IMG/VR virus record: IMGVR_UViG_3300032334_001259
Location: 124,001 to 188,000 of that record
From: a virus
DNA length: 64,000 nucleotides
Reading direction: 5' to 3' (one strand)
In this document: positions 1 to 64,000 of the stretch, in pieces
How positions within the stretch are numbered: the first letter of the stretch is position 1
How the letters are laid out: each line of letters starts with the position of its first letter
Translations under genes and position numbers: made by a program
The notes under the pieces: model-generated
Databases searched by the model: none
What the model saw: the letters and a program-made list of their open reading frames with translations, nothing else
What the model was told of the DNA's origin: nothing

Positions 1-2801
1 TCAATAAAAGTGTCAACATCTGTTCCATTATCAGCAGTAACAACAATATCACCACTTGCTTGTGCGCCAGTATTGCTATTTTCTAGGTTTATTTGTGTAT
101 AGTTATTAGTATTACCGCTAAATTGAGCCACTACGTTAGCAAGTGGAGTATAACCAGTTTGACCAGCATAAAGTGCATTCATACCAGTTACTGGTAAACC
201 GTAGAAAATACCACCTTGTGTATAAACATTTGCGGTTATAGCATTGATATTACCAGTAACAATTAAGTTACCAGCAATATATGCATTACCATTACCACCA
301 CTTGTTGTTGTTAAAAGACTAGTAAATACAGCACTATTTGGAACGTTAGCACCTATTGCACCATTTAAGTAACCAATAACTTGGCCCGCACTGTTTAAGT
401 TTCCAACAGAAGCATTGCCTGTTACTGTTAAACTATTCAATGTGCCAATTGAAGTAATGTTTGGTTGACTAGAACTAACACTAGCGATAGTTCCTTCAAG
501 AATTGTATTTGTATTACCAATCTGTCCAGCACTTACTGCATTTACACTTATGTTACCAGTGAGAGTCATACTTGCACCACTAATCGTAGCGCCAGCATTA
601 CCAATAGTTCCTGCATTTAAAGTAGGAGCAGCAACAGTTCCCTGTGATGTAATAGTGCTACTTGTTGTAAGAGTAGTAAATGCACCAGTAGATGCAGTTC
701 CATTACCAATTGGAGTATTTTGGATTGCAGCAGCATAGATGTTACCACCAACACCCATACCACCATAAATTACAGCAGCACCAGTTGTTGTTGATGTTGA
801 TGTGTTGCCACTATAAGCAATGATATTACCAAGTTTTACAGTATCATATATTAGATACGCATTTGCAAGATCAACAGTTGTGCTTGGTTCTGATCGAAGA
901 TTACTGAATACATACCATGCATTGTCTATGTGATTTCTTACAATACCAGTATGGTTATACCCAACAGCAGCATCGTATTTGTGGCTGTAGAAACCTATTT
1001 CATAGTTATAATTGGTAAAACCCGATACCGCAAGGTATAATAGCGGAGCATTGGCAACAAGCGAAGTACTTCCAAGACTTGTAAGATTAGCAACAGTTAA
1101 GTTACCCGCAATATAAGAGTCACCGCCAGCGTAGAAACCGCCAGTTATTTGTAATGCACCTTGACCACTGCCATAGCTGTTTGCTGTTCCTGTTAGTGTT
1201 GCAGTCGAGGCAGTAATTGCCGCACCAGTATTACCAATAGTGCCAGCATAAACTGCTACACCATTAAATGTGTTAGCATTTACGGCACCGCTGACAGTTA
1301 GAGATGATAAAGTACCAAGACTTGTAATATTCGGTTGACTTGGTGTAGCACTACCAATAGTGCCTTCAAGTATAGTAGTTGTGTTACCGATTTGACCAGC
1401 ACTAACAGCGTTTACACTTACGTTACCAGTAAGAGTCATACTAGCACCGCCGAATGTAGCACCACTATTACCGATTGAACCAGCATTTAATGTTGCAGCG
1501 TTAAGTGTACCATTAACGGTTGCAGTTGTGAATACACCAGTATTAGGTGTGTTGGCACCAATTGCACCAGTTATATAACCAATGTGTTGACCGCCACCAG
1601 TAGAAGTAAAATTATCTGCTTTTAAATCATTATTAACGGTAGTTGTACCAGTATCAGCACCAATGCTAACTGTTGTTGCTGCTCCACCAATGTTTACAGT
1701 TGTAGTGTTTGCATTAAAGACAGATGCAGTGCCAGTAGAACTTGTATCAATTGTTGGATTTGCGCCATTCATCAATACTTGTGTAGTATTTGGTAAGTTT
1801 AAGGTTGCATTTTTAATAGTTACTAGACCAGATGTGGCACCAATATTAATATTAGTAGCAGCACCAGCAAAATTCATTGTTGTTGCAACATTATCATATA
1901 AACTTTGTGTAGTTTGACTACCAATAAGGAAAGGATTAGCAATATTTGCTGTTCCACTTGTAGCACCCATTTTAAGTGCAGTAGCAGCACCAGCAAAATT
2001 CATTGTTGTTGCAACAGTGTTAAACAAAGTAACAGCAGTTGAAGAACTAACGATAGTTGGATTTCTTAATGTCAACGAGCCAGATGTTGCACCCATTGAT
2101 AGTGCAGTTGCAGCTTGGAAAGCGTTCACTGTGGTAGAAACAGTATTGAATACGGTTGCAGTCGTTTGATCAGTTACGATAGTTCCATTGCCTTGCATAG
2201 AAATGCCAGTTCCAACTACCAATGCACCACTAACACCAGCACCACCAGTCACAACCAACGCACCAGTTGTTGTATTTGTAGATGCAGTTCCACTTGCAGC
2301 CCAAATATTTCCACTTGATGTTATTGTGCTGCTTGTATTAAGAGTAGTTAAACTTGCACTACCAATTGTAGCATTACTTGCAGCTAATCCATAAACTTGT
2401 AAATTTGCAAAACCACTATTGTTTATTATTCCAAATGTAGTACTTGCAGTACTTTGTGTCGTATATTGTAATTGAAACTGTTGAGCATTTTCTTCCCAAA
2501 TAAATGCTACGTTAGTTGAACTACCACGACCCATAATCATACCAAGATCATATGCAGGCACACCAGTAGCATTTCGATTAATGCTAAACATTGGATCAGC
2601 AATTACAAGATTTGTGGTATCAATTGTAGTAGTATTACCACTGATTGTGAGATTTCCAATGGTCATATTACCTGTATAGGTAAAATTATCGCTTAAAAGA
2701 CCACCACTAATAGACTTTGTAACAACCTTTGCATCAGCATAGATATCACTATTATAAACTTGGTTATTACGTATACGTGTAAGGGATGGTGGTAAGGCCA
2801 T
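1..2801 (-). CDS. Long repetitive tail fibre protein, C-terminus beyond window
   Basis: The frame is open from an ATG at 2801 to the window edge (933 codons, no stop), so the protein is C-terminally truncated by the window. The N-terminus begins MALPPSLTRIRN and is followed by a segment with LVIADPMFSINR and a GMIMGRGSS motif, typical of T4-like phage fibres. After that come many short Gly/Asn/Thr/Ser-rich beta repeats of the type QIGNTNTILEGTIAS. The last visible part (ASGDIVVTADNGTD) matches a module also present in the 1505-residue fibre at 14677-19194. A TATAAATA late promoter and a GCGGAG ribosome site lie just upstream. The role as a distal adhesion fibre is inferred from composition and repeats; the receptor is unknown. 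Confidence 0.8.
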   Translation of the reverse strand, partial: MALPPSLTRIRNNQVYNSDIYADAKVVTKSISGGLLSDNFTYTGNMTIGNLTISGNTTTIDTTNLVIADPMFSINRNATGVPAYDLGMIMGRGSSTNVAFIWEENAQQFQLQYTTQSTASTTFGIINNSGFANLQVYGLAASNATIGSASLTTLNTSSTITSSGNIWAASGTASTNTTTGALVVTGGAGVSGALVVGTGISMQGNGTIVTDQTTATVFNTVSTTVNAFQAATALSMGATSGSLTLRNPTIVSSSTAVTLFNTVATTMNFAGAATALKMGATSGTANIANPFLIGSQTTQSLYDNVATTMNFAGAATNINIGATSGLVTIKNATLNLPNTTQVLMNGANPTIDTSSTGTASVFNANTTTVNIGGAATTVSIGADTGTTTVNNDLKADNFTSTGGGQHIGYITGAIGANTPNTGVFTTATVNGTLNAATLNAGSIGNSGATFGGASMTLTGNVSVNAVSAGQIGNTTTILEGTIGSATPSQPNITSLGTLSSLTVSGAVNANTFNGVAVYAGTIGNTGAAITASTATLTGTANSYGSGQGALQITGGFYAGGDSYIAGNLTVANLTSLGSTSLVANAPLLYLAVSGFTNYNYEIGFYSHKYDAAVGYNHTGIVRNHIDNAWYVFSNLRSEPSTTVDLANAYLIYDTVKLGNIIAYSGNTSTSTTTGAAVIYGGMGVGGNIYAAAIQNTPIGNGTASTGAFTTLTTSSTITSQGTVAAPTLNAGTIGNAGATISGASMTLTGNISVNAVSAGQIGNTNTILEGTIASVSSSQPNITSIGTLNSLTVTGNASVGNLNSAGQVIGYLNGAIGANVPNSAVFTSLLTTTSGGNGNAYIAGNLIVTGNINAITANVYTQGGIFYGLPVTGMNALYAGQTGYTPLANVVAQFSGNTNNYTQINLENSNTGAQASGDIVVTADNGTDVDTFI

Positions 2802-2820
2802 TTAGAAAACTCCGCAAGTA

Positions 2821-2828
2821 TATTTATA
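2821..2828 (-). promoter_or_regulatory. T4-type late promoter (TATAAATA)
   Basis: Exact match to the T4 late consensus on the minus strand, 20 nt upstream of the ATG at 2801. It would be read by the gp55 sigma factor encoded in this window. Confidence 0.75.
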
Positions 2829-2849
2829 GGAGATTTTGTATTTTAAACG

Positions 2850-4052
2850 TCAGTATTTGCCAATAACTAAAGAGGAGTTAATTCCACCAAATGCAAAGTT
2901 ACTTGTCAGTGCATAATCTATGTTCATGTTGCGACCAGTGTTAGGAATTACATCCATATCACACTCTGGGTCTGCTGTTGTAAAGTTTATAGTAGGCGGT
3001 GCAAAACTGTTTTGAATAGATTTAATTGTAATGATTGCTTCAATCGCACCAGTTGCCACTAACATATGCCCATGTATTGGTTTTGTAGAAGATATTGGTA
3101 GTGAATCTGCATATTTTCCAAATATTTGTCTTATACCAGCAACTTCATTTTTATCATTTAATTTTGTTCCAGTTCCATGAGCATTTATGTAATTAATATC
3201 ACCTAAAGCTAAATTAGAATCTTCTAATGCACTTTGCATTGATTTAATAAGACCTAAATTATCTGGCTGAACTAAATGAAATGCATCATTTGATGTACCG
3301 TAACCTAAAATATATGCTTGTGGTTTTACCCCTCTTGCTAAAACATCACTTTCACGTTCTAAAATAAGCATACCACTGCCTTCACCCAATACAATACCAT
3401 CTCTATCAATACTGAATGGTTTAATTGTAGTTGTGCTTAATGCGTTCATATATTCCCACGCACGCATTACCCAAGGTTGAAGACTTGCTTCAGTTGCACC
3501 AACAATAGCACGATCAATTATTCCTGCTCTTATAAGTTGAAAAGCTAATCCTATTGCTTGATTACCAGCAGAACAACCAGAACCTATTGGATAACTTGGT
3601 CCATAAATTTTATTTTCTATACAAATATAACTTATTGCGGCATTAGTCATAGCACGAGGTATAGTGAATACATCATTAGAGTGTGATTCAGCATTTAATT
3701 TTGTAATAAAATTATAAATTGATTCTGCGGCAGGAAATCCATTACCTAATATTATACCTGTTCTACTATCACTTAATTCTTCTTGTGAAATTTTACTATC
3801 TGCAATTGCTTCACGTGTTGCGATAGCAGCGTATGCAGAAAACAAATCTATACGAGTCTGTCTTGTAAAATAATCAGTATGAACAAAATTTTCGATTTTG
3901 GCTGCAATTTTAATTTTGTTTTTTAGATTATATTGATGTCCAATGGGTTTAATACTGCTTTGGTTATTAACAACAGCTTGCCATAATGGGTCAACACCTA
4001 CACCACATGCAGTAATAGCACCCATACCACTAATAACGATATTTGATTTCAT
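2850..4052 (-). CDS. Beta-ketoacyl-ACP synthase (KAS I/II, FabF-like)
   Basis: A full-length (400 aa) thiolase-fold condensing enzyme. The family elongates acyl-ACP with malonyl-ACP in fatty-acid or polyketide synthesis. All active-site residues are in place: nucleophile C160 in GSGCSAGNQA, H292 in INAHGTGT, K324 and H329 in STKPIHGHM, and the C-terminal gate loop NFAFGG (385-390). The N-terminal VISGMGAITACG motif is standard. The nucleophile context is GSGCSAG rather than the usual TACATG, so the acyl pocket may differ. The gene lies 8 bp after a 199-aa unknown gene, within the tail-fibre operon, and has only a weak ribosome site. No ACP, malonyl transferase or reductase is nearby, so it would rely on host partners or modify something else. 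The family assignment is firm; the substrate is unknown. Confidence 0.93.
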   Translation of the reverse strand: MKSNIVISGMGAITACGVGVDPLWQAVVNNQSSIKPIGHQYNLKNKIKIAAKIENFVHTDYFTRQTRIDLFSAYAAIATREAIADSKISQEELSDSRTGIILGNGFPAAESIYNFITKLNAESHSNDVFTIPRAMTNAAISYICIENKIYGPSYPIGSGCSAGNQAIGLAFQLIRAGIIDRAIVGATEASLQPWVMRAWEYMNALSTTTIKPFSIDRDGIVLGEGSGMLILERESDVLARGVKPQAYILGYGTSNDAFHLVQPDNLGLIKSMQSALEDSNLALGDINYINAHGTGTKLNDKNEVAGIRQIFGKYADSLPISSTKPIHGHMLVATGAIEAIITIKSIQNSFAPPTINFTTADPECDMDVIPNTGRNMNIDYALTSNFAFGGINSSLVIGKY

Positions 4053-4060
4053 AAAAATAT

Positions 4061-4660
4061 TTAAGAGTTATTAAGAGAAATATAAACTTTTTCAACCCAA
4101 AATTCTGCAATAGCTGCATCTACCGCAGGCATTACATCTGCTTCTCTATATACACAAGCAATAGGTTCAAGAGCTTTATGTATTTGACCATTTATTTCTA
4201 GATCAACATTAGAAAAATAGTATCTACCTGTTTTTAAACGAAATGGTTGTCCACTTGGTATACGCCAAACTTTATCCTTTACAATTTCATTTTCAGTATT
4301 ATTAATAAGTTCACGTTGTGTAGCAGGATATATGCAAAAAATACTTGAATTATCTTCAGTAGCAGTTGATACAACACGATCAACATCATAATCACCATTT
4401 GGACTTATTATAATTCCATGACGTAATCTTGAAATATAAGGTGATTCAGTATATTCAGTAGCTACCTTTTCTCCGTTTAGATAACCATCAACATTAACCC
4501 AACCATTTATAAGAATATGTCGAGAGATAGTAATGTCTTTACCTATACCACGATATGAAAATGATTGATCAATTACATCACCAGCATTTTCAAATGTAAC
4601 CTTTGCTAATTGCATAGGAAAATTACTAATATGAATTGTATTACCTGTAATAATACTCAT
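4061..4660 (-). CDS. Hypothetical protein, fibre/ketosynthase locus
   Basis: A 199-aa protein I do not recognise. It has no signal peptide or membrane segment and is rich in beta-type sequence. Its start codon overlaps the stop of the preceding gene as ATGA, so the two are translationally coupled, and the ketosynthase starts 8 bp after its stop. A C-terminal stretch (READVMPAVDAAIAEFW) looks helical. Position suggests either a virion or fibre-assembly role, or a partner of the ketosynthase. Nothing in the sequence decides between these. Confidence 0.75.
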   Translation of the reverse strand: MSIITGNTIHISNFPMQLAKVTFENAGDVIDQSFSYRGIGKDITISRHILINGWVNVDGYLNGEKVATEYTESPYISRLRHGIIISPNGDYDVDRVVSTATEDNSSIFCIYPATQRELINNTENEIVKDKVWRIPSGQPFRLKTGRYYFSNVDLEINGQIHKALEPIACVYREADVMPAVDAAIAEFWVEKVYISLNNS

Positions 4661-5019
4661 AGAATTGTGATGCCTGTCATGTTTCCAGTATCGCCATCAG
4701 GAGATGTATAAGTTGTTACATTTATCAAATCAGCAATTGGAAAATTATAAACCTTACCAATTTCTGACTTTGCTGCGGTAACAACATCCTCGTTCTTTTT
4801 ACTTTGTTCTTTAAGATATTTTTGGTGTGCAATAACTGCACCTTGTTTTGCAATTTGTGCAAGCGCATCGCTCAAATCATTTGGGTTGTAATTATGAATA
4901 TCAAAACTGTATTTTTCACTTTCATCAACACTCATATCACTTGCATCAGTTGTAAAACTGACAACTAAACTATGATTTTCTTCATTATATTCATGAACTT
5001 TTACGGTTAATGTATCCAT
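4657..5019 (-). CDS. Hypothetical small protein, possible fibre assembly factor
   Basis: A 120-aa protein with a beta-type N-terminus (MDTLTVKVHEYNEEN), a central helical stretch (DALAQIAKQGAVIAHQKYLKEQSKK, residues about 52-76) and a beta-type C-terminus. It has a good ribosome site (AAGGAATTAAAATG) and overlaps the next gene by 4 bp (ATGA). Small proteins placed directly after an adhesin gene in T4-like phages are often fibre-assembly chaperones, so that is a possible role by position only. Confidence 0.7.
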   Translation of the reverse strand: MDTLTVKVHEYNEENHSLVVSFTTDASDMSVDESEKYSFDIHNYNPNDLSDALAQIAKQGAVIAHQKYLKEQSKKNEDVVTAAKSEIGKVYNFPIADLINVTTYTSPDGDTGNMTGITIL

Positions 5020-5028
5020 TTTAATTCC

Positions 5029-5850
5029 TTAACTACTTCCACCAAGTCTTGTTCCAGTAACAACCCATGTTGCATAGGCTATACCGTTGATATATTTACC
5101 AGCAGCACCACCTGATCTACCATTTCCACTTGTAGAACCAGCTTGTCCAGGACCACCGCCAGATGCTCCTCCAGCACCACCAGATGTTCTTGTACCTGCA
5201 CTACCACCATTAGCACCGCCAGCACCAGGATCATAACCAGCACCGCCGCCACCACCAGTTCCATTATAACTACTGCCACCACCTAAACAACTACCATAAG
5301 TTGTTCCACCGTCAGTTGCACCTCCGCCACCGCCACCACCAGCAAGTGTGCCATTATTTGTAATGTTTACAGGAGACTGTAACAATAATGCATTACCACC
5401 AGGAGATCCACTACCGCCAGCACCACCAGTACCGTTACCGCCAGCACCACCAGTCCCTATGATAAAACCATTATTGATTAAATTAACAGTATCACCAGCA
5501 GCAAATCCAGTAATAGTCAGTGCATATGAACCAGTAGAACTACTACCAACATAAATTCCACTATCAATAGTTAAATTTACTTTTGTAAAATTAGCTACAT
5601 AACCGCTTACCGCAGCTGGATTTAAAGTATAATTTTTTGTATCAACCGAGATTGTTAAATCAACAGTAACTTTATTTTGTGTTCCACGAAACTCACTAAA
5701 ATTTAAATCAGTAGTATCAAAAGTGCCAATAGTTAAAGTTGATGGTTTATAATATGAAACACCACGATAAGCTGAAATAGCATTACCCAACTGGAATTCA
5801 GTATTAATATTTGCATTAAGGGCAACTTTACCAGTTAACGAAATTGTCAT
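5029..5850 (-). CDS. Glycine-rich tail tip adhesin
   Basis: 273 aa. The N-terminal module (residues about 20-60) contains AYRGVSYY followed by LNFSEFRG, a motif pair also present in the neighbouring 209-aa protein (NYRGTKWY, SSDFYG). A beta-rich middle is followed from about residue 130 by a long polyglycine/Gly-Ala-Ser region, ending in a conserved tip motif (INGIAYATWVVTGTRLGG) seen in many phage receptor-binding tails. Glycine-rich regions of this kind form polyglycine-II bundles in known T4-like adhesins such as S16 gp38. A role in receptor recognition is therefore likely. The gene is preceded by two other glycine-rich genes in the same operon. Confidence 0.8.
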   Translation of the reverse strand: MTISLTGKVALNANINTEFQLGNAISAYRGVSYYKPSTLTIGTFDTTDLNFSEFRGTQNKVTVDLTISVDTKNYTLNPAAVSGYVANFTKVNLTIDSGIYVGSSSTGSYALTITGFAAGDTVNLINNGFIIGTGGAGGNGTGGAGGSGSPGGNALLLQSPVNITNNGTLAGGGGGGGATDGGTTYGSCLGGGSSYNGTGGGGGAGYDPGAGGANGGSAGTRTSGGAGGASGGGPGQAGSTSGNGRSGGAAGKYINGIAYATWVVTGTRLGGSS

Positions 5851-5851
5851 T

Positions 5852-6205
5852 TTAAGTCCAAGTTATTTTTATTCCGCCATTGGTGCCATTGCCACCAGCA
5901 GCACCAATATTATAATTTATAACTGTGCCAGCAGGTATTTGTCCACCAGTATAAACTACTTTTATATATGCGCCAGCACCGCCTGCTCCACCACCTGCAC
6001 CACCAGCATATCCAGTTGTGCCACTACCATTTCCGCCTACACCAACATTTGCATTAGTAGCACTTGCAGTAGTAGATGTGCCACTTGCAGTTCCAATTAC
6101 ACCACTATTACCATTAAGGAATGTAAAACTTTTTGGATTAGGTATAAATGGTGTTATACCTACATCTATCGTTCCGCCACTGCCACCTGCTCCGTATTGT
6201 GCCAT
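5852..6205 (-). CDS. Small glycine-rich tail protein
   Basis: 117 aa starting MAQYGAGGSGG at the ATG at 6205. This overlaps the upstream stop as TGATG and has a GGAG ribosome site 7 nt before it; an in-frame TTG one codon earlier is less likely. The C-terminus (YIKVVYTGGQIPAGTVINYNIG, then GGNGTNGGIKITW) is the usual closing half of a glycine-rich phage-tail domain. The opening half of such a domain (ITIEIWGAGGGG) is in the preceding gene. The two coupled genes may therefore be one ancestral domain split in two. Confidence 0.75.
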   Translation of the reverse strand: MAQYGAGGSGGTIDVGITPFIPNPKSFTFLNGNSGVIGTASGTSTTASATNANVGVGGNGSGTTGYAGGAGGGAGGAGAYIKVVYTGGQIPAGTVINYNIGAAGGNGTNGGIKITWT

Positions 6206-6834
6206 CAATATACTCCAGTATCACCAAATCTATCAACAATATCACCATAACCATTTGGTTGTGATGTCTGTGTATATCCAACTGGCACATCATCTCTTGT
6301 AAAAAAGTATGTAGTTCCACCACTGCTATTTTGCACACCAAATGATTGTAAATTATCTTTAGGACCACGATCACCCACATCTACTGAAAGAGGTGGAGGA
6401 GGAACAGGAACTTTTCCACCATCACCACCTTTACCACCACCAGCAGTATAATCTGCAGTAACTGTTCCACCACTTATTGGTTGGTAGTTAGAGATACTTG
6501 TGTCTCCGCCTTTTGCACCATCACTACCATTAGAACCACCGCCGCCGCCACCAGCACCCCATATTTCTATAGTAATTGTATTTCTATAAAGTGGAACGAC
6601 AAAACTGCCACTACCAGAACTATTACTGAATAACACACCAGCAGTTGCAGGATCATTTGGTTGTTTACCATAAAAATCGCTTGATTTAATAGTGCCACTA
6701 TTAAAGTAACCAAATAATAGATTACCTGGATAATACCATTTGGTACCACGATAATTGTTAAAATCATCACCTAACCCAAATACGTCACTTATAATATCAG
6801 TGCTTACCGCACCAGAGTTAGGGACAAAAGCCAT
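6205..6834 (-). CDS. Glycine-rich tail protein with fibre N-module
   Basis: 209 aa. The N-terminal module has NYRGTKWYYPGN and SSDFYGKQ, paralogous to the N-terminus of the 273-aa adhesin downstream. It is followed by TITIEIWGAGGGGGG, the usual start of a glycine-rich tail domain, and a Pro-run (VPVPPPPLSVD). The ribosome site is GAGGTAATTGAATG, and the gene starts 4 bp after the stop of the S74 fibre gene. It probably forms part of the adhesion tip with its neighbours; the exact role is unknown. Confidence 0.75.
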   Translation of the reverse strand: MAFVPNSGAVSTDIISDVFGLGDDFNNYRGTKWYYPGNLLFGYFNSGTIKSSDFYGKQPNDPATAGVLFSNSSGSGSFVVPLYRNTITIEIWGAGGGGGGSNGSDGAKGGDTSISNYQPISGGTVTADYTAGGGKGGDGGKVPVPPPPLSVDVGDRGPKDNLQSFGVQNSSGGTTYFFTRDDVPVGYTQTSQPNGYGDIVDRFGDTGVY

Positions 6835-6838
6835 TCAA

Positions 6839-8692
6839 TTACCTCGCTGCTTTTAATGCCTCGACCTCTGCACTTAATTCCTTGATTGCTTGAATTAGAA
6901 GTGGAACAAGTTTATCATATTGTACAGTAAGATAATTTTCACCACTCTTGCTACTACCGTCTTCTGCAATATCAAATGGTGCTGCTTTAATGACTTGCGG
7001 AGCAACTTGTGCAATTTCTTGTGCAAGAACACCAATATGCTCGTTGTTATCACCTACACCCATTGTAAATGCGAGTTCATTTGGTCGATAAGTGACACCA
7101 CGAATTGCTTTAACTTTATCAAGTGCATTTGGTATTTCAACAATATCTGTTTTTAAACGTTGGTCGGAATAAAATGCAACGATATCTTGTGTAGCAAGTA
7201 TACCACCTGTTACACTTAAGTTTGCATTGTTAAATGTAACACTACTATTACCAGCAAGATTTGCACTATCAGTATAAATTGCAACACGACCAGCAGCACC
7301 ACCACCAGCTACAGGTGTTGGAATTGTATACCAATTTAAGTTACTGCTACCGTCAGTAATAAGAGCTTGTCCACTACTACCGCCAGCAATTTGCACATTA
7401 CCAACATTACCTAATATTACTTTATATGTGCTTGTTGGATTAAATGTAACTGTTCCATTTGCAAAACCTGCTGCACCGCTAACCTGTAATGCAGTAAGTG
7501 TTCCAACGGTTGTAATATTTGTTTGTGTTGCTGTGCTGATAGTTCCAGTTAATGTTGCACTACTATTACCAATAGTGCCCGCCATTACATAATTTGCATA
7601 AACATTACCATTATTACTGCTACCATTAGCAATTAAGTTACCAACATAAACATTTCCTGTAAAAGCATTATTTGGTCCACCAACAATAATGTTACCAACA
7701 AAACCCGCACCACCTGATACCTGAAGTGCGCCAGTTGTTGTACTATATGCGGGTGATGTGCCACTTATGACTGCAATTTCATTACTTGTTACAACATCCA
7801 AATCACCAAGAACAATCAAGTTACCGTTAATTTGAACATCTGCATTAGCAAGAATGTCAAGTGCATCTACTACAGCACCGCTACCATTACGTGTTCTTAA
7901 ACGTATAATACCATTGTTAAGAGTATTATCCATACGAAGTTCATTACTGTAAACAGTAAATGCACCTTGTCCAGTGGTTCCAATATTGATACCACTGTTA
8001 TTTGTAACACTTAAAATACCAACTGTACCAGTGTTTTGGTCATTACGCATAAAGCTACTACCGCTGACACCATTAAGTGCGGCACTATCACTAGCTTGAC
8101 CAACAAATTTATTATTGCTTACAAAAGCAGTTGATGCAATATTAAAACCTGGTGATATTGTGCTAAAACCACTGATTGTTGTTGAAGGTGTAAATGTTGC
8201 ATCTTTACTTAAAATAGCATAACGAGTGTTATTAATCTTCATGCTTATAACATCGTGACTACCAGCAAGAGTGTCAACAATACTCTCACTAACAACTTGA
8301 CCAGCACCACCAAGTGGTCCAACAACCACCCAACCCGTTCCATTATATACATTAAGTTGTTGGTTAGCACTATCAAACCATAAATCACCTGCAACGCTAC
8401 TTGTAGGCGCAGATGCACTGTTAGTTGCACTTGCAATGTTCTTAAAAATTACACCGTTATAAACTTGTAGAGCACCTTTTGTAGTGTTATACCAAATCTG
8501 TCCAACAATTGGATTGCTTGGTTGACTACCACTTGCAAAATTTTCCAACATACTTAAGAAATTTTGATCAAGATACTGACCATAATTGGGGTAATTTTTA
8601 CCAACAAGTGAAAGACTTGTGCTGTTATCTATTGTTCCATCGGCAATAACGATTGAATTAGCACCATTTGAATATGTAATGGTATAAGACAT
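6839..8692 (-). CDS. Tail fibre with C-terminal S74 intramolecular chaperone
   Basis: 617 aa. The N-terminus (residues 1-125) has the phage fibre module TSLSLVGKNYPNYGQYLDQNF and two GQIWYNT/GDLWFDS-type repeats. The middle is a run of beta repeats. The C-terminal 109 residues are a Peptidase_S74 domain: SDQRLK (S509, K514 as the expected Ser-Lys dyad), then HIGVLAQEIAQVAP, then a YDKLVPLLIQAIKEL helix. This domain drives trimer folding and then releases itself by self-cleavage just before the SD of SDQRLK. A long trimeric fibre is therefore expected, with a mature end near residue 508. A CATAAATA late box and CGGAG ribosome site precede the start. Confidence 0.9.
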   Translation of the reverse strand: MSYTITYSNGANSIVIADGTIDNSTSLSLVGKNYPNYGQYLDQNFLSMLENFASGSQPSNPIVGQIWYNTTKGALQVYNGVIFKNIASATNSASAPTSSVAGDLWFDSANQQLNVYNGTGWVVVGPLGGAGQVVSESIVDTLAGSHDVISMKINNTRYAILSKDATFTPSTTISGFSTISPGFNIASTAFVSNNKFVGQASDSAALNGVSGSSFMRNDQNTGTVGILSVTNNSGINIGTTGQGAFTVYSNELRMDNTLNNGIIRLRTRNGSGAVVDALDILANADVQINGNLIVLGDLDVVTSNEIAVISGTSPAYSTTTGALQVSGGAGFVGNIIVGGPNNAFTGNVYVGNLIANGSSNNGNVYANYVMAGTIGNSSATLTGTISTATQTNITTVGTLTALQVSGAAGFANGTVTFNPTSTYKVILGNVGNVQIAGGSSGQALITDGSSNLNWYTIPTPVAGGGAAGRVAIYTDSANLAGNSSVTFNNANLSVTGGILATQDIVAFYSDQRLKTDIVEIPNALDKVKAIRGVTYRPNELAFTMGVGDNNEHIGVLAQEIAQVAPQVIKAAPFDIAEDGSSKSGENYLTVQYDKLVPLLIQAIKELSAEVEALKAAR

Positions 8693-8713
8693 AAAATTGG
8701 ACTCCGTTAGGAA

Positions 8714-8721
8714 TATTTATG
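8714..8721 (-). promoter_or_regulatory. T4-type late promoter variant (CATAAATA)
   Basis: One-base variant of the T4 late box, 22 nt upstream of the S74 fibre start at 8692. Confidence 0.65.
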
Positions 8722-8737
8722 CAGTAATAGCCACTTA

Positions 8738-10885
8738 TTATACTGGTATGTAAATGTTGCTTACTTTAAAGTTTGTGTTAGCTGTTGTGGTTGCCCAAAG
8801 CCTTACATTTCCACTATAAATGTTAGCTGATAATGTAAAAAATTGTGAGTTAGTTGCAATAATATTATATGTTGTTACATTTGCAGTAAAACCATTATGA
8901 ACAATCATAGCTTCTACTGATTGGAAATAATTACTTGTGGTATTTGTTCCACTTACTAGATATTTTGCAGTTCTATAAATTGATGGGTCAAAGCTATCAA
9001 TTATACTTGTTGTATTATTAACTGAAATGTTGCCAACATTTGCAACAATTGCAGAACTTAAATTTAAAGTATTAAAGATAGCAGTATTAGATTGTGTTAA
9101 TTCACTAACAGTTACACTATTTGCAATGCTAGTAATTTTTTGTAATCCAGCATCATTATGTATATAAATGCGTGAATTATCATTGCTTATAGTATTGACT
9201 GATGTAGAAGGGGTATATTGTCTTGCTTCGATAATATCAGTGCTGATAGGTGCTTCTGTAAAGGTAAGCACATTACCATTTACAGTATAGCTTGATGTTG
9301 GAATCTGTAAAACACCATTAACGCTAACAAGTGTTCCTTGTGTTGTATTATTTTGACTTAGTATAAAGTCAACTTGAGAACCATTACCAGTAAATTGGTC
9401 ACTGGTAACTACAGTTGTTCCTTCAAGACCAACTGCTTCCCAAATAGTTCCTGTATAAACTTCTAAATAATTATAACTTGTATTCCAACGAATCATACCT
9501 GGTGTTGAATAAGTTGGGTATTCACCACTATTTCCCACTGGAACTTGTAGAGCAGTTTTACTATTAACGTTAACAATACCAGTTCCAGTTGGTGTTAAGA
9601 AAATGTTACCATCAGTTGCCTGACCAGTAATATAATTTGTATAAACGTTTGCATTTACATTGGTTGATACAATACTATTAGTAATATTAAGATTTTGAGC
9701 ACTTATATTTGCATTGCTTATAACATAACTGCTATTAATATTACCTGTAATAAGATTTGCACTTGTTATATTGCCAGCAACATTAAGTGAAACAAGAGTT
9801 CCTGTGCTTGTAATATTTGGCTGACTTGAACTTAAACTAGCAATAGTTCCTTCAAGTATAGTATTTGTATTACCTATCTGACCTGCACTTACAGCATTTA
9901 CGCTTATATTTCCTGTAAGAGTCATACTTGCACCACTATGAACAGCGCCAGCATTACCAATAGTGCCAGCGTTAATTGTAGGTGCAGAAATTGTTCCAAT
10001 AGATGTTAGACTAGTTAGTGTTCCAAGACTTGTAATGTTTGGTTGACTTGCACTTACACTAGCAATTGTGCCTTCAAGTATAGTGTTTGTATTACCAATT
10101 TGAAATGCACTTACTGCTCTTGAACTAATATTTCCAGTTACTGTTAAACTAGTTAATGTTCCCAGTGATGTAATATTTGGTTGGCTTGCACTTACGCTTG
10201 CAATAGTTCCTTCAAGAATGGTGTTTGTATTACCAATTTGACCAGCTGCAATAGCATTTGTTGTAACATTACCAGTAACACTTAAACTTGTTAATACACC
10301 AAGACTATTAATATAAGGTTGATTGTTTGTCAGAACATAACCAACTAAATTGGTAATAGCGTTTCCATTAATGTTTACATTATTATAAAAGGTAGGAACA
10401 CTTACAAAACCAAAAGTTACTTGATTATTAGTAACATAAACATTCATCTGGCTTGTATTACCAAAGAATGTTAGGGTTTCATAATTGATACCAACGTTGT
10501 CAGTTCTGGTTCCATCACTGATTGTAAGGTTAGGTTCAGCAGTAGCAATAGCAGTATCAACATAAAGTTTGTTTGCGGCATCTGCTGTATGAACTGGTGT
10601 AGCAACATTTGCAATTCGCAAATTATTAGCACTTATATTACCAGAAATGGCGGTTAAAACAAGATTACCAACAAGACTTGTAATTTGGTTATTGTTTATA
10701 TAGATATTACTGGTTGTAAAACTACCATTAACAGTAAGCGTATTGCCTGGTATAGTGTTATAAATGCCAACACGACGATTAACAACATCAAAATATACAA
10801 GATCAGTATCAATTTGCAGATCTGTGCCATTACGCAACAGATTGTCTTTGAGCATCGGACCTGCAACTTTACCAAGAACTGCCAT
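8738..10885 (-). CDS. Repetitive tail fibre protein
   Basis: 715 aa. The N-terminus (MAVLGKVAGPMLKDNLLRNG then LVYFDVVNRRVGIYN) is a fibre attachment-type module. Residues about 190-350 carry near-identical repeats of GQIGNTNTILEGTIAS with SQPNITSLGTLTSL, also present in the partial fibre at 1-2801. Around residue 450 there is a GMIRWNTSYNYLEVYTG segment followed by QFTGNGSQVDFILS and VNGVLQIP, a module shared with the 134-aa protein upstream. The ribosome site is AAGGTG. It is probably a trimeric fibre; no S74 domain is seen at its end. Confidence 0.8.
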   Translation of the reverse strand: MAVLGKVAGPMLKDNLLRNGTDLQIDTDLVYFDVVNRRVGIYNTIPGNTLTVNGSFTTSNIYINNNQITSLVGNLVLTAISGNISANNLRIANVATPVHTADAANKLYVDTAIATAEPNLTISDGTRTDNVGINYETLTFFGNTSQMNVYVTNNQVTFGFVSVPTFYNNVNINGNAITNLVGYVLTNNQPYINSLGVLTSLSVTGNVTTNAIAAGQIGNTNTILEGTIASVSASQPNITSLGTLTSLTVTGNISSRAVSAFQIGNTNTILEGTIASVSASQPNITSLGTLTSLTSIGTISAPTINAGTIGNAGAVHSGASMTLTGNISVNAVSAGQIGNTNTILEGTIASLSSSQPNITSTGTLVSLNVAGNITSANLITGNINSSYVISNANISAQNLNITNSIVSTNVNANVYTNYITGQATDGNIFLTPTGTGIVNVNSKTALQVPVGNSGEYPTYSTPGMIRWNTSYNYLEVYTGTIWEAVGLEGTTVVTSDQFTGNGSQVDFILSQNNTTQGTLVSVNGVLQIPTSSYTVNGNVLTFTEAPISTDIIEARQYTPSTSVNTISNDNSRIYIHNDAGLQKITSIANSVTVSELTQSNTAIFNTLNLSSAIVANVGNISVNNTTSIIDSFDPSIYRTAKYLVSGTNTTSNYFQSVEAMIVHNGFTANVTTYNIIATNSQFFTLSANIYSGNVRLWATTTANTNFKVSNIYIPV
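9800..10270 (-). repeat. In-frame fibre repeats shared between fibre genes
   Basis: Copies of a repeat whose conserved core begins ccttcaag on the plus strand occur here at 9849, 10071 and 10209. Related copies are at 493 and 1363 in the neighbouring fibre gene. Each codes for a variant of ILEGTIASVSASQPNITSLG. The close DNA similarity suggests recent duplication or exchange between the fibre genes. Confidence 0.7.
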
Positions 10886-10913
10886 TTATAACACCTTACT
10901 TAATATTTATGGT

Positions 10914-10921
10914 GTTTAACT
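10914..10921 (-). promoter_or_regulatory. T4-type late promoter variant (CATAAATA)
   Basis: Minus-strand box 29 nt upstream of the fibre start at 10885. Confidence 0.6.
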
Positions 10922-10928
10922 TACTGCC

Positions 10929-11333
10929 TTAATTGGCATCCGTGCTATTAAACTTGTGGAATACAACTACTGTTTGACCAAGTGGCGGTGGATTACTAAA
11001 TGTAATAGTTGCACCAACTAATGTAAATGCATCACCTGGATTTTGTGCAATGTTACCAACAAACACAAGAATACTTGTATCACTTGGTGGAGTATAACTT
11101 AATGTAAACACTGTTGTGCTACCATCACCTGTAAACATATCTTTTGGAATGGTAACATTTCCCAAGATAGCAATACTTTGCCAAGCATTATAATAAATCT
11201 CAAAACGTTGAGTATCCGTGTTATAACGTATCTGTCCATTAACAGGATTTGATGGACGGTCGGAAGTAGCACCCAATGGTAATTGAATTGCTGTGCTTCC
11301 ACTTATTTTAGGATTTTTAAGTAATGTAGCCAT
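10929..11333 (-). CDS. Small virion protein with fibre-type module
   Basis: 134 aa. It reads as one copy of a module found inside the larger fibres: GQIRYNTDTQRFEIYYNAW, then DMFTGDGSTTVFTLSYTPP, then VGNIAQNPGDAFTLVGATITFSNPP. The start overlaps the stop of the preceding gene (TAATG), so expression is coupled. It is probably a minor virion or fibre-connector protein, by similarity of module and by position. Confidence 0.7.
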   Translation of the reverse strand: MATLLKNPKISGSTAIQLPLGATSDRPSNPVNGQIRYNTDTQRFEIYYNAWQSIAILGNVTIPKDMFTGDGSTTVFTLSYTPPSDTSILVFVGNIAQNPGDAFTLVGATITFSNPPPLGQTVVVFHKFNSTDAN

Positions 11334-11641
11334 TATAGTGTAAAATATCCCACAGTTGAAGTAATACTTGTAGCGGCATTAGCATTAGCATAAATTGCAT
11401 CACCATTACTTAAAACAATTTTTTCAGTGCTTACTACAAGTGTATCAGTGCTTGTAATTGCATAATTTTGATAAACGACAGTGCTATTGCTTGCACTACC
11501 ACCGCTTGGAACAAGATAAAGATTTATTGTTTTTGTTGCACCGCTTGTATTGCAAAAATAAAGTAGGCTAACAACATTAGTACCACTACTAGTATAAATT
11601 GCAGAAGCTGCTGTCCCTAAAACTGTATTTGTAATCGCCAT
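11333..11641 (-). CDS. Small virion structural protein
   Basis: 102 aa, all-beta by appearance. It has a strong ribosome site (AAGGAATTAAAGATG) and a TAATG junction with the next gene. The sequence (MAITNTVLGTAASAIYTSSG, then VVYQNYAITSTDTLVVSTEKIVL) resembles small structural proteins of T4-like marine phages, but I can name no T4 counterpart. Confidence 0.65.
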   Translation of the reverse strand: MAITNTVLGTAASAIYTSSGTNVVSLLYFCNTSGATKTINLYLVPSGGSASNSTVVYQNYAITSTDTLVVSTEKIVLSNGDAIYANANAATSITSTVGYFTL

Positions 11642-11651
11642 CTTTAATTCC

Positions 11652-12392
11652 TTAAATCATTATGTTGAAACCTATGGCTCTGTTTTTGCCAACAAGTTCA
11701 TCGCCATTATTACTATTTACCACATATAGACCAGTGTTTCCACTACCAACTGTGTTAGAAAACAATAATGTGTTATTACTTACACTTGCAGGTGTAATAT
11801 TTTTAAAATTAAATTTAAGACCTTTGTCTAAAGAAATTACACCTGAACCATTACCGTAAAGTTTTAAATCTTGGTTTGTTCCACTAGTTGTAATATTACC
11901 ATTTGATATTCTAGTTCCATATACATTTAAGTTTGGAATAGAAAAAGTAAAATTAGCATTACCTAATAATAATCCACCACCTTGATTATATTGAATATAA
12001 GTGTTAGCACCAACTGCCGTAACACCAGCACTCGTATTGCTTATATATGAAAGAGTAACAACATCACTATTAGATACTGGACTTGCAGCTTGTATACGTT
12101 GTATACCTGAAATGTTACCTGTAAATGCTGAATATAATTCATTATAAATCCAATAAGCATTAGGCAAACTACCACGGTCAACTAAAATACCAGCATTTCC
12201 GCCAGTAATACCTGCACCAGTTTCAGCGGTGTTAACTGCAATATAAGCATTTCCAACAGCAGTAGTAGAAGCATTAAAATAAACTATATTACCAACAACA
12301 GCAATATTACCATTGATTGTAACATTATTAGCATAAATGTCCCAAGGAGCATATAAATTATCTGCACCAGTAACTTTTTTTACAGTTGCCAT
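11652..12392 (-). CDS. Virion/fibre protein, paralogue of next gene
   Basis: 246 aa. It begins MATVKKVTGADNLYAPWDIY and contains ILVDRGSLPNAYWIYNE and SNSDVVTLSYISN. The gene at 12397-13134 has the same layout and shares these segments, so the pair arose by tandem duplication. The start is 4 bp after the stop of that gene. The sequence resembles short fibre or virion proteins. The C-terminal motif (LVGKNRAIGFNIMI) is also matched in the paralogue (LLAKNRAVALSLIF). Confidence 0.7.
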   Translation of the reverse strand: MATVKKVTGADNLYAPWDIYANNVTINGNIAVVGNIVYFNASTTAVGNAYIAVNTAETGAGITGGNAGILVDRGSLPNAYWIYNELYSAFTGNISGIQRIQAASPVSNSDVVTLSYISNTSAGVTAVGANTYIQYNQGGGLLLGNANFTFSIPNLNVYGTRISNGNITTSGTNQDLKLYGNGSGVISLDKGLKFNFKNITPASVSNNTLLFSNTVGSGNTGLYVVNSNNGDELVGKNRAIGFNIMI

Positions 12393-12396
12393 TCAT

Positions 12397-13134
12397 TTAT
12401 CCAAAAATTAGTGACAGTGCTACTGCCCTGTTTTTAGCAAGTAATTCGTCATTAGTAGAATTATTAACAAAGAAAAGTCCACTGTTACCAACACCAACTG
12501 TATTTGCATATATGAAAGCTGTGCTTGCTTGATTAGTTGGTGCTGTTTGAAAACTCATTTTAAGAACATCATCTATAGTTACATAACCAGTAGAACCATT
12601 AGCACTTAATACAAGGTCTTGGTTTGTTCCACTTGTAGTGACATTACCGTTACCAATTATAGTATTATAAACTTTCAAATTACCATTATTAAATGTAAAA
12701 TATTGACTACCAGCTAATAAATTACTTACATTATATTGAACTTCGGTAACGTTACCACCAGCGGTTCCACCAACGTTTGAAAGATAACCTTTTGTTACAA
12801 CATCACTTGGATTTACTGGATTTGCAGCACTTATTCTTGTTAAAACACCACTTATAGTTCCACGAAATGAAGAATTTACTTCGTCCCATACCCAATAAGC
12901 ATTTGGTAAACTACCACGATCAACAATAATACCACTGTTTCCGCTTGTTACACCAGAACCAGTTTCTGCATCATTTAAAATAAGATAAGCATTAGCAATA
13001 TTAACATTACTTGTGTTAATAGAAGAAGTATTACCCGTGACAGTTAAATTACCGTGAATAGTTACAACATTGCTATAAATGTCCCACGGAGCGGTCAATC
13101 CATTTGCACCAGTTACACGTTTTACAGTCGCCAT
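12397..13134 (-). CDS. Virion/fibre protein, paralogue of previous gene
   Basis: 245 aa from the ATG at 13134 (MATVKRVTGANG). I prefer this start to an upstream in-frame TTG at 13152. The paralogue begins in the same way, a TAGGA ribosome site lies before the ATG, and a CATAAATA late box sits 20 nt upstream of it. It contains GIIVDRGSLPNAYWVWDE and NPSDVVTKGYLSN, both shared with the downstream gene. It is probably a structural or fibre-associated protein; the exact role is unknown. Confidence 0.7.
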   Translation of the reverse strand: MATVKRVTGANGLTAPWDIYSNVVTIHGNLTVTGNTSSINTSNVNIANAYLILNDAETGSGVTSGNSGIIVDRGSLPNAYWVWDEVNSSFRGTISGVLTRISAANPVNPSDVVTKGYLSNVGGTAGGNVTEVQYNVSNLLAGSQYFTFNNGNLKVYNTIIGNGNVTTSGTNQDLVLSANGSTGYVTIDDVLKMSFQTAPTNQASTAFIYANTVGVGNSGLFFVNNSTNDELLAKNRAVALSLIFG

Positions 13135-13153
13135 ATAAGAAAATCCTACCAAA

Positions 13154-13161
13154 TATTTATG
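13154..13161 (-). promoter_or_regulatory. T4-type late promoter variant (CATAAATA)
   Basis: Minus-strand box 20 nt upstream of the ATG at 13134. It lies just beyond the terminator of the preceding gene, so it restarts transcription. Confidence 0.65.
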
Positions 13162-13176
13162 CGAAGGTGTTTTTAT

Positions 13177-13204
13177 AAAAAAATAGCAGCCCGAAGGCTG
13201 CTAT
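13177..13204 (-). terminator. Rho-independent terminator with UUCG loop
   Basis: Read on the minus strand, a perfect 9-bp stem (ATAGCAGCC/GGCTGCTAT) closes a TTCG tetraloop and is followed by seven T. It ends the 218-aa structural gene at 13228-13884. Confidence 0.9.
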
Positions 13205-13227
13205 TAATCCTACCATATTCTTGGTTA

Positions 13228-13884
13228 TTAAGCGCCAGGAATACGAACAGTTGTTGAAGTTGGATTGTTAAATGTCCATTGATATTCAAGACCACTAAAA
13301 TCTTGAACAAACTTATTGGTTAACCGTGCTGCATAACCACCACTGTAAATACTTGCTACGCTATTGGTGTTTGCAACAGTTTGTGTTTGACCAAGTGAAA
13401 CGTTTGCATTTGATTGACCAGTAGTTGTATTTGCAGTGACTGTGTTAACTACAACGTTACCAGTAAGACCAGTGCCACGTAGGTAATCACCTGCGCCTGG
13501 TGCTTTTGGACCGCTTACGTTTGCAGTTTGATAAATTACATAAGCATATGTTGAGCTACTGCTTATACCACCATTGCTTACGTTGGCATATGTAATTACT
13601 GCAGTATCAACACCTATACTCATTTGTGTTGAAGTTAAGTTTGCATTCGGAACGTTAACAAGTGTGCATTGACCAGTTTGTGTACCGTTTGTTACAAGAA
13701 ACTTTGCACGACCTTTTTGATTAAGAATTGAACCAAAACCAGCAGCACTTGCACCGCTAATATAAACGTTTGGACGAACTTGGTTACCCGCAATGCTTGT
13801 TAGACCACCAGTACCACCAATTACGTTTGTAGCATCGAAATATTGGTTTACTGTTGCTGACTTTTGAATTTTAAATTTTGCCAT
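13228..13884 (-). CDS. Virion structural protein, strongly expressed unit
   Basis: 218 aa with a canonical ribosome site (AAGGAGAATAAAATG), its own late box upstream and a strong terminator directly behind it, so it is probably a single-gene unit made in quantity. The sequence includes GRAKFLVTNGTQTGQCTLVN, GQTQTVANTNSVASIYSGGYAARL and a C-terminal DFSGLEYQWTFNNPTSTTVRIPG. Similar proteins occur among virion proteins of T4-like marine phages, but I can give no T4 name. A capsid-surface or neck role is possible. The unit organisation is seen; the function is inferred. Confidence 0.7.
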   Translation of the reverse strand: MAKFKIQKSATVNQYFDATNVIGGTGGLTSIAGNQVRPNVYISGASAAGFGSILNQKGRAKFLVTNGTQTGQCTLVNVPNANLTSTQMSIGVDTAVITYANVSNGGISSSSTYAYVIYQTANVSGPKAPGAGDYLRGTGLTGNVVVNTVTANTTTGQSNANVSLGQTQTVANTNSVASIYSGGYAARLTNKFVQDFSGLEYQWTFNNPTSTTVRIPGA

Positions 13885-13949
13885 TTTATTCTCCTTATGT
13901 GACGTTCCAGGTCAACGGCTGGCTAAACCGTAGTCTTAAACGACAAAGG

Positions 13950-13957
13950 TATTTATG
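13950..13957 (-). promoter_or_regulatory. T4-type late promoter variant (CATAAATA)
   Basis: Minus-strand box 66 nt upstream of the structural gene start at 13884, at the very end of the preceding gene. It would give a longer leader than the other late units. Confidence 0.5.
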
Positions 13958-13960
13958 TTA

Positions 13961-14674
13961 TTATAATCCAAATCTGCTACGATAATATGCCCATTGTGCT
14001 TGTATATCTGTTAATGCTAAAACACTATTATATGCTTTTACAAATCCAATATCAGCAGTTTGAACTTCGGAACCACCTGAACGACTGAATAATCGCAACT
14101 GATTAAATCCACCAAAACCTGCATTAGTTGCTGTTTTATAAACTCCAGCAGGTTGTGTATTTGTAGCAATATAAAGATTTGCTACACCAGTTGATGATTT
14201 AAAAGTTCCCCAAATAAAATGCCAATTTTGATCAGCAACATCGGAACTTAAGTTAACTGTTCCGTTAGGATAGAATACATTCATATAATTAATACCAGTT
14301 GAATAACTACCCAACAACCAATCTTTACTCGCTTCACTTTGCGTGTTTAACAATCTACCATTAGCAGTAGTAGAAAGTTTATATGCCATAAAAACTGTAT
14401 AATCTTGACCAGTTACATAATTTGGACCACCATATATATAATCTGTTCCACTGCTTGTTGATTTTCTAAAAACGCCACCATTAGCACTATTCCAAGCAAT
14501 ACTACTGCCAGCATTTGCTACGGTAATTGTAAAAGTTCCCGTTGCATCCGTTGTGCCGTTTACAGGAACAGCAGAATAGTTAGCCGCATCAAGATCGTAT
14601 GTAGGTGATGGTAATCCACGTTCTATTACGATTCCGTTACCAAATGTTATACCTGGTCCAACTATGGTTACCAT
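13961..14674 (-). CDS. LamG/concanavalin-like lectin domain tail protein
   Basis: 237 aa, essentially one concanavalin-A-like jelly-roll domain. Diagnostic parts are DYTVFMAYKLS, DQNWHFIWGTFKSSTGVANLYI and the C-terminal strand DIGFVKAYNSVLALTDIQAQWAYYRSRFGL (shown in parts; residues about 208-237), typical of LamG-like phage proteins. It starts 2 bp after the stop of the 1505-aa fibre gene, so it is probably part of the same adhesion apparatus and may bind surface glycans. The domain call is good; the ligand is unknown. Confidence 0.8.
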   Translation of the reverse strand: MVTIVGPGITFGNGIVIERGLPSPTYDLDAANYSAVPVNGTTDATGTFTITVANAGSSIAWNSANGGVFRKSTSSGTDYIYGGPNYVTGQDYTVFMAYKLSTTANGRLLNTQSEASKDWLLGSYSTGINYMNVFYPNGTVNLSSDVADQNWHFIWGTFKSSTGVANLYIATNTQPAGVYKTATNAGFGGFNQLRLFSRSGGSEVQTADIGFVKAYNSVLALTDIQAQWAYYRSRFGL

Positions 14675-14676
14675 TA

Positions 14677-17600
14677 TTACACCAATCGCTCAATACTAAT
14701 TAGGTTGTTGCTATAACCACTGCCAGTAATTGCACTGACACGATAAGCATTTGTTCCAATAGTTGCAGTAAACATAAACATGTCACCAGCAGTTCCACTT
14801 GGACTACCAATATTTGCATAAGTTGTGCTTAATGCCGTGTTACTACTACCACCAGTTGTTCCACCACCCAATCCAGATTGGAAAATATAAGTGTAAAGTG
14901 CTTGTGGTGTTCCGCTTAAACTACCAAGTTGTAATTGGTTAGCATTGCTACTACCATTGTTCAACCACTGAACCTTAATATTATCCATCGTAACAGCAGT
15001 ATTTTGTGCTACAATTGCAGAACTCTTACCAGTAACACTTGAACTATATAAATTACCACTAATTGTAGCATTAGTTCCAGTAAATGTATTAGCAGTAATA
15101 ACGTTTGCACCACTAATATTACCATAATTGGTTATTACAAAATTGCTTGCAACTACATAGCTTGCACCAGTGATGTTACCACCACTGCCTGTTGTTATAA
15201 GATAACCAGCAGTTATGTTACCAGTTGTAGATACGTTACCATAAGTTAAATTGTTCGTTACACTTATGTTAGCGGCATTGACATTTGCAGTTACGTTGAT
15301 ATTGCCAACATTAATATTACCAGTTGTGGTAATTGGGTTGGCATTGCTCATATAAATGTTACCATTTGGATACAACACCATCTGTGCGGCACCGTTGTTA
15401 TAGAAACTTAACGGTAGATATGTGCCAGTGCCGTTGATACCACTAACCAACTGAACATCTGTTGAACCATTTGTAGCAATAAGAATCTTACTTGCATTAG
15501 TTGGGTTAGTGCTATTAGCTGCTTGCCAACTTGCCGCAGTGCTACTACCACTTGGAAGAGCATAGATACCAGTGCTGCTATTAACATTAGCAGTTTGGAA
15601 CATTGTTCTATAAGCAACAGTAGAATTAGTAAAGTCACCAAGAATATAACTATTGCTTGGATGTGTTATGTTTCCAGTTACAGTAATATTACCAGCAGTT
15701 AAATTACCAGTATAAGTTGGCAAGTATGCAGCAACTTGCGTATTGCCATAAGTTCCACTTATGCCTGTCAGTATGCTTACACCATTGCTGTAAAGATAAC
15801 TGTTACCATAATGTGCGTTTGCAATCACATTGCCTGTGACAGAAATAGTTGAACTGATCAAGTTGCTGTTTAAGTAATATCCAACTTGTGTATTACCATA
15901 AGTTCCACCAATACCAGTGAGTATGCTTACACCATTGCTATAAAGGAAGCTGTTACCATAATGAGCGTTTGCAATAACGTTGCCTGTAACAGAAATGGTT
16001 GAACTGATCAAGTTGCTGTTTAAGTAATATCCAACTTGTGTATTACCATAAGTTCCACTTACACCAGAAAGTATTGATGTTCCATTTGGATATAGATAAT
16101 TTGGTGAGTAAATGTTGGATACAAAAGCATTACCAAAGAATGTGCTTATGCTACCAATATTGCCATAGTTGTTTGAACCACCATTGACAATTGCATTTTG
16201 CTGATTACCATAAACATTTAATATGTAGACACCAAATTGTCCACTAACTGAACCATAATTTAATACAGCATTTCTTGAACCATTTGGTGATAACAGATAA
16301 CCACTGCCACCAATAACAACACCAGCAAGGGCATCTACAGTTGTGTTAGGCGAAAGAACAAGATAACCAGCACTATAACTATCACTTATACTTGCACCAG
16401 TTGCTAATCTTATATTACCATTTCTCAAGATTTGAACATTACTTGTAGCAACAGTATTAGCAACATAATAAGCACTTACTTGTGTATTACCATATGTTGC
16501 AGGCAAACCTGTTAGATAATATCCATTACCTGTGTAGAATGATGCACCAACATTACCACTTGCTGTGATATTACCACTTGCAATAATACTGTTTGCATAT
16601 TCTGTATTATTGATAGTTTCATAGTTAAGTGTAGTAATATTACCAGTTACAAATAGATTACCATTTACAGTAATATTACCAGCACTTAAATTACCGCTAT
16701 AAGTTGGCAAGTATGTAGCAACGTTTGCATTGCTATAACTAAATGCACCGTTAATAACACCAATAAGTGTATTATTAATGCTTACAATATTACCTTCAAC
16801 GACTGTAACACGACCAGTTAATGATCCAAGATTAGCATTAGCTGCATTAATATTTGCAGTCATTGCATTGTTTAAGTTTGTTGCATAAGCGGTTACAGCA
16901 CTATTTGCAGTAACAATTGCGCTGTTTGCACCACTTACATTAGCATTTAATAATGCAATGAGATTTGCTTGTGTAGCAGCATTACTATAAAGAGTAGTAA
17001 TATCACTTGCTTGACTTGCGGCATTAGTTGTAAGTGTAGCAAGGTTACTTGCTTGTGTAGCGGCATTACTATAAAGAGTAGTAATATCACTTGCTTGGCT
17101 TGCAGCATTAGTGAATAATATATTCACGTTGCTTGCAATAGTTCCAGTGTTACTCTGTAGTGCGCTAATGTTAAGATTAGCGGCATTTAAGTTTGCATTT
17201 AATGTAGAGATTGAACTATTCGCAGCTTGAATCTGTTGTGTAGTAGCAAATCCAGTACCTGCTTGTATTTGCGCAATTTCACCTGCAAGATTTACAACAC
17301 TGTTGTTTAATGCAGTTATACTGTTTGCTTGAACGCCAGCATTAGAATAAAGTATAACAATATCGCTTGCCTGACTTGCGGCATTGCTTGACAATGTAGC
17401 AATTGCGCTGTTAGCTGCTGTAACATTAGCATTTATTGTAGTAATTGCACTATTAGCAGCAGTAACATTAGCATTGACTGTTGTAATAAGGTTTGCTTGC
17501 GTTGCCGCATTACTTGTTAATGTAGTGATTGCACTATTAGCTGCAGTGATGTTAGCATTTATAATTGTAATAAGGTTTGCTTGTGTTGCGGCATTACTTG

Positions 17601-19194
17601 TTAATGTAGTGATTGCACTATTTGCCGCAGTAACATTTGCATTAATGGTTGTAATAAGGTTTGCTTGTGTTGCCGCATTGCTATTAAGAGTTATAATTGT
17701 GCTATCAGTAGGTAGATATGCCGCAACATTAGCATTACTATATGTTGTTCCACCAGTGACTGCATTTCCTCCAACCAAAAGTGATCCATTTGCAACTTGA
17801 ACCGCAGTTCCAGCAATATAAATTGTATTATTGCTTACATACAAACTCTTCCATTGATTTGTTAGTGTTCCTAAACTATAAACAGCATTTGCTGTTGGTG
17901 ATATGTTACCAGTTATATTAACATCAGTTACAATACTATTTGTAAGATACGCTGCTACATTTGTATTGCTATAACTTGTTTGAACACCAGTTAGATAATA
18001 ACCATTACCTGTGTAAAATGTTGCACTAATATTACCGCTTGCAATAATACTATTAGCATATTCAGTTTTAGAAACAACTTCATAATTTGTAGTTACAATA
18101 TTACCAGTAACATTTAGATTACCAGAAATATTAACATTGCCACTTGCTGTAACATTTCCTGTTACAACTAATCCATTTCCACTTTTAAAACGACCTATTT
18201 CATTTGCAGCAGCATCGCCACCAATGGCAAATACAATATCTTTACCAGAAGTTAGGGTTGCAACAACAAGTTTACCACCTTCATTAAGAAGATAACCATC
18301 ATTTGGCCCATCAAGACCACCGCCACCACTAAATGTGCTACTGTTAATACCAAGATCAATATAATTAGTGCTATCACTACCATTATCTGCTGTTACAACA
18401 AGGTCGCCACTTGCACTGGTTCCATTGCTTTTGTTTTGTAATAATACTTGTGAATAACTGTTTACACTATCAACATAAGTCAAACGTGCATTTGCAGGAT
18501 TAAATGATGGTAATAACCCGATAGTTGTATAATTTGGAATGGTAAGATTATTGCCAGTAATATAAACATTACTATAAAATTGTGTGTATCCATTTACAGT
18601 ATTATAACCATTACCATAAGTTGTTAAACTTGTATTTCCATTTGAAGTTATATATAAAGCTGGAACACTACCAACATTTGAGTGAATTAAACCTGTTACA
18701 TTAGTTCCTAATCCACTAAATGTATAACCAGAAAAATTAGTAGTATTGATTTCTATAAAGCCATTAGCATAAATTGTGTCAGCACTTAAAGAACCATCTG
18801 TAGAAATACTTGTTTGGGCATAAAGTCTATCAGCGTTTAAACGATTTGCATTTATTCTTAAATTACCCCAATTATTATTTGTTTTAGTAGGATTAATCCA
18901 AGTATCAACGCTAATATTTCCAGAAAAGTTTGCATCTTTAATATAAGCACCAGCCCAAATATTAGATACATTTCCTAATGTAAAATAATTAGTAATACTT
19001 GGATTTACATTTGCATAAACATTACCTACCGCTGCATTAACATTGGTATATAGAATACGTTGACCACCTGCAGTAATGCCATCCATGACATATACATAAT
19101 CTGTTGCTTCATCAATGACTAATTCACCGTTGTGACCAACAAGATTACCTATTTCAAGAAAACTAATCTTACCAAAATAACGACGCAGTGCCAT
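14677..19194 (-). CDS. Giant repetitive tail fibre (1505 aa)
   Basis: The N-terminus (MALRRYFGKISFLEIGNLVG, ELVIDEATDYVYVMDG) is the attachment module seen in long fibres of T4-like marine phages. Residues about 255-345 hold the ASGDLVVTADNGSD/GINSSTFSGG module also found in the fibre at 1-2801. Residues about 500-760 are alpha-helical, with repeats of NAATQANLITTINANVTAAN that read as a trimeric coiled coil. Residues about 1045-1150 contain a 50-residue tandem repeat. Many YGNTQVAAYL/ITVTGNIT beta repeats fill the rest. A GTAAATA late box lies 21 nt upstream of the start. Its length and beta/coiled-coil alternation fit a jointed long tail fibre. Confidence 0.85.
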   Translation of the reverse strand: MALRRYFGKISFLEIGNLVGHNGELVIDEATDYVYVMDGITAGGQRILYTNVNAAVGNVYANVNPSITNYFTLGNVSNIWAGAYIKDANFSGNISVDTWINPTKTNNNWGNLRINANRLNADRLYAQTSISTDGSLSADTIYANGFIEINTTNFSGYTFSGLGTNVTGLIHSNVGSVPALYITSNGNTSLTTYGNGYNTVNGYTQFYSNVYITGNNLTIPNYTTIGLLPSFNPANARLTYVDSVNSYSQVLLQNKSNGTSASGDLVVTADNGSDSTNYIDLGINSSTFSGGGGLDGPNDGYLLNEGGKLVVATLTSGKDIVFAIGGDAAANEIGRFKSGNGLVVTGNVTASGNVNISGNLNVTGNIVTTNYEVVSKTEYANSIIASGNISATFYTGNGYYLTGVQTSYSNTNVAAYLTNSIVTDVNITGNISPTANAVYSLGTLTNQWKSLYVSNNTIYIAGTAVQVANGSLLVGGNAVTGGTTYSNANVAAYLPTDSTIITLNSNAATQANLITTINANVTAANSAITTLTSNAATQANLITIINANITAANSAITTLTSNAATQANLITTVNANVTAANSAITTINANVTAANSAIATLSSNAASQASDIVILYSNAGVQANSITALNNSVVNLAGEIAQIQAGTGFATTQQIQAANSSISTLNANLNAANLNISALQSNTGTIASNVNILFTNAASQASDITTLYSNAATQASNLATLTTNAASQASDITTLYSNAATQANLIALLNANVSGANSAIVTANSAVTAYATNLNNAMTANINAANANLGSLTGRVTVVEGNIVSINNTLIGVINGAFSYSNANVATYLPTYSGNLSAGNITVNGNLFVTGNITTLNYETINNTEYANSIIASGNITASGNVGASFYTGNGYYLTGLPATYGNTQVSAYYVANTVATSNVQILRNGNIRLATGASISDSYSAGYLVLSPNTTVDALAGVVIGGSGYLLSPNGSRNAVLNYGSVSGQFGVYILNVYGNQQNAIVNGGSNNYGNIGSISTFFGNAFVSNIYSPNYLYPNGTSILSGVSGTYGNTQVGYYLNSNLISSTISVTGNVIANAHYGNSFLYSNGVSILTGIGGTYGNTQVGYYLNSNLISSTISVTGNVIANAHYGNSYLYSNGVSILTGISGTYGNTQVAAYLPTYTGNLTAGNITVTGNITHPSNSYILGDFTNSTVAYRTMFQTANVNSSTGIYALPSGSSTAASWQAANSTNPTNASKILIATNGSTDVQLVSGINGTGTYLPLSFYNNGAAQMVLYPNGNIYMSNANPITTTGNINVGNINVTANVNAANISVTNNLTYGNVSTTGNITAGYLITTGSGGNITGASYVVASNFVITNYGNISGANVITANTFTGTNATISGNLYSSSVTGKSSAIVAQNTAVTMDNIKVQWLNNGSSNANQLQLGSLSGTPQALYTYIFQSGLGGGTTGGSSNTALSTTYANIGSPSGTAGDMFMFTATIGTNAYRVSAITGSGYSNNLISIERLV
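15752..16051 (-). repeat. Tandem 150-nt in-frame repeat in giant fibre
   Basis: Two adjacent 150-nt copies (from 15752 and 15902), with a third partial copy beginning at 16052. They encode about 50 residues around VGYYLNSNLISSTISVTG. The copies differ at few positions, which indicates recent duplication. Confidence 0.85.
16920..17700 (-). repeat. Coiled-coil repeats in giant fibre
   Basis: Degenerate tandem repeats encode NAATQANLITTINANVTAANSA-type units with regularly spaced hydrophobic residues. They are expected to form a trimeric helical shaft segment. Confidence 0.7.
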
Positions 19195-19214
19195 GCTTAT
19201 ATCCTAATATCTTA

Positions 19215-19222
19215 TATTTACC
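19215..19222 (-). promoter_or_regulatory. Late promoter variant (GGTAAATA)
   Basis: Minus-strand box 21 nt upstream of the giant fibre start at 19194. Its first two bases are GG instead of the consensus TA. Confidence 0.45.
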
Positions 19223-19285
19223 ATAAAATGATTGTTTAAGAACCCATGAGATTTATGCATATCAGCCATTTATGCACTGCAACAT

Positions 19286-19293
19286 AATAAATA
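19286..19293 (+). promoter_or_regulatory. Possible late promoter for DUF1127 gene (AATAAATA)
   Basis: A plus-strand late-type box 52 nt upstream of the DUF1127 start. The surrounding 19249-19302 contains two copies each of atttatgca and tgcactgca, which could be protein-binding direct repeats. Confidence 0.4.
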
Positions 19294-19344
19294 TTGCACT
19301 GCACTAAATATATGCGTAAAATGCATAGAACATGGAGATTTAAT

Positions 19345-19536
19345 ATGAAGACCATCGTAGAAAAGATAGCTAAGGTCATAGAATATAATCGTGAAGCAAT
19401 TGCACTTCGTCGCAAGTATTATAAAACCTATGATGAATTAAGCCGTTTAAACGATAGAGACTTAGCTGATATTGGTATCAATCGTGGTATGATTGAACAA
19501 ATTGCATTTGACCATACATATAATACTTCTCGCTAA
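19345..19536 (+). CDS. DUF1127 (YjiS-like) small protein
   Basis: 63 aa from the ATG at 19345, chosen for its GGAG ribosome site (ggagatttaatatg); the frame extends upstream only through a TTG. The core LSRLNDRDLADIGINRGMIEQIA is the DUF1127 signature (L..L.DR.L.DIGI.R..I), and the N-terminus is helical and basic. DUF1127 proteins are small cytoplasmic regulators in proteobacteria, linked in some species to RNA-binding and to phosphate or carbon control. This is the only plus-strand gene between the fibre and head modules, with its own leader and a terminator behind it, so it looks like an independently expressed cargo gene. Confidence 0.88.
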   Translation: MKTIVEKIAKVIEYNREAIALRRKYYKTYDELSRLNDRDLADIGINRGMIEQIAFDHTYNTSR

Positions 19537-19567
19537 TATTTTTTTATATTTTTTGGTCAATAAAAAA

Positions 19568-19588
19568 GGGGCTTTTCAGCCCCTTTTT
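19568..19588. terminator. Bidirectional terminator between DUF1127 and capsid genes
   Basis: The stem GGGGC/GCCCC (19568-19572 with 19579-19583) has loop TTTTCA and is flanked by A6 on the left and T5 on the right. It therefore works for plus-strand transcripts from the DUF1127 gene and minus-strand transcripts from gp23. Confidence 0.9.
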
Positions 19589-19610
19589 CTTTTTCTGTAT
19601 TCCGTAAATC

Positions 19611-20810
19611 TTATTGGAATGAAAGGTTGCTAACGTTGATTTCACTTAGGTAGTCAGCTGCGTTACCGAAGCTGCTTGCTACGTTTGTGAGTTCTACATA
19701 ACCATAACGAGTCATGAAGCCAACTACTGGTTCGAATGTAGTTGGATCAAGGATAACACCACTGCTCATTAGAGGAATATATGGGCAATAGAACGCAGCT
19801 GCATCAGCTTCGCTAGTTCCCTTATAACCAACTAGAACAGGAATTGTGTCATCAGCATAGCTATCAACATATACACGCATTGCACCATTGAGAGTACCAA
19901 CGAACTTAGTGTTTGTTGGAGCTTCAAAAGCACCTTCTGTAGTACGTGCGAAAGCTGAAGTTGTTGCAGACTGAAGAACAGTCAATGCAGCACTTGATAC
20001 AACAGCCCAGTTACCTGCACCACGACGAGTGCGTTGTGCAATTAGGTTAGCAGCACGGTTGATAAGAACAGCTAGAGCAGCATGTTCGTCACCAACGAAT
20101 GTTGCAGTACCACTTACAGTAGCTTGGTTGTAAGTAAATTCTTGTGCAGCCAATGAACGTAGGCTGTAAAGGATTTCCTGATCAATTTCAGCAGTGATTT
20201 CTTGTGCGAGAGCAGCCATGATTTCTGCTTCAATGTCAAGACCATGCATAGCCTGTGCATCTTGAGCAGCTTCAAAAGTCCAGCGTGCGCTTAACTTACG
20301 AGTCTTTGCTTCAACAGGTTGCTTTAGGATTTGAACATTGAGCTTACGACCTGGTGTACCTTCCATAGCAGCAGTGAAACCAGCCTTACCGTCAGTGCTG
20401 TTAACACCTGGTGCAGTTCCAGAATAACCACTTGCAATCTTAAATGGTGAAAGTGCTTCATCATTAAGAGCAACGTCAGTACCAGCCTGACCGCTTGCAG
20501 TTGATGTGAATGTTTCAGCATAACGTACACGAAGAGTGTGGATCTGTGCAACAGGTCCAGTCATTGGTTGAACACCAACGATTTCGTTTGCAATAACAGT
20601 TGGCATAACACGGCGGATAACAGGGAGGATAACACGGTTAAGTGTTGCAATGTTACCAGCTGCAGTTGCACCAGCACTTGCGCTTTCAGCAAGATACTTC
20701 TTAGTATTTTCGAGCACCATGCTCATTGTTGTACGACGATTACCGCTTAGACCTTCCAACAGGGCTGTCTTGGTTTCGTCCCAACGACTTTCAATTAATT
20801 CTTGTGACAT
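19611..20810 (-). CDS. 23: Major capsid protein gp23
   Basis: A 399-aa T4-type HK97-fold major capsid protein. Diagnostic stretches are RVILPVIRRVMPTVIANEIV (residues about 59-78), GVQPMTGPVAQIHTLRVRY, and the C-terminal PYIPLMSSGVILDPTTFEPVVGFMTRYG (residues about 347-373). A gp21-type cleavage motif (L-x-E) occurs as LAE at residues 40-42, so the mature protein probably begins at S43. The precursor arm is shorter than in T4. The ribosome site is strong (GGAGAAGACCCTATG). The gene ends the head module and runs into a bidirectional terminator. Confidence 0.97.
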   Translation of the reverse strand: MSQELIESRWDETKTALLEGLSGNRRTTMSMVLENTKKYLAESASAGATAAGNIATLNRVILPVIRRVMPTVIANEIVGVQPMTGPVAQIHTLRVRYAETFTSTASGQAGTDVALNDEALSPFKIASGYSGTAPGVNSTDGKAGFTAAMEGTPGRKLNVQILKQPVEAKTRKLSARWTFEAAQDAQAMHGLDIEAEIMAALAQEITAEIDQEILYSLRSLAAQEFTYNQATVSGTATFVGDEHAALAVLINRAANLIAQRTRRGAGNWAVVSSAALTVLQSATTSAFARTTEGAFEAPTNTKFVGTLNGAMRVYVDSYADDTIPVLVGYKGTSEADAAAFYCPYIPLMSSGVILDPTTFEPVVGFMTRYGYVELTNVASSFGNAADYLSEINVSNLSFQ

Positions 20811-20834
20811 AGGGTCTTCTCCAAATTTGTATTA

Positions 20835-21932
20835 TCACTTTAGACCAGCAAGACGCTTCATTTCAATTATGTTTGAAGTTTCTTTCTGTTCAGTTTTAAC
20901 AGCACGATCACCTGTAACTTCTTTCTTGCTTTCAACGATAGTTTGCTTTGTAGCTTCTACCTTTGGAGCATTGCCTTCCATTACTGGGTTTAAGTACTTT
21001 TTGTATGCTGCGTCGAGTTTTTCTGTTGGGACTGATTCCAGCAGTTGTGACATCACAGCGGCTTTGTCTTTGCTAAGAGGACTTAGCAATTCGTTGAGTT
21101 TACCGTTACGAGCAATGCTTTCATTGATTTTACGGATTTCTACTTCTTTTGCCTTAACTTCAGTCAACGCACGTTCTTCGGCATCACGTGATTCACTGAT
21201 TTGACGAGCCATTAGCTCGATCTTACCAGTAAGTTTCTTGATGTCTGCACGTTCGTTAAGGTAGCTTGCGCCAAACTCAGTTGCAAAGGCTTCAAAAATC
21301 TTACGACCGAAGTTGTTTTCCTTGGCTTCCTGAATATCTGTTTTGAGTTGGTTTAATTCTGTACGTAGATGATTTGTAACTGTGCCTTCTACAAGTGCAC
21401 TTGCTTTTTTTACGAAACTATCACGAAGTGATTCAAGTTTCTTACGACCTTCGGTTACAACTGCAACCTTAGTGCGAGCAAGATCCATCTTGTCTGCTGC
21501 AAATTCTGCAATCTCAGCTTGTAAGTTTTCAGCAACGAATGCTTCTAACTTACTGATTGCATTTTGCATATTGGCACGATCACCACGAAGTTCAGCAACT
21601 TCACTTGCAAGTGATTCACTTAGATAAGCATCAAAATTACGAGCCTTATCCATCATTTGCTTTGTGAATTTTACACGGTCTTCGCTAACCATTTCACGTT
21701 CAGCACGAATTTTTGACAATTCGTCTGTAAGTGATTCGTTAACCATCTTGTCCAGAGCCTCAACCATATTAGCACGGTCGTGTTCATAACGACTAGCCAT
21801 TTCCTCACGAATTTCATCACGAATCTGTCCACGTGCTTCTTCAAGTTTCACATTCCATGCTTCTTCAAGTTGCTTACGTGTATCTTCGTTCAGAAGTCCG
21901 CTTTCTAGTAATGGTTTTAGAGCTTCGAACAT
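20835..21932 (-). CDS. 22: Prohead core scaffolding protein gp22
   Basis: 365 aa, highly charged and almost entirely helical or coiled-coil (residues about 15-290), as expected for the main scaffold of the T4-type procapsid. The RKIFEAFATEFGASYLNE stretch (about 205-222) is typical of gp22 of T4-like marine phages, and L-x-E sites suitable for gp21 occur along the chain. It lies between the protease (15 bp upstream) and gp23 (24 bp downstream), the T4 order. The ribosome site is AGGAG. Confidence 0.93.
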   Translation of the reverse strand: MFEALKPLLESGLLNEDTRKQLEEAWNVKLEEARGQIRDEIREEMASRYEHDRANMVEALDKMVNESLTDELSKIRAEREMVSEDRVKFTKQMMDKARNFDAYLSESLASEVAELRGDRANMQNAISKLEAFVAENLQAEIAEFAADKMDLARTKVAVVTEGRKKLESLRDSFVKKASALVEGTVTNHLRTELNQLKTDIQEAKENNFGRKIFEAFATEFGASYLNERADIKKLTGKIELMARQISESRDAEERALTEVKAKEVEIRKINESIARNGKLNELLSPLSKDKAAVMSQLLESVPTEKLDAAYKKYLNPVMEGNAPKVEATKQTIVESKKEVTGDRAVKTEQKETSNIIEMKRLAGLK

Positions 21933-21947
21933 TAATTTCTCCTGAAC

Positions 21948-22571
21948 TTATATTTTTAATTCATCAATAAATTTAGCAAGTTCTTGCTTAAGATATTTTT
22001 GAACTCGTTGATCTTGATTTAAATCTTTAGCCATTTCCAAAATGCGATGACCACCGTTCATATTCATTAGTCCTTCATAGACTGCTGTTGGGTAGGCATT
22101 AGGTGCACTTGGCTGTGCTACAATATCAACAGTAACGATATCAAAATCGCTTACTGCACCGTCGTTTTCGTTTACATTACCACTTCCACGACTACTTACT
22201 CCTAGTTTGACACCACTTTCTAACATGGTGCGAACTAAATTGCCCATTGGAGTAGGCAAAATCTTCATCTTACCATAACCGTTCGGTCCATCTAACCACA
22301 TTTCTGTAATCATATGACTTACACGATCAAGGTTAATGCGTAAGTTTGTTGGGTGATCTACTTCACCCAACACACTATAACCTGTTCTAATTTGCTTATT
22401 GAGTGTTTCAATAGCACGACTAATTTCATTAACGGGATAAACACGTTGATTTGCGTTCTTTACACCACCTTGGATGCAAATGCCCTTCATATAAAGGTTT
22501 TTGCCTTCATCAGTTGATGTTTCCATCTTTGCTTGGTCGTAACTAAGATTTTCAATAAGCAAATTATTCAT
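21948..22571 (-). CDS. 21: Prohead core protease gp21
   Basis: A 207-aa herpes-assemblin-like serine protease (family S77) that cleaves scaffold and capsid precursors during head maturation. Catalytic elements are visible: His73 in GEVDHP, Ser126/127 in GVSSRG, and an acidic third element near VDIVAQPSAP (149-158). The length matches T4 gp21 (about 212 aa). It sits directly upstream of gp22 and gp23. Confidence 0.95.
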   Translation of the reverse strand: MNNLLIENLSYDQAKMETSTDEGKNLYMKGICIQGGVKNANQRVYPVNEISRAIETLNKQIRTGYSVLGEVDHPTNLRINLDRVSHMITEMWLDGPNGYGKMKILPTPMGNLVRTMLESGVKLGVSSRGSGNVNENDGAVSDFDIVTVDIVAQPSAPNAYPTAVYEGLMNMNGGHRILEMAKDLNQDQRVQKYLKQELAKFIDELKI

Positions 22572-22585
22572 AACTTTTCTTTACC

Positions 22586-23443
22586 TTACTTTGGAAGATT
22601 ACTCTTCTTGTTTACATTTGGACCACCGCCAGTTGCAAACTTGCCTTCTGCACTTTGTGGCTTCTTGGCATTTGAGAAACCTTTCTTGCCAGCGTCACCA
22701 CCTGGTGCATTAAGGAACTTACCACTGTGTGGGAAATTACCTGACTTTGGACTAGTATATTGCTTGCCATTTGGATCTACTTGTTCACTCTTTTGAGCAA
22801 TATTCTTTGCAGTGCCACCCATGTCGTTCTTGCCAGCAACAACGCTCTTTGGATTTGTTTCACCAGTTTTTACGAATTCACCAGTGCCAGCACCTACTGT
22901 AGCACCATTTGGCTTTGCGCCAAACTCGCCCTTGTATGGTTCGCCAACTTTTTCAACATATTCACGAACTACGCCTTCTTCAGCGTGTTCTGGTTCTTCT
23001 TTTTCTTGTGCCATTAGCTTTTCAAATTCAGCCTTAAGGTCGTCAAGAGCATCTTCAAGGTCCATTACACGATCTTCAACGTCACCTGCTTCACCAGCTT
23101 CGTCGCCCATGTCCATGTCATCACTGTCCATGCCCATGTCATCGTCTGCACCGTCCATACCGTCATGATCTGCTTCAATATCGTGCATCATGTCATCGGT
23201 TTGGTCCATGCTCATGTCGTCACCAGCTTCTTCCATGCCGAAGTTTTCTTCAACTGAATCTTCTTCAACTGCTTCTTCGTCCATGTCTTCTGCTTCATCA
23301 ACGCCTTCTTCCATTTCTTCTGCAACGATTTCGTTGTAGATGTCACGGCTTTTTGCTACAACAAGGTTATGAAATAATTCTTTTGCCTTGTCTTGTTCAT
23401 CATTAATGATGTATTCTATAAGTTGTTCGTACTGACTACGCAT
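22586..23443 (-). CDS. Acidic prohead core protein (gp67/gp68-like)
   Basis: 285 aa. The N-terminal 60 residues (LIEYIINDEQDKAKELFHNL, then an Asp/Glu run) resemble T4 gp67, which begins with a similar helix and ends in an acidic tail. The middle (about 45-125) is extremely Asp/Glu/Met-rich. A short helix (RVMDLEDALDDLKAEFEKLM) follows, and the C-terminal 110 residues are a basic, Gly/Asn/Lys-rich disordered tail. It lies between the small ORF and gp21, where T4 has gp67 and gp68. It is probably an internal core protein degraded by gp21. Confidence 0.8.
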   Translation of the reverse strand: MRSQYEQLIEYIINDEQDKAKELFHNLVVAKSRDIYNEIVAEEMEEGVDEAEDMDEEAVEEDSVEENFGMEEAGDDMSMDQTDDMMHDIEADHDGMDGADDDMGMDSDDMDMGDEAGEAGDVEDRVMDLEDALDDLKAEFEKLMAQEKEEPEHAEEGVVREYVEKVGEPYKGEFGAKPNGATVGAGTGEFVKTGETNPKSVVAGKNDMGGTAKNIAQKSEQVDPNGKQYTSPKSGNFPHSGKFLNAPGGDAGKKGFSNAKKPQSAEGKFATGGGPNVNKKSNLPK

Positions 23444-23545
23444 ATAAAAAACTCCTGTGGAATTATATCCTGTGATTATATTTAAACTATGGTTATAATA
23501 AGTGCCTGAAATAGCCGTATTTTTGAATTTTTTGTGAAAAATAAA

Positions 23546-23770
23546 TTATAAGCCTGGTTGGCCGCTACTTGGCGCACCATATTGTTGGCGCACTAACTTG
23601 ATTTTTTCAACATATTCGACCGTGCGCTGGTCATTCATTTTACGTAATTGGTTAATTTGAGCAAGTGTTAGTCGTGTTTTACGCAAATCATGAATCTTAT
23701 CTACACTATTATCACGTGATAGATCTTGATAGGCTCCATTATTTGCATTAAACATTTCACTTAAAAACAT
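23546..23770 (-). CDS. Small head-module protein between portal and core genes
   Basis: 74 aa, beginning MFLSEMFNANNGAYQDLSRDN with a central basic helix (RKTRLTLAQINQLRKMNDQR) and a disordered Gly/Pro tail. The ribosome site is GGAG. It sits in the T4 gene-67 position but lacks gp67's acidic tail; that feature is in the next gene instead. A small core or scaffold-associated protein is likely by position. The function is not shown by sequence. Confidence 0.7.
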   Translation of the reverse strand: MFLSEMFNANNGAYQDLSRDNSVDKIHDLRKTRLTLAQINQLRKMNDQRTVEYVEKIKLVRQQYGAPSSGQPGL

Positions 23771-23794
23771 AACTGCTCCACTTTTTATTTAGGT

Positions 23795-25582
23795 TTATGC
23801 GCCACCTAGCGCCGCACCAGCAGTTTGTCCACCTGCAGCACCGCCGCCAGCACCACCTGTTGGACTTGGAACACCAGCCGCACCAACTTCACCACCTATT
23901 GGCGGTGCACCTGGTCCACCTAGTCCACCACCTTGTTCTGCAGCTTGTATATCGCTTACGGTTTCAAGGTCAGTGCTTATTGCACCTGGTGTAACACCAA
24001 CTGTTCGTAGATCAGCACCCTGAATCATACCCTTTGGTTGCTCTGTGCCACGTTCTTCATGCCACATCTTATCGTTTTCAGCAAGTTCCATATCACTCAA
24101 ACCAAGATATTTCTTTAACATAAAGCGTTTACTCAAGTAATCAGTTTGGTTAATTTGTGTAAATGCAGTAATACGACCAGCATTTAACTCAAGTTCACGA
24201 TATGCTGCAAAATTTTGTGGTTCAGTAAATTTAATTTCAAACAAGCTATTATCAAGGTTGAAACCACGATGTTTTAAAAACATCTTAAATTCTGTATCAA
24301 ACTTTGGACTTATATAACGCTGCAATCTCTTGCAATATTCATTAAAACGATGTTCTTGTATAAGTGCAGTAGTTACCTTACCATCAACAAATGCACGATC
24401 ACTGTCTTCTGGACCAGTTGGTAGATAAGAACTTGGAATACGAAGACTACGATACATCTTGTTTTGGAAATAACGCAAGTCATCAATTTCACCAAGATTT
24501 TGACCACCAGGTAGAACTTCTACTGATGAGCCACGACCTTCTGCACTTTGTGGAAAGAAAAAATCTTCATTCATACTCATTGGATTATATGAAGCATCCA
24601 TTAAGTTAGAACCACCACCACTTTGTGTTGGTATTCTGCGTTGATTAATTTCATTCTTTACACGTTCAACAAATTGCATTGCAAGATGTGCTGGCATGTT
24701 GCCAACATCAATCTTAAACATTCTGCGTTCTGGTGCACGACTAATACGATAGATAAGAATTGCATCTTCAAGTAATTCTTTTTGCTTGAATACTTTAAAG
24801 ATTGCTTCAAATATACTAACACCAAATGGCCAGTTGACATCTAAACCTTCAGTTAGACTTAAATGAACAATATGTTCTGCACCAACAGGAAATTCATTGT
24901 TACCAGCACCGAAACGTGTATTTGGTGAAAATACTTCACCACCTGCTGTATAAGAACGACTACCGCCCATATAAGGAGCAAAGGCATAACTGTCATTTGG
25001 ACCAGGTGGACGAGTAATAGTATTATTCTGTAGATTTGGATTTAAATCACGAATATAATAAATTTCAGGTTCTTTACCTTTAGATTCATTAACAATAACC
25101 TTGCTAACACGGTTCATTTCAGTCCAAAACCACTTATAAGTTTCTGGATCACGAACAAACACTTGGTCACCATACTTTAATGTGTTACGGAAAATCTTAA
25201 AGATACGCTGTTCAAAGTCTTGTAATTTACACCAAGCCTTTAACTGTTCTTTTAGAATCATTACTTCATTTTCAGTAGCTTCTTCATTAAAATGAACATT
25301 AAATGGTGTATGTGTTTCTTCACTACGTTGTGTACAGAACTCACTTAAAATATCAAGTGCGCTGTTGGCTTCACTATCTAAATCCATATTTTCATATTGA
25401 GTATAACGATCAATACGATTTGGGTGACCGCTATAAACATCTGGCAACATGCTTTGATAGTTACGATATGCGGCGTTTGCTTGTGAACCAAGATAATTGT
25501 AACTGCTATAATCTGTTACACTACCGTTTACAGGGCTATATGAACCATCACTTACAATACGCCAATGCTTTTTCCAACCCAT
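23795..25582 (-). CDS. 20: Portal vertex protein gp20
   Basis: 595 aa, the dodecameric portal of T4-type heads. Recognisable stretches are MDLDSEANSALDILSEFCTQ (68-87), FRNTLKYGDQVFVRDPETYKWFW (about 131-153), YRISRAPERRMFKIDVGNMP and YFQNKMYRSLRIPSSYLP. The C-terminal 60 residues are an unusual Gly/Ala/Pro-rich tail. A CATAAATA late box lies 20 nt upstream and the ribosome site is AAGGAT. It heads the head operon on the minus strand. Confidence 0.96.
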   Translation of the reverse strand: MGWKKHWRIVSDGSYSPVNGSVTDYSSYNYLGSQANAAYRNYQSMLPDVYSGHPNRIDRYTQYENMDLDSEANSALDILSEFCTQRSEETHTPFNVHFNEEATENEVMILKEQLKAWCKLQDFEQRIFKIFRNTLKYGDQVFVRDPETYKWFWTEMNRVSKVIVNESKGKEPEIYYIRDLNPNLQNNTITRPPGPNDSYAFAPYMGGSRSYTAGGEVFSPNTRFGAGNNEFPVGAEHIVHLSLTEGLDVNWPFGVSIFEAIFKVFKQKELLEDAILIYRISRAPERRMFKIDVGNMPAHLAMQFVERVKNEINQRRIPTQSGGGSNLMDASYNPMSMNEDFFFPQSAEGRGSSVEVLPGGQNLGEIDDLRYFQNKMYRSLRIPSSYLPTGPEDSDRAFVDGKVTTALIQEHRFNEYCKRLQRYISPKFDTEFKMFLKHRGFNLDNSLFEIKFTEPQNFAAYRELELNAGRITAFTQINQTDYLSKRFMLKKYLGLSDMELAENDKMWHEERGTEQPKGMIQGADLRTVGVTPGAISTDLETVSDIQAAEQGGGLGGPGAPPIGGEVGAAGVPSPTGGAGGGAAGGQTAGAALGGA

Positions 25583-25601
25583 TTGTGAAATCCTTGTAGA
25601 A

Positions 25602-25609
25602 TATTTATG
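25602..25609 (-). promoter_or_regulatory. T4-type late promoter variant (CATAAATA)
   Basis: Minus-strand box 20 nt upstream of the portal start at 25582. Confidence 0.65.
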
Positions 25610-25631
25610 GATATATGCGGTGTTTTAATTA

Positions 25632-27965
25632 TTATGCTACACGCACACTAGTGCGTTCAGTATGACTGCTGATATCATCAAGTAAACTTATCATGTCATC
25701 AAACTTGGAATTTAAAGCTGTAAGCAATTCATCACTCATATTTCTTGTATTCATTGCGGTTGGTATTTGTTCTTTAACTGTTTGTGCACTTTTTGCAGCA
25801 TCAGTTAATAATTCTGTTAAGTTTTCTGGTAATACTGCTTCTGTTCCGTGCAGCATCGCAAGGTATCCAGATTTTGGTCCAGAAGCAATTCCGCCATTGT
25901 CTAATGGTGGTAATCCGTAACTTCGACGTATATCATTAACCGCAGCATCACTGACGCTAGTCATACTTGCAGGTTGCTGATTTGGTTGTGTGTTATTACC
26001 ACTGTTCATGAACCAATCTGGCATATCAATTCTTGACCTTGTATCAGATTGTATTGCCTGTGTTCTTGCAAGCATATTTCGGTCAGATTGAGCCAACCGT
26101 TCACCCATTCTTCTTATTTCAGCCCTATTTTCATCTTCGCTTATATTACCAACAAAACCACCCGCACCAGTAATACCTGATTCAGTAAACTTTCTTATTA
26201 AACCAACAATTGCTTCGGTAACATTCTTAAATGCCCATGCAGTATTTTCTAAAACTTTACTATCAAGCATTGTTTCTTGAATTTGTTTAGCCATATCACG
26301 ACCAGCATTTGCTGCTAATATTAATTGTGTATCAAGTTGTGCTGAAGTAGCTTTTTGTTTTTCTACTGCTTGTTCAGCTGCGGTTATTGATTCTTGCGTT
26401 ACACGATTTCTTTCTTGTAGTTCACCCTTATACGCTTCTCTTAAATCTTGGACTAATCCAGTAACACCAGCCATACCAGCACGAGCTAAATCAGTGCTTG
26501 CGATTATGTCTGCTTTCATGGCACTACCCAAATCAGCATTTATTCTTCGCATACTTGCGCCATCTAACGTGCCGTCTTGAAAATTTTGCATTGCACGATT
26601 AATACTTTCACCAAAACCAGCCATATTAGACATCATATATGCACTTGCTGGTGTAATTGCTTGCCCAAATACCACAGTTTCCATGAATGCTTTACGTTGT
26701 GCAACACTCATATTCTCCATTGCGGCGATGGTGCCTAAACGTGTTTTCTCATCCATGCCAGCAAGTTTCTGCTGAAAGGCAACTTCGTTTGTTTGATCAC
26801 GAACTTCTTGTTCACGGCGTTTTGCATCTTCACCAGTAATAGCACTTATAATGCGTAAATTCTCTGCATACTTGGATGTTTGCTGTGCAACTTCTTCATT
26901 ACTACTTGTAAGACTGCCACCACTTTGACGCATTAAACCCATAGTATCAGCAATTAAACCTGCTTGTTCTCTAAATGTAAATCCAAGTTTTTGTAACTCA
27001 AGACTTACACCACTTTTACGCATGGTAGTTCCAACATCACCCATACGTTTAGCGGCTTCAGTACTGCTTATACCCAACAATGATAAATTTTGTGTGTTTG
27101 CTTTAACAACTTCTGCAAATTCAGGTAGTGTCAAGTTTAATGCTAAACCAGCGTTAGCCATATCACGTATACCACCCGCAAATACTAAACCTGCACTATT
27201 GATTAAATTAAAATTAGTATAAAGTTTATCTAATTCACTTGTTAATATCGGAATTGCAGTTTGTGCCAGTTTATCTGCGGCTTCACTTGCACTATTAAGA
27301 AAAATTCCCAATCCTTTTGCCGCTATACCAACACCAGCAGTAATAATGCCACCTATACCAGCACCCAATGCTGCAACAACTGGTGCCGCCGCCATTGCCG
27401 CATCACCAAATGTAGATAAAGCATTACCAGCTACACTTGTTGTTTTAAACAATACGCTTGCCGCCGCCGCTGTAGTAGTGCCAGCCATTCTTATGTCAGT
27501 TTCACCACCTTGATATGCTTTTACAAGTGATAATGAATTTGTATAAAGTGAACTTAAAATTGTTGTTCCGCCTTGTATTGCACCATTAAACTTTACAAGT
27601 TGTGAGTTTAATGACATTACAACGTTATTTGCATAACCTTGATTACGAATATACAAATCAAATTTTGCTTTAAACTCTGGCGGAACTACTTCTTTAACTC
27701 TATCATTAAGTGCTTGTAATTGTAACTGTGTTTCACGTGCAGTCAATCTGCCTTTGCGTTGTTCAGACAGTATTTGCTGTTCTTCACGTTGACGTTCACG
27801 CATTAAACGTTTATAAGATTCATTAGTATCTTTTGTAGTTTTATTAGTTTCTGTTAATTTTAATTTCAATGCTTCTGTAGCAAGATCTAATCCGCTGAAC
27901 TTTGTTGTTACATTTTTAAGTGCTTCATTAAAAGCAGCTAATTCGGCATCGCTTATTTCAGCCAT
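25632..27965 (-). CDS. Tape-measure-like tail protein
   Basis: 777 aa. The N-terminal 110 residues are a charged coiled coil (RERQREEQQILSEQRKGRLT). Residues about 160-230 are a long hydrophobic Ala/Gly stretch (AAPVVAALGAGIGGIITAGV) of the kind found in tape-measure proteins. From residue 690 there is NGGIASGPKSGYLAMLHGTE followed by AVLPENL, a C-terminal motif shared by many tape measures. It corresponds in role to T4 gp29 (590 aa). It lies back to back with gp26 and the overlapping chaperone-like ORF, which also fits a tape-measure function. The ribosome site is GGATGA. Confidence 0.78.
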   Translation of the reverse strand: MAEISDAELAAFNEALKNVTTKFSGLDLATEALKLKLTETNKTTKDTNESYKRLMRERQREEQQILSEQRKGRLTARETQLQLQALNDRVKEVVPPEFKAKFDLYIRNQGYANNVVMSLNSQLVKFNGAIQGGTTILSSLYTNSLSLVKAYQGGETDIRMAGTTTAAAASVLFKTTSVAGNALSTFGDAAMAAAPVVAALGAGIGGIITAGVGIAAKGLGIFLNSASEAADKLAQTAIPILTSELDKLYTNFNLINSAGLVFAGGIRDMANAGLALNLTLPEFAEVVKANTQNLSLLGISSTEAAKRMGDVGTTMRKSGVSLELQKLGFTFREQAGLIADTMGLMRQSGGSLTSSNEEVAQQTSKYAENLRIISAITGEDAKRREQEVRDQTNEVAFQQKLAGMDEKTRLGTIAAMENMSVAQRKAFMETVVFGQAITPASAYMMSNMAGFGESINRAMQNFQDGTLDGASMRRINADLGSAMKADIIASTDLARAGMAGVTGLVQDLREAYKGELQERNRVTQESITAAEQAVEKQKATSAQLDTQLILAANAGRDMAKQIQETMLDSKVLENTAWAFKNVTEAIVGLIRKFTESGITGAGGFVGNISEDENRAEIRRMGERLAQSDRNMLARTQAIQSDTRSRIDMPDWFMNSGNNTQPNQQPASMTSVSDAAVNDIRRSYGLPPLDNGGIASGPKSGYLAMLHGTEAVLPENLTELLTDAAKSAQTVKEQIPTAMNTRNMSDELLTALNSKFDDMISLLDDISSHTERTSVRVA

Positions 27966-27991
27966 TAAATTTCATCCATTTTTTTCTAACT

Positions 27992-27999
27992 GTAAATAA
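27992..27999 (+). promoter_or_regulatory. Possible late promoter for gp26 (GTAAATAA)
   Basis: A plus-strand late-type box about 33 nt upstream of the gp26 start, in the 66-bp divergent gap. Confidence 0.4.
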
Positions 28000-28012
28000 T
28001 ACTGTCAATTAT

Positions 28013-28020
28013 TATTTATG
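28013..28020 (-). promoter_or_regulatory. T4-type late promoter variant (CATAAATA)
   Basis: Minus-strand box 48 nt upstream of the tape-measure start at 27965, in the divergent gap shared with gp26. Confidence 0.55.
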
Positions 28021-28031
28021 GAACTCAAAAA

Positions 28032-28874
28032 ATGCAAAATTCAAATCCACTTGCTAAACATTTTCGTCAGCCAGCAGTATTTCTTAAACTGCCTAGTGGT
28101 GGAAAATATTGGGCACCAGATAGTTTAGACCTTCCACCAAATGGTGAAGTAGGTATTATGCCAATGACAGCCAAGGATGAAATACTATTACGCACACCAG
28201 ATGCACTTATGAATGGTCAAGGTGTAGTAAATGTAATACAAAGCTGTGTGCCTGCTATTAAAAATGCTTGGGCAATGCCAACTATAGATGTTGATGCACT
28301 TCTTATTGCTATACGTATTGCAACTTATGGTGAAACCATGGAAATGGATAGTAAATGTCCTAAATGTGAAGCAGAAAGCCGCCATGGATTAGATTTAAGT
28401 AGAGTTCTATTTGGCGTTAGAGCACCAAATTATAATCAAATTGTAGAAATAGATGGATTAAAGATTAAGTTTAAACCACTTAACTATGTGCAAAGCACTA
28501 AAAATAACATTGCTGGATTCGAAGAACAAAAGATTATACAGTTATTAAACAATGAAAACATTGATCCAGATACACGCAAAGCACAGTTTGATATGCATCT
28601 ACAAAATATTATCAAAAGTAATATAACTTTGTTGAGTGGTGCCACAGAAAGTATTACTACTGAAGACGGAACTATTGTTACTAATCCAGAGTTTATATCA
28701 CAATTCTACGATAATACTAACAACCATATTATTAAAACTGTTCAAGCAAAATTAAGAGAATTTGCTGATACAGCACAATTACCACCTACACGTGTGCAAT
28801 GTGAAGCATGTGATAACGAATATAATGTTAATGTAACTTTTGATTACGCAAATTTTTTCGAGCCACTATCTTAA
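28032..28874 (+). CDS. 26: Baseplate hub subunit gp26 / tail chaperone-like
   Basis: 280 aa of the T4 baseplate protein family (gp26-like). Recognisable parts are FLKLPSGGKYWAP (18-30), VGIMPMTAKDEILLRTPDALMNG (40-62) and the helical DALLIAIRIATYGE. Two cysteine pairs, CPKC near residue 112 and CEAC near residue 257, could hold a metal. Close to the 3' end the message contains A_AAT_TTT in the zero frame (28850-28856), and a second ORF is open in the -1 frame from there. Frameshifting would replace the last few residues and give a product of about 352 aa. The family is known; the frameshift is inferred. Confidence 0.88.
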   Translation: MQNSNPLAKHFRQPAVFLKLPSGGKYWAPDSLDLPPNGEVGIMPMTAKDEILLRTPDALMNGQGVVNVIQSCVPAIKNAWAMPTIDVDALLIAIRIATYGETMEMDSKCPKCEAESRHGLDLSRVLFGVRAPNYNQIVEIDGLKIKFKPLNYVQSTKNNIAGFEEQKIIQLLNNENIDPDTRKAQFDMHLQNIIKSNITLLSGATESITTEDGTIVTNPEFISQFYDNTNNHIIKTVQAKLREFADTAQLPPTRVQCEACDNEYNVNVTFDYANFFEPLS

Positions 28875-28908
28875 CTCTCACCCAAGAAGAATTATTGAAG
28901 TTAGTGGC
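28850..28908 (+). promoter_or_regulatory. Candidate -1 programmed ribosomal frameshift signal
   Basis: The slippery heptamer A_AAT_TTT (28850-28856, zero frame of gp26) is followed after 5 nt by a perfect 7-bp stem: GCCACTA at 28862-28868 pairs with TAGTGGC at 28902-28908. The -1 frame is open from the TGA at 28841 through to the stop at 29087. The overlapping ORF has no ATG near its start. Spacing and stem are those of classical -1 sites such as the lambda G/GT site. Confidence 0.7.
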
Positions 28909-29089
28909 GGATTATGAGGGTGAAGTAAAGAGTATTAAAAAGAATATTCTTAAAATGTGTTGGTATATGCGTGGTGGTGTCACTTATGACGAACTCATGG
29001 ATATGAGCGTAACTGAACGTAACATTATCGGTAGCATTATTGAAGAAAACTTGGAAACTACTAAAAAGTCAGGTATGGCTTTCTTCTGA
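28856..29089 (+). CDS. gp51-like ORF expressed as -1 frameshift extension of gp26
   Basis: The -1-frame ORF supplies 77 residues after the slip site. Its core (TLTQEELLKLVADYEGEVKS, then CWYMRGGVTYDELMDMSVTE, then ERNIIGSIIEENLETTKKSG) resembles the downstream part of phage tail assembly chaperones and the ORF called gp51 in T4-like marine phages. There is no ATG before the middle of the domain. A TTG at 28895 with a weak AAGAAG upstream is the only other plausible start and would give 64 aa. The arrangement next to a tape-measure gene mirrors lambda G/GT/H. A role in loading the tape measure or in hub assembly is inferred. Confidence 0.75.
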   Translation, partial: FRATILTLTQEELLKLVADYEGEVKSIKKNILKMCWYMRGGVTYDELMDMSVTERNIIGSIIEENLETTKKSGMAFF

Positions 29090-29098
29090 TCAGTTTTA

Positions 29099-29115
29099 AG
29101 ATGCCTACGGCATCT
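29099..29115 (+). other. Hairpin after the gp26/gp51 unit
   Basis: A perfect 7-bp stem (AGATGCC/GGCATCT) with a TAC loop, 10 nt after the stop at 29089. It is the first of two tandem hairpins. It may protect the 3' end of the message or assist termination. Confidence 0.6.
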
Positions 29116-29119
29116 GTTC

Positions 29120-29160
29120 AGGGACTATCGTCCCTTCACTTTCTTTCTTTCTTTCATTTC
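29120..29160 (+). terminator. Probable terminator of gp26/gp51 transcript
   Basis: The stem AGGGAC/GTCCCT (29120-29125 with 29130-29135) has loop TATC and is followed by a pyrimidine-rich run with repeated CTTT to 29160. The T tract is interrupted, so termination may be partial. Confidence 0.55.
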
Positions 29161-29169
29161 TCTTCTAAG

Positions 29170-29530
29170 ATTTAATATTAGTTTCATTTAGACTGGATTT
29201 TGGACATAGATTTCCTTAAGCAGGAAATCCATATCCAAACAGCTTCATTTGAGCTATCATAAGGACATTAGCAAACGGAACTTGAAACCAAGTGGGGCGG
29301 TTAGCCTGTACCCCTTCACATCCTGTAGATTTTACCAACGGACCTACTATAAACCCTTGCTAACGAACTTATATTAGTAGAGGTTGCTTTTTCTCAGAGC
29401 CTCAATCATTTAGCCTAACGTTTGGCCAAACGATTCCATCATAGCAATGTCGGGGTGCTACCAACCTTCAGTTAATACCTATTTGTGGATATGCTGCCTA
29501 AATTGCCTGTGAGCCAAAGGTGAGTTATAA
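29170..29530 (-). ncRNA. Candidate structured RNA in gene-free region
   Basis: No ORF is seen in 29090-29552, and the stretch is visibly richer in G+C than its neighbours. A 14-bp hairpin (29202-29215 with 29223-29236) pairs completely only on the minus strand, where two positions are G-U; on the plus strand these become mismatches. Other helices include the palindrome CGTTTGGCCAAACG (29419-29432), TAGCA/TGCTA (29442-29460), and CTACTA/TAGTAG between 29343 and 29380. No tmRNA tag, tRNA-like ends or group I intron core was found. It could be a free RNA or the 3' region of the oxygenase message. The class is unknown. Confidence 0.45.
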
Positions 29531-29552
29531 TCTATATATCGTAAAATTAAAA

Positions 29553-30110
29553 TTACCAGAGATTTTCTTCAAAGCCTAATTGTATTGCTATTCGTGTTTC
29601 TGGAATGTTTTCTACACTGTGTGGTACAAAAGCATTCAACAGTGTCCATTTATACAATGGAACTACAATACTGTCAATTTCTTTTACCTGGTCATACTCT
29701 AATTGTAGCCCACGTGAAAGATTAATAGAACTGTCAATTGCCTCGTAAAAAACAGTTCTATGATGTTCTCCGCCTGTTTGTATCAAATACATTAGTGTGT
29801 ATTTTCTTGTTCTGTCAATATGCGGAGCAACCATACTACCCCGCACTACTGTTGTTTGAGCCAAACTACAGCCATTAAACTTATCACTTATATTAGTTTT
29901 AATCCAATCAAATAGCTGTGGATGCAGTGATTGTTTATGAAATCTTTTGTTTTGCTCCTCTATATCATTACGAACTATAGTTCTGTCCATGTATGGTATA
30001 GTTGGATTTTGAACATAAGGATCAAATATATCTTGCGAAGTATAATTTAAAGTTAGATCAATTAACTGTGTTGGAACACTTGGTAAATTGTCTAATATCT
30101 TGTAATGCAT
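29553..30110 (-). CDS. 2-oxoglutarate/Fe(II)-dependent oxygenase-like protein
   Basis: 185 aa. The iron-binding facial triad is readable: H97 and D99 in APHIDRTR and H164 in FVPHSVEN. R173 in ETRIAIQLG is the likely 2-oxoglutarate ligand. The length fits a compact double-stranded beta-helix enzyme, a class common in T4-like marine phages. Family members hydroxylate proteins, nucleotides or small molecules; the substrate here is unknown. It is the last gene of the accessory operon. Its ATG overlaps the TctC stop (TAATG) and a GGGGTGAG ribosome site precedes it. Confidence 0.8.
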   Translation of the reverse strand: MHYKILDNLPSVPTQLIDLTLNYTSQDIFDPYVQNPTIPYMDRTIVRNDIEEQNKRFHKQSLHPQLFDWIKTNISDKFNGCSLAQTTVVRGSMVAPHIDRTRKYTLMYLIQTGGEHHRTVFYEAIDSSINLSRGLQLEYDQVKEIDSIVVPLYKWTLLNAFVPHSVENIPETRIAIQLGFEENLW

Positions 30111-30964
30111 TACTCACCCCTAATACTTTTAATAATTTTTATAAATTTGTTTTCACTTGTAATTTCTATTCTACCAAATTCATTAACAAAATCTTTCCAA
30201 GATTGGTTATTACGAATTGTCTTGATTTGATTGTTTATATTTTGAATTTGTTCTTGAGATAAGTTGGCACCAACTAAAACTATACTATCTTGCAATAGTG
30301 GTAGATCCACAGCCTTTGGTAGCAATTTATATACGCTTGGTATTGTGACACCATCTTTAACAATATCACTTTCACTACCACTAAACAAACAATTTACTTT
30401 GTCTAAATTTTTACCTAACCATTCACTATCAACAAGAGTATAATCAAATTCATTGCCTAGAATTACTTCTCTAGCCTTACCACTATTGCCTACAATTACA
30501 ATATTTGCACTGTCTCCATTAGGAAACGCACCTATGATTTTTTGAATTATATTATTGCTTGCTGTGGTAATTGCAATGTTTTTGCGAGTAGTCTTATCTA
30601 AGAAATTCTGCATTCCTAAATTAGTTTTATCTTTGCGATAACAAAGACTGTAACTATAATAGTATAGTTCTTGGATCACTTTAACATTATCACTATATGT
30701 TAGTTTACAAGCATCATCAACTACACCCCAACTACCTGTAAGATAAACTAATGGTTGTTTTTCATTCTCAATTGCATTTTTAACAACTGCACAATTTGGT
30801 AGAGCATTTATGGTATTTTTGATACCAGATTTTTCCTGTATTTCTTGTAGTATTGTTGCAGTTTTACCAGTAACTCCACCTGGTGGAACGCCAACTGTAA
30901 TATCAAAAGCATATGCATTTGATGCAAATAAAACTGCAAATAATGTTGTAATATATCGTATCAT
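30110..30964 (-). CDS. TctC/Bug-family periplasmic solute-binding protein
   Basis: 284 aa from the ATG at 30964, chosen because AAGGAG lies 6 nt upstream and the protein then begins with a clean signal peptide (MIRYITTLFAVLFASNAYA, cleavage after A19). After it comes ITVGVPPGGVTGKTATILQE, the N-terminal ligand loop of TctC-type proteins. The family binds carboxylates in the periplasm and delivers them to a TctA/TctB permease. The gene is 10 bp after the tctA-like gene and overlaps the oxygenase start. No TctB-like small membrane protein is present, so the system is incomplete or borrows the host's. The solute is unknown. Confidence 0.8.
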   Translation of the reverse strand: MIRYITTLFAVLFASNAYAFDITVGVPPGGVTGKTATILQEIQEKSGIKNTINALPNCAVVKNAIENEKQPLVYLTGSWGVVDDACKLTYSDNVKVIQELYYYSYSLCYRKDKTNLGMQNFLDKTTRKNIAITTASNNIIQKIIGAFPNGDSANIVIVGNSGKAREVILGNEFDYTLVDSEWLGKNLDKVNCLFSGSESDIVKDGVTIPSVYKLLPKAVDLPLLQDSIVLVGANLSQEQIQNINNQIKTIRNNQSWKDFVNEFGRIEITSENKFIKIIKSIRGE

Positions 30965-30974
30965 TCTATTCTCC

Positions 30975-32276
30975 TTAAAAATATAAATTATACACAATGT
31001 GTATAACTGAATCAAATTGTTGCGCCAGCAAAAACCCTAATACTAGTGGTAATAAGTCATGTCGTCGTAACAAAAACCCAATCGGTGCAAAAATTGCACT
31101 ACAAATCAAATAAAAAGAAAGTTGATTTGTATTATACCCCATTTGAAATACTGCAAATAATAACAAAACTATACTTAAAGTATTAAAAAGTCTTAATCTT
31201 TTAACCATTGCTTTAACTAAACTTGCAGCAAGCGGCCAACTGCAAACAAACCCAATTATATTTGCGAATCCAAAAATAGCAAATATCCACCAAAAATTAT
31301 TAACCAACCAATCATAACTGTAATTTAAACCACGAGTAGATGTAATATCATATAGTAGATATTCACTTGCATTTATTGGTATCGCAAAACAAAACAATGG
31401 AATAAAACTAGCAACCAATCCACTGTTATGTGCACTATCACTAGAAACCAAACCACGTATATCACCATCTTTGTTATATGTTTTACGATTAACAAACTTT
31501 TCAACAGCCCATGCAAAATTACTGCTAATAGTAATACCCAACGAAGGTATAAAACCACAAACAAAACCAATTATACTACCTCGCATAAAAGTATAAGGAT
31601 TTATATCAATAATGTATTTTTTGCTTTTTATGTTAACTAGATTTTTGATTTGTGCTGATGACGATAACATCATGGGTAAACTATATAGAAACACTAATAT
31701 AATAATAGTAGGTATACCGCCATATAGATAAGGAATATCAAAGGTGGCGAATTGTTGTTTTGTTACTGGATCATACCCTACTTTACCTATAAAATAACCA
31801 CTTACCAAAAATACCGCAGATAATAATATATTTTTACTAGTGAATATAGTAATAAGGTAAGTTAACAATAATATACAAAACTGTAGTTTGAAATTGTATA
31901 AAACAGAGTAATTGTTACCTATCCAAAAAATGCTACAAGCTAATATGACTGCTACAATACTACCTAAAAAACTTGCCATAGCGCCACTGCCTAATGCAGT
32001 ATTAGCTTGACCACGTAGTGTTAACGCATATCCTTCTTTGACACTTGGTAAACTAGTAGTTTCAGTTGGTATACCAAGTATTGTTGCACTAGCACCACCA
32101 AAATACTGTGTACATGTAACCATACCAATATAAAAACTTAAAACATTATGTGGGTCTAAATCAATTAATAGTGGATAAAACAATACCATAGCCAAACTGT
32201 TATGTAAGCCAGGCATAATTCCAACAAATAAACCAGTTGCGCACCCTAATAATGCAAAAAGTATTATTTCACTCAC
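30975..32276 (-). CDS. TctA-family tripartite tricarboxylate transporter permease
   Basis: 433 aa with about ten hydrophobic membrane segments. TctA motifs are present in both halves: FVGIMPGLHNSLA (17-29), GGASATILGIPTE with VKEGYALTLRGQA (about 60-90), and in the second half GFVCGFIPSLG and SSDSAHNSGLVASFIPLFCFAIP. It is shorter than usual TctA proteins (about 500 aa). Translation begins at a GTG at 32276 that overlaps the PP-loop gene by 8 bp. It would be the inner-membrane permease partner of the binding protein encoded directly downstream. A phage-borne TctA/TctC pair suggests altered carboxylate uptake in the infected cell. Confidence 0.88.
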   Translation of the reverse strand: MSEIILFALLGCATGLFVGIMPGLHNSLAMVLFYPLLIDLDPHNVLSFYIGMVTCTQYFGGASATILGIPTETTSLPSVKEGYALTLRGQANTALGSGAMASFLGSIVAVILACSIFWIGNNYSVLYNFKLQFCILLLTYLITIFTSKNILLSAVFLVSGYFIGKVGYDPVTKQQFATFDIPYLYGGIPTIIILVFLYSLPMMLSSSAQIKNLVNIKSKKYIIDINPYTFMRGSIIGFVCGFIPSLGITISSNFAWAVEKFVNRKTYNKDGDIRGLVSSDSAHNSGLVASFIPLFCFAIPINASEYLLYDITSTRGLNYSYDWLVNNFWWIFAIFGFANIIGFVCSWPLAASLVKAMVKRLRLFNTLSIVLLLFAVFQMGYNTNQLSFYLICSAIFAPIGFLLRRHDLLPLVLGFLLAQQFDSVIHIVYNLYF

Positions 32277-33366
32277 CTAACAAATACCTTTTGCTCCATG
32301 TTCCAACTAAACCGTTGTGTATATTGTTTCCATTTATAAAATATGGATCAACATTATTTGAAATCCATTCTAAACCTGTAAAATATTCCGTAGCAAAATC
32401 ACTGTTACTATCCCATATCCACCGATTCTTTTCTTTTAATATTGATTTTTCTTTTCCTAAACTAAAAGTTTTATCACTCCAATATGGATAACATGCGGCA
32501 CGTACCGCAGAAAAATATTCGCCACCATTGAAATTACCATCATTATTGAAGTTTTTTTCTATAAATTCAAGTGTATAAGTTTTATTAATATAATTTTTCA
32601 CTAAGTGTGATTGTTTTATTGTTACTAATGGCGAGTCAGGACTTACATAAAAAGGTTCTAAACTTATTGGTGATATTGAATTATAACTATTTCCAAAATT
32701 ATAAGCATTAGTTACATCTAAAAAAGCACTATACCAAACACCATTTTCAAACCAAATTCGTGGTTTTTCTAATCCAATTATTACACCTACTTTATTTTTT
32801 TCACTCTTCTTTAACCAATCACTATTTTCAAAAATTAATTTTGGTTTACATAGTTGTTCTAGTGATAGTGATGGTTCACTTGTCATAAACCACTCTATAT
32901 TTGGCATTATACCTTTTTCAAATTGTGGTTTCATATCCATTTTTGAAACTTTTATACCATTAATGATAATGATTGAGTTAAGCAATTCACTACCAGCATT
33001 TAAAACTTCACTGTTTGCTAAATTGTTTTGTAAATCATAACTGCTATACCAATAAGCAACTTCATCTATTTTAATATTATTTTTGAGAAATACTTTAAGT
33101 GCATTACTGCTATCGCTGCCACCGCTATAAAGTAAAATAAGATAATCATACTTTTGACGCAGCTGTAATGCTCGTTCCATGTATAAATCTTCAATATTTG
33201 ATTGCGGTTCATTTTTCCAATCATGACTACCAAAAATATTATCATGGTAATAAAAACGTATATCATAGCTGTTTCGTGATTGCGCCTCTATAATAGTCTG
33301 TAGTTTGTTATAATAAATGTGTTGATTGTCTAACAACCAATGACCAAACTGTGCTGCATTACTCAT
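32269..33366 (-). CDS. PP-loop ATP pyrophosphatase (asparagine synthase/ExsB-like)
   Basis: 365 aa from the ATG at 33366, which has AAGG six nt upstream; a TTG five codons earlier is less likely. The PP-loop SGGSDSS is at residues 81-87 after a buried strand (YDYLILLY), marking the adenylating N-type ATP pyrophosphatase fold used by asparagine synthases, QueC and related ligases. No glutaminase domain is present. The rest (WYSSYDLQNN, LEKPRIWFENGVWYSAF, YPYWSDKTFSLGK) is unlike any enzyme I can name. It is the first gene of the four-gene operon and ends within the tctA start. It probably adenylates a carboxylate or similar group, but the substrate is unknown. Confidence 0.8.
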   Translation of the reverse strand: MSNAAQFGHWLLDNQHIYYNKLQTIIEAQSRNSYDIRFYYHDNIFGSHDWKNEPQSNIEDLYMERALQLRQKYDYLILLYSGGSDSSNALKVFLKNNIKIDEVAYWYSSYDLQNNLANSEVLNAGSELLNSIIIINGIKVSKMDMKPQFEKGIMPNIEWFMTSEPSLSLEQLCKPKLIFENSDWLKKSEKNKVGVIIGLEKPRIWFENGVWYSAFLDVTNAYNFGNSYNSISPISLEPFYVSPDSPLVTIKQSHLVKNYINKTYTLEFIEKNFNNDGNFNGGEYFSAVRAACYPYWSDKTFSLGKEKSILKEKNRWIWDSNSDFATEYFTGLEWISNNVDPYFINGNNIHNGLVGTWSKRYLLGE

Positions 33367-33516
33367 AAAAAACCTTAACAAAAAAATATATATAAGTCAA
33401 TTTTTGTTAGCAGTTTACTGCATACAGCACGGCGTCTCTTGGCTCTAACCAGATAAAAGGATCACTATCCTTTGCGTCGTTTTTATTGCTGACGCCACTA
33501 TGTGGCGTTACGAAAT
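33367..33516 (-). promoter_or_regulatory. Structured leader of the accessory operon
   Basis: A gene-free 150-nt leader upstream of the PP-loop gene. On the minus strand it contains ACGCCAC-ATA-GTGGCGT (33492-33508), AAAGGAT-AGTG-ATCCTTT (33456-33473) and GCAGT-AA-ACTGC, with AAGG at the start codon. The GGCGTC of the first hairpin (33491-33496) can instead pair with GACGCC (33431-33436), so two mutually exclusive folds are possible. This resembles an attenuator or riboswitch leader, but no known class was recognised. Confidence 0.45.
33456..33473 (-). terminator. Possible terminator/attenuator hairpin
   Basis: A perfect 7-bp stem (AAAGGAT/ATCCTTT) with a 4-nt loop, followed on the minus strand by TTATCT. 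It could end the nuclease/gp46/gp47 transcript or act as an attenuator for the accessory operon. Confidence 0.45.
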
Positions 33517-33524
33517 TATTTATT
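33517..33524 (-). promoter_or_regulatory. Possible late promoter for accessory operon (AATAAATA)
   Basis: A minus-strand late-type box at the end of the nuclease gene, about 150 nt upstream of the PP-loop start. It would place the structured leader in the transcript. Confidence 0.4.
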
Positions 33525-34038
33525 ATGCACAAGCAAGTGCTACAAAATCTTTATTCAATGACCAAAAACGATCATAATCCATAATTGCCCAACGAATATC
33601 TTTATACTGATATAGCATATGATATTCTACAAACAGCGGCACATCATAATGTTGGTCAAATTCCAATGCTACAAACTTGCCTTTACGGTTAAACTTCATA
33701 AACAATATATTAAAGTCACCTTCATCAGCAACATCCATAAGCTGATCTATCCAACCATCTAATTGTTTACAACTACCGCTGAATAGTTGATGAAATGGAA
33801 AGTCACCATAGTTTTTACATTCGCAATTAAACTTTGGAAAACTTTGCCCAGGTATAATATCACCTTTGAATGATCTTATTTGACCTTCATGTAATATTTC
33901 TTTACGTTTTGTATTAGCACCGCCAATATAAGCACCACTATTAGGAACACGGATAAATGGTTCACCATATAATTCTGTTAGGTGTTTGGCAACTTCACGT
34001 TCCCAACTATTGCCTTTTGTTTTACTTTTACTGGTCAT
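33523..34038 (-). CDS. Holliday-junction-resolvase-like PD-(D/E)XK nuclease
   Basis: 171 aa. It begins with a KGNSWEREVAKHLTELYG helix (8-25, acidic residue E13), then GDIIPG (D about 60) and the ExK pair in NCECKNYG (about 71-78). This is the order of the Hjc/RecU-like PD-(D/E)XK fold. Its start overlaps the gp46 stop (ATGA), so it is translated together with the recombination nuclease complex. T4 uses endonuclease VII (gp49), an unrelated fold, to resolve branches; this protein probably fills that role here. The substrate is inferred. Confidence 0.75.
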   Translation of the reverse strand: MTSKSKTKGNSWEREVAKHLTELYGEPFIRVPNSGAYIGGANTKRKEILHEGQIRSFKGDIIPGQSFPKFNCECKNYGDFPFHQLFSGSCKQLDGWIDQLMDVADEGDFNILFMKFNRKGKFVALEFDQHYDVPLFVEYHMLYQYKDIRWAIMDYDRFWSLNKDFVALACA

Positions 34039-35807
34039 ACTGTAGTTATGTCGCTTCCATAACTAGTAAAACCATTTTCTTTTGTTACAGTAAGAATATT
34101 ATTAACACGGCCACTTAATTCTTCACGATGTGATACAAGGAAAATACTCTTGCCACGCTCACGTGTCATACGTTTAAGAATAGCCAAACTGTTTTCAACA
34201 CCACTGGCATCCATACCACTATCAATCAATTCATCAATAAACAACAAATTAATATTTTGGTATAGATTTTCCCAAACATCACGAAACGCCCAACTTAGTG
34301 AAAGAATAAGACGATTGCGTTCACCACGTGATAAGTTATCAAAATCAAGGTCACGACCAAGTTCAGTAATTTCTACAGATAGGTCATTAATAAACTTAAC
34401 TTCATGTGGTAATCCAATAGAACTCAAGTATGCGCCAAGTCTGCTATTAAGATAGTTAAGGTTCTGATCAATAATCTTCTTACGAACAAAACTATCTTTG
34501 CTTACGAGCATTTTAAGTAAGAACTCTTGGTGTTCTTGCATTTGTGTGAGATTATTAATAGTATCCCAACTAATTTCAACCAGTGCAGTGCTTTCCATAT
34601 CACCAATTTGTTCACTATATGGATCAGTTTCTGTTGCTTTCTTTTCTAACGTGACCGCAAGATTGTCAACCGTGCTACGATGTTCAAGTGCTTGTTCTAA
34701 CGTGTCATATATTACAGTGGGTGCATCACCAATATCTGCAAATTGTTCAAGCACAGCCATGTGTTCCCAACGTTGTGTTTCATTTGACAGTATTTGTGCT
34801 ACGCTTTCACCAAGTAGTTTCTTTTTAGACTCAATCATTTTTTCTTGATTACTATCATGTAACTCACCACCACAAGCATAACAACGGTGATCTTTGAGTT
34901 GTGCTATTTCTTGAGTAAGTTTATCACGTGTGCGTTCTTCTTTTGCATTAGCAGCATCAATACTTGCAATCCATTTCTTGGCTTGGTCACGCCTCTTTAC
35001 ACCTTCATGGTATAGAGCAAGCGCACGATGATTAGCAATTTCTTCATCAATATCAATAGCAACAAGATCACGTAGGTGTTTTTCTAGCGTAAGAACATCT
35101 TCTTCGTGTTTAGTATGCCATAGTTTTTGACGTTTTTTTAAATTTTCAATTTGTTCTGCAATACGCAGATTAGCATCTTGCTGTGCCTTAATACGAATCT
35201 TTTCTTCTGTAATAGCATCTTTGGTTGATTTAATTTGGCTTTTAAGTTGTTCAGCCTTTTCACTTAAGATTGTAACACCAAGCAACTGCTCAATAATTTG
35301 GCGTTGGTCATTGGCTCGCATTGCCAAGAATGGTTCTGTATAAGTGTTGAGTGCCACAACATGCTTGAACATGTCATGTGTCATACCAAGCAGTCGTTCA
35401 ATGTCACCTTGTGTTTCACGGCTGTCACCTTGGCTATCATCTACATAATCAGTTTGTTCATTGCCATTAATATATAATTTAGTAAACGTAGGTTTTCTGC
35501 CACGTTCAATGCGATAATCTACCCCACCAACTTCAAAGTCAACCGTAACAACCATGTTCTTGGCATTGGTTTTGTTAATAAGGTTATCTTTCTTGATATT
35601 AGTAAGGGCTTGACCGTAGAGACCATAACTCAAAGCATTTATAATGGTTGTCTTACCTGTTCCATTACGTGCTCCAGTATCATCACCTCCTAAATCCAAG
35701 TTCTCTCCGAGTACAAGAGTTAGGTCACTACGGTCAAAGTGTACAGCTTGGGTCGCATTACCCACGCTCATAAAGTTTTTAGCGGTAAGACTTTTAAGTT
35801 TCAACAT
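34035..35807 (-). CDS. 46: Recombination endonuclease subunit gp46 (Rad50/SbcC-like)
   Basis: 590-aa SMC-type ATPase. The Walker A is GARNGTGKTT (45-54), long coiled coils (about 180-300 and 320-430) flank a zinc hook CYAC (307-310), the ABC signature is in NLSRGERNRLILSLSWAF, and the Walker B is LLFIDELIDSGMD near 520, followed by SIFLVSHREE. With gp47 it forms the Mre11-Rad50-like nuclease that resects DNA ends for recombination-dependent replication. It follows gp47 by 18 bp and overlaps the resolvase-like gene. Confidence 0.96.
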   Translation of the reverse strand: MLKLKSLTAKNFMSVGNATQAVHFDRSDLTLVLGENLDLGGDDTGARNGTGKTTIINALSYGLYGQALTNIKKDNLINKTNAKNMVVTVDFEVGGVDYRIERGRKPTFTKLYINGNEQTDYVDDSQGDSRETQGDIERLLGMTHDMFKHVVALNTYTEPFLAMRANDQRQIIEQLLGVTILSEKAEQLKSQIKSTKDAITEEKIRIKAQQDANLRIAEQIENLKKRQKLWHTKHEEDVLTLEKHLRDLVAIDIDEEIANHRALALYHEGVKRRDQAKKWIASIDAANAKEERTRDKLTQEIAQLKDHRCYACGGELHDSNQEKMIESKKKLLGESVAQILSNETQRWEHMAVLEQFADIGDAPTVIYDTLEQALEHRSTVDNLAVTLEKKATETDPYSEQIGDMESTALVEISWDTINNLTQMQEHQEFLLKMLVSKDSFVRKKIIDQNLNYLNSRLGAYLSSIGLPHEVKFINDLSVEITELGRDLDFDNLSRGERNRLILSLSWAFRDVWENLYQNINLLFIDELIDSGMDASGVENSLAILKRMTRERGKSIFLVSHREELSGRVNNILTVTKENGFTSYGSDITTV

Positions 35808-35825
35808 ATTATTACCATATCACAA

Positions 35826-36839
35826 TTAAAGGCTATTGTAAATTTCCATCAACAACTTGGTGTCATAGTGTTGTGTATCAAGATTTTGTATTTGATTTAA
35901 CACAATCTGGTCAACTGACTCAAACTTAACATCACCAAGTGTATCTTCACGTAGCACTTCACCACGTTGTTGTATAAGACTTAATTCACGAACAGCAAAT
36001 GTTTTAACCATTTCTTCTTTAATAAATGTTGCTTCTTCATAAGAAATGTTAATATCAATGTTTACACGTGCATAGGTTTTATCATTTAAATGTTTGTCTG
36101 CTTCATCAATAAGTTGTGATAGTGTAAGAACTCTATAGCGTGGAGCATCAGCCCAATTATGATAAACTGGTTCGGCACCCCAAGTTAAAATCATTGCACC
36201 ACGAGCATCGTCCCAAGCATCAGCATAATTATGAGGAAAGGCGTTGCCAATATAATGTATGTTGCCCTTACGCTGACGTTTATGAAAATGTCCTGTAAAA
36301 ACCGTTCCAACATTTGAAAACTCCTCACTATTTAATCCTCCGTGGTCAGGCATTTCTACCATTGCATTCATAAGAAACTGCGGTAATTCAAAATGACCCA
36401 TAACATAGCGTGACTTAATCTTACGCATATTTTTATGTTCTTCACCAATCAACCATGGCACAAAGGTAACATCACCTTCGGTATGTTGGTCCATAATTAA
36501 TTCAATATTTTTAAACTTTTCAATATAACGAATACTTGTTATGGTTCGTCTGTCTTTGTGATAAAGATCATGGTTACCAGGAATAAAAAGTACACGTGTG
36601 CCAATATTATTAAGGCGTTCAAGAATCCGTATTGAATGATCCATAGTATTAATATTAAGACTATTCCGTGTATCATGAAAATCTCCAAGAAACAGCACTG
36701 TGTCACATTCTTGAGTTTTAACTAGATCCAAGAACCAATCTATATAACGATCACAATCGTTTAAGAACAGTTGACTGTTCTGTTTGTACCCAAGGTGTAG
36801 GTCGGTAAAAACCGCAGCTTTTTTGAACAGATTAGACAT
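35826..36839 (-). CDS. 47: Recombination endonuclease subunit gp47 (Mre11/SbcD-like)
   Basis: 337-aa metallophosphoesterase. The metal-binding motifs are in order: DLHLG (D13, H15), GDFHD (D53, H55), GNHD (N89, H90), GHFE (H149) and GHFHKRQ (183-189, H184 and H186). The length matches T4 gp47 (339 aa). It is the nuclease partner of gp46. The ribosome region TTAGGTTAG precedes the ATG. Confidence 0.96.
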   Translation of the reverse strand: MSNLFKKAAVFTDLHLGYKQNSQLFLNDCDRYIDWFLDLVKTQECDTVLFLGDFHDTRNSLNINTMDHSIRILERLNNIGTRVLFIPGNHDLYHKDRRTITSIRYIEKFKNIELIMDQHTEGDVTFVPWLIGEEHKNMRKIKSRYVMGHFELPQFLMNAMVEMPDHGGLNSEEFSNVGTVFTGHFHKRQRKGNIHYIGNAFPHNYADAWDDARGAMILTWGAEPVYHNWADAPRYRVLTLSQLIDEADKHLNDKTYARVNIDINISYEEATFIKEEMVKTFAVRELSLIQQRGEVLREDTLGDVKFESVDQIVLNQIQNLDTQHYDTKLLMEIYNSL

Positions 36840-36876
36840 ATTACTAACCTAACAGTTTAGTGTTTAGTTGTCAATA

Positions 36877-37725
36877 TTAATCATTAAAACCAAAATCACC
36901 ACCGCTACCGCCGCCTCTTATGGCGTTGTCTGTTTGACGGGTATAACTTGGATTAAGTCCATTTGCTTCAAGGATGTCGTCACGTAAATGTTGATTTCTC
37001 TTCTCAACATTAAGGACTCTAGTAAAACTATTGGTAATAGTAGCAGTATAATAAGCAAAAGGATTATTAGATTTGCTTTCGTCAAATTGCAACCCTACCT
37101 GTGATAACTGTAACAATGCTTGGCTTCGCATTTCATCATTATATGTATAACCACGCCAGTTGCCTTTACTACCATACCGTTCACATAGCTTGATAAACAT
37201 ACGTGCTAGATTATTGGTAATCTTGCCATGGTCACGATTAAAGCAACCATTCTCTAGTCCACCCTCCCAATGTGATTTACCACAGCATATAAGTTCACCT
37301 GCTTCATTATATCTATAATGTTGGAATGGTGGGAAGTTTACTTTGACGTGGTGGTCAGCAGTTGTCTTAAGACTTTTCTTTCTGCCAGGTGCCAATGGAA
37401 TATGATCCCATGTAGTGATTCTAAAAATTACTTCTGTTTTTGGAATTGCTTGCCAATCAACTGTATGTTGGTCTAATTTTGTTTTCTTACCATCAACGTT
37501 TGATGCTTCCCATGCTTGCTTTGCCAACCTATCAGCACGTGCACGTTTGGCTTCTGCAACAGTCTTCTGATTAATTTTAGTAATACTTGGAAGAATCAAA
37601 TCATAAACACAATCTTCGGGTGTTAAAAATTCACAGTAAGTATTTTTACTTCTAGCAATTTCTTTAAGAAGTTCTTTATTTGTAAGATATGGAGTTCTTT
37701 TGGTTGGTGTTTTTGTTATTGTCAT
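36877..37725 (-). CDS. 55: Late-transcription sigma factor gp55, with an inserted domain
   Basis: 282 aa compared with 185 aa in T4. The first 30 residues (YLTNKELLKEIARSK) match the T4 N-terminus, and residues about 167-250 (ITNNLARMFIKLCERYG, WRGYTYNDEMRSQA, SKSNNPFAYYTATITNSFTRVL) match its sigma-2-like core. Between them lies an insert of about 135 residues, including TWDHIPLAP, VNFPPFQHYRY and cysteines/histidines around ICCGKSHWEG...GCF (147-161) that might bind metal. gp55 recruits host RNA polymerase to late promoters, consistent with the many NATAAATA boxes here. The gene is divergent from the baseplate operon it should activate. Confidence 0.9.
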   Translation of the reverse strand: MTITKTPTKRTPYLTNKELLKEIARSKNTYCEFLTPEDCVYDLILPSITKINQKTVAEAKRARADRLAKQAWEASNVDGKKTKLDQHTVDWQAIPKTEVIFRITTWDHIPLAPGRKKSLKTTADHHVKVNFPPFQHYRYNEAGELICCGKSHWEGGLENGCFNRDHGKITNNLARMFIKLCERYGSKGNWRGYTYNDEMRSQALLQLSQVGLQFDESKSNNPFAYYTATITNSFTRVLNVEKRNQHLRDDILEANGLNPSYTRQTDNAIRGGGSGGDFGFND

Positions 37726-37754
37726 GACTCAATTATATATGGTTATTTTAATAA

Positions 37755-37762
37755 AATAAATA
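37755..37762 (+). promoter_or_regulatory. Late promoter of the baseplate operon (AATAAATA)
   Basis: Plus-strand box 23 nt upstream of the gp48 start, in the 59-bp divergent gap with gene 55. Confidence 0.6.
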
Positions 37763-37784
37763 TTTTTGTTGAGAATTTTTTCAT

Positions 37785-38831
37785 ATGGCATCATTATTTA
37801 ATTTCGCACCGCAAAACTATTATACTAGAACACCTGGATACAATCAAAATCCAGCTACTTTCTATAATCCTGGTGAATTACAACCTACTGGTTATGGCAG
37901 ACAACCTGATGTTGCTGGTTATCTTGGCTATGGTGCAGCTGTTGGTGCACTTACAGTTGGAACACAAGGTTATAGATTACCTACACAAAACTTTTACAAT
38001 TATGGTGTTAACAATCCTGGTTTGTTTGGTGCACAAACACTTAAAACAAGTGTAAAAGATGTTGCAATTAATGCTGCTCTTACAGGGTTAGTGTATGGAT
38101 TAACTGGTGGACCATCTACTGATCCTACTAACGGTCGCTTAAGTGGTACTGGTGTACAACAAGGTGCTACACCACGACAATTGTTACCAACACAAACACC
38201 AAGAACCAATCCAGATGATGGTAAAGAAGATCGTGTTGTAATATATGACCAAACTGGTAGATTCATTGGTCAAAGTGATATCTTCAAACCACTTAAGAAT
38301 ACTGGTGGTGTGTTATTTCCATATACTCCAACTATTCAAGTTGGTCATAAAGCAAGTTATGAAATGATGCAACTTGTGCATACCAATTATCCTACACCAG
38401 CTTATCAACACAGTGCTATTGAGAATATATCTATACAAGCATTGTTTACAGCAAATTATCGTGCAGAGGCAGAATATATTATTGCTATGATGCATTTCTT
38501 TCGCACTGCTACAAAGATGTTTTATGGTCAAGATCAATTAGCTGGCACACCGCCACCTATTTTATTTCTTGATGGTTATGGTCCATACACGTTTGATCAT
38601 ATACCAGTTGTAATCACAAGTTTTGATTATACACTACCTAATGATGTTGATTATATAAGTTGCACTATTATGAATGAGCGTCAAAAAGTTCCTACAACTC
38701 TTAATGTAAGTTTAAGTCTTGTCCCAACTTACAGTCGTAATAAAGTTAGTAATGAGTTTGGTTTGGTTAATTATAGTCAAGGCACACTTAAAACAAGTGG
38801 TCGTGGTAATCGCAGCGGAGGATGGATCTAA
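37785..38831 (+). CDS. 48: Baseplate tail-tube cap gp48
   Basis: 348 aa (T4 gp48: 364). The C-terminal half is characteristic: PYTPTIQVGHKASYEMMQLV, AIENISIQALFTANYRAEAEYI, HFFRTATKMFYGQD, then PPILFLDGYGPYTFDHIPVVI and VDYISC. The N-terminal part is Tyr/Asn/Gly/Pro-rich with an Ala/Gly hydrophobic stretch. It caps the baseplate and starts tube polymerisation. It is the first gene of the plus-strand baseplate operon and overlaps gp53 by one base (TAATG). Confidence 0.88.
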   Translation: MASLFNFAPQNYYTRTPGYNQNPATFYNPGELQPTGYGRQPDVAGYLGYGAAVGALTVGTQGYRLPTQNFYNYGVNNPGLFGAQTLKTSVKDVAINAALTGLVYGLTGGPSTDPTNGRLSGTGVQQGATPRQLLPTQTPRTNPDDGKEDRVVIYDQTGRFIGQSDIFKPLKNTGGVLFPYTPTIQVGHKASYEMMQLVHTNYPTPAYQHSAIENISIQALFTANYRAEAEYIIAMMHFFRTATKMFYGQDQLAGTPPPILFLDGYGPYTFDHIPVVITSFDYTLPNDVDYISCTIMNERQKVPTTLNVSLSLVPTYSRNKVSNEFGLVNYSQGTLKTSGRGNRSGGWI

Positions 38832-39145
38832 TGGCAAGCACACCAAATTATCCTGCCGCAAGTTCTTATTATGGCACACCAAGTTTTGATAATAATCAGT
38901 TTCTTGATTTGTTAAATTATCGTGCAATACCTAAATTGGTTGATGATATTCTTTTTACTATACCGCCACAATATGAATATCGTCCAGACTTGTTAGCATT
39001 TGACCTTTATGGAGACCCTACACTTTGGTGGGTATTTGCTGTGCGTAATCCTAATACACTTATTGATCCGCTTTGGGATTTTGTCGCTAATGCAGTAATA
39101 TATTTGCCAAAAAAAGCCACGCTACAGAACGCATTGGGTATCTAA
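38831..39145 (+). CDS. 53: Baseplate wedge subunit gp53
   Basis: 104 aa from the ATG at 38831, which overlaps the gp48 stop; an in-frame ATG at 38822 inside gp48 is less likely. FTIPPQYEYRPDLLAFDLYG and DPTLWWVFAVRNPNTLIDPL are the gp53 family signature. It is much shorter than T4 gp53 (196 aa), retaining mainly the conserved wedge domain. The next gene begins at the base after its stop. Confidence 0.9.
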   Translation: MASTPNYPAASSYYGTPSFDNNQFLDLLNYRAIPKLVDDILFTIPPQYEYRPDLLAFDLYGDPTLWWVFAVRNPNTLIDPLWDFVANAVIYLPKKATLQNALGI

Positions 39146-42100
39146 ATGGCATCAAATTTGACCAAAGATCAACAATTAAGTGCTGCCAATGCTCAATACA
39201 AGAATTGGGTTAATCAACAGATTGCCGCCAATGGTGGTTATTATCCAACTATAGACCAAATTAACCAATATAAAGCAAGTGTTCTTAATACAGGATTGTA
39301 TCCTGATTTAGATATAGGTGTTGCACCACCACCGCCTGGTGTAGATGTAAACATAGCACCAAGTCAATTTTTTATTGTAGGGCAAGATGCATTAAATGCA
39401 GATCGTGGTAGTGGTTATAGCGGTAATCCAATCTTTACAGGTGGTATAAGTGATAACACAACATTAGAACAATTTACAGCTGCGCAAGATGCTTATGGTA
39501 GTGCACTACAAGCACAACAAGATGCGCTGGCACGTAGTAGTGCCGCAGAAGCACAAGCCGCACAAAATGCACTTGCAGCCGCACAAGCACGTGTAAAGGC
39601 ATTAGAAGCGCAATTAGCGGCTGATAGTCCAATGGACCCTACTCTAACAAGCAGTGCACAAGTACAAGCTGCAAGTAGTGCCGCAAATCAACGCAGTGGT
39701 CAAGAGATTTCACCAACTGGTGCAGTTACTGATCCAACTACTCTTGCTGAACAATACAGTCAGTATCGTAGTGGTGGAACTGTTATTCAAAATAGCACAC
39801 CTGCAAGTAATCCTGATAGACAAGCACAATTAGACCGTATTAATGATTCTTACACTGCAACAAGCAGTGGTAGCGGAACTGATGTAACAGCCCAAACACC
39901 ATCTACAAATAATCAAAATATAGAAAATTTTAATCGTGATAGACTTACTGATGCAACAGAAGTATCAGCTGCACCATTAAATAAAACTAATAGTGCAGCA
40001 GAGGATAATCCACAAAATGGTGCTACAACAGGTAGCAGCGATAGTAGGGTTTATACTGACCAACAAGTAAATGGTATGCGTGGACGTGGATTGCCTGATA
40101 AAAATCCAAGTGGTTCAGATGCAGCAACAAACGGTAGTAATAGCGTAAGCATATTAAAAAGTGGCAAAGCATATGATGAAGGTGTAAATGGTGGTAATCA
40201 AAGCACTGCCGCACCTACTGGTGGTAATGCTTCACGCACAAATAAATTACACAATTATGTCAACTACACTTATAGATTAAGTTTATATGCGATACCTAGA
40301 GAAACAGTAAACTCTATATTTGCAAGTAGCACTACACCAACAAATCAACAAATACTTGCAAACAGTGTTTGGATTTGTAGTGATAGTGGACAAGGACAAA
40401 ACAAACGTGATGCTAATTTTCCTGTTGATTTAACAATTGATAATCTTGAATTAGAAACAATAGTAAATGCTAATAATAGCAGAACTCGTGCAACTGATGT
40501 AATAAAACTTAAGTTTGATATTATTGAACCATATACTGTTAATTTTCTTGGTAGACTTATGAAGTTAAGTGCCAAAGTAAATCCAAATGGTAATTGGAGC
40601 ACAATGTTCTTTGTATTGAAAATAGAATTTATGGGATATACAGATAACGGTCAACCAATTATTCCTAGTGGTGGCGGTGATACAATTCCAAATACTACAA
40701 AGTTTATTCCATTTACAATGATTAACATGAAGTTTAATGTTACAAGTAGTGGTGGAAAGTATCACATTGATGGTATTCCTGTTAATGCTCTTGCGCTTAC
40801 TGCACTTGATAATCAAATACCATTCCACGTAGAAGTAAGTGGACAAAACATAAATGATTTATTTAACGAAGGATTACAAAGCACAACTAAATCAACTGCA
40901 ACTGGTGGAGCAGCAAGAGAACAAAATACTGTTACAACACAAAATACAGTTAATGGTAACAATACTACTGTAACTAAAGGTCTTGCAAAAGCACTTAATG
41001 CAAATGAAGAACAAAAGGTAAGTCAAAATACTCAAGGTAAACCAAACACTTATGCATTTGATTTCCAAGATCATTTACCAAGTGCAAAGATAGTTGATCC
41101 AGAACAATACTTTAAGATTCAAGGAGTACCTGGCGTAAAAGGTAAAGACCAAAAAGAAATTGACCAAGGTAAGGTTGGTTCACTTGTAGCTGATTTACAA
41201 AAAGGTGTATTTCGTGCAAATCCAGGTACTCGTATCACAGATTTTATTTCAAGTGTGTTATCAGTAAGCACATATATGACAGACCAATACAAAGATGATG
41301 GTAGTAATAATACAGCACCACTTAAAACTTGGAAGATTACTCCTGTAGTTCAGTTTAATGATATTGATCCTAAAACAAATTTTTATGCACGTGATATAAC
41401 TTATGTTGTGCGAGAATATACAACTTATGGTCAAGATGCGCCTAACTTTGGTCAAGCACGTGTGCAAAATAATCGTATTGTGAAAACCTACAAATACATT
41501 TATAGCGGTAATAATCAAGATGTGCTAGATGCAAGCATTGATTTTCAAATGGCTTTCTTTGAATTAAAAAATGGTGTGCCAATGAACTATATTGATCGTG
41601 ATGGTTTAACACCTGGTGCAGCACAGGCACAAACTGTAAGCCAAAGTCCATCAACAATAAAGCGATTCTTTATGCCACGCTATCAATATACTAATGGTCT
41701 TGCTAATCGCCAAAACACTGGTCCAACTACTATTGATTTGAAAAGCATTGGTGTTCAAGAATTAATGGAAAAATTATTTGATAATCGTGGTGATATGATT
41801 ACACTTGACATTACAATTGTTGGTGATCCAGATTGGATAAGTCAAGATTATCCACTTATGCATCCAACTCTTGTTGGCAATGATGCTTACTTACAAAATG
41901 GCAGTATTAATTACAGTAATGCTGTTTATTTTAATTTTTATTTTGCAACACCTAATACAGATTATAATGATGTTACTGGTATATTTGATGATAGAAATAA
42001 TTACAGCGAATTTAGTGGAATCTATCAAGTTGTAAGTGTAAAGAGTAATTTTAGTAATGGTAGATTCACACAAAAATTAACTAACTTCCGTGTTCGTAAT

Positions 42101-42376
42101 CAAGAAGAAGTTCAGAGCAGTGCTATACGTAATGATAGTGTAAATCCAAATGCTCCAACCTCAAGTAACAATGCAGGTGCTGCACCACTAGAAAAAGCTA
42201 CTAACAGTATAACTATTCCACCTGATCCAAGATTGAATATTCCAACAGGAACTAATGCACCATCTAATAATCAACCAATTTATAATGTTACTGATCCACG
42301 TGTAGGATTACCGCCACCAAGTAATAATTACAATGAAGACGCAGCTATACGAAACTACTATTTGGGAGTTGATTAA
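39146..42376 (+). CDS. Large baseplate hub-like structural protein
   Basis: 1076 aa. Residues 1-350 are low-complexity Ala/Gln/Ser/Asn-rich with a short coiled coil (AQNALAAAQARVKALEAQLA, about 135-154). From about 365 the protein is beta-rich: NYTYRLSLYAIPRE, IKLKFDIIEPYTVNFLGRLM, a linker, then RITDFISSVLSVSTYM, KTYKYIYSGNNQDVLDASID, GDPDWISQDYPL and FSGIYQVVSVKSNFSNGRFTQK (shown in parts). The late motifs resemble hub proteins that cradle the central spike (T4 gp27 role), and the next gene is gp5. No T4 gp27 is otherwise seen in the window. The hub role is inferred; its virion nature is likely. Confidence 0.6.
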   Translation: MASNLTKDQQLSAANAQYKNWVNQQIAANGGYYPTIDQINQYKASVLNTGLYPDLDIGVAPPPPGVDVNIAPSQFFIVGQDALNADRGSGYSGNPIFTGGISDNTTLEQFTAAQDAYGSALQAQQDALARSSAAEAQAAQNALAAAQARVKALEAQLAADSPMDPTLTSSAQVQAASSAANQRSGQEISPTGAVTDPTTLAEQYSQYRSGGTVIQNSTPASNPDRQAQLDRINDSYTATSSGSGTDVTAQTPSTNNQNIENFNRDRLTDATEVSAAPLNKTNSAAEDNPQNGATTGSSDSRVYTDQQVNGMRGRGLPDKNPSGSDAATNGSNSVSILKSGKAYDEGVNGGNQSTAAPTGGNASRTNKLHNYVNYTYRLSLYAIPRETVNSIFASSTTPTNQQILANSVWICSDSGQGQNKRDANFPVDLTIDNLELETIVNANNSRTRATDVIKLKFDIIEPYTVNFLGRLMKLSAKVNPNGNWSTMFFVLKIEFMGYTDNGQPIIPSGGGDTIPNTTKFIPFTMINMKFNVTSSGGKYHIDGIPVNALALTALDNQIPFHVEVSGQNINDLFNEGLQSTTKSTATGGAAREQNTVTTQNTVNGNNTTVTKGLAKALNANEEQKVSQNTQGKPNTYAFDFQDHLPSAKIVDPEQYFKIQGVPGVKGKDQKEIDQGKVGSLVADLQKGVFRANPGTRITDFISSVLSVSTYMTDQYKDDGSNNTAPLKTWKITPVVQFNDIDPKTNFYARDITYVVREYTTYGQDAPNFGQARVQNNRIVKTYKYIYSGNNQDVLDASIDFQMAFFELKNGVPMNYIDRDGLTPGAAQAQTVSQSPSTIKRFFMPRYQYTNGLANRQNTGPTTIDLKSIGVQELMEKLFDNRGDMITLDITIVGDPDWISQDYPLMHPTLVGNDAYLQNGSINYSNAVYFNFYFATPNTDYNDVTGIFDDRNNYSEFSGIYQVVSVKSNFSNGRFTQKLTNFRVRNQEEVQSSAIRNDSVNPNAPTSSNNAGAAPLEKATNSITIPPDPRLNIPTGTNAPSNNQPIYNVTDPRVGLPPPSNNYNEDAAIRNYYLGVD

Positions 42377-42378
42377 TA

Positions 42379-45300
42379 ATGACTTGGTTTACAGAACAAG
42401 AAACTAGTAAAACAGCACCAAATACAAAATCAGAAGCCTCTGCTGGTAATCGTATTAATCCTGGTCCTTATATTGGTATTGTTAAAAACGTTGTTGACCC
42501 ACTGTATAGTGGTAGATTACAAGTTTATATTCCAGATTTAGGTGGTGATGAAACTGACCCCACCAGTTACAAAAGCATGATGTATGCGACACCATTCTAT
42601 GGTCGCACTAATATTCAAGATGGCAGTAGCTTTGCTGGTAGTCCACACAGTTATGGTATGTGGTTTGTGCCACCTGATATTGATAATAAAGTGCTATGTA
42701 TATTTGCTAACGGTGATCCTGCAAAAGGTTATTGGTTTGCTTGTATTCCAGATTGGCCAGCACTACACATGGTTCCTGGCATAAGTGGTCCAGTTGATGG
42801 TAGTAGTCCTGCACCAGTAGTAGATCATTTTGATAATAAAGATAATCCAAGTAACTTATCTAGTGTACGAACACTTGACAGATATATTCATGAATATCAA
42901 CAGAAAACTTGGGAAGACCAAGGATTATTACAAGACCCAGATCGTGGACCTGGTCGCAGTAGCGCACAACGTGAAACACCAAGTGGTGTGTTTGGTATAT
43001 CTACACCTGGTCGTCCAATACTAGATGAAGACCCACAACTTTATCCTGACAATCTTGGCTTTACAAGTGGTGGTGTAAAGCAAAAAACACCTGGTCAACT
43101 TATGGGTGTAATGGGTCGTAAGGGCGGTCATACACTTGTTATGGATGATGGCGATGCCAATGGCAATAACCAAATGTTCCGTATTCGCAGTGCCGCTGGT
43201 CATATGATATTAATGAATGACACCAAAGAGTTTCTTTATATTATTAACAGTAAAGGCACTGCTTGGGTTGAAATGGATGCTAAAGGTAGCATTAATGTTT
43301 ATGCTGAAAGCCAGATGAATATATTTGCTAAAGATAGCTTTAGTCTTGAGTCAAGTGGTGCTATAAAAATAAAAGGTAAGACAGTTGATATTCTTGCAGA
43401 GAATGGATTAAGTTTACAAGGTGCTGATGTTAACGTATTAGGAAGTGGTAGCACAAAGATTGCTGGTAAACAGAACCTACACCTACACAGTAAAAAGAAT
43501 ACCTATCTTACTGGTGAATCATGTATACAAATTAAAGCAGATGGGCATATTGATCTTAAAGCTAGTTGTCATACTATTAATACTGCTGATGCAACTAAAG
43601 CTACTGAAGCGGCTGAAGTTAAAAATAAACCAACAAATATGCCACAGCATGAACCAAGAAATAAAGGTGCTGGTAGTTTAACAGCAAGTCCAACACCTAA
43701 TGCTAAAAACAATGCAGCTACTAATCCAAATAATCCTTATGGTCAAGGTAATAACTTTGGCAGTGGTGGTGCACAACCAAATTATGGTCCACAAACTAAT
43801 AATGTTCAACCAGTTGTTTATAACAGTGGACCACAAGGTAGTTTACAAGGTCAAGGCAGTGTTTATGGTAGTTATAAACCAGACAATTATAATGGCGGTG
43901 GTATAGATTGGACAGTAGCTGGCACTATCGCTGGTGCTATTGCTGGTATTGCATTTAGTGGTGGTAGTAGTTATAATGTAACAAATGATGCTGATCCAAA
44001 ATTAAGTGTTGGTGAAGCACAGAACAATCCAGGCAACTTACCATACAATAATACTGATACATTTGCCGTGGGTTATAATAATAATCTTGCCGTATATGCA
44101 AAACCAGAAGGCGGTATTGCGGCACTTGCATTAGCATTTGATGCACTGAATATAGGTGTAAGCACACGTAGCATTGATCTTATACAAGGTTTCTTAAATG
44201 CAAAGAGCAATGTAGATCCTAAAGTTATTGATATGACTCGTTATATGCACCAAAATTTAGGTATAGTTGCTGATGATTATGTTGCATTATATGATCCTAA
44301 TACACGTATTGGTTGGGTTGCTTATGCAATACAGTATATTCAAGGTAGATTAATTTATAGTTATGACCAAGTAGTGACTGGTTGTGCATTAAGTCTTGGT
44401 ATAAGTGTAACAGACTTCTTAATGGGTATTCAACCACTTACTAAACCATGGCAAAACAATAATGGTTATAATCCGCTAAGTGGATTTGTTAATCCTGCAC
44501 AGAATAACAATATTGTTCAGCGTGGTAGCAGTCCGCTACAAACTATTGGCAGTGCAATTGGTGGTGGTTTGATTGGTGGGTTGATTGGTAGCTTTATACA
44601 AGGCAATCAACGTAGTAATCAAGGTGGTATTGTTGCAGTTACTGATGCTAATTCTGCAAGACGTTATTTGGAAGCTAATCCAAATACACCTAATGGCACC
44701 GTATTCCAATATCCTGATGGTAGCACATTTACATTAGGCGGTGGCAGCGTAACTTATGTTGATAATGGTGGTTATAATGTAACTAATGTTCAACAATATG
44801 GTGGACCAACTAATGAAGCTATCGGTTCTGATATTCGCTTTGATGGTATCATTAATAATGGCACACAAGGCAGTGGTGGCTGTGCTACACTAGCGCAAAC
44901 ATATGCACCTAATCTTGGTCATACAAGCACTTGGAGTGCTGGTGATAGTATTACTAATGGAACCGCACAACCAGGTGATGTATATGCTACATTTGCACCT
45001 GGTGGTAGTTATACAGGTCAAAGTGGCACATGTCATACAGTTATCTTTAACAATTACACTTATGATAATAATGGTAATATTAATGGTGCCTATGTTACTG
45101 AACAATATGTTGGTCAGCCTCCACATACAGCTTTCTATAGTGCATCACGCACTGACAAATATGAAGTATTCCAAAACTTTAAACGTGTTCAAAGTGATAC
45201 TGCTCCAAGTGGTGCTAACGTAACACAAACACAACAATATAATAATGTTACTGGTCAAAGAACACAACAAAGTTATGCACAAGATAGTAATCCAATTCCT

Positions 45301-46176
45301 CAACCAAGAGACAATACACCAGTCGTAGAAACTTCTGATAGTCGTGATATGAAGTCAACTGCTGTACGTTCACCGATGAATCCAAATGATGCATTTGGTG
45401 ATACTATTGCTAATCCTAAAGATACTGCAACTGGTCGTTATTATGATCCACGTACTGGTGAAGTAGTATCAACATACTCTTATAGTGGTGGTGCACCTGC
45501 TGGTGCAAATCCTGGTGATATAGCAACAGGTGGTTATGGTGCACCTGCACCAAACACTGATTTCTATCCTGAAGATTTCTACAGCAGAACAGCAAAAAAT
45601 TATGATACAATTTATGATCCAAGAACTAACGATGTTGTTCAAGTAGAAAAGCCATCACAATCAGCATATTACTATTATGATGATGTCCATCCTGCAAGTA
45701 GTTCAGTTTATAATCCATATGAAGATTCAGCTAATACTGAATTAAAGAATGTAACTCAAAGTTCAACATATTATGAACGTGATTATCTTGACCCAGGTCA
45801 AAACAGAAACAGTGATATAACAACCGAAAGTAATTTTGATGCGGCAAGTAAAGCTGCAAATCTTGGAAGTGATAATAATCTTGGTATTGCGGCACCAGAT
45901 GCGGCTGATGCACCACTGGCTGTAAACAATTATCAAACTACATATGATGTTCGCACAGGTGAAGTTGTTACAGTTGGTAGCAGTGGAACAGCAGTTCAAC
46001 CACCATCTGTATCAAATGTAAATGGTGTACGGCCAGAGTATGATCCATTAACAGGAAAATTAATTAACCAACCAATTACAGGTGCTAATAAACCACCTGG
46101 AACTGGTGGTGCAAACGGTGGACAAAAGACACCACAAGGAAGTTCACAAACAGGAGCAGGCGGTAAGTCCTGTTAA
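42379..46176 (+). CDS. 5: Central spike gp5 with added hydrolase-like domains
   Basis: 1265 aa (T4 gp5: 575). Residues about 28-130 form the gp5 OB-fold (GPYIGIVKNVVDPLYSGRLQ, MWFVPPDIDNKVLCIFANGD). Residues about 245-400 are the triple beta-helix needle (GGHTLVMDDGD, GHMILMNDTK, then INVYAESQMNIFAKDSF repeats). The T4 mid-chain lysozyme is absent. Behind the needle are an NPGN-type muramidase-like domain (N550-P-G-N, then AVYAKPEGGIAALALAFDAL, about 545-690), two Gly/Ala/Ile hydrophobic stretches (510-530, 725-740), and a BPSL0067/NlpC-like domain (C835 in GGCATLAQ, PGDVYATF, H886). The C-terminal 250 residues carry four YDPRTGEVV-like motifs. Wall degradation during entry is inferred. Confidence 0.85.
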   Translation: MTWFTEQETSKTAPNTKSEASAGNRINPGPYIGIVKNVVDPLYSGRLQVYIPDLGGDETDPTSYKSMMYATPFYGRTNIQDGSSFAGSPHSYGMWFVPPDIDNKVLCIFANGDPAKGYWFACIPDWPALHMVPGISGPVDGSSPAPVVDHFDNKDNPSNLSSVRTLDRYIHEYQQKTWEDQGLLQDPDRGPGRSSAQRETPSGVFGISTPGRPILDEDPQLYPDNLGFTSGGVKQKTPGQLMGVMGRKGGHTLVMDDGDANGNNQMFRIRSAAGHMILMNDTKEFLYIINSKGTAWVEMDAKGSINVYAESQMNIFAKDSFSLESSGAIKIKGKTVDILAENGLSLQGADVNVLGSGSTKIAGKQNLHLHSKKNTYLTGESCIQIKADGHIDLKASCHTINTADATKATEAAEVKNKPTNMPQHEPRNKGAGSLTASPTPNAKNNAATNPNNPYGQGNNFGSGGAQPNYGPQTNNVQPVVYNSGPQGSLQGQGSVYGSYKPDNYNGGGIDWTVAGTIAGAIAGIAFSGGSSYNVTNDADPKLSVGEAQNNPGNLPYNNTDTFAVGYNNNLAVYAKPEGGIAALALAFDALNIGVSTRSIDLIQGFLNAKSNVDPKVIDMTRYMHQNLGIVADDYVALYDPNTRIGWVAYAIQYIQGRLIYSYDQVVTGCALSLGISVTDFLMGIQPLTKPWQNNNGYNPLSGFVNPAQNNNIVQRGSSPLQTIGSAIGGGLIGGLIGSFIQGNQRSNQGGIVAVTDANSARRYLEANPNTPNGTVFQYPDGSTFTLGGGSVTYVDNGGYNVTNVQQYGGPTNEAIGSDIRFDGIINNGTQGSGGCATLAQTYAPNLGHTSTWSAGDSITNGTAQPGDVYATFAPGGSYTGQSGTCHTVIFNNYTYDNNGNINGAYVTEQYVGQPPHTAFYSASRTDKYEVFQNFKRVQSDTAPSGANVTQTQQYNNVTGQRTQQSYAQDSNPIPQPRDNTPVVETSDSRDMKSTAVRSPMNPNDAFGDTIANPKDTATGRYYDPRTGEVVSTYSYSGGAPAGANPGDIATGGYGAPAPNTDFYPEDFYSRTAKNYDTIYDPRTNDVVQVEKPSQSAYYYYDDVHPASSSVYNPYEDSANTELKNVTQSSTYYERDYLDPGQNRNSDITTESNFDAASKAANLGSDNNLGIAAPDAADAPLAVNNYQTTYDVRTGEVVTVGSSGTAVQPPSVSNVNGVRPEYDPLTGKLINQPITGANKPPGTGGANGGQKTPQGSSQTGAGGKSC

Positions 46177-46184
46177 ATATACAC

Positions 46185-46571
46185 ATGGCATTATACAAAG
46201 GCTACAGCAGCGTAAACAGAGATTTTGGTCCATTTGCAATAACTGATAATGATCTTATCATACAGGATTTGCTTAATCATTTAAACATACGCAAAGGTGA
46301 AAAGCTACACAATCCAAATTTTGGAACTATTATTTGGTATCGATTATTTGATCCACTTACACCAGCACTTAAGAATGAAATAAAAGCAGATTTAGATAGA
46401 ATTATTTCATATGATCCACGTTTTACGGTTGTAAGTGAAACATTAGTCCAAGAAAGTCCAGATGGTCATGGTTTGGTATTGAGTTTTAGTTTACAGTTCA
46501 GTGGCGGAAACAAGATTGTAGACTTAAGTTTACTGTTCGATAAGAACAGCAGCAAACTTTATGTATTATAA
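46185..46571 (+). CDS. 25: Baseplate wedge subunit gp25
   Basis: 128 aa (T4 gp25: 132). The family motif NPNFGTIIWYRLFDPLTPAL (44-63), equivalent to the EPR-containing motif of gp25 and sheath initiators, is present, as are the N-terminal NRDFGPFAITDND and C-terminal beta hairpin. It links the inner wedge to the sheath. It begins 8 bp after the gp5 stop. Confidence 0.94.
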   Translation: MALYKGYSSVNRDFGPFAITDNDLIIQDLLNHLNIRKGEKLHNPNFGTIIWYRLFDPLTPALKNEIKADLDRIISYDPRFTVVSETLVQESPDGHGLVLSFSLQFSGGNKIVDLSLLFDKNSSKLYVL

Positions 46572-46591
46572 TAGTAGCATATTATTTTCAA

Positions 46592-46599
46592 AATAAATA
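46592..46599 (+). promoter_or_regulatory. Late promoter before gp6 (AATAAATA)
   Basis: Plus-strand box 16 nt upstream of the gp6 ATG, with an AAGAGG ribosome site between. It suggests gp6 and the giant gene are also transcribed separately from the upstream operon. Confidence 0.5.
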
Positions 46600-46614
46600 A
46601 TAAGAGGTTTTTAA

Positions 46615-49600
46615 ATGGCTACTAATACTCGTCAAACCAATATATTTGCAGCTGAAGATTGGAAGAAAGTTTATACAACATTCTCCAATGCTGATTTCCA
46701 AAGTTATGATTTTGAAACGCTTCGCAAAGTATTGGTTGATTACATCAAGACTTATTATGCAGAAGATTTCAACGACTTTATTGAAAGCAGTGAGTATGTA
46801 GCACTACTTGATTTGATTGCATTTATGGGACAAAGTGTTGCTTTTCGCACTGACCTTAATGCACGTGAAAACTTTCTTGAAACTGCAGAACGCCGTGATA
46901 GCGTCCTGAAACTAGCAAAACAATTAAATTATGTTCCAAACCGTAATCGTGCAGCTAATGGATTATTAAAAATTAAATCTGTTAATACTACTGAAAACAT
47001 TTTTGATGTTAATGGCAGTAACTTAAGTCGTGTAACAGTTAATTGGAATGATGCAAACAATGCGGCTTGGGTAAGCCAGTTCACACAGATTCTTAATGCG
47101 GCTATTACCAAATCTACAAAGATTGGTAAACCATATGCAAGCAAGACTATTAACAATATTCGCACTGAACAATATAACATTGCAGTACCAAATACTATAC
47201 TTCCAATCTTTGCTTTTAACAGCACAATTAATGATGTTTCAACTAATTTTGAAATTGTGAGCGCAAACATTCTTAACACTGATACTATAAGTGAATATGA
47301 ACCAGGTAGTCGTGGACAATTTGGTATGATTTACCAAAATGATAGTCGTGGTAATGCTTCTTCAAACACTGGATATTTCTTATATTTCAAACAAGGTAGT
47401 TTGAATAGCACTGACTTCCTTATCACAGAAAAGATTGCTAATCGTGTTATTGATGTAGATGTTGCTAATATCAATAACAGTGATATATGGATGTATGAAA
47501 TTACTAATGGTGCTATTGGTAATAACTGGACACAGGTTCCAGCTACAAGTAGTAGCAGTGCAATTTATAATTCCACAGCACGTGGTATCCGCACTCTTTA
47601 TAGCGTTAATACACGCATCAATGACCAAATATCACTAGTGTTTGGTGATGGTAGCTTTGCAGATATTCCTATTGGTAACTATCGTGTTTACTATCGTGTA
47701 AGCAACGGTTTAACTTACCGTATTACACCGAATGATTTAAACAATGTTACTGTTGCTGTTCCTTATATCAGTAGCACTGGTAAGCCAGAAACACTTACAA
47801 TTACTGCAAGTCTACAGTATACTGTAAGTAATAGTAGTCGTCGTGATTTAACAAATGAAATTAAGATTAAGGCACCACAGTCTTATTACAGTCAAGGTCG
47901 TATGGTAAATGGCGAAGATTACAATACTTTTCCATATACAAGTTATAGTGACATTGTTAAAGTAAAATCTGTAAATCGTTATGCTAGTGGTGTAAGTCGT
48001 GGTTTAGATATTACTGACCCTACTGGCAAATATACTTCTACTGATTTGTATGCACGTGATGGTGCTCTTTATAAAAACCAATACAATCAGTTGCTGACTT
48101 TTATATATAATAGTCGCAATGATATTATTAATGTTATCAACACACAAATCTTGCCGATTGTTCAAGATTACCCAATGCGGCATTTTTATTTTGAAAACTA
48201 TACGCCAATAGATTTTGCTACATTACAACCAACTACTTGGGAACGTAGCACAGATGATACTACAAGTAGCACAGGTTTCTTTTTAGATCCTGCTGATAGC
48301 ACAGATACACCAGTTCAAATTGGCAATAGCACAACAACGTATCGCAAATACTTACAAGTTGGTAGTTTGATTAAATTTACTGCACCAACAGGTTATTATT
48401 TTGATGCTACAAATACACTTGTATTAGGTAGTCCAAGCCTACGCAGTGATCGCACTTATGTATGGGCAAGTATTCAAAGTATTACAGGTAGTGGTGCAAC
48501 TACTGTATTAGTTGCTGGTCGTAATATTGGTGCTGTTACTATAAGTGAAAGCATACCAACTGGTGCTATCATAAGTTCAGTTTATACACCATTTACAACT
48601 AATTTCCAATATACTACAATTAATACAATTGTAAACTATATCTTAAACAAAACAGAATTTGCACTTATATATGATTACACTAAAACTGCTGGTGTAAACG
48701 ATCCTTGGACTATTATACCTATTACTAATGTAAATCAAAGTAGTGAATTTAATTTAGGTACACAATATACTACTAATGATAGTAGTTGGTTATTCTTGTT
48801 TACCACTGATACTATAAAATATACTGTAAAATATCGTCAGCTTGATTTTGTATTTGGCAGTCAAAATCAAGTAGCGTTTATTAATACAAATCCACAGATT
48901 GTTTATGATGCTACTACTAACACACGTGTTCGTGATAACATTCGTTTAACAACAGTTAATAGTGGTTTAAGTAAAGATGTTAATATGAATGTTTACAAAA
49001 ACTTTACAACAAGCGATGGTTATAGTGATACAAGTCGTGTATATGTAACATATCCTATAAGCAATACTAATCAGTTGCCAACTGATCCAAGCATTTTTAG
49101 TGAAGCAACTGCTGGCACACCTATATTACTTTTTTACGAGCGTTATAATGATGCACAAAATCTTGTGCGTTATAGATTGTTATCAACAGGAACAATTATT
49201 GCAACATTTAACACATATAGTGATATTAATTATGTTCGTAACAATTATCCAGTTAGTACAGTGTTTTATGCACTTTTAGATCAACTTTTTTATAGAATTG
49301 ATATTACTAATACTGTCACATATCTTACAAACGTGACTAGTAGTTATCTAGCATACTATGGTCGTCAAGACATGGTATTTGAATATCAACATAATGCAGA
49401 AAATACTCGTCGTCTTGATCCAGCGGCCACAAACTTGATTGACTCTTATATTCTTACACGCAGCTATGATGAAAGCTATCGTAATTATGTTTATGATAAT
49501 ACGAACACTGTTGCAAGACCTGCAGATTTAGATACAGTTCAATTAAACAATAGTTATAGTGGATTGTTTAATTATAAGATGATAAGTGATGAAATGATAT

Positions 49601-50007
49601 TAAATCCTGGTGTTTATAAACTGCTATTCGGAAGTAAGGCTGATGTTCAACTGCGTGCTAATTTTCAAGTTGTTAAAAATAGCAACACTACATTAAGTGA
49701 TACAGAAATTAAAACTCGTGTCATAGATGAGATCAACCAATATTTCAGTTTAGATAATTGGGATTTTGGTGACACTTTCTATTTCAGTGAATTAGCTGGT
49801 TATCTTCACAGTAAGTTAAGTAATTACATCAGTAGCATTGTATTAGTTCCTAATGATGCAACAAGTTATTTTGGTAGTCTTTTTGAAATTCGTTGTCAAC
49901 CAAATGAAATTTTCTTAAGTGCTGCAACTGTTGATAATGTAGAAATAGTTCAAAGTGTATTGAGTGGCATTAACAGTGCTGGCATTAATCTGTATCAGGG
50001 ATATTAA
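46615..50007 (+). CDS. 6: Baseplate wedge subunit gp6
   Basis: 1130 aa, considerably longer than T4 gp6 (660). The N-terminus matches the family (LRKVLVDYIKTYYAEDFNDF, SSEYVALLDLIAFMGQSVAF, RTDLNARENFLETAERRDSV, LKLAKQLNYVPNRNRAANG), as does the J-like region NEIKIKAPQSYYSQGRMVNGEDYNTFPY (shown in parts, near 415-445) and the C-terminal FYFSELAGYLHSKLSNYISSIV. The extra length is in the beta-rich middle and late parts. gp6 dimers form the ring that controls baseplate conformational change. The ribosome site is AAGAGG. Confidence 0.94.
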   Translation: MATNTRQTNIFAAEDWKKVYTTFSNADFQSYDFETLRKVLVDYIKTYYAEDFNDFIESSEYVALLDLIAFMGQSVAFRTDLNARENFLETAERRDSVLKLAKQLNYVPNRNRAANGLLKIKSVNTTENIFDVNGSNLSRVTVNWNDANNAAWVSQFTQILNAAITKSTKIGKPYASKTINNIRTEQYNIAVPNTILPIFAFNSTINDVSTNFEIVSANILNTDTISEYEPGSRGQFGMIYQNDSRGNASSNTGYFLYFKQGSLNSTDFLITEKIANRVIDVDVANINNSDIWMYEITNGAIGNNWTQVPATSSSSAIYNSTARGIRTLYSVNTRINDQISLVFGDGSFADIPIGNYRVYYRVSNGLTYRITPNDLNNVTVAVPYISSTGKPETLTITASLQYTVSNSSRRDLTNEIKIKAPQSYYSQGRMVNGEDYNTFPYTSYSDIVKVKSVNRYASGVSRGLDITDPTGKYTSTDLYARDGALYKNQYNQLLTFIYNSRNDIINVINTQILPIVQDYPMRHFYFENYTPIDFATLQPTTWERSTDDTTSSTGFFLDPADSTDTPVQIGNSTTTYRKYLQVGSLIKFTAPTGYYFDATNTLVLGSPSLRSDRTYVWASIQSITGSGATTVLVAGRNIGAVTISESIPTGAIISSVYTPFTTNFQYTTINTIVNYILNKTEFALIYDYTKTAGVNDPWTIIPITNVNQSSEFNLGTQYTTNDSSWLFLFTTDTIKYTVKYRQLDFVFGSQNQVAFINTNPQIVYDATTNTRVRDNIRLTTVNSGLSKDVNMNVYKNFTTSDGYSDTSRVYVTYPISNTNQLPTDPSIFSEATAGTPILLFYERYNDAQNLVRYRLLSTGTIIATFNTYSDINYVRNNYPVSTVFYALLDQLFYRIDITNTVTYLTNVTSSYLAYYGRQDMVFEYQHNAENTRRLDPAATNLIDSYILTRSYDESYRNYVYDNTNTVARPADLDTVQLNNSYSGLFNYKMISDEMILNPGVYKLLFGSKADVQLRANFQVVKNSNTTLSDTEIKTRVIDEINQYFSLDNWDFGDTFYFSELAGYLHSKLSNYISSIVLVPNDATSYFGSLFEIRCQPNEIFLSAATVDNVEIVQSVLSGINSAGINLYQGY

Positions 50008-50010
50008 TAA

Positions 50011-53000
50011 ATGGCAAAACGTAAAAGTGAAAACTTTTTACCACAATCTTTTAGAACATTAAGCAATCGTAGATTTTTAAATGCCACTATAGATCCACTT
50101 ATACAAGAGCCAAGTCTTAAGAAGATGTATGGTTATATTGGACAACAGGACCAAAGTCCTGTGTTTGAAAAAGGTGACTATTACATTAATGAAAACGATA
50201 GCTATAGTCAGTTCTATCAATTAGAACCAGGTGTAGTAATCAAAAAACGCCAGTATGGAACTAACACTTATAAAGTAGATAATGTTTACAACTATGTTGA
50301 TTTATTAAACCAGATTGCAGCTGACGGTGGTATTAACAACAATCATGATAGATTGTTTAGTAATCGTTATTACAGTTATAATGGTTTTATTGACCTTGAT
50401 AAGTTAACAAACTATCGTCAGTATTATTGGGTGCCAGGCGGTCCACTTACAGTTGACGTAACTGCAGAAAATACACTTACACAAAAAGATTTTTATATTC
50501 ACCGTAACAGTTATGTTGCTAATAATCAAACTGAATTACAAAGTGCTGCACTTGGTGCAACTGGTTATAGTGTGGATGGTTACAACAATGTTATTAATCC
50601 TACACTTACGCTAGTTCGTGGTGGTAGTTATAATTTTTATGTAAATCAAGACACTGACTTCTGGATTCAAACTGAAATTGGTGTAGATGGTGTAAGTAGT
50701 GTACAGAATAATATTTCAACTCGTGATGTATTGGGTGTTTCTAATAATGGAGCAAAAAGTGGAACTATAACATTTACAGTTCCATTAAGCACTGCACAAG
50801 ATTATCTTATTAACTATCCAACAATTAGCCAAGCTGTTGATTTAATTGTTGATGATGTTACTTACGAAGAATTACAAGGACAAAATTACGATACATTTAT
50901 TCTATCAAACGGATTAGATGGTGTTCGTGCATTCGATGGAAAGTATATTGTTTTAACAAGCACAACTGGTTGGGGAGATATAGCATCTACACAATGGGGT
51001 GGTGTTTGGCGTATAAATGTAGGCAGTGATCCAGCTGCAGCCAATTATCGTTTAATGAATTTAACATATATTGCAGATTGGACAGTTTTAAACAAAGTAT
51101 TTGTTACTCAAGGTGATGTATATGGTCACGTTTATGCATACAAAGATTTATTTGGTGTTATTCAAAAATTTCCAACATTAAGTGCAGCACAAAGTGTTCT
51201 TTATTATGTTGATGCTACAAATCCTCTTGTGTACGGAACTATTCAGCTTGTTGATCCACAACCAAATAGTTTACTAAATGTTAATGATATACTTGGTCGT
51301 GAAAACTATACAAGTCCAAATGGTGTACAGTTTACAAGTGGACTTAAAGTAAAGTTCACTGGCATTGTCGTGCCTGCTGAATATCAAGGTAATGAATATA
51401 TTGTTGAAGGTGTAGGTAGCAGTATTAAACTTATTAAATATGCTGACCTTGTTACACCAGAAATAATTAATACTAATCTAGGTAGTAGTTTTGGTAATAG
51501 TCGTGGTTATGATGCTGATGGCACTGGTTTCGATGGAACTACAAATAGTCCAGAACAAAAAGATTATGTAACAATTAATCGTGCTAGTATTGATGGTAAT
51601 AGTTGGAGTCGTAACAATCGTTGGTTCCATCGTGATGTGCTGCAAGCAGCTGCTGATTATAATAATGTAAGTTATAGCTTTGACAGCAATCAACAAGCAA
51701 AGCGTCCTATTATTGAGTTTTTACCTAATATAAAACTTTACAACTATGGAACAAACTATGCTGGCAGTGTCACTTGTATAGACAGTGTTACAACAAGTGC
51801 TTTTGCACAAGTAGAGGGTTTTAACAGTTATGCTGTAAAGACTGATGGTGTTTATAATAGTGATGGTATACAATTATTGAATGGACTGTCAGTTATCTTT
51901 ACACAAGAAACTGATCCTGTAAAGCGTGCAACTCTTTATCGTGTGCAGAATAATAAAACACGTGCAAGTGCAACTTATAATATACTAACAAATGCTTTTA
52001 CTAACAGTGGTGTAAATTATCTTAACATAAACAATATTGCAAATCTTGCTGTTGGTCAGCATGTTACTGGTAGTGGTATCCCAAACTTTACTACTATTAC
52101 AAGTATTGATACTGTATTTGATCGTGTTTATATAAGCAATAATTTAACACAAGATGTTCCTGCAGGAACTACAATTACATTTGATAACAGTTATGATCAA
52201 ATACATCTTGTACCTATTAAAACATTTACCAATGGCGATACTGTTGTTGCTATGGAAGGTGTTGAGAATCAAGGTAATATGTTTTATTACTTGGATGGTG
52301 AGTGGATTCGTTCACAGATTCGTAACAGTCGTCCACAATTTCCACTATTTGATGTCATCGATAAAAATGGTTATAGTTTTGGTGATCAAACAGTTTATGC
52401 AAGTAGTGACTTTAGTGGTAGTGAACTATTTGGTTATGCAGTAGGAACTGGAACACGTGACAGTGAATTAGGGTTCCCACTTGTTTATAAGAGCATTGGT
52501 AATCTTGGTGACATTGTATTTGAAAACTATTATCAAACTGATACATTTCATTATAGTTTAAATCAAGTTGACCAAGAAGAAAACATTAATCAGGGTTTTG
52601 CAGCGGTTATTGTTGGTTGGAACAACTATACTCTTGCTAATGGTTGGTATCGTGTAAGTGATAAATCTAAACAATACATTACTAAAGTTTTCACTGCAAA
52701 TGCAGTTCAACTCAATAATTTTGATCTTGGTGTTGTTTATGATAACAGCTATTATGAAAATAATATATTCGTTTATGTAAATGGTTCACTACAATCAAAT
52801 TCAACATATGCATTACAGACAAGCAGTTTAACAAGTGTAGTTGTTTTTAATCAAGATTTAAATGTAAATGATCGTGTATTTGTTAAAATTTATGGAACAA
52901 GCACAGTGTACAAAGAAACATACACTATGCCACGCAATCTCACAAACAACAGTGAGAACACAGAATTTACAACTATTACGCTAGGTCAAGTTCGTAATCA

Positions 53001-56000
53001 CTTGATTGAGATTGGTAATAATTTATTAGATTTGGTTGGCGAACCTGCTGGCGCAAATAATTTCCGTGATTTAAACTTTAACTATGTTGGTGGTAAGTTG
53101 TTACAACACAGTGCAAGTATGCGACCAGCTGCACTACTATTTGCAAACCGTGATGTAGATCCAATACAATTCATTCGTTATGCATCTGATAGCTATGGTA
53201 TCTTTAAGAATCAGTTATTGAATTATATCAGTAATACAGAGTTTCCAAATCCAACTAATTATCGTGAAAGTTTGGATATGGTATTAGCAGAGTTTAGTAA
53301 AGTGGCAAATATTGGTCAACCATTTTATTATACTGATATGGTTGGATTTGGTACTGATTTTATTAAAAATAGTTATACAGTTGCTAACACAACATATCGT
53401 CGTTATAATTTGACACAAGATTTTGCAGATGACACTAAAGGTTATCGTGCATTGTATGTCTATCTTAATGGTGTGCTATTACTTAAGAATGTAGATTATA
53501 CTATTGGAACAAGAACTATTACTATTAATGATAGTGTTACTCTTGTACGTAATGATAAGATTGAGGTGTATGAATACAATAGCACACAGGGTTGCAACAT
53601 ACCATCAACACCAACTAAACTTGGTATGTATCCAAAGTTTAAGCCTGAAATAGTAACTGATGACACATATGTAACACCAACTCTTGGTATTATCGGTCAC
53701 GATGGTAGCTTTACAAAAGGTTTTGGTGATTACCGTGATAATATTCTATTAGAATTTGAAAAACGTGTGTATAACAATATTACTACTACATATGCTGAAA
53801 ACAGTGATGTTGATTTAAGTAGTGTTGTGCCAGGTGCTTTTCGTGTTACTAATTATACAATTGATGAATGGACACAATTACTTGCACCATCATATTTGCG
53901 TTGGGCACATATTAACAACGTTGATATTTTTACTAATTCAACCGTAACAGGTGATCCATTTACATTTAACTATGCAACTGGAACTGACAAATTGTTTGCA
54001 AAACCAGTGCCTGGTTATTGGCGTGGTATCTACAAGTATTTTTATGATACCAATCACCCACATACAAAGCCATGGGAAATGTTAGGTTTTACTCAACGTC
54101 CAACATGGTGGACAAATCGTTATGGACCTGCACCATATACAAGTGAAAATGGTGTGTTGTGGAGCGACCTTGAGGCTGGTTTTGTTTATAGTGGAAATCC
54201 TAATGATTCATATTATAATACTCGTTACGCAAGACCTGGTCTTACAAGTATTATTCCTGTTGATGAGCATGGTAATTTATTAAATCCAAACCAGTCTGTA
54301 TTACTCAATTACGATGCAAATTATGCTGCACAGAATTGGGTAGTTGGAGATCAAAGTCCAGCAGAAACTGCATGGCGTCGTAGCGTAGATTATCCTTTTG
54401 CTGTTATGATGGCCTGGTGTCTCGCAAAACCAGCGGAATGGACTGCATTAAAATACAATACACGAGACCTTGCTTATAATACACTTTTAGAACAGTTTAT
54501 TAATAAAAAATATAACAATCGTCAGTTTGATTTTACTGCTACTGATGATACTGATTTTATACCAGGTTACAATGTTTGGTTGCGTGATTATCTAACAAAT
54601 AATAACCTCGATATTACTGAAAATTGGATTAACGTAGCAAATAATAGCACATTTAATCTTGTATACAAGATGGGTGCTTATACTGATAAGAGTTATCTTA
54701 CTATTGTTGCAGACCAAGTAAGTCCACAAAGCACAAACAGTAGTGTTATAATTCCGCAAGAAAACTATCAAGTTAAAGTAACAAAGAGTGCACCAGTTGC
54801 TCGTGCTGTTTATAGTGCAGTTATTGTACAGAAAGTTGTTAATGGTTATCAAGTAAGTGGATTTGACCGTGAGCGTCCATACTTCTTAACCATTCCAAGT
54901 CGTGTAAGCAATAACAACTATACTATCACTGTTGGCACTGAACGTGCTATTGTTTATATGGATAGCAGCGATAATGTATTCAGTTATCCTTATGGTAGTA
55001 TCTTTAATACAAAACAACAAGTGGTTGATTTCCTTGTAAGTTATGGTCGTTATCTACAATCACAGGGCTTTACATTCGAGGATGTTTTAGGTGATAAAAC
55101 TACTAAGAGTGATTGGGTATTAGCTTCAAAAGAATTCTTATTCTGGAATCAACAGCAGTGGGGTGACGATACAATTATTTCCTTGACACCTGCGGGCACA
55201 GATGTTAAGTTTATAAGTACATTTGGTGTTGTTGATACATTATCAAATACAAACAATTATACCAAGGTTGTTAACAGTGATAATGTTACACTAACTGGTA
55301 GTGATTATCGTGTATATCGTGATGATAACTTATTCCAACTTGAATTAAAAAATGCACAAAAAGGCGTGCATCTTATAGACTTGGCGATTATTCAGTATGA
55401 GCATACACTTATACTTGATAACAACACTGTGTTTAATGATATTTTGTATGATGAGCAAGTTGGTAGCCGACAATTCCGTCTGCGTCTTGATGGAGCAAAA
55501 ACAAATGATTGGAATGGTAGTCTTTATGCACCTGGTTTCTTTGTAAATGTAAGTGAAGTTCCGCAATGGGTTGCTTATACTGACTATTATAAGGGTGATA
55601 TTGTTCTATTCAAAAATCAGTATTATGCCGCACAAGATTTTGTACCAGGCACTGCACAATTCAAGAGTAGCAATTGGTATCCAATCAATGGTGATTTATT
55701 AAGTAAAAACCTTATTCCAAACATGGCAAGTGGTGCTGCACAGTTTATTAATTTCCATGATCCAGATAGCACTGACCTTAACAGTGCTGCTGATTTATTG
55801 AGTAAAGCCGAAACAGGATTTAGTCCACGTCAATACTTTGCTGATTTAGGGTTGGATAACACAAGCCAATACAAGTTCTACCTTGGTATGGTAAGCCAAA
55901 AAGGAACACAGGCTGTTCTTAATGCATATCTTCGTAACAAACAAAAGCGTATTGATAGTGATATTAAGTTAGTAGAACAATGGGCAATTAAACTTGATAA

Positions 56001-59000
56001 TTATGGTGGTACAAATCAAAACGATAAGTTAGAATTTAATATTGGTAATGCTATAACAATTAATAACCAATATCTATTTGAACTTATTAATCAGACTGAT
56101 CAACGTATCGCTGATACTAATACAGTTAAGCCAAGTGATTTACTTTATAAGCCACGCATTTATACAACAGATATATTTGCAAAAACACAAAACAATAAAG
56201 AAGTTATACCAACTGTTGGACCAGTAAATCCAAATGATGTTGATGCAACTGTATATGATATTAACAAAATTTATAACATAAGTCCACTTAACACTATATT
56301 AAGTGAAGGCAGTAAAGTATGGATTGCAGCGGATAGTGCTAACCAGTGGGGTGTATATCGTTTAAGTCAAACTGGTCAAGTATTTGTAACTTATATCAAT
56401 CAGATTAGTCCAACTGAATTACAGTTCACGACAAATCTGCCACATAATTTAAGTCAGTATGATTACATTATGTTGAAGAATGGTCGTCTTGCAGCACCAC
56501 AAACTGGTGGTGCAATTACCGATATGAGTGGTTTCTATCGTGTTAAGACTGTTACCAACACAACATTTAATGTGAAGATTGCTGATAATACAACTATCGG
56601 CACGGGTGCACTTAATGCAATTCTTTTTAAACTTATAAATGTTCGTTATACAACTGCTAATGACTTTACAGGCTTTGTTCCTGTTCGTGGTTGGAATAGC
56701 GGTGAAATTGTTTATATTGATGCTGGACCAGATGGTTATAATGTTTTACAGAACAGCAATAGTTGGGTTTATAGTCAAACGAAGAGTCCTGTGTTTACAA
56801 CACCAAGCGACAATTATGGTAGTAGTGTGCGAATTAATTCAACACAAGGTTTTGCTATTGTTGGTGCAAGTGTAAAAAATACAACTGGTAGTGCTTTTGT
56901 TTATGGAAAGCGTGAGGATAATTCATTCCAAGAAATTGGTATTCTAACACCTGATACTGGCGTAACTACGTTTGGTGCTAATGTAGATATTAATGATAGT
57001 AATTTTGCTTTTGTAAGTGCACCTGGTGCATATAAAGGTGTTGTATATACAGCTAATGTAAACAGTCAACAAGTCCAATTAACACAAGCAATTCACTATG
57101 ATAACCTTTATGCTATCAGTGCTGGATTTAGTCAAACAAATAACAATATTTTGTTAACTACAGTTTATAGTTTTGATAGTAATGGTAATATTGCACAACA
57201 AGCAAGTTATAGTTTAGATAATTTTGCTGTTGGTATGGGAGTAGGTGGTGCTGGTGTAAATGCTGGTACAGTTATTACAAGTATAACAACTAAAGCTCTT
57301 ACAAATACTATACAACTTGCTACATCAAATGGTAATAGTAGCATTTTCAGTATTACAACTGGTGACACCGCTACAATATTGCAAGCTAACAATAGTATTT
57401 TAAAAACACTATATGCAAATATTACAAGTAGCAATTCTAATGTTTATATTGGTAATACTGGACAAAGCATTACTGGGTTATATGCTAATGGTTCACAACC
57501 AGTATTGGGTAATGGTATTCCTGCTGGTTCATTCATTACAGCAATAAGCAATATTACTGGTTATAAAGTTATTACCTTAAACAATAATGTTTCAATAACA
57601 AACAAAAGTCTGTTAACATTTGTTCGTAGCAACGCTAACATCGTTCAATCTTCAATATCTAGTATAAGCACAACCGCAAACAATTATTTAATTGTAAGCG
57701 GAGCAACAAGTCTTTATGGTGCAGCTAATGGTTTACCAATTATTGGTGGATATCTTCCTAACAGTAGTGTTATTTCTAACCTTGTCGTCGGACCCGCTTA
57801 TAACATTCTTGGTGTAAGTGATAATGTAAATCTAAATGCATCTACAAAGATTGCAGTCTATCCCAATGTTCAACCAACAAGTAATTTTGGTTATAGCATA
57901 AGTGCAAGTGGTGATGGTAAGTGGTTATATGTTGGTGAACCAACAACAAATAGTGTTTATGTTTACAAATACACTTATGTGAATGCAAATAGCAGTCTGC
58001 GTCAAGGTGATGGAACTCAAACCAGTTTCACTTATCCAACTGGTGCAACTGGTAGTGCAAATGATATTAAAGTTTATGTAAATGGTGTTCTTAAGATACC
58101 AAACTATCATTATATTAAAACACCTGGTCAAGATATTATTACATTTGATATAGCACCAAGTGCAAGTGATATTATTAATCTTGTTTATGAAGATCACTAT
58201 GCAGAAGTTAATCGTATTGTTACTGATGATCCTGATGCAAGTGGATTTGGAACAAGTGTGAGCACCAACTATGATGGTAGCACAATTGTAATTGGTGCGG
58301 CTAATAGTAGTGTAAACAGTGTAACAACTCTTGCAAATAGTGGTAAAACATATGTATTTGACCGCACAGCAGAAATATTTGTTGCTAATGGTGTTGCAAA
58401 AACTTTCCAATTAAGTAATGCACTTAGTAGTCTTACAACAATTACAACACCTGATTTAATTACACATCCAAGTGTAACAATTGATGGTGTTGACACGGAT
58501 GCGACATTTAATTATGCTACAAACCAAGTTACATTTGCAAATGCACCTGAACGTGGTAGCACTGTTCGTGTTCAAACAAATCAATTTGTTAATACTCTTA
58601 TAAGTTATACTGATGTGGGTCAAGAAAACAGTAATTATGGTTCCGCAGTAAAAATAGATCGTGATGGCACGACGGCATTTAGTGGTGCGCCTGGTTATGC
58701 TACAAGCAGCACACAGAATGGTGCAGTATTTCGTTTAATTAATACTCCAAGAATGTATGGTAATGTAGTTGGTAGTAAAACTGGATTCAGCATTGCTGCA
58801 AATAGCACAATACGAATTAACGATTATCTTGTAACATTTGGTCAAACATTTAGACCACCATATGCTCCAATTTATTACAGCAGCAATGTTGACCAAGTAA
58901 TAACAACTATTAATAATGCTGGCATACCATATGTTACTGCTGGTAAAACACCAAACGGTGCTATCTATATTACAAGTAGTGATACTACTGCAATGCCTAT

Positions 59001-62000
59001 GTTAAAACTACGTAACGAAGGCAGTGACATTCTTGGAACATTTGGAATTACACAGTGGAAAACTGTGCAAAAACTTACAAATCCTATTGCACAAGATACT
59101 GCACGTTTTGGTGAAATACTTGCGCTAAGTCCACATGCCAATAGCATGGTTGTGGGTAGCACATTATCAAATACAAAAACAACAGTTACATTTGATAGCA
59201 AGACTACTACATTCGACCGTTTTGGAACACGTTTCCGTGATACTGTGTATCGCAGTGGTGCCGCTCACCTTTATGAATATCAAGCAGTTGCAAATGAAGA
59301 CTATCAAAACTATGGTAGCTTTGCTTATGCAAGTCTTGTTCAAGATCAATTTGCAAATAGCTATGACCGTTATGCAAGTGGTGTAGATATCAGCGATAAC
59401 TTCTTGATGGTTGGTGCACCACATGCACATGTACTTGGTAATCCAGTTGGTGCAATGTATATATACTACAATCAAAATGCGGCTCCTGTGTGGCAAACTA
59501 TACGCAGTGGTGGTATTGATTTTGATAGTCGCAATATTGACCGTGTTTACTTGTATAATAGCACAACTGCAAGATTAATTGCTGAATTACCAGTGCTTGA
59601 TTTACCTTACGGTTATCTACCAAATAGCAGTGAAAGTTATATTGATTATACTATTAACTATGATCCTGCTGTTTATAATCAAGCACCAACAACTACAAGT
59701 TTCAGTTTTGATCGTAAAAATGCTTGGGGCAAGCAACAAGTTGGTAAATTGTGGTGGGATATTAACAGTATCAAGTATTATGATAATACACAAGGCGATA
59801 ACGTTAACCGCTTTAATTATTGGGGTCTTGCTTTCCCTAATAGCACAATAAATGTTTATGAATGGATTGAAAGTGATGTTCTACCAAAGAATTACAGTGG
59901 TAGCAGTGTAAACAATACACCACTTTATACAGTTAATGATGTTTATTGTTCTCAAGTTACCGTTGATGAAAAAACTGGACAAGCGGTTACAAAATATTAT
60001 TTCTGGGTTAAGAATAGTATTCTTGCTAACACAAAGCGTCCAAGTGCACGTGAAATACAAACTGCACTTATAAGTCCACGTAACAACAGTGAACCATTTG
60101 CAGCAGTGATTAATAAAAATGCAATCGGTATATTTAATGCACAAAATCTTGTAAGCATTGATACCAATCTTGCCATTGAATATAAGAACACTCTTGAACC
60201 ACAACTTATCCATAGTGAATGGACTATGTTTGACGATGGCACTGACTTGGGCGTTGCTGATGAGTTCTTGAATAAGTTGAATGATAGTTTAACTGGTCAG
60301 GATGTCAGTGGTCGTATTGTTCCAGATTTTAACCTTCCTATTGGTCAAAAGTATGGTATGAGTGTTGATTTGCGTCAGAGTTTATTCAAAGACAATTACT
60401 ATGCACGTATGTTGTTTATTGAAAAGATAAATCAGATTTGCATCAAATATCCAATGGTGTTGACTCGTGTTGATGCTATTGCTCAACTTAACAACATTGA
60501 TCCGATTCCCGACTCTACTGAATATACACTTACTGTCAATAACTTAACAGAACTAGGCTATATAAACACTGTAGCCTATCCTATCGGCACACGTGTTCTT
60601 GTAATACAAGATAGCAATAGTTATAACAATGGTTGGAGTTTGTTTACTTTAGTGTTAAATTCAACAAGTTATGCAAGACGTTGGGAATATGTTCGTGTTC
60701 AAACTTATAATGTTAATGATTATTGGACATATGCTGATTGGTATAGCACAAAATACAACCCACAAGCACCATATAACTATACAGTTACAACTGACAATGA
60801 TATTGCTAACCTTCAATTAAATGTAAATGATTTAATTTATGTAACAAATAGTAATAGCGGTGGTTGGAAGTTAGTTCTTGTAAACACTAATGATCTTGAA
60901 TTAGTTGCACAACAAAACGCAACTATACAATTCACTTCAAATCTGTATAGTCTTGTTGATGCTGCACAAGGATTCCAAACAAATAGTTTCCAAAGTGTAG
61001 GATTTGATACTGACAGTAATCTTGAATTTAGTGCAATATTTGCTGTGATTCGTGATTATCTTCTTACTAATGAATATCGCAGTGAATATAAAGAAACTAT
61101 TGCACTTCTTATTGATATTGTTGCAAGTCAACATCAACAAACTGATTGGATGATGAAAACAAGTCTTGTTGATTTATATCATCGTGTTCGTGGTTTGGAT
61201 CAGCTACCTGTTTATCTGCCACAACCAGAAAATACAGTAACTGATTTCTTCAATGAAGTTAAACCATTCCATACAAAACTAAAACAATATGTTGCAAGAT
61301 ATGATAACAGCAATGATATTGATACAGCATATGCAAGTATTACTGACTTTGACTTGCAACCATATAAGAATGCATTAACTGGCAAGTATCGTAGTCCACA
61401 ATTAGGTAACAGTCTTGATACTGATACTTTGAATAATACAGCAGTGTATCAACCATGGGTAAACAATCACAAATATAGTATTGATCTTGTTACAATGGTT
61501 GATGGTGGTGCTGGTTATGATGGTTCAACTACTGCGGCTGTAATTGGCGATGGAAGTGGTGCTATTGTTAAACCTTATATTCTTAATGGTAGTGTTTATA
61601 CAATTGAAGTTATAAATGCAGGTCAAGATTATACCTATGCTACTGTAGAAATTTATGGTATTGGTGTTGGTGCCAAAGCTGAAGCAGTTTTAGGAAGCAG
61701 TCTTGCACGAAATATTAATGCAACAGTTAAATTTGACCGTAACCAATATTTTAATAATATACAAGATTGGGCGGCTAACACAAGTTATACAATTGATACT
61801 GTTGTTGTATATAATGCAACACCTTATAGATGTATTACTGCACACACAAGTGGTTCTACATTTGATGCAACCAAGTTCTTGGTATTGATTGTTAAAGTTT
61901 GGTATCCAAAAACTGATTATAATGTTGGTGATATAGTTGTTTATAATAATAGTAGCTATGTTGTTGATACAGCATTTACAAGTGATCTTATATTCAGTAG

Positions 62001-64000
62001 TGCTAACATGTCAAGTTACACTGGCTTCTGGTTAGATAATGCTTGTGACCGTGTATGGGCATATTATGCACCATTAAGCGGTATGGCAGGTCGTGATCTT
62101 GCACAGGTTATGACAGGAATTTACTATCCAGGCAATCAGGTTATTGGACCAGGTTTTAATCAAGTTCCAGGTTATGATGTAACTTATTATGATTATATTC
62201 CATATGATTATGCAACAAAAGATATTGAAAATGTTTATGATATCTATGGTGTGCAAAGTGAAGATACTATTATTCGTAGCTTGTTCACTGATACTGGTTT
62301 AGGTCTACGTCCAGAAGACATTGATGTTGTTGGTGGTGGATTCATTGATACATATAGTAGTCATGCACCAGAAGAATTGGTACCTGGTCAAATCGTTGAC
62401 ACATTAGATATCAAGGTTAATACGCTACCTGATCGTGATGGTGGACCAGATATTATGATCTTCACAAGTAATTATATAGGTAGTGATACATTTAGTTACG
62501 ATCCAGAAATTACTGGTGTAGAATTACCACTTGGTGGTATTGAAAAGTTCTATGTAATTGACCGTGATTTAGGTCCAATTGCTGAAACATATCACTATAC
62601 TGTTGATTACTATGCTAAAACAATAACTGTTCTTTACACTCCAGCTGCTGGAACATTCTTCTATGTTCTTATGATTGGTAGTAATGGTGTAAATCCAGTT
62701 AATGATCTTGATTTCTATGCTGATGGTGTTCAGACAGATTTTGATATTCCAGATTTTGTTACAACACCAATTCAACAGGCATATGTTAAAATAAATGGTG
62801 CAAAAGTTGATAATTGGAGTTTGGTTGACAAACTTGAAAACGGCAGAACTTTACTTGCTGTAAGATTTGATACTGCACCTGTTGTTAATGACTATGTTCA
62901 AATTCATCTTTACAATGTTGCAGTTGGAACACAAGCATATAGTGAATGGTATGAGCAAACATTTATCATTACAAGTGCAAGTTATCCAATAAACTATAAC
63001 TTTACATTGGATCGTGAAGAATTTTATGTTGAGCCTATAAGTTCATTCCCAATTGTTCGTCTAAATGGTAGTGATTTATTGCCACCACAACAAAGTTATT
63101 ATTTTGGTGATGGTGTAACTACTAATTTCAGTATGACAGATAGTTGGGTTGAAACCATTGCGAATATTGTTGATCCTGAAATCATTGTTGTAGTCGATAA
63201 TGTAACACAGGTTCGTGATCAAGATTATACGGTTTATCATGATCCAACAAATACTGTTACGCCAGTTATACAATTTACAATAGCACCAGCGAGCGGTTCA
63301 AGAATTGTAATAAGTGATAGCAGTCAGTGTGATTTCAAGATTTATGGTAATCAGTTATGGATTAGTCCACAAGTCACAATTACCGATAATAGTAAACTTA
63401 CAGTTTTAACTCAAGGCAATCATGATCCAAATGAACAGTATACTAAATTGTTTAGTGGTAGCACAAGTGCGACAAGTGTTATCGATAATGGTCTTGATAC
63501 AACTGGATTTGATAGTGTTGGTTTTGATAATGAATTGAGCAGTTATATCGGTGCAGTATATTATACTCTTCCACGTGCTGTTACAAACATAAATCAACTT
63601 TACATTACGCTTAAAGCACCAAATACAACAGGTGGTTTCCCACTATTGCCTTATAGTGACTTTAAATTGGTTACACCATCTATTATTGTGTTGGATACTG
63701 CACTTAACATTAGTGGAACAAGTGTCATTACTGTTCGTTTATTTGGTGAACCTGTTCGTCAAAATACTCTTGAATTTAGAATATTCAAAGATATGCGTGA
63801 AAATACAAGAATGTATGGGGTAAAGTCAAAGAAAGCTACACTTACTGCTAACTTGACAGCAAATGCAAATTACATTTATGTTGATAATGTTAATTATCTG
63901 CAACAACCAAGCACTACACCTAATAATTCTGGTATTATCTTCATTAATGGCGAACGTATTTCTTACGGAACTATGGACCGTGTAAACAATCGTTTAGGTA
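50011..64000 (+). CDS. Giant baseplate/virion structural protein, incomplete
   Basis: The frame is open from an ATG at 50011, 3 bp after the gp6 stop, to the window edge: at least 4,663 residues. The N-terminus (MAKRKSENFLPQSFRTLSNR, then NRYYSYNGFIDLDKLTNYRQ) resembles large structural proteins that follow gp6 in T4-like marine phages, at the position of T4 gp7. Seven FG-GAP-like repeats (NYGSSV at 56812, TFGANV, NFGYSI, GFGTSV, NYGSAV, RFGEIL, RYASGV at 59371; residues about 2268-3160) suggest an integrin-type beta-propeller. Chitin-binding-like strips (YYKGDIVLFKNQYY near 1860, SYTIDTVVVYNATPYR near 3925) occur. It is a baseplate or tail component by position. Confidence 0.85.
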   Translation, partial: MAKRKSENFLPQSFRTLSNRRFLNATIDPLIQEPSLKKMYGYIGQQDQSPVFEKGDYYINENDSYSQFYQLEPGVVIKKRQYGTNTYKVDNVYNYVDLLNQIAADGGINNNHDRLFSNRYYSYNGFIDLDKLTNYRQYYWVPGGPLTVDVTAENTLTQKDFYIHRNSYVANNQTELQSAALGATGYSVDGYNNVINPTLTLVRGGSYNFYVNQDTDFWIQTEIGVDGVSSVQNNISTRDVLGVSNNGAKSGTITFTVPLSTAQDYLINYPTISQAVDLIVDDVTYEELQGQNYDTFILSNGLDGVRAFDGKYIVLTSTTGWGDIASTQWGGVWRINVGSDPAAANYRLMNLTYIADWTVLNKVFVTQGDVYGHVYAYKDLFGVIQKFPTLSAAQSVLYYVDATNPLVYGTIQLVDPQPNSLLNVNDILGRENYTSPNGVQFTSGLKVKFTGIVVPAEYQGNEYIVEGVGSSIKLIKYADLVTPEIINTNLGSSFGNSRGYDADGTGFDGTTNSPEQKDYVTINRASIDGNSWSRNNRWFHRDVLQAAADYNNVSYSFDSNQQAKRPIIEFLPNIKLYNYGTNYAGSVTCIDSVTTSAFAQVEGFNSYAVKTDGVYNSDGIQLLNGLSVIFTQETDPVKRATLYRVQNNKTRASATYNILTNAFTNSGVNYLNINNIANLAVGQHVTGSGIPNFTTITSIDTVFDRVYISNNLTQDVPAGTTITFDNSYDQIHLVPIKTFTNGDTVVAMEGVENQGNMFYYLDGEWIRSQIRNSRPQFPLFDVIDKNGYSFGDQTVYASSDFSGSELFGYAVGTGTRDSELGFPLVYKSIGNLGDIVFENYYQTDTFHYSLNQVDQEENINQGFAAVIVGWNNYTLANGWYRVSDKSKQYITKVFTANAVQLNNFDLGVVYDNSYYENNIFVYVNGSLQSNSTYALQTSSLTSVVVFNQDLNVNDRVFVKIYGTSTVYKETYTMPRNLTNNSENTEFTTITLGQVRNHLIEIGNNLLDLVGEPAGANNFRDLNFNYVGGKLLQHSASMRPAALLFANRDVDPIQFIRYASDSYGIFKNQLLNYISNTEFPNPTNYRESLDMVLAEFSKVANIGQPFYYTDMVGFGTDFIKNSYTVANTTYRRYNLTQDFADDTKGYRALYVYLNGVLLLKNVDYTIGTRTITINDSVTLVRNDKIEVYEYNSTQGCNIPSTPTKLGMYPKFKPEIVTDDTYVTPTLGIIGHDGSFTKGFGDYRDNILLEFEKRVYNNITTTYAENSDVDLSSVVPGAFRVTNYTIDEWTQLLAPSYLRWAHINNVDIFTNSTVTGDPFTFNYATGTDKLFAKPVPGYWRGIYKYFYDTNHPHTKPWEMLGFTQRPTWWTNRYGPAPYTSENGVLWSDLEAGFVYSGNPNDSYYNTRYARPGLTSIIPVDEHGNLLNPNQSVLLNYDANYAAQNWVVGDQSPAETAWRRSVDYPFAVMMAWCLAKPAEWTALKYNTRDLAYNTLLEQFINKKYNNRQFDFTATDDTDFIPGYNVWLRDYLTNNNLDITENWINVANNSTFNLVYKMGAYTDKSYLTIVADQVSPQSTNSSVIIPQENYQVKVTKSAPVARAVYSAVIVQKVVNGYQVSGFDRERPYFLTIPSRVSNNNYTITVGTERAIVYMDSSDNVFSYPYGSIFNTKQQVVDFLVSYGRYLQSQGFTFEDVLGDKTTKSDWVLASKEFLFWNQQQWGDDTIISLTPAGTDVKFISTFGVVDTLSNTNNYTKVVNSDNVTLTGSDYRVYRDDNLFQLELKNAQKGVHLIDLAIIQYEHTLILDNNTVFNDILYDEQVGSRQFRLRLDGAKTNDWNGSLYAPGFFVNVSEVPQWVAYTDYYKGDIVLFKNQYYAAQDFVPGTAQFKSSNWYPINGDLLSKNLIPNMASGAAQFINFHDPDSTDLNSAADLLSKAETGFSPRQYFADLGLDNTSQYKFYLGMVSQKGTQAVLNAYLRNKQKRIDSDIKLVEQWAIKLDNYGGTNQNDKLEFNIGNAITINNQYLFELINQTDQRIADTNTVKPSDLLYKPRIYTTDIFAKTQNNKEVIPTVGPVNPNDVDATVYDINKIYNISPLNTILSEGSKVWIAADSANQWGVYRLSQTGQVFVTYINQISPTELQFTTNLPHNLSQYDYIMLKNGRLAAPQTGGAITDMSGFYRVKTVTNTTFNVKIADNTTIGTGALNAILFKLINVRYTTANDFTGFVPVRGWNSGEIVYIDAGPDGYNVLQNSNSWVYSQTKSPVFTTPSDNYGSSVRINSTQGFAIVGASVKNTTGSAFVYGKREDNSFQEIGILTPDTGVTTFGANVDINDSNFAFVSAPGAYKGVVYTANVNSQQVQLTQAIHYDNLYAISAGFSQTNNNILLTTVYSFDSNGNIAQQASYSLDNFAVGMGVGGAGVNAGTVITSITTKALTNTIQLATSNGNSSIFSITTGDTATILQANNSILKTLYANITSSNSNVYIGNTGQSITGLYANGSQPVLGNGIPAGSFITAISNITGYKVITLNNNVSITNKSLLTFVRSNANIVQSSISSISTTANNYLIVSGATSLYGAANGLPIIGGYLPNSSVISNLVVGPAYNILGVSDNVNLNASTKIAVYPNVQPTSNFGYSISASGDGKWLYVGEPTTNSVYVYKYTYVNANSSLRQGDGTQTSFTYPTGATGSANDIKVYVNGVLKIPNYHYIKTPGQDIITFDIAPSASDIINLVYEDHYAEVNRIVTDDPDASGFGTSVSTNYDGSTIVIGAANSSVNSVTTLANSGKTYVFDRTAEIFVANGVAKTFQLSNALSSLTTITTPDLITHPSVTIDGVDTDATFNYATNQVTFANAPERGSTVRVQTNQFVNTLISYTDVGQENSNYGSAVKIDRDGTTAFSGAPGYATSSTQNGAVFRLINTPRMYGNVVGSKTGFSIAANSTIRINDYLVTFGQTFRPPYAPIYYSSNVDQVITTINNAGIPYVTAGKTPNGAIYITSSDTTAMPMLKLRNEGSDILGTFGITQWKTVQKLTNPIAQDTARFGEILALSPHANSMVVGSTLSNTKTTVTFDSKTTTFDRFGTRFRDTVYRSGAAHLYEYQAVANEDYQNYGSFAYASLVQDQFANSYDRYASGVDISDNFLMVGAPHAHVLGNPVGAMYIYYNQNAAPVWQTIRSGGIDFDSRNIDRVYLYNSTTARLIAELPVLDLPYGYLPNSSESYIDYTINYDPAVYNQAPTTTSFSFDRKNAWGKQQVGKLWWDINSIKYYDNTQGDNVNRFNYWGLAFPNSTINVYEWIESDVLPKNYSGSSVNNTPLYTVNDVYCSQVTVDEKTGQAVTKYYFWVKNSILANTKRPSAREIQTALISPRNNSEPFAAVINKNAIGIFNAQNLVSIDTNLAIEYKNTLEPQLIHSEWTMFDDGTDLGVADEFLNKLNDSLTGQDVSGRIVPDFNLPIGQKYGMSVDLRQSLFKDNYYARMLFIEKINQICIKYPMVLTRVDAIAQLNNIDPIPDSTEYTLTVNNLTELGYINTVAYPIGTRVLVIQDSNSYNNGWSLFTLVLNSTSYARRWEYVRVQTYNVNDYWTYADWYSTKYNPQAPYNYTVTTDNDIANLQLNVNDLIYVTNSNSGGWKLVLVNTNDLELVAQQNATIQFTSNLYSLVDAAQGFQTNSFQSVGFDTDSNLEFSAIFAVIRDYLLTNEYRSEYKETIALLIDIVASQHQQTDWMMKTSLVDLYHRVRGLDQLPVYLPQPENTVTDFFNEVKPFHTKLKQYVARYDNSNDIDTAYASITDFDLQPYKNALTGKYRSPQLGNSLDTDTLNNTAVYQPWVNNHKYSIDLVTMVDGGAGYDGSTTAAVIGDGSGAIVKPYILNGSVYTIEVINAGQDYTYATVEIYGIGVGAKAEAVLGSSLARNINATVKFDRNQYFNNIQDWAANTSYTIDTVVVYNATPYRCITAHTSGSTFDATKFLVLIVKVWYPKTDYNVGDIVVYNNSSYVVDTAFTSDLIFSSANMSSYTGFWLDNACDRVWAYYAPLSGMAGRDLAQVMTGIYYPGNQVIGPGFNQVPGYDVTYYDYIPYDYATKDIENVYDIYGVQSEDTIIRSLFTDTGLGLRPEDIDVVGGGFIDTYSSHAPEELVPGQIVDTLDIKVNTLPDRDGGPDIMIFTSNYIGSDTFSYDPEITGVELPLGGIEKFYVIDRDLGPIAETYHYTVDYYAKTITVLYTPAAGTFFYVLMIGSNGVNPVNDLDFYADGVQTDFDIPDFVTTPIQQAYVKINGAKVDNWSLVDKLENGRTLLAVRFDTAPVVNDYVQIHLYNVAVGTQAYSEWYEQTFIITSASYPINYNFTLDREEFYVEPISSFPIVRLNGSDLLPPQQSYYFGDGVTTNFSMTDSWVETIANIVDPEIIVVVDNVTQVRDQDYTVYHDPTNTVTPVIQFTIAPASGSRIVISDSSQCDFKIYGNQLWISPQVTITDNSKLTVLTQGNHDPNEQYTKLFSGSTSATSVIDNGLDTTGFDSVGFDNELSSYIGAVYYTLPRAVTNINQLYITLKAPNTTGGFPLLPYSDFKLVTPSIIVLDTALNISGTSVITVRLFGEPVRQNTLEFRIFKDMRENTRMYGVKSKKATLTANLTANANYIYVDNVNYLQQPSTTPNNSGIIFINGERISYGTMDRVNNRLG
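56812..59480 (+). other. Predicted seven-bladed FG-GAP-like beta-propeller region
   Basis: Within the giant protein, repeats starting at about 56812, 56968, 57886, 58249, 58630, 59104 and 59371 share the pattern (N/F)-(Y/F)-G-x-x-V, a short acidic turn, a hydrophobic strand ending V-G-A, and a strand with V-Y/F. A long insert separates blades 2 and 3. Seven repeats is the number in integrin-alpha propellers. Confidence 0.55.

Follow-up and report, generated by a model that had tools for sequence, protein, structure and literature searches.

The gp26 locus and its conservation in relatives

The question raised by this locus is whether a gp26-like gene and the short open frame overlapping its 3' end are two genes or a single gene read in two ways. 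In the window, i.e., the whole 64,000-nt stretch of viral DNA analyzed here, the gp26-like gene was found on the forward strand at 28032..28874, stop codon included, and encodes a TAC-N-type short form of 280 aa; no second PF12322 gene was found in the virus record of 338,435 bases from which the window is taken. On the same strand, the -1 frame was open directly after the TGA at 28841-28843 and ran over 28844..29089, with its stop codon at 29087-29089. The original prediction had placed both frames here and expected a long product of about 352 aa; the coordinates were confirmed on the sequence, and reading of the frames gave 352 aa, with a post-slip extension of about 75 aa, of the TAC-C type, that carries conserved motifs and was modeled as all-helical. 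The predicted fusion reads ...FDYANFFRATILTLT... at its junction, and the same protein is obtained from a slip at either of two overlapping heptamers, both in phase with gp26. One is A_AAT_TTT at 28850..28856 (+), whose position and phase were as predicted; the other, T_TTT_TTC at 28853..28859 (+), was absent from that prediction and is the more widely conserved of the two.

By comparison of sequences and by analogy with lambda G/GT, it is very probable that two forms of a single tail assembly chaperone are encoded at this locus and arise through a -1 slip at A_AAT_TTT_TTC with the help of a hairpin. Most ribosomes on gp26 would stop at 28874 and release the 280-aa short form, and some would slip back one base at A_AAT_TTT_TTC, aided by the downstream hairpin, and read on to 29089, giving the 352-aa long form with its all-helical C-terminal extension. 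Many short and few long copies would then cover the tape measure and, during assembly, link it to either the baseplate hub or the tail tube, as suggested by analogy with lambda G/GT and T4 gp26/gp51. The frame architecture, the conservation of the slip site, the lack of a conserved start, the one gene against two in T4, and the homology between the gp51 extension and cyanophage tails were established by sequence comparison; slipping in the cell, its efficiency, and the binding and loading of the tape measure by the 352-aa product are what we infer.

The comparison set included the window and 128 viral-contig loci from two scans, with some contigs present twice, and contained 90 non-redundant fusions. 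The same -1 register was observed in 129/129 sequences, each of which also had AAATTTT, TTTTTTC, TTTTTTT, or a nested set of these in phase. A heptamer was also found in 11/11 isolated jumbo phages (Atu_ph07, GAP32, PBECO4, RaK2, PA5oct, CBB, Vibrio 2.275.O, SCTP-2, RAS14, XbC2, and Phosso), as T_TTT_TTC in all but RAS14, which has T_TTT_TTT, and with -1 ORFs of 73-85 codons; the cyanophages P-SSM2 and S-PM2, along with KVP40, showed the same register and heptamer. The tail motifs FFR...WxMRGG...ENLETTKK were kept, the conserved FFR and a Leu-rich stretch began directly at the slip, and the tblastn alignments of the tails started at residues 1-6 of the -1 frame, well upstream of any conserved start. 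No relative with an intact ORF and a lost heptamer, the outcome named in advance as contrary to the prediction, was found among the 129 sequences, the isolates, and KVP40. Collectively, these comparisons support programmed frameshifting at the 3' end of gp26 very strongly.

Protein family, T4 counterparts, and the neighboring gene

The zero-frame protein matched PF12322 (T4_baseplate; E 1.8e-20, 74 bits against a curated cut-off of 24.5) and phrog_150, a baseplate hub family (E 3.8e-24), and no family match was obtained with the -1 tail. The AlphaFold2 model of the short form had a pLDDT of 85.8 and many baseplate hub protein matches in BFVD; Foldseek analysis of this model against the PDB gave nothing significant, and phmmer searches of the PDB chains with the window gp26 and T4 gp51 returned nothing meaningful. 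The all-helical tail model (pLDDT 88.1) showed weak fold matches, among them the 'tape measure chaperone' of Citrobacter phage Moogle (E 0.5) and the hub assembly catalyst of ZZ1 (E 3.5). In several distant phages, the BFVD matches to the gp26 fold and to the tail fold had neighboring accessions, i.e., A0A343LED6/A0A343LED7 in Leptospira phage LE4, A0A191ZCG4/A0A191ZCG7 in Erwinia Special G, and I1VX76/I1VX77, a hint that the arrangement with two ORFs reaches beyond PF12322. Extension of the frameshift set to Erwinia Special G was ruled out, as this phage had no PF12322 match.

Both T4 gp26 (208 aa) and T4 gp51 (249 aa) were members of PF12322 (8.8e-64 and 3.9e-52, respectively), and gp51 is composed of this domain and an extension of about 48 residues beyond it. 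The frameshift tail of cyanophage P-SSM2 scored 70 when aligned to the gp51 extension, where shuffled sequences averaged 22 (sd 4; 0/1000 shuffles as good), and matched gp51 of Aeromonas phage 25 by tblastn (3e-4). Compared directly with the gp51 extension, the window tail was equaled by 169/1000 shuffles, and profiles of the window-type fusion or of its tail gave no usable score against T4 gp26 or gp51; the window tail by itself is too diverged, and the link to gp51 was therefore drawn through those of cyanophages. The ORF had been described as a gp51/T-like extension, and the extension part of this description held, by way of the cyanophage tails; the ORF is not gp51 itself, which corresponds to the whole long form.

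Gene 26 of T4 contained no heptamer, and its -1 frame opens just 10 nt before the stop codon. PF12322 was found at two places in T4 and at one in every other record counted, save SCTP-2, where the profile search found none; T4 was thus the only two-gene genome counted by PF12322, and Aeromonas phage 25 has separate genes 26 and 51 by annotation. T4 therefore differs from its relatives within the same family: it appears from these sequences to carry the short and long forms as two divergent genes, the first of them without a slip site, where the relatives have one gene and a slip. This contrast explains what gp51 is, namely a long form bearing the extension that matches the cyanophage frameshift tail. 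In the T4 record (L131), the genes for gp26 and gp51 lie at 5803-6429 (-) and 6480-7229 (+), and their annotation names hide the short and long forms of one protein.

Frameshifting is reportedly kept in several T4-like groups. The G-T frameshift has been described as conserved in long-tailed phages except T4, with the ratio of short to long forms being essential in lambda (PMC5009743), and T4 gp51 has been described as essential and of a function called unknown, with gp26 and gp51 listed as hub assembly chaperones (PMC3004832). The T4-like tail assembly chaperones were identified by Vladimirov, Gautam, and Davidson (2022, Virology 566:9-15), a study taken here through two later papers that cite it, one for T4-like phages with one short gene and a second, longer one that is fused (PMC10885494) and the other for poly-T slip sites in the TAC-N genes of such phages (PMC12846349). 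As far as the TAC-N/TAC-NC proteins are described there, the window locus has in common with them a PF12322 short form, a frameshifted or fused long form, and a poly-T slip site, with no difference in kind. The reading of gp26 and the -1 ORF as a T4-like counterpart of G/GT was supported, and fits both the T4 comparison and the published work; the locus is a well-supported addition to the T4-like frameshift chaperones already published. The general point being published, the worth of the present data lies in confirmation, breadth, and site-level evidence: a broad set of uncultured and jumbo phages, selection at the codon level, a lineage with A_AAT_TTT only, and a clade-specific hairpin. They indicate that frameshifting is nearly universal among the jumbo phages of T4 type, the cyanophages, and KVP40, and that the single gene of these contrasts cleanly with the two genes of T4.

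Other known systems resemble the locus to a lesser degree. As with lambda G/GT and P2 E/E+E', a short form and a rarer -1 extended form would be made from one gene; however, gp26 is larger and its extension small, the slip sequence is different, and the likeness seen is one of arrangement. In addition, gp26 and the candidate tape measure gene are transcribed divergently rather than together. In the tail chaperones of Vandenendeviridae and Andersonviridae, a T run at the TAC-N 3' end likewise serves for a -1 slip, and the weak fold match to Moogle belongs here, although their slip site, GTTTTT, differs from that of the window (PMC12846349) and no significant homology to them was seen.

The gene beside gp26, at 25632..27965 (-), encodes 777 aa and is a plausible candidate for the tape measure, judging by its position and by a one-to-one BLASTP comparison in which it weakly matched GAP32_244 (9e-5). 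It had no Pfam or PHROG match; its RaK2 counterpart, assigned by position, is annotated as similar to tape measure, and its GAP32 counterpart gave a weak match to the tape-measure family phrog_167 (0.028). A large divergent ORF was found beside gp26 in 80/81 relatives with enough flanking sequence. Such a neighbor bears on the alternative that the frameshift is real and that both products are parts of the baseplate hub, or hub-assembly factors, which do not bind the tape measure. The PF12322, PHROG, and T4 names all refer to the baseplate hub, older T4 work was split on the presence of gp26 in the hub (PMC3004832), and the CBB homologue of gp26 is annotated as 'structural protein', which could place it in the virion, unlike lambda G/GT. 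Nevertheless, the finished T4 particle lacks gp51 and both proteins are listed as hub assembly chaperones (PMC3004832), and short and long forms of one protein beside a candidate tape measure constitute the G/GT pattern. Moreover, the T4 tape measure gp29 is itself a hub component, so the hub and tape-measure roles may be one. We consider the alternative unlikely.

Slip site codons and the downstream stem

The analysis of the slip site showed NNT TTT TTC/TTT in 84/90 non-redundant genes, with the remaining six reading A_AAT_TTT_TCA. In the 84 genes, the base before the Phe codons was always T, within a varying codon (AAT, GAT, AGT, or CAT, and also CGT, TAT, or TCT in the isolates and cyanophages). 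The first Phe codon was TTT in 84/84 and the second TTC in 82/84, TTT in the other two, counts taken over related sequences that are not independent draws, with the same pattern also present in the distant isolates. In the gene bodies, TTT and TTC accounted for 69% and 31% of the Phe codons, respectively, and the frozen codons are therefore not explained by codon bias, given that TTT makes up only 69% of body Phe codons. The spread of the site over distant isolates argues against neutral inheritance, and the codon pattern points to T_TTT_TTC, which most of the 129 sequences carry in the form TTTTTTC or TTTTTTT, as the heptamer under selection in most lineages. A_AAT_TTT was the only canonical heptamer in six distant non-redundant genes (L037, L039, L040, L041, L046, and L047), and in L023.

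The -1 product might also arise from slippage of RNA polymerase on the T run, with insertion of one U, instead of ribosomal slipping. Polymerase slippage occurs in some bacteria and phages, and a run of six T at the site would give the same protein; however, this run is short, and the six distant genes have just five T (AAATTTTTCATAA) while retaining the in-phase AAATTTT. Furthermore, the second codon was kept as TTC in 82/84 genes, though TTT would lengthen the run, and a hairpin past the site is characteristic of slipping by the ribosome. Both mechanisms are covered in one review (PMC5009743), and slippage by the polymerase is, on these observations, very unlikely here.

A stem downstream of the site would favor the ribosomal slip. 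As predicted, the 5' arm GCCACTA (28862..28868, +), 5 nt past A_AAT_TTT, was confirmed to pair perfectly over 7 bp with the 3' arm TAGTGGC (28902..28908, +). In the 10 sequences of the window clade, 95.7% of the cells were paired in this stem, with five invariant pairs and two pairs altered on both sides in a compensatory manner, and the pairing fell to 19-56% when the stem partner was slid. Covariation was modest, as 29/500 shuffles equaled the score, and for this reason the comparative evidence for the stem is fair, not overwhelming. The fold downstream of the site in the window alone was unexceptional (z -0.9 to -1.7), so that the stem is convincing only through its conservation. Over 90 sequences, the 60 nt past the heptamer had a mean folding z of -0.94, compared with -0.12 for control segments from these genes. 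Other clades folded different hairpins and one large clade had no stem; alignment folding of the distant A_AAT_TTT clade gave no common structure, though its single sequences folded alike. An alignment of this junction across relatives, proposed with the original prediction, thus showed the slip site conserved, a conserved start missing, and the stem kept in the window clade but not universal.

The stem lies 5 nt from A_AAT_TTT but just 2 nt from T_TTT_TTC, and A_AAT_TTT may therefore be the working heptamer in the window clade. Speculatively, and with considerable doubt on our part, the nested A_AAT_TTT_TTC could be a two-site signal in which each lineage uses one heptamer, with a hairpin spaced about 5-6 nt from the one in use. 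T4 would then have substituted gene duplication for this signal: two divergent promoters would govern the ratio of the chaperone forms in T4, and recoding would do so in most T4-type phages.

Starts for the second ORF and other features of the window

The -1 ORF had been predicted to lack an early ATG, and this was correct for ATG, the first being codon 35 post-slip (about 28955); it did not extend to other start codons, since TTG 28895 and GTG 28904 come earlier. Any of the three might begin a separate small gene, perhaps coupled to gp26 termination, as the ORFs overlap or nearly touch and coupling would be possible. Several isolated phages are annotated in this way: the tail is a separate hypothetical protein in 9/11 jumbo-phage genomes, and is unannotated in the other two, RaK2 and PA5oct. 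However, no conserved start codon was found before the conserved core of the tail among the 90 non-redundant fusions, nor the conserved start with a ribosome site that the original prediction had named as evidence to the contrary. Starts varied in place and kind, 35/90 fusions had no ATG before the core, 17/90 had no ATG, GTG, or TTG, and just 5/90 had any start with a ribosome-site-like 4-mer. The conserved -1 residues FFR are already present at the slip site, and an independent start would leave the frozen heptamer unexplained; a separate gene is thus highly improbable, and in many deposited genomes the extension is overlooked or given a wrong start, appearing as a small hypothetical gene of its own or lacking annotation. 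Although metagenomic assemblies can have ORFs split by single-base errors, gene decay or an error in sequencing or assembly was refuted as the cause of the split, which is identical at the same base in 129/129 sequences and in finished isolate genomes, and its probability is negligible.

Other features were observed in the set and in the window. In the Ackermannviridae Salmonella phage Vi01 (L158), a PF12322 gene was followed by a short -1-frame ORF with a similar C-terminal motif (YSIFEISESMPW). No canonical in-phase heptamer was found at the 3' end of the Vi01 PF12322 gene, and the frames may be joined there through another signal.

Downstream of the -1 ORF, a pattern scan detected a terminator-like hairpin, AGGGACTATCGTCCCT, followed by a T-rich stretch, at 29120..29135 (+), one of 2 such hits against 0.9 expected. 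The intergenic stretch beyond it, 29160-29400 (+), contained a strong hairpin (TTGGACATAGATTTCC...GGAAATCCATATCCAA) with further pairings besides (z -1.5), and a small RNA could be one reading of this stretch; an Rfam search of window positions 27000-31000 gave no matches. Further along, on the reverse strand, a membrane gene of the TctA-family tripartite tricarboxylate transporters was found at 30978-32276 (-) (PF01970, 2.2e-62), followed by a gene for a secreted 300-aa protein at 30110-31012 (-), which had no Pfam match at 0.001 and looked by eye like a TctC-type binding partner. This TctA/TctC-like pair is an unusual phage cargo, possibly nutrient-uptake genes taken from a host. Finally, the gene at 32269-33381 (-) encodes a 370-aa protein with no Pfam match at 0.001 and an SGGSDS motif near its N-terminal third, and by eye this protein resembles PP-loop ATPases or asparagine-synthetase-type enzymes.
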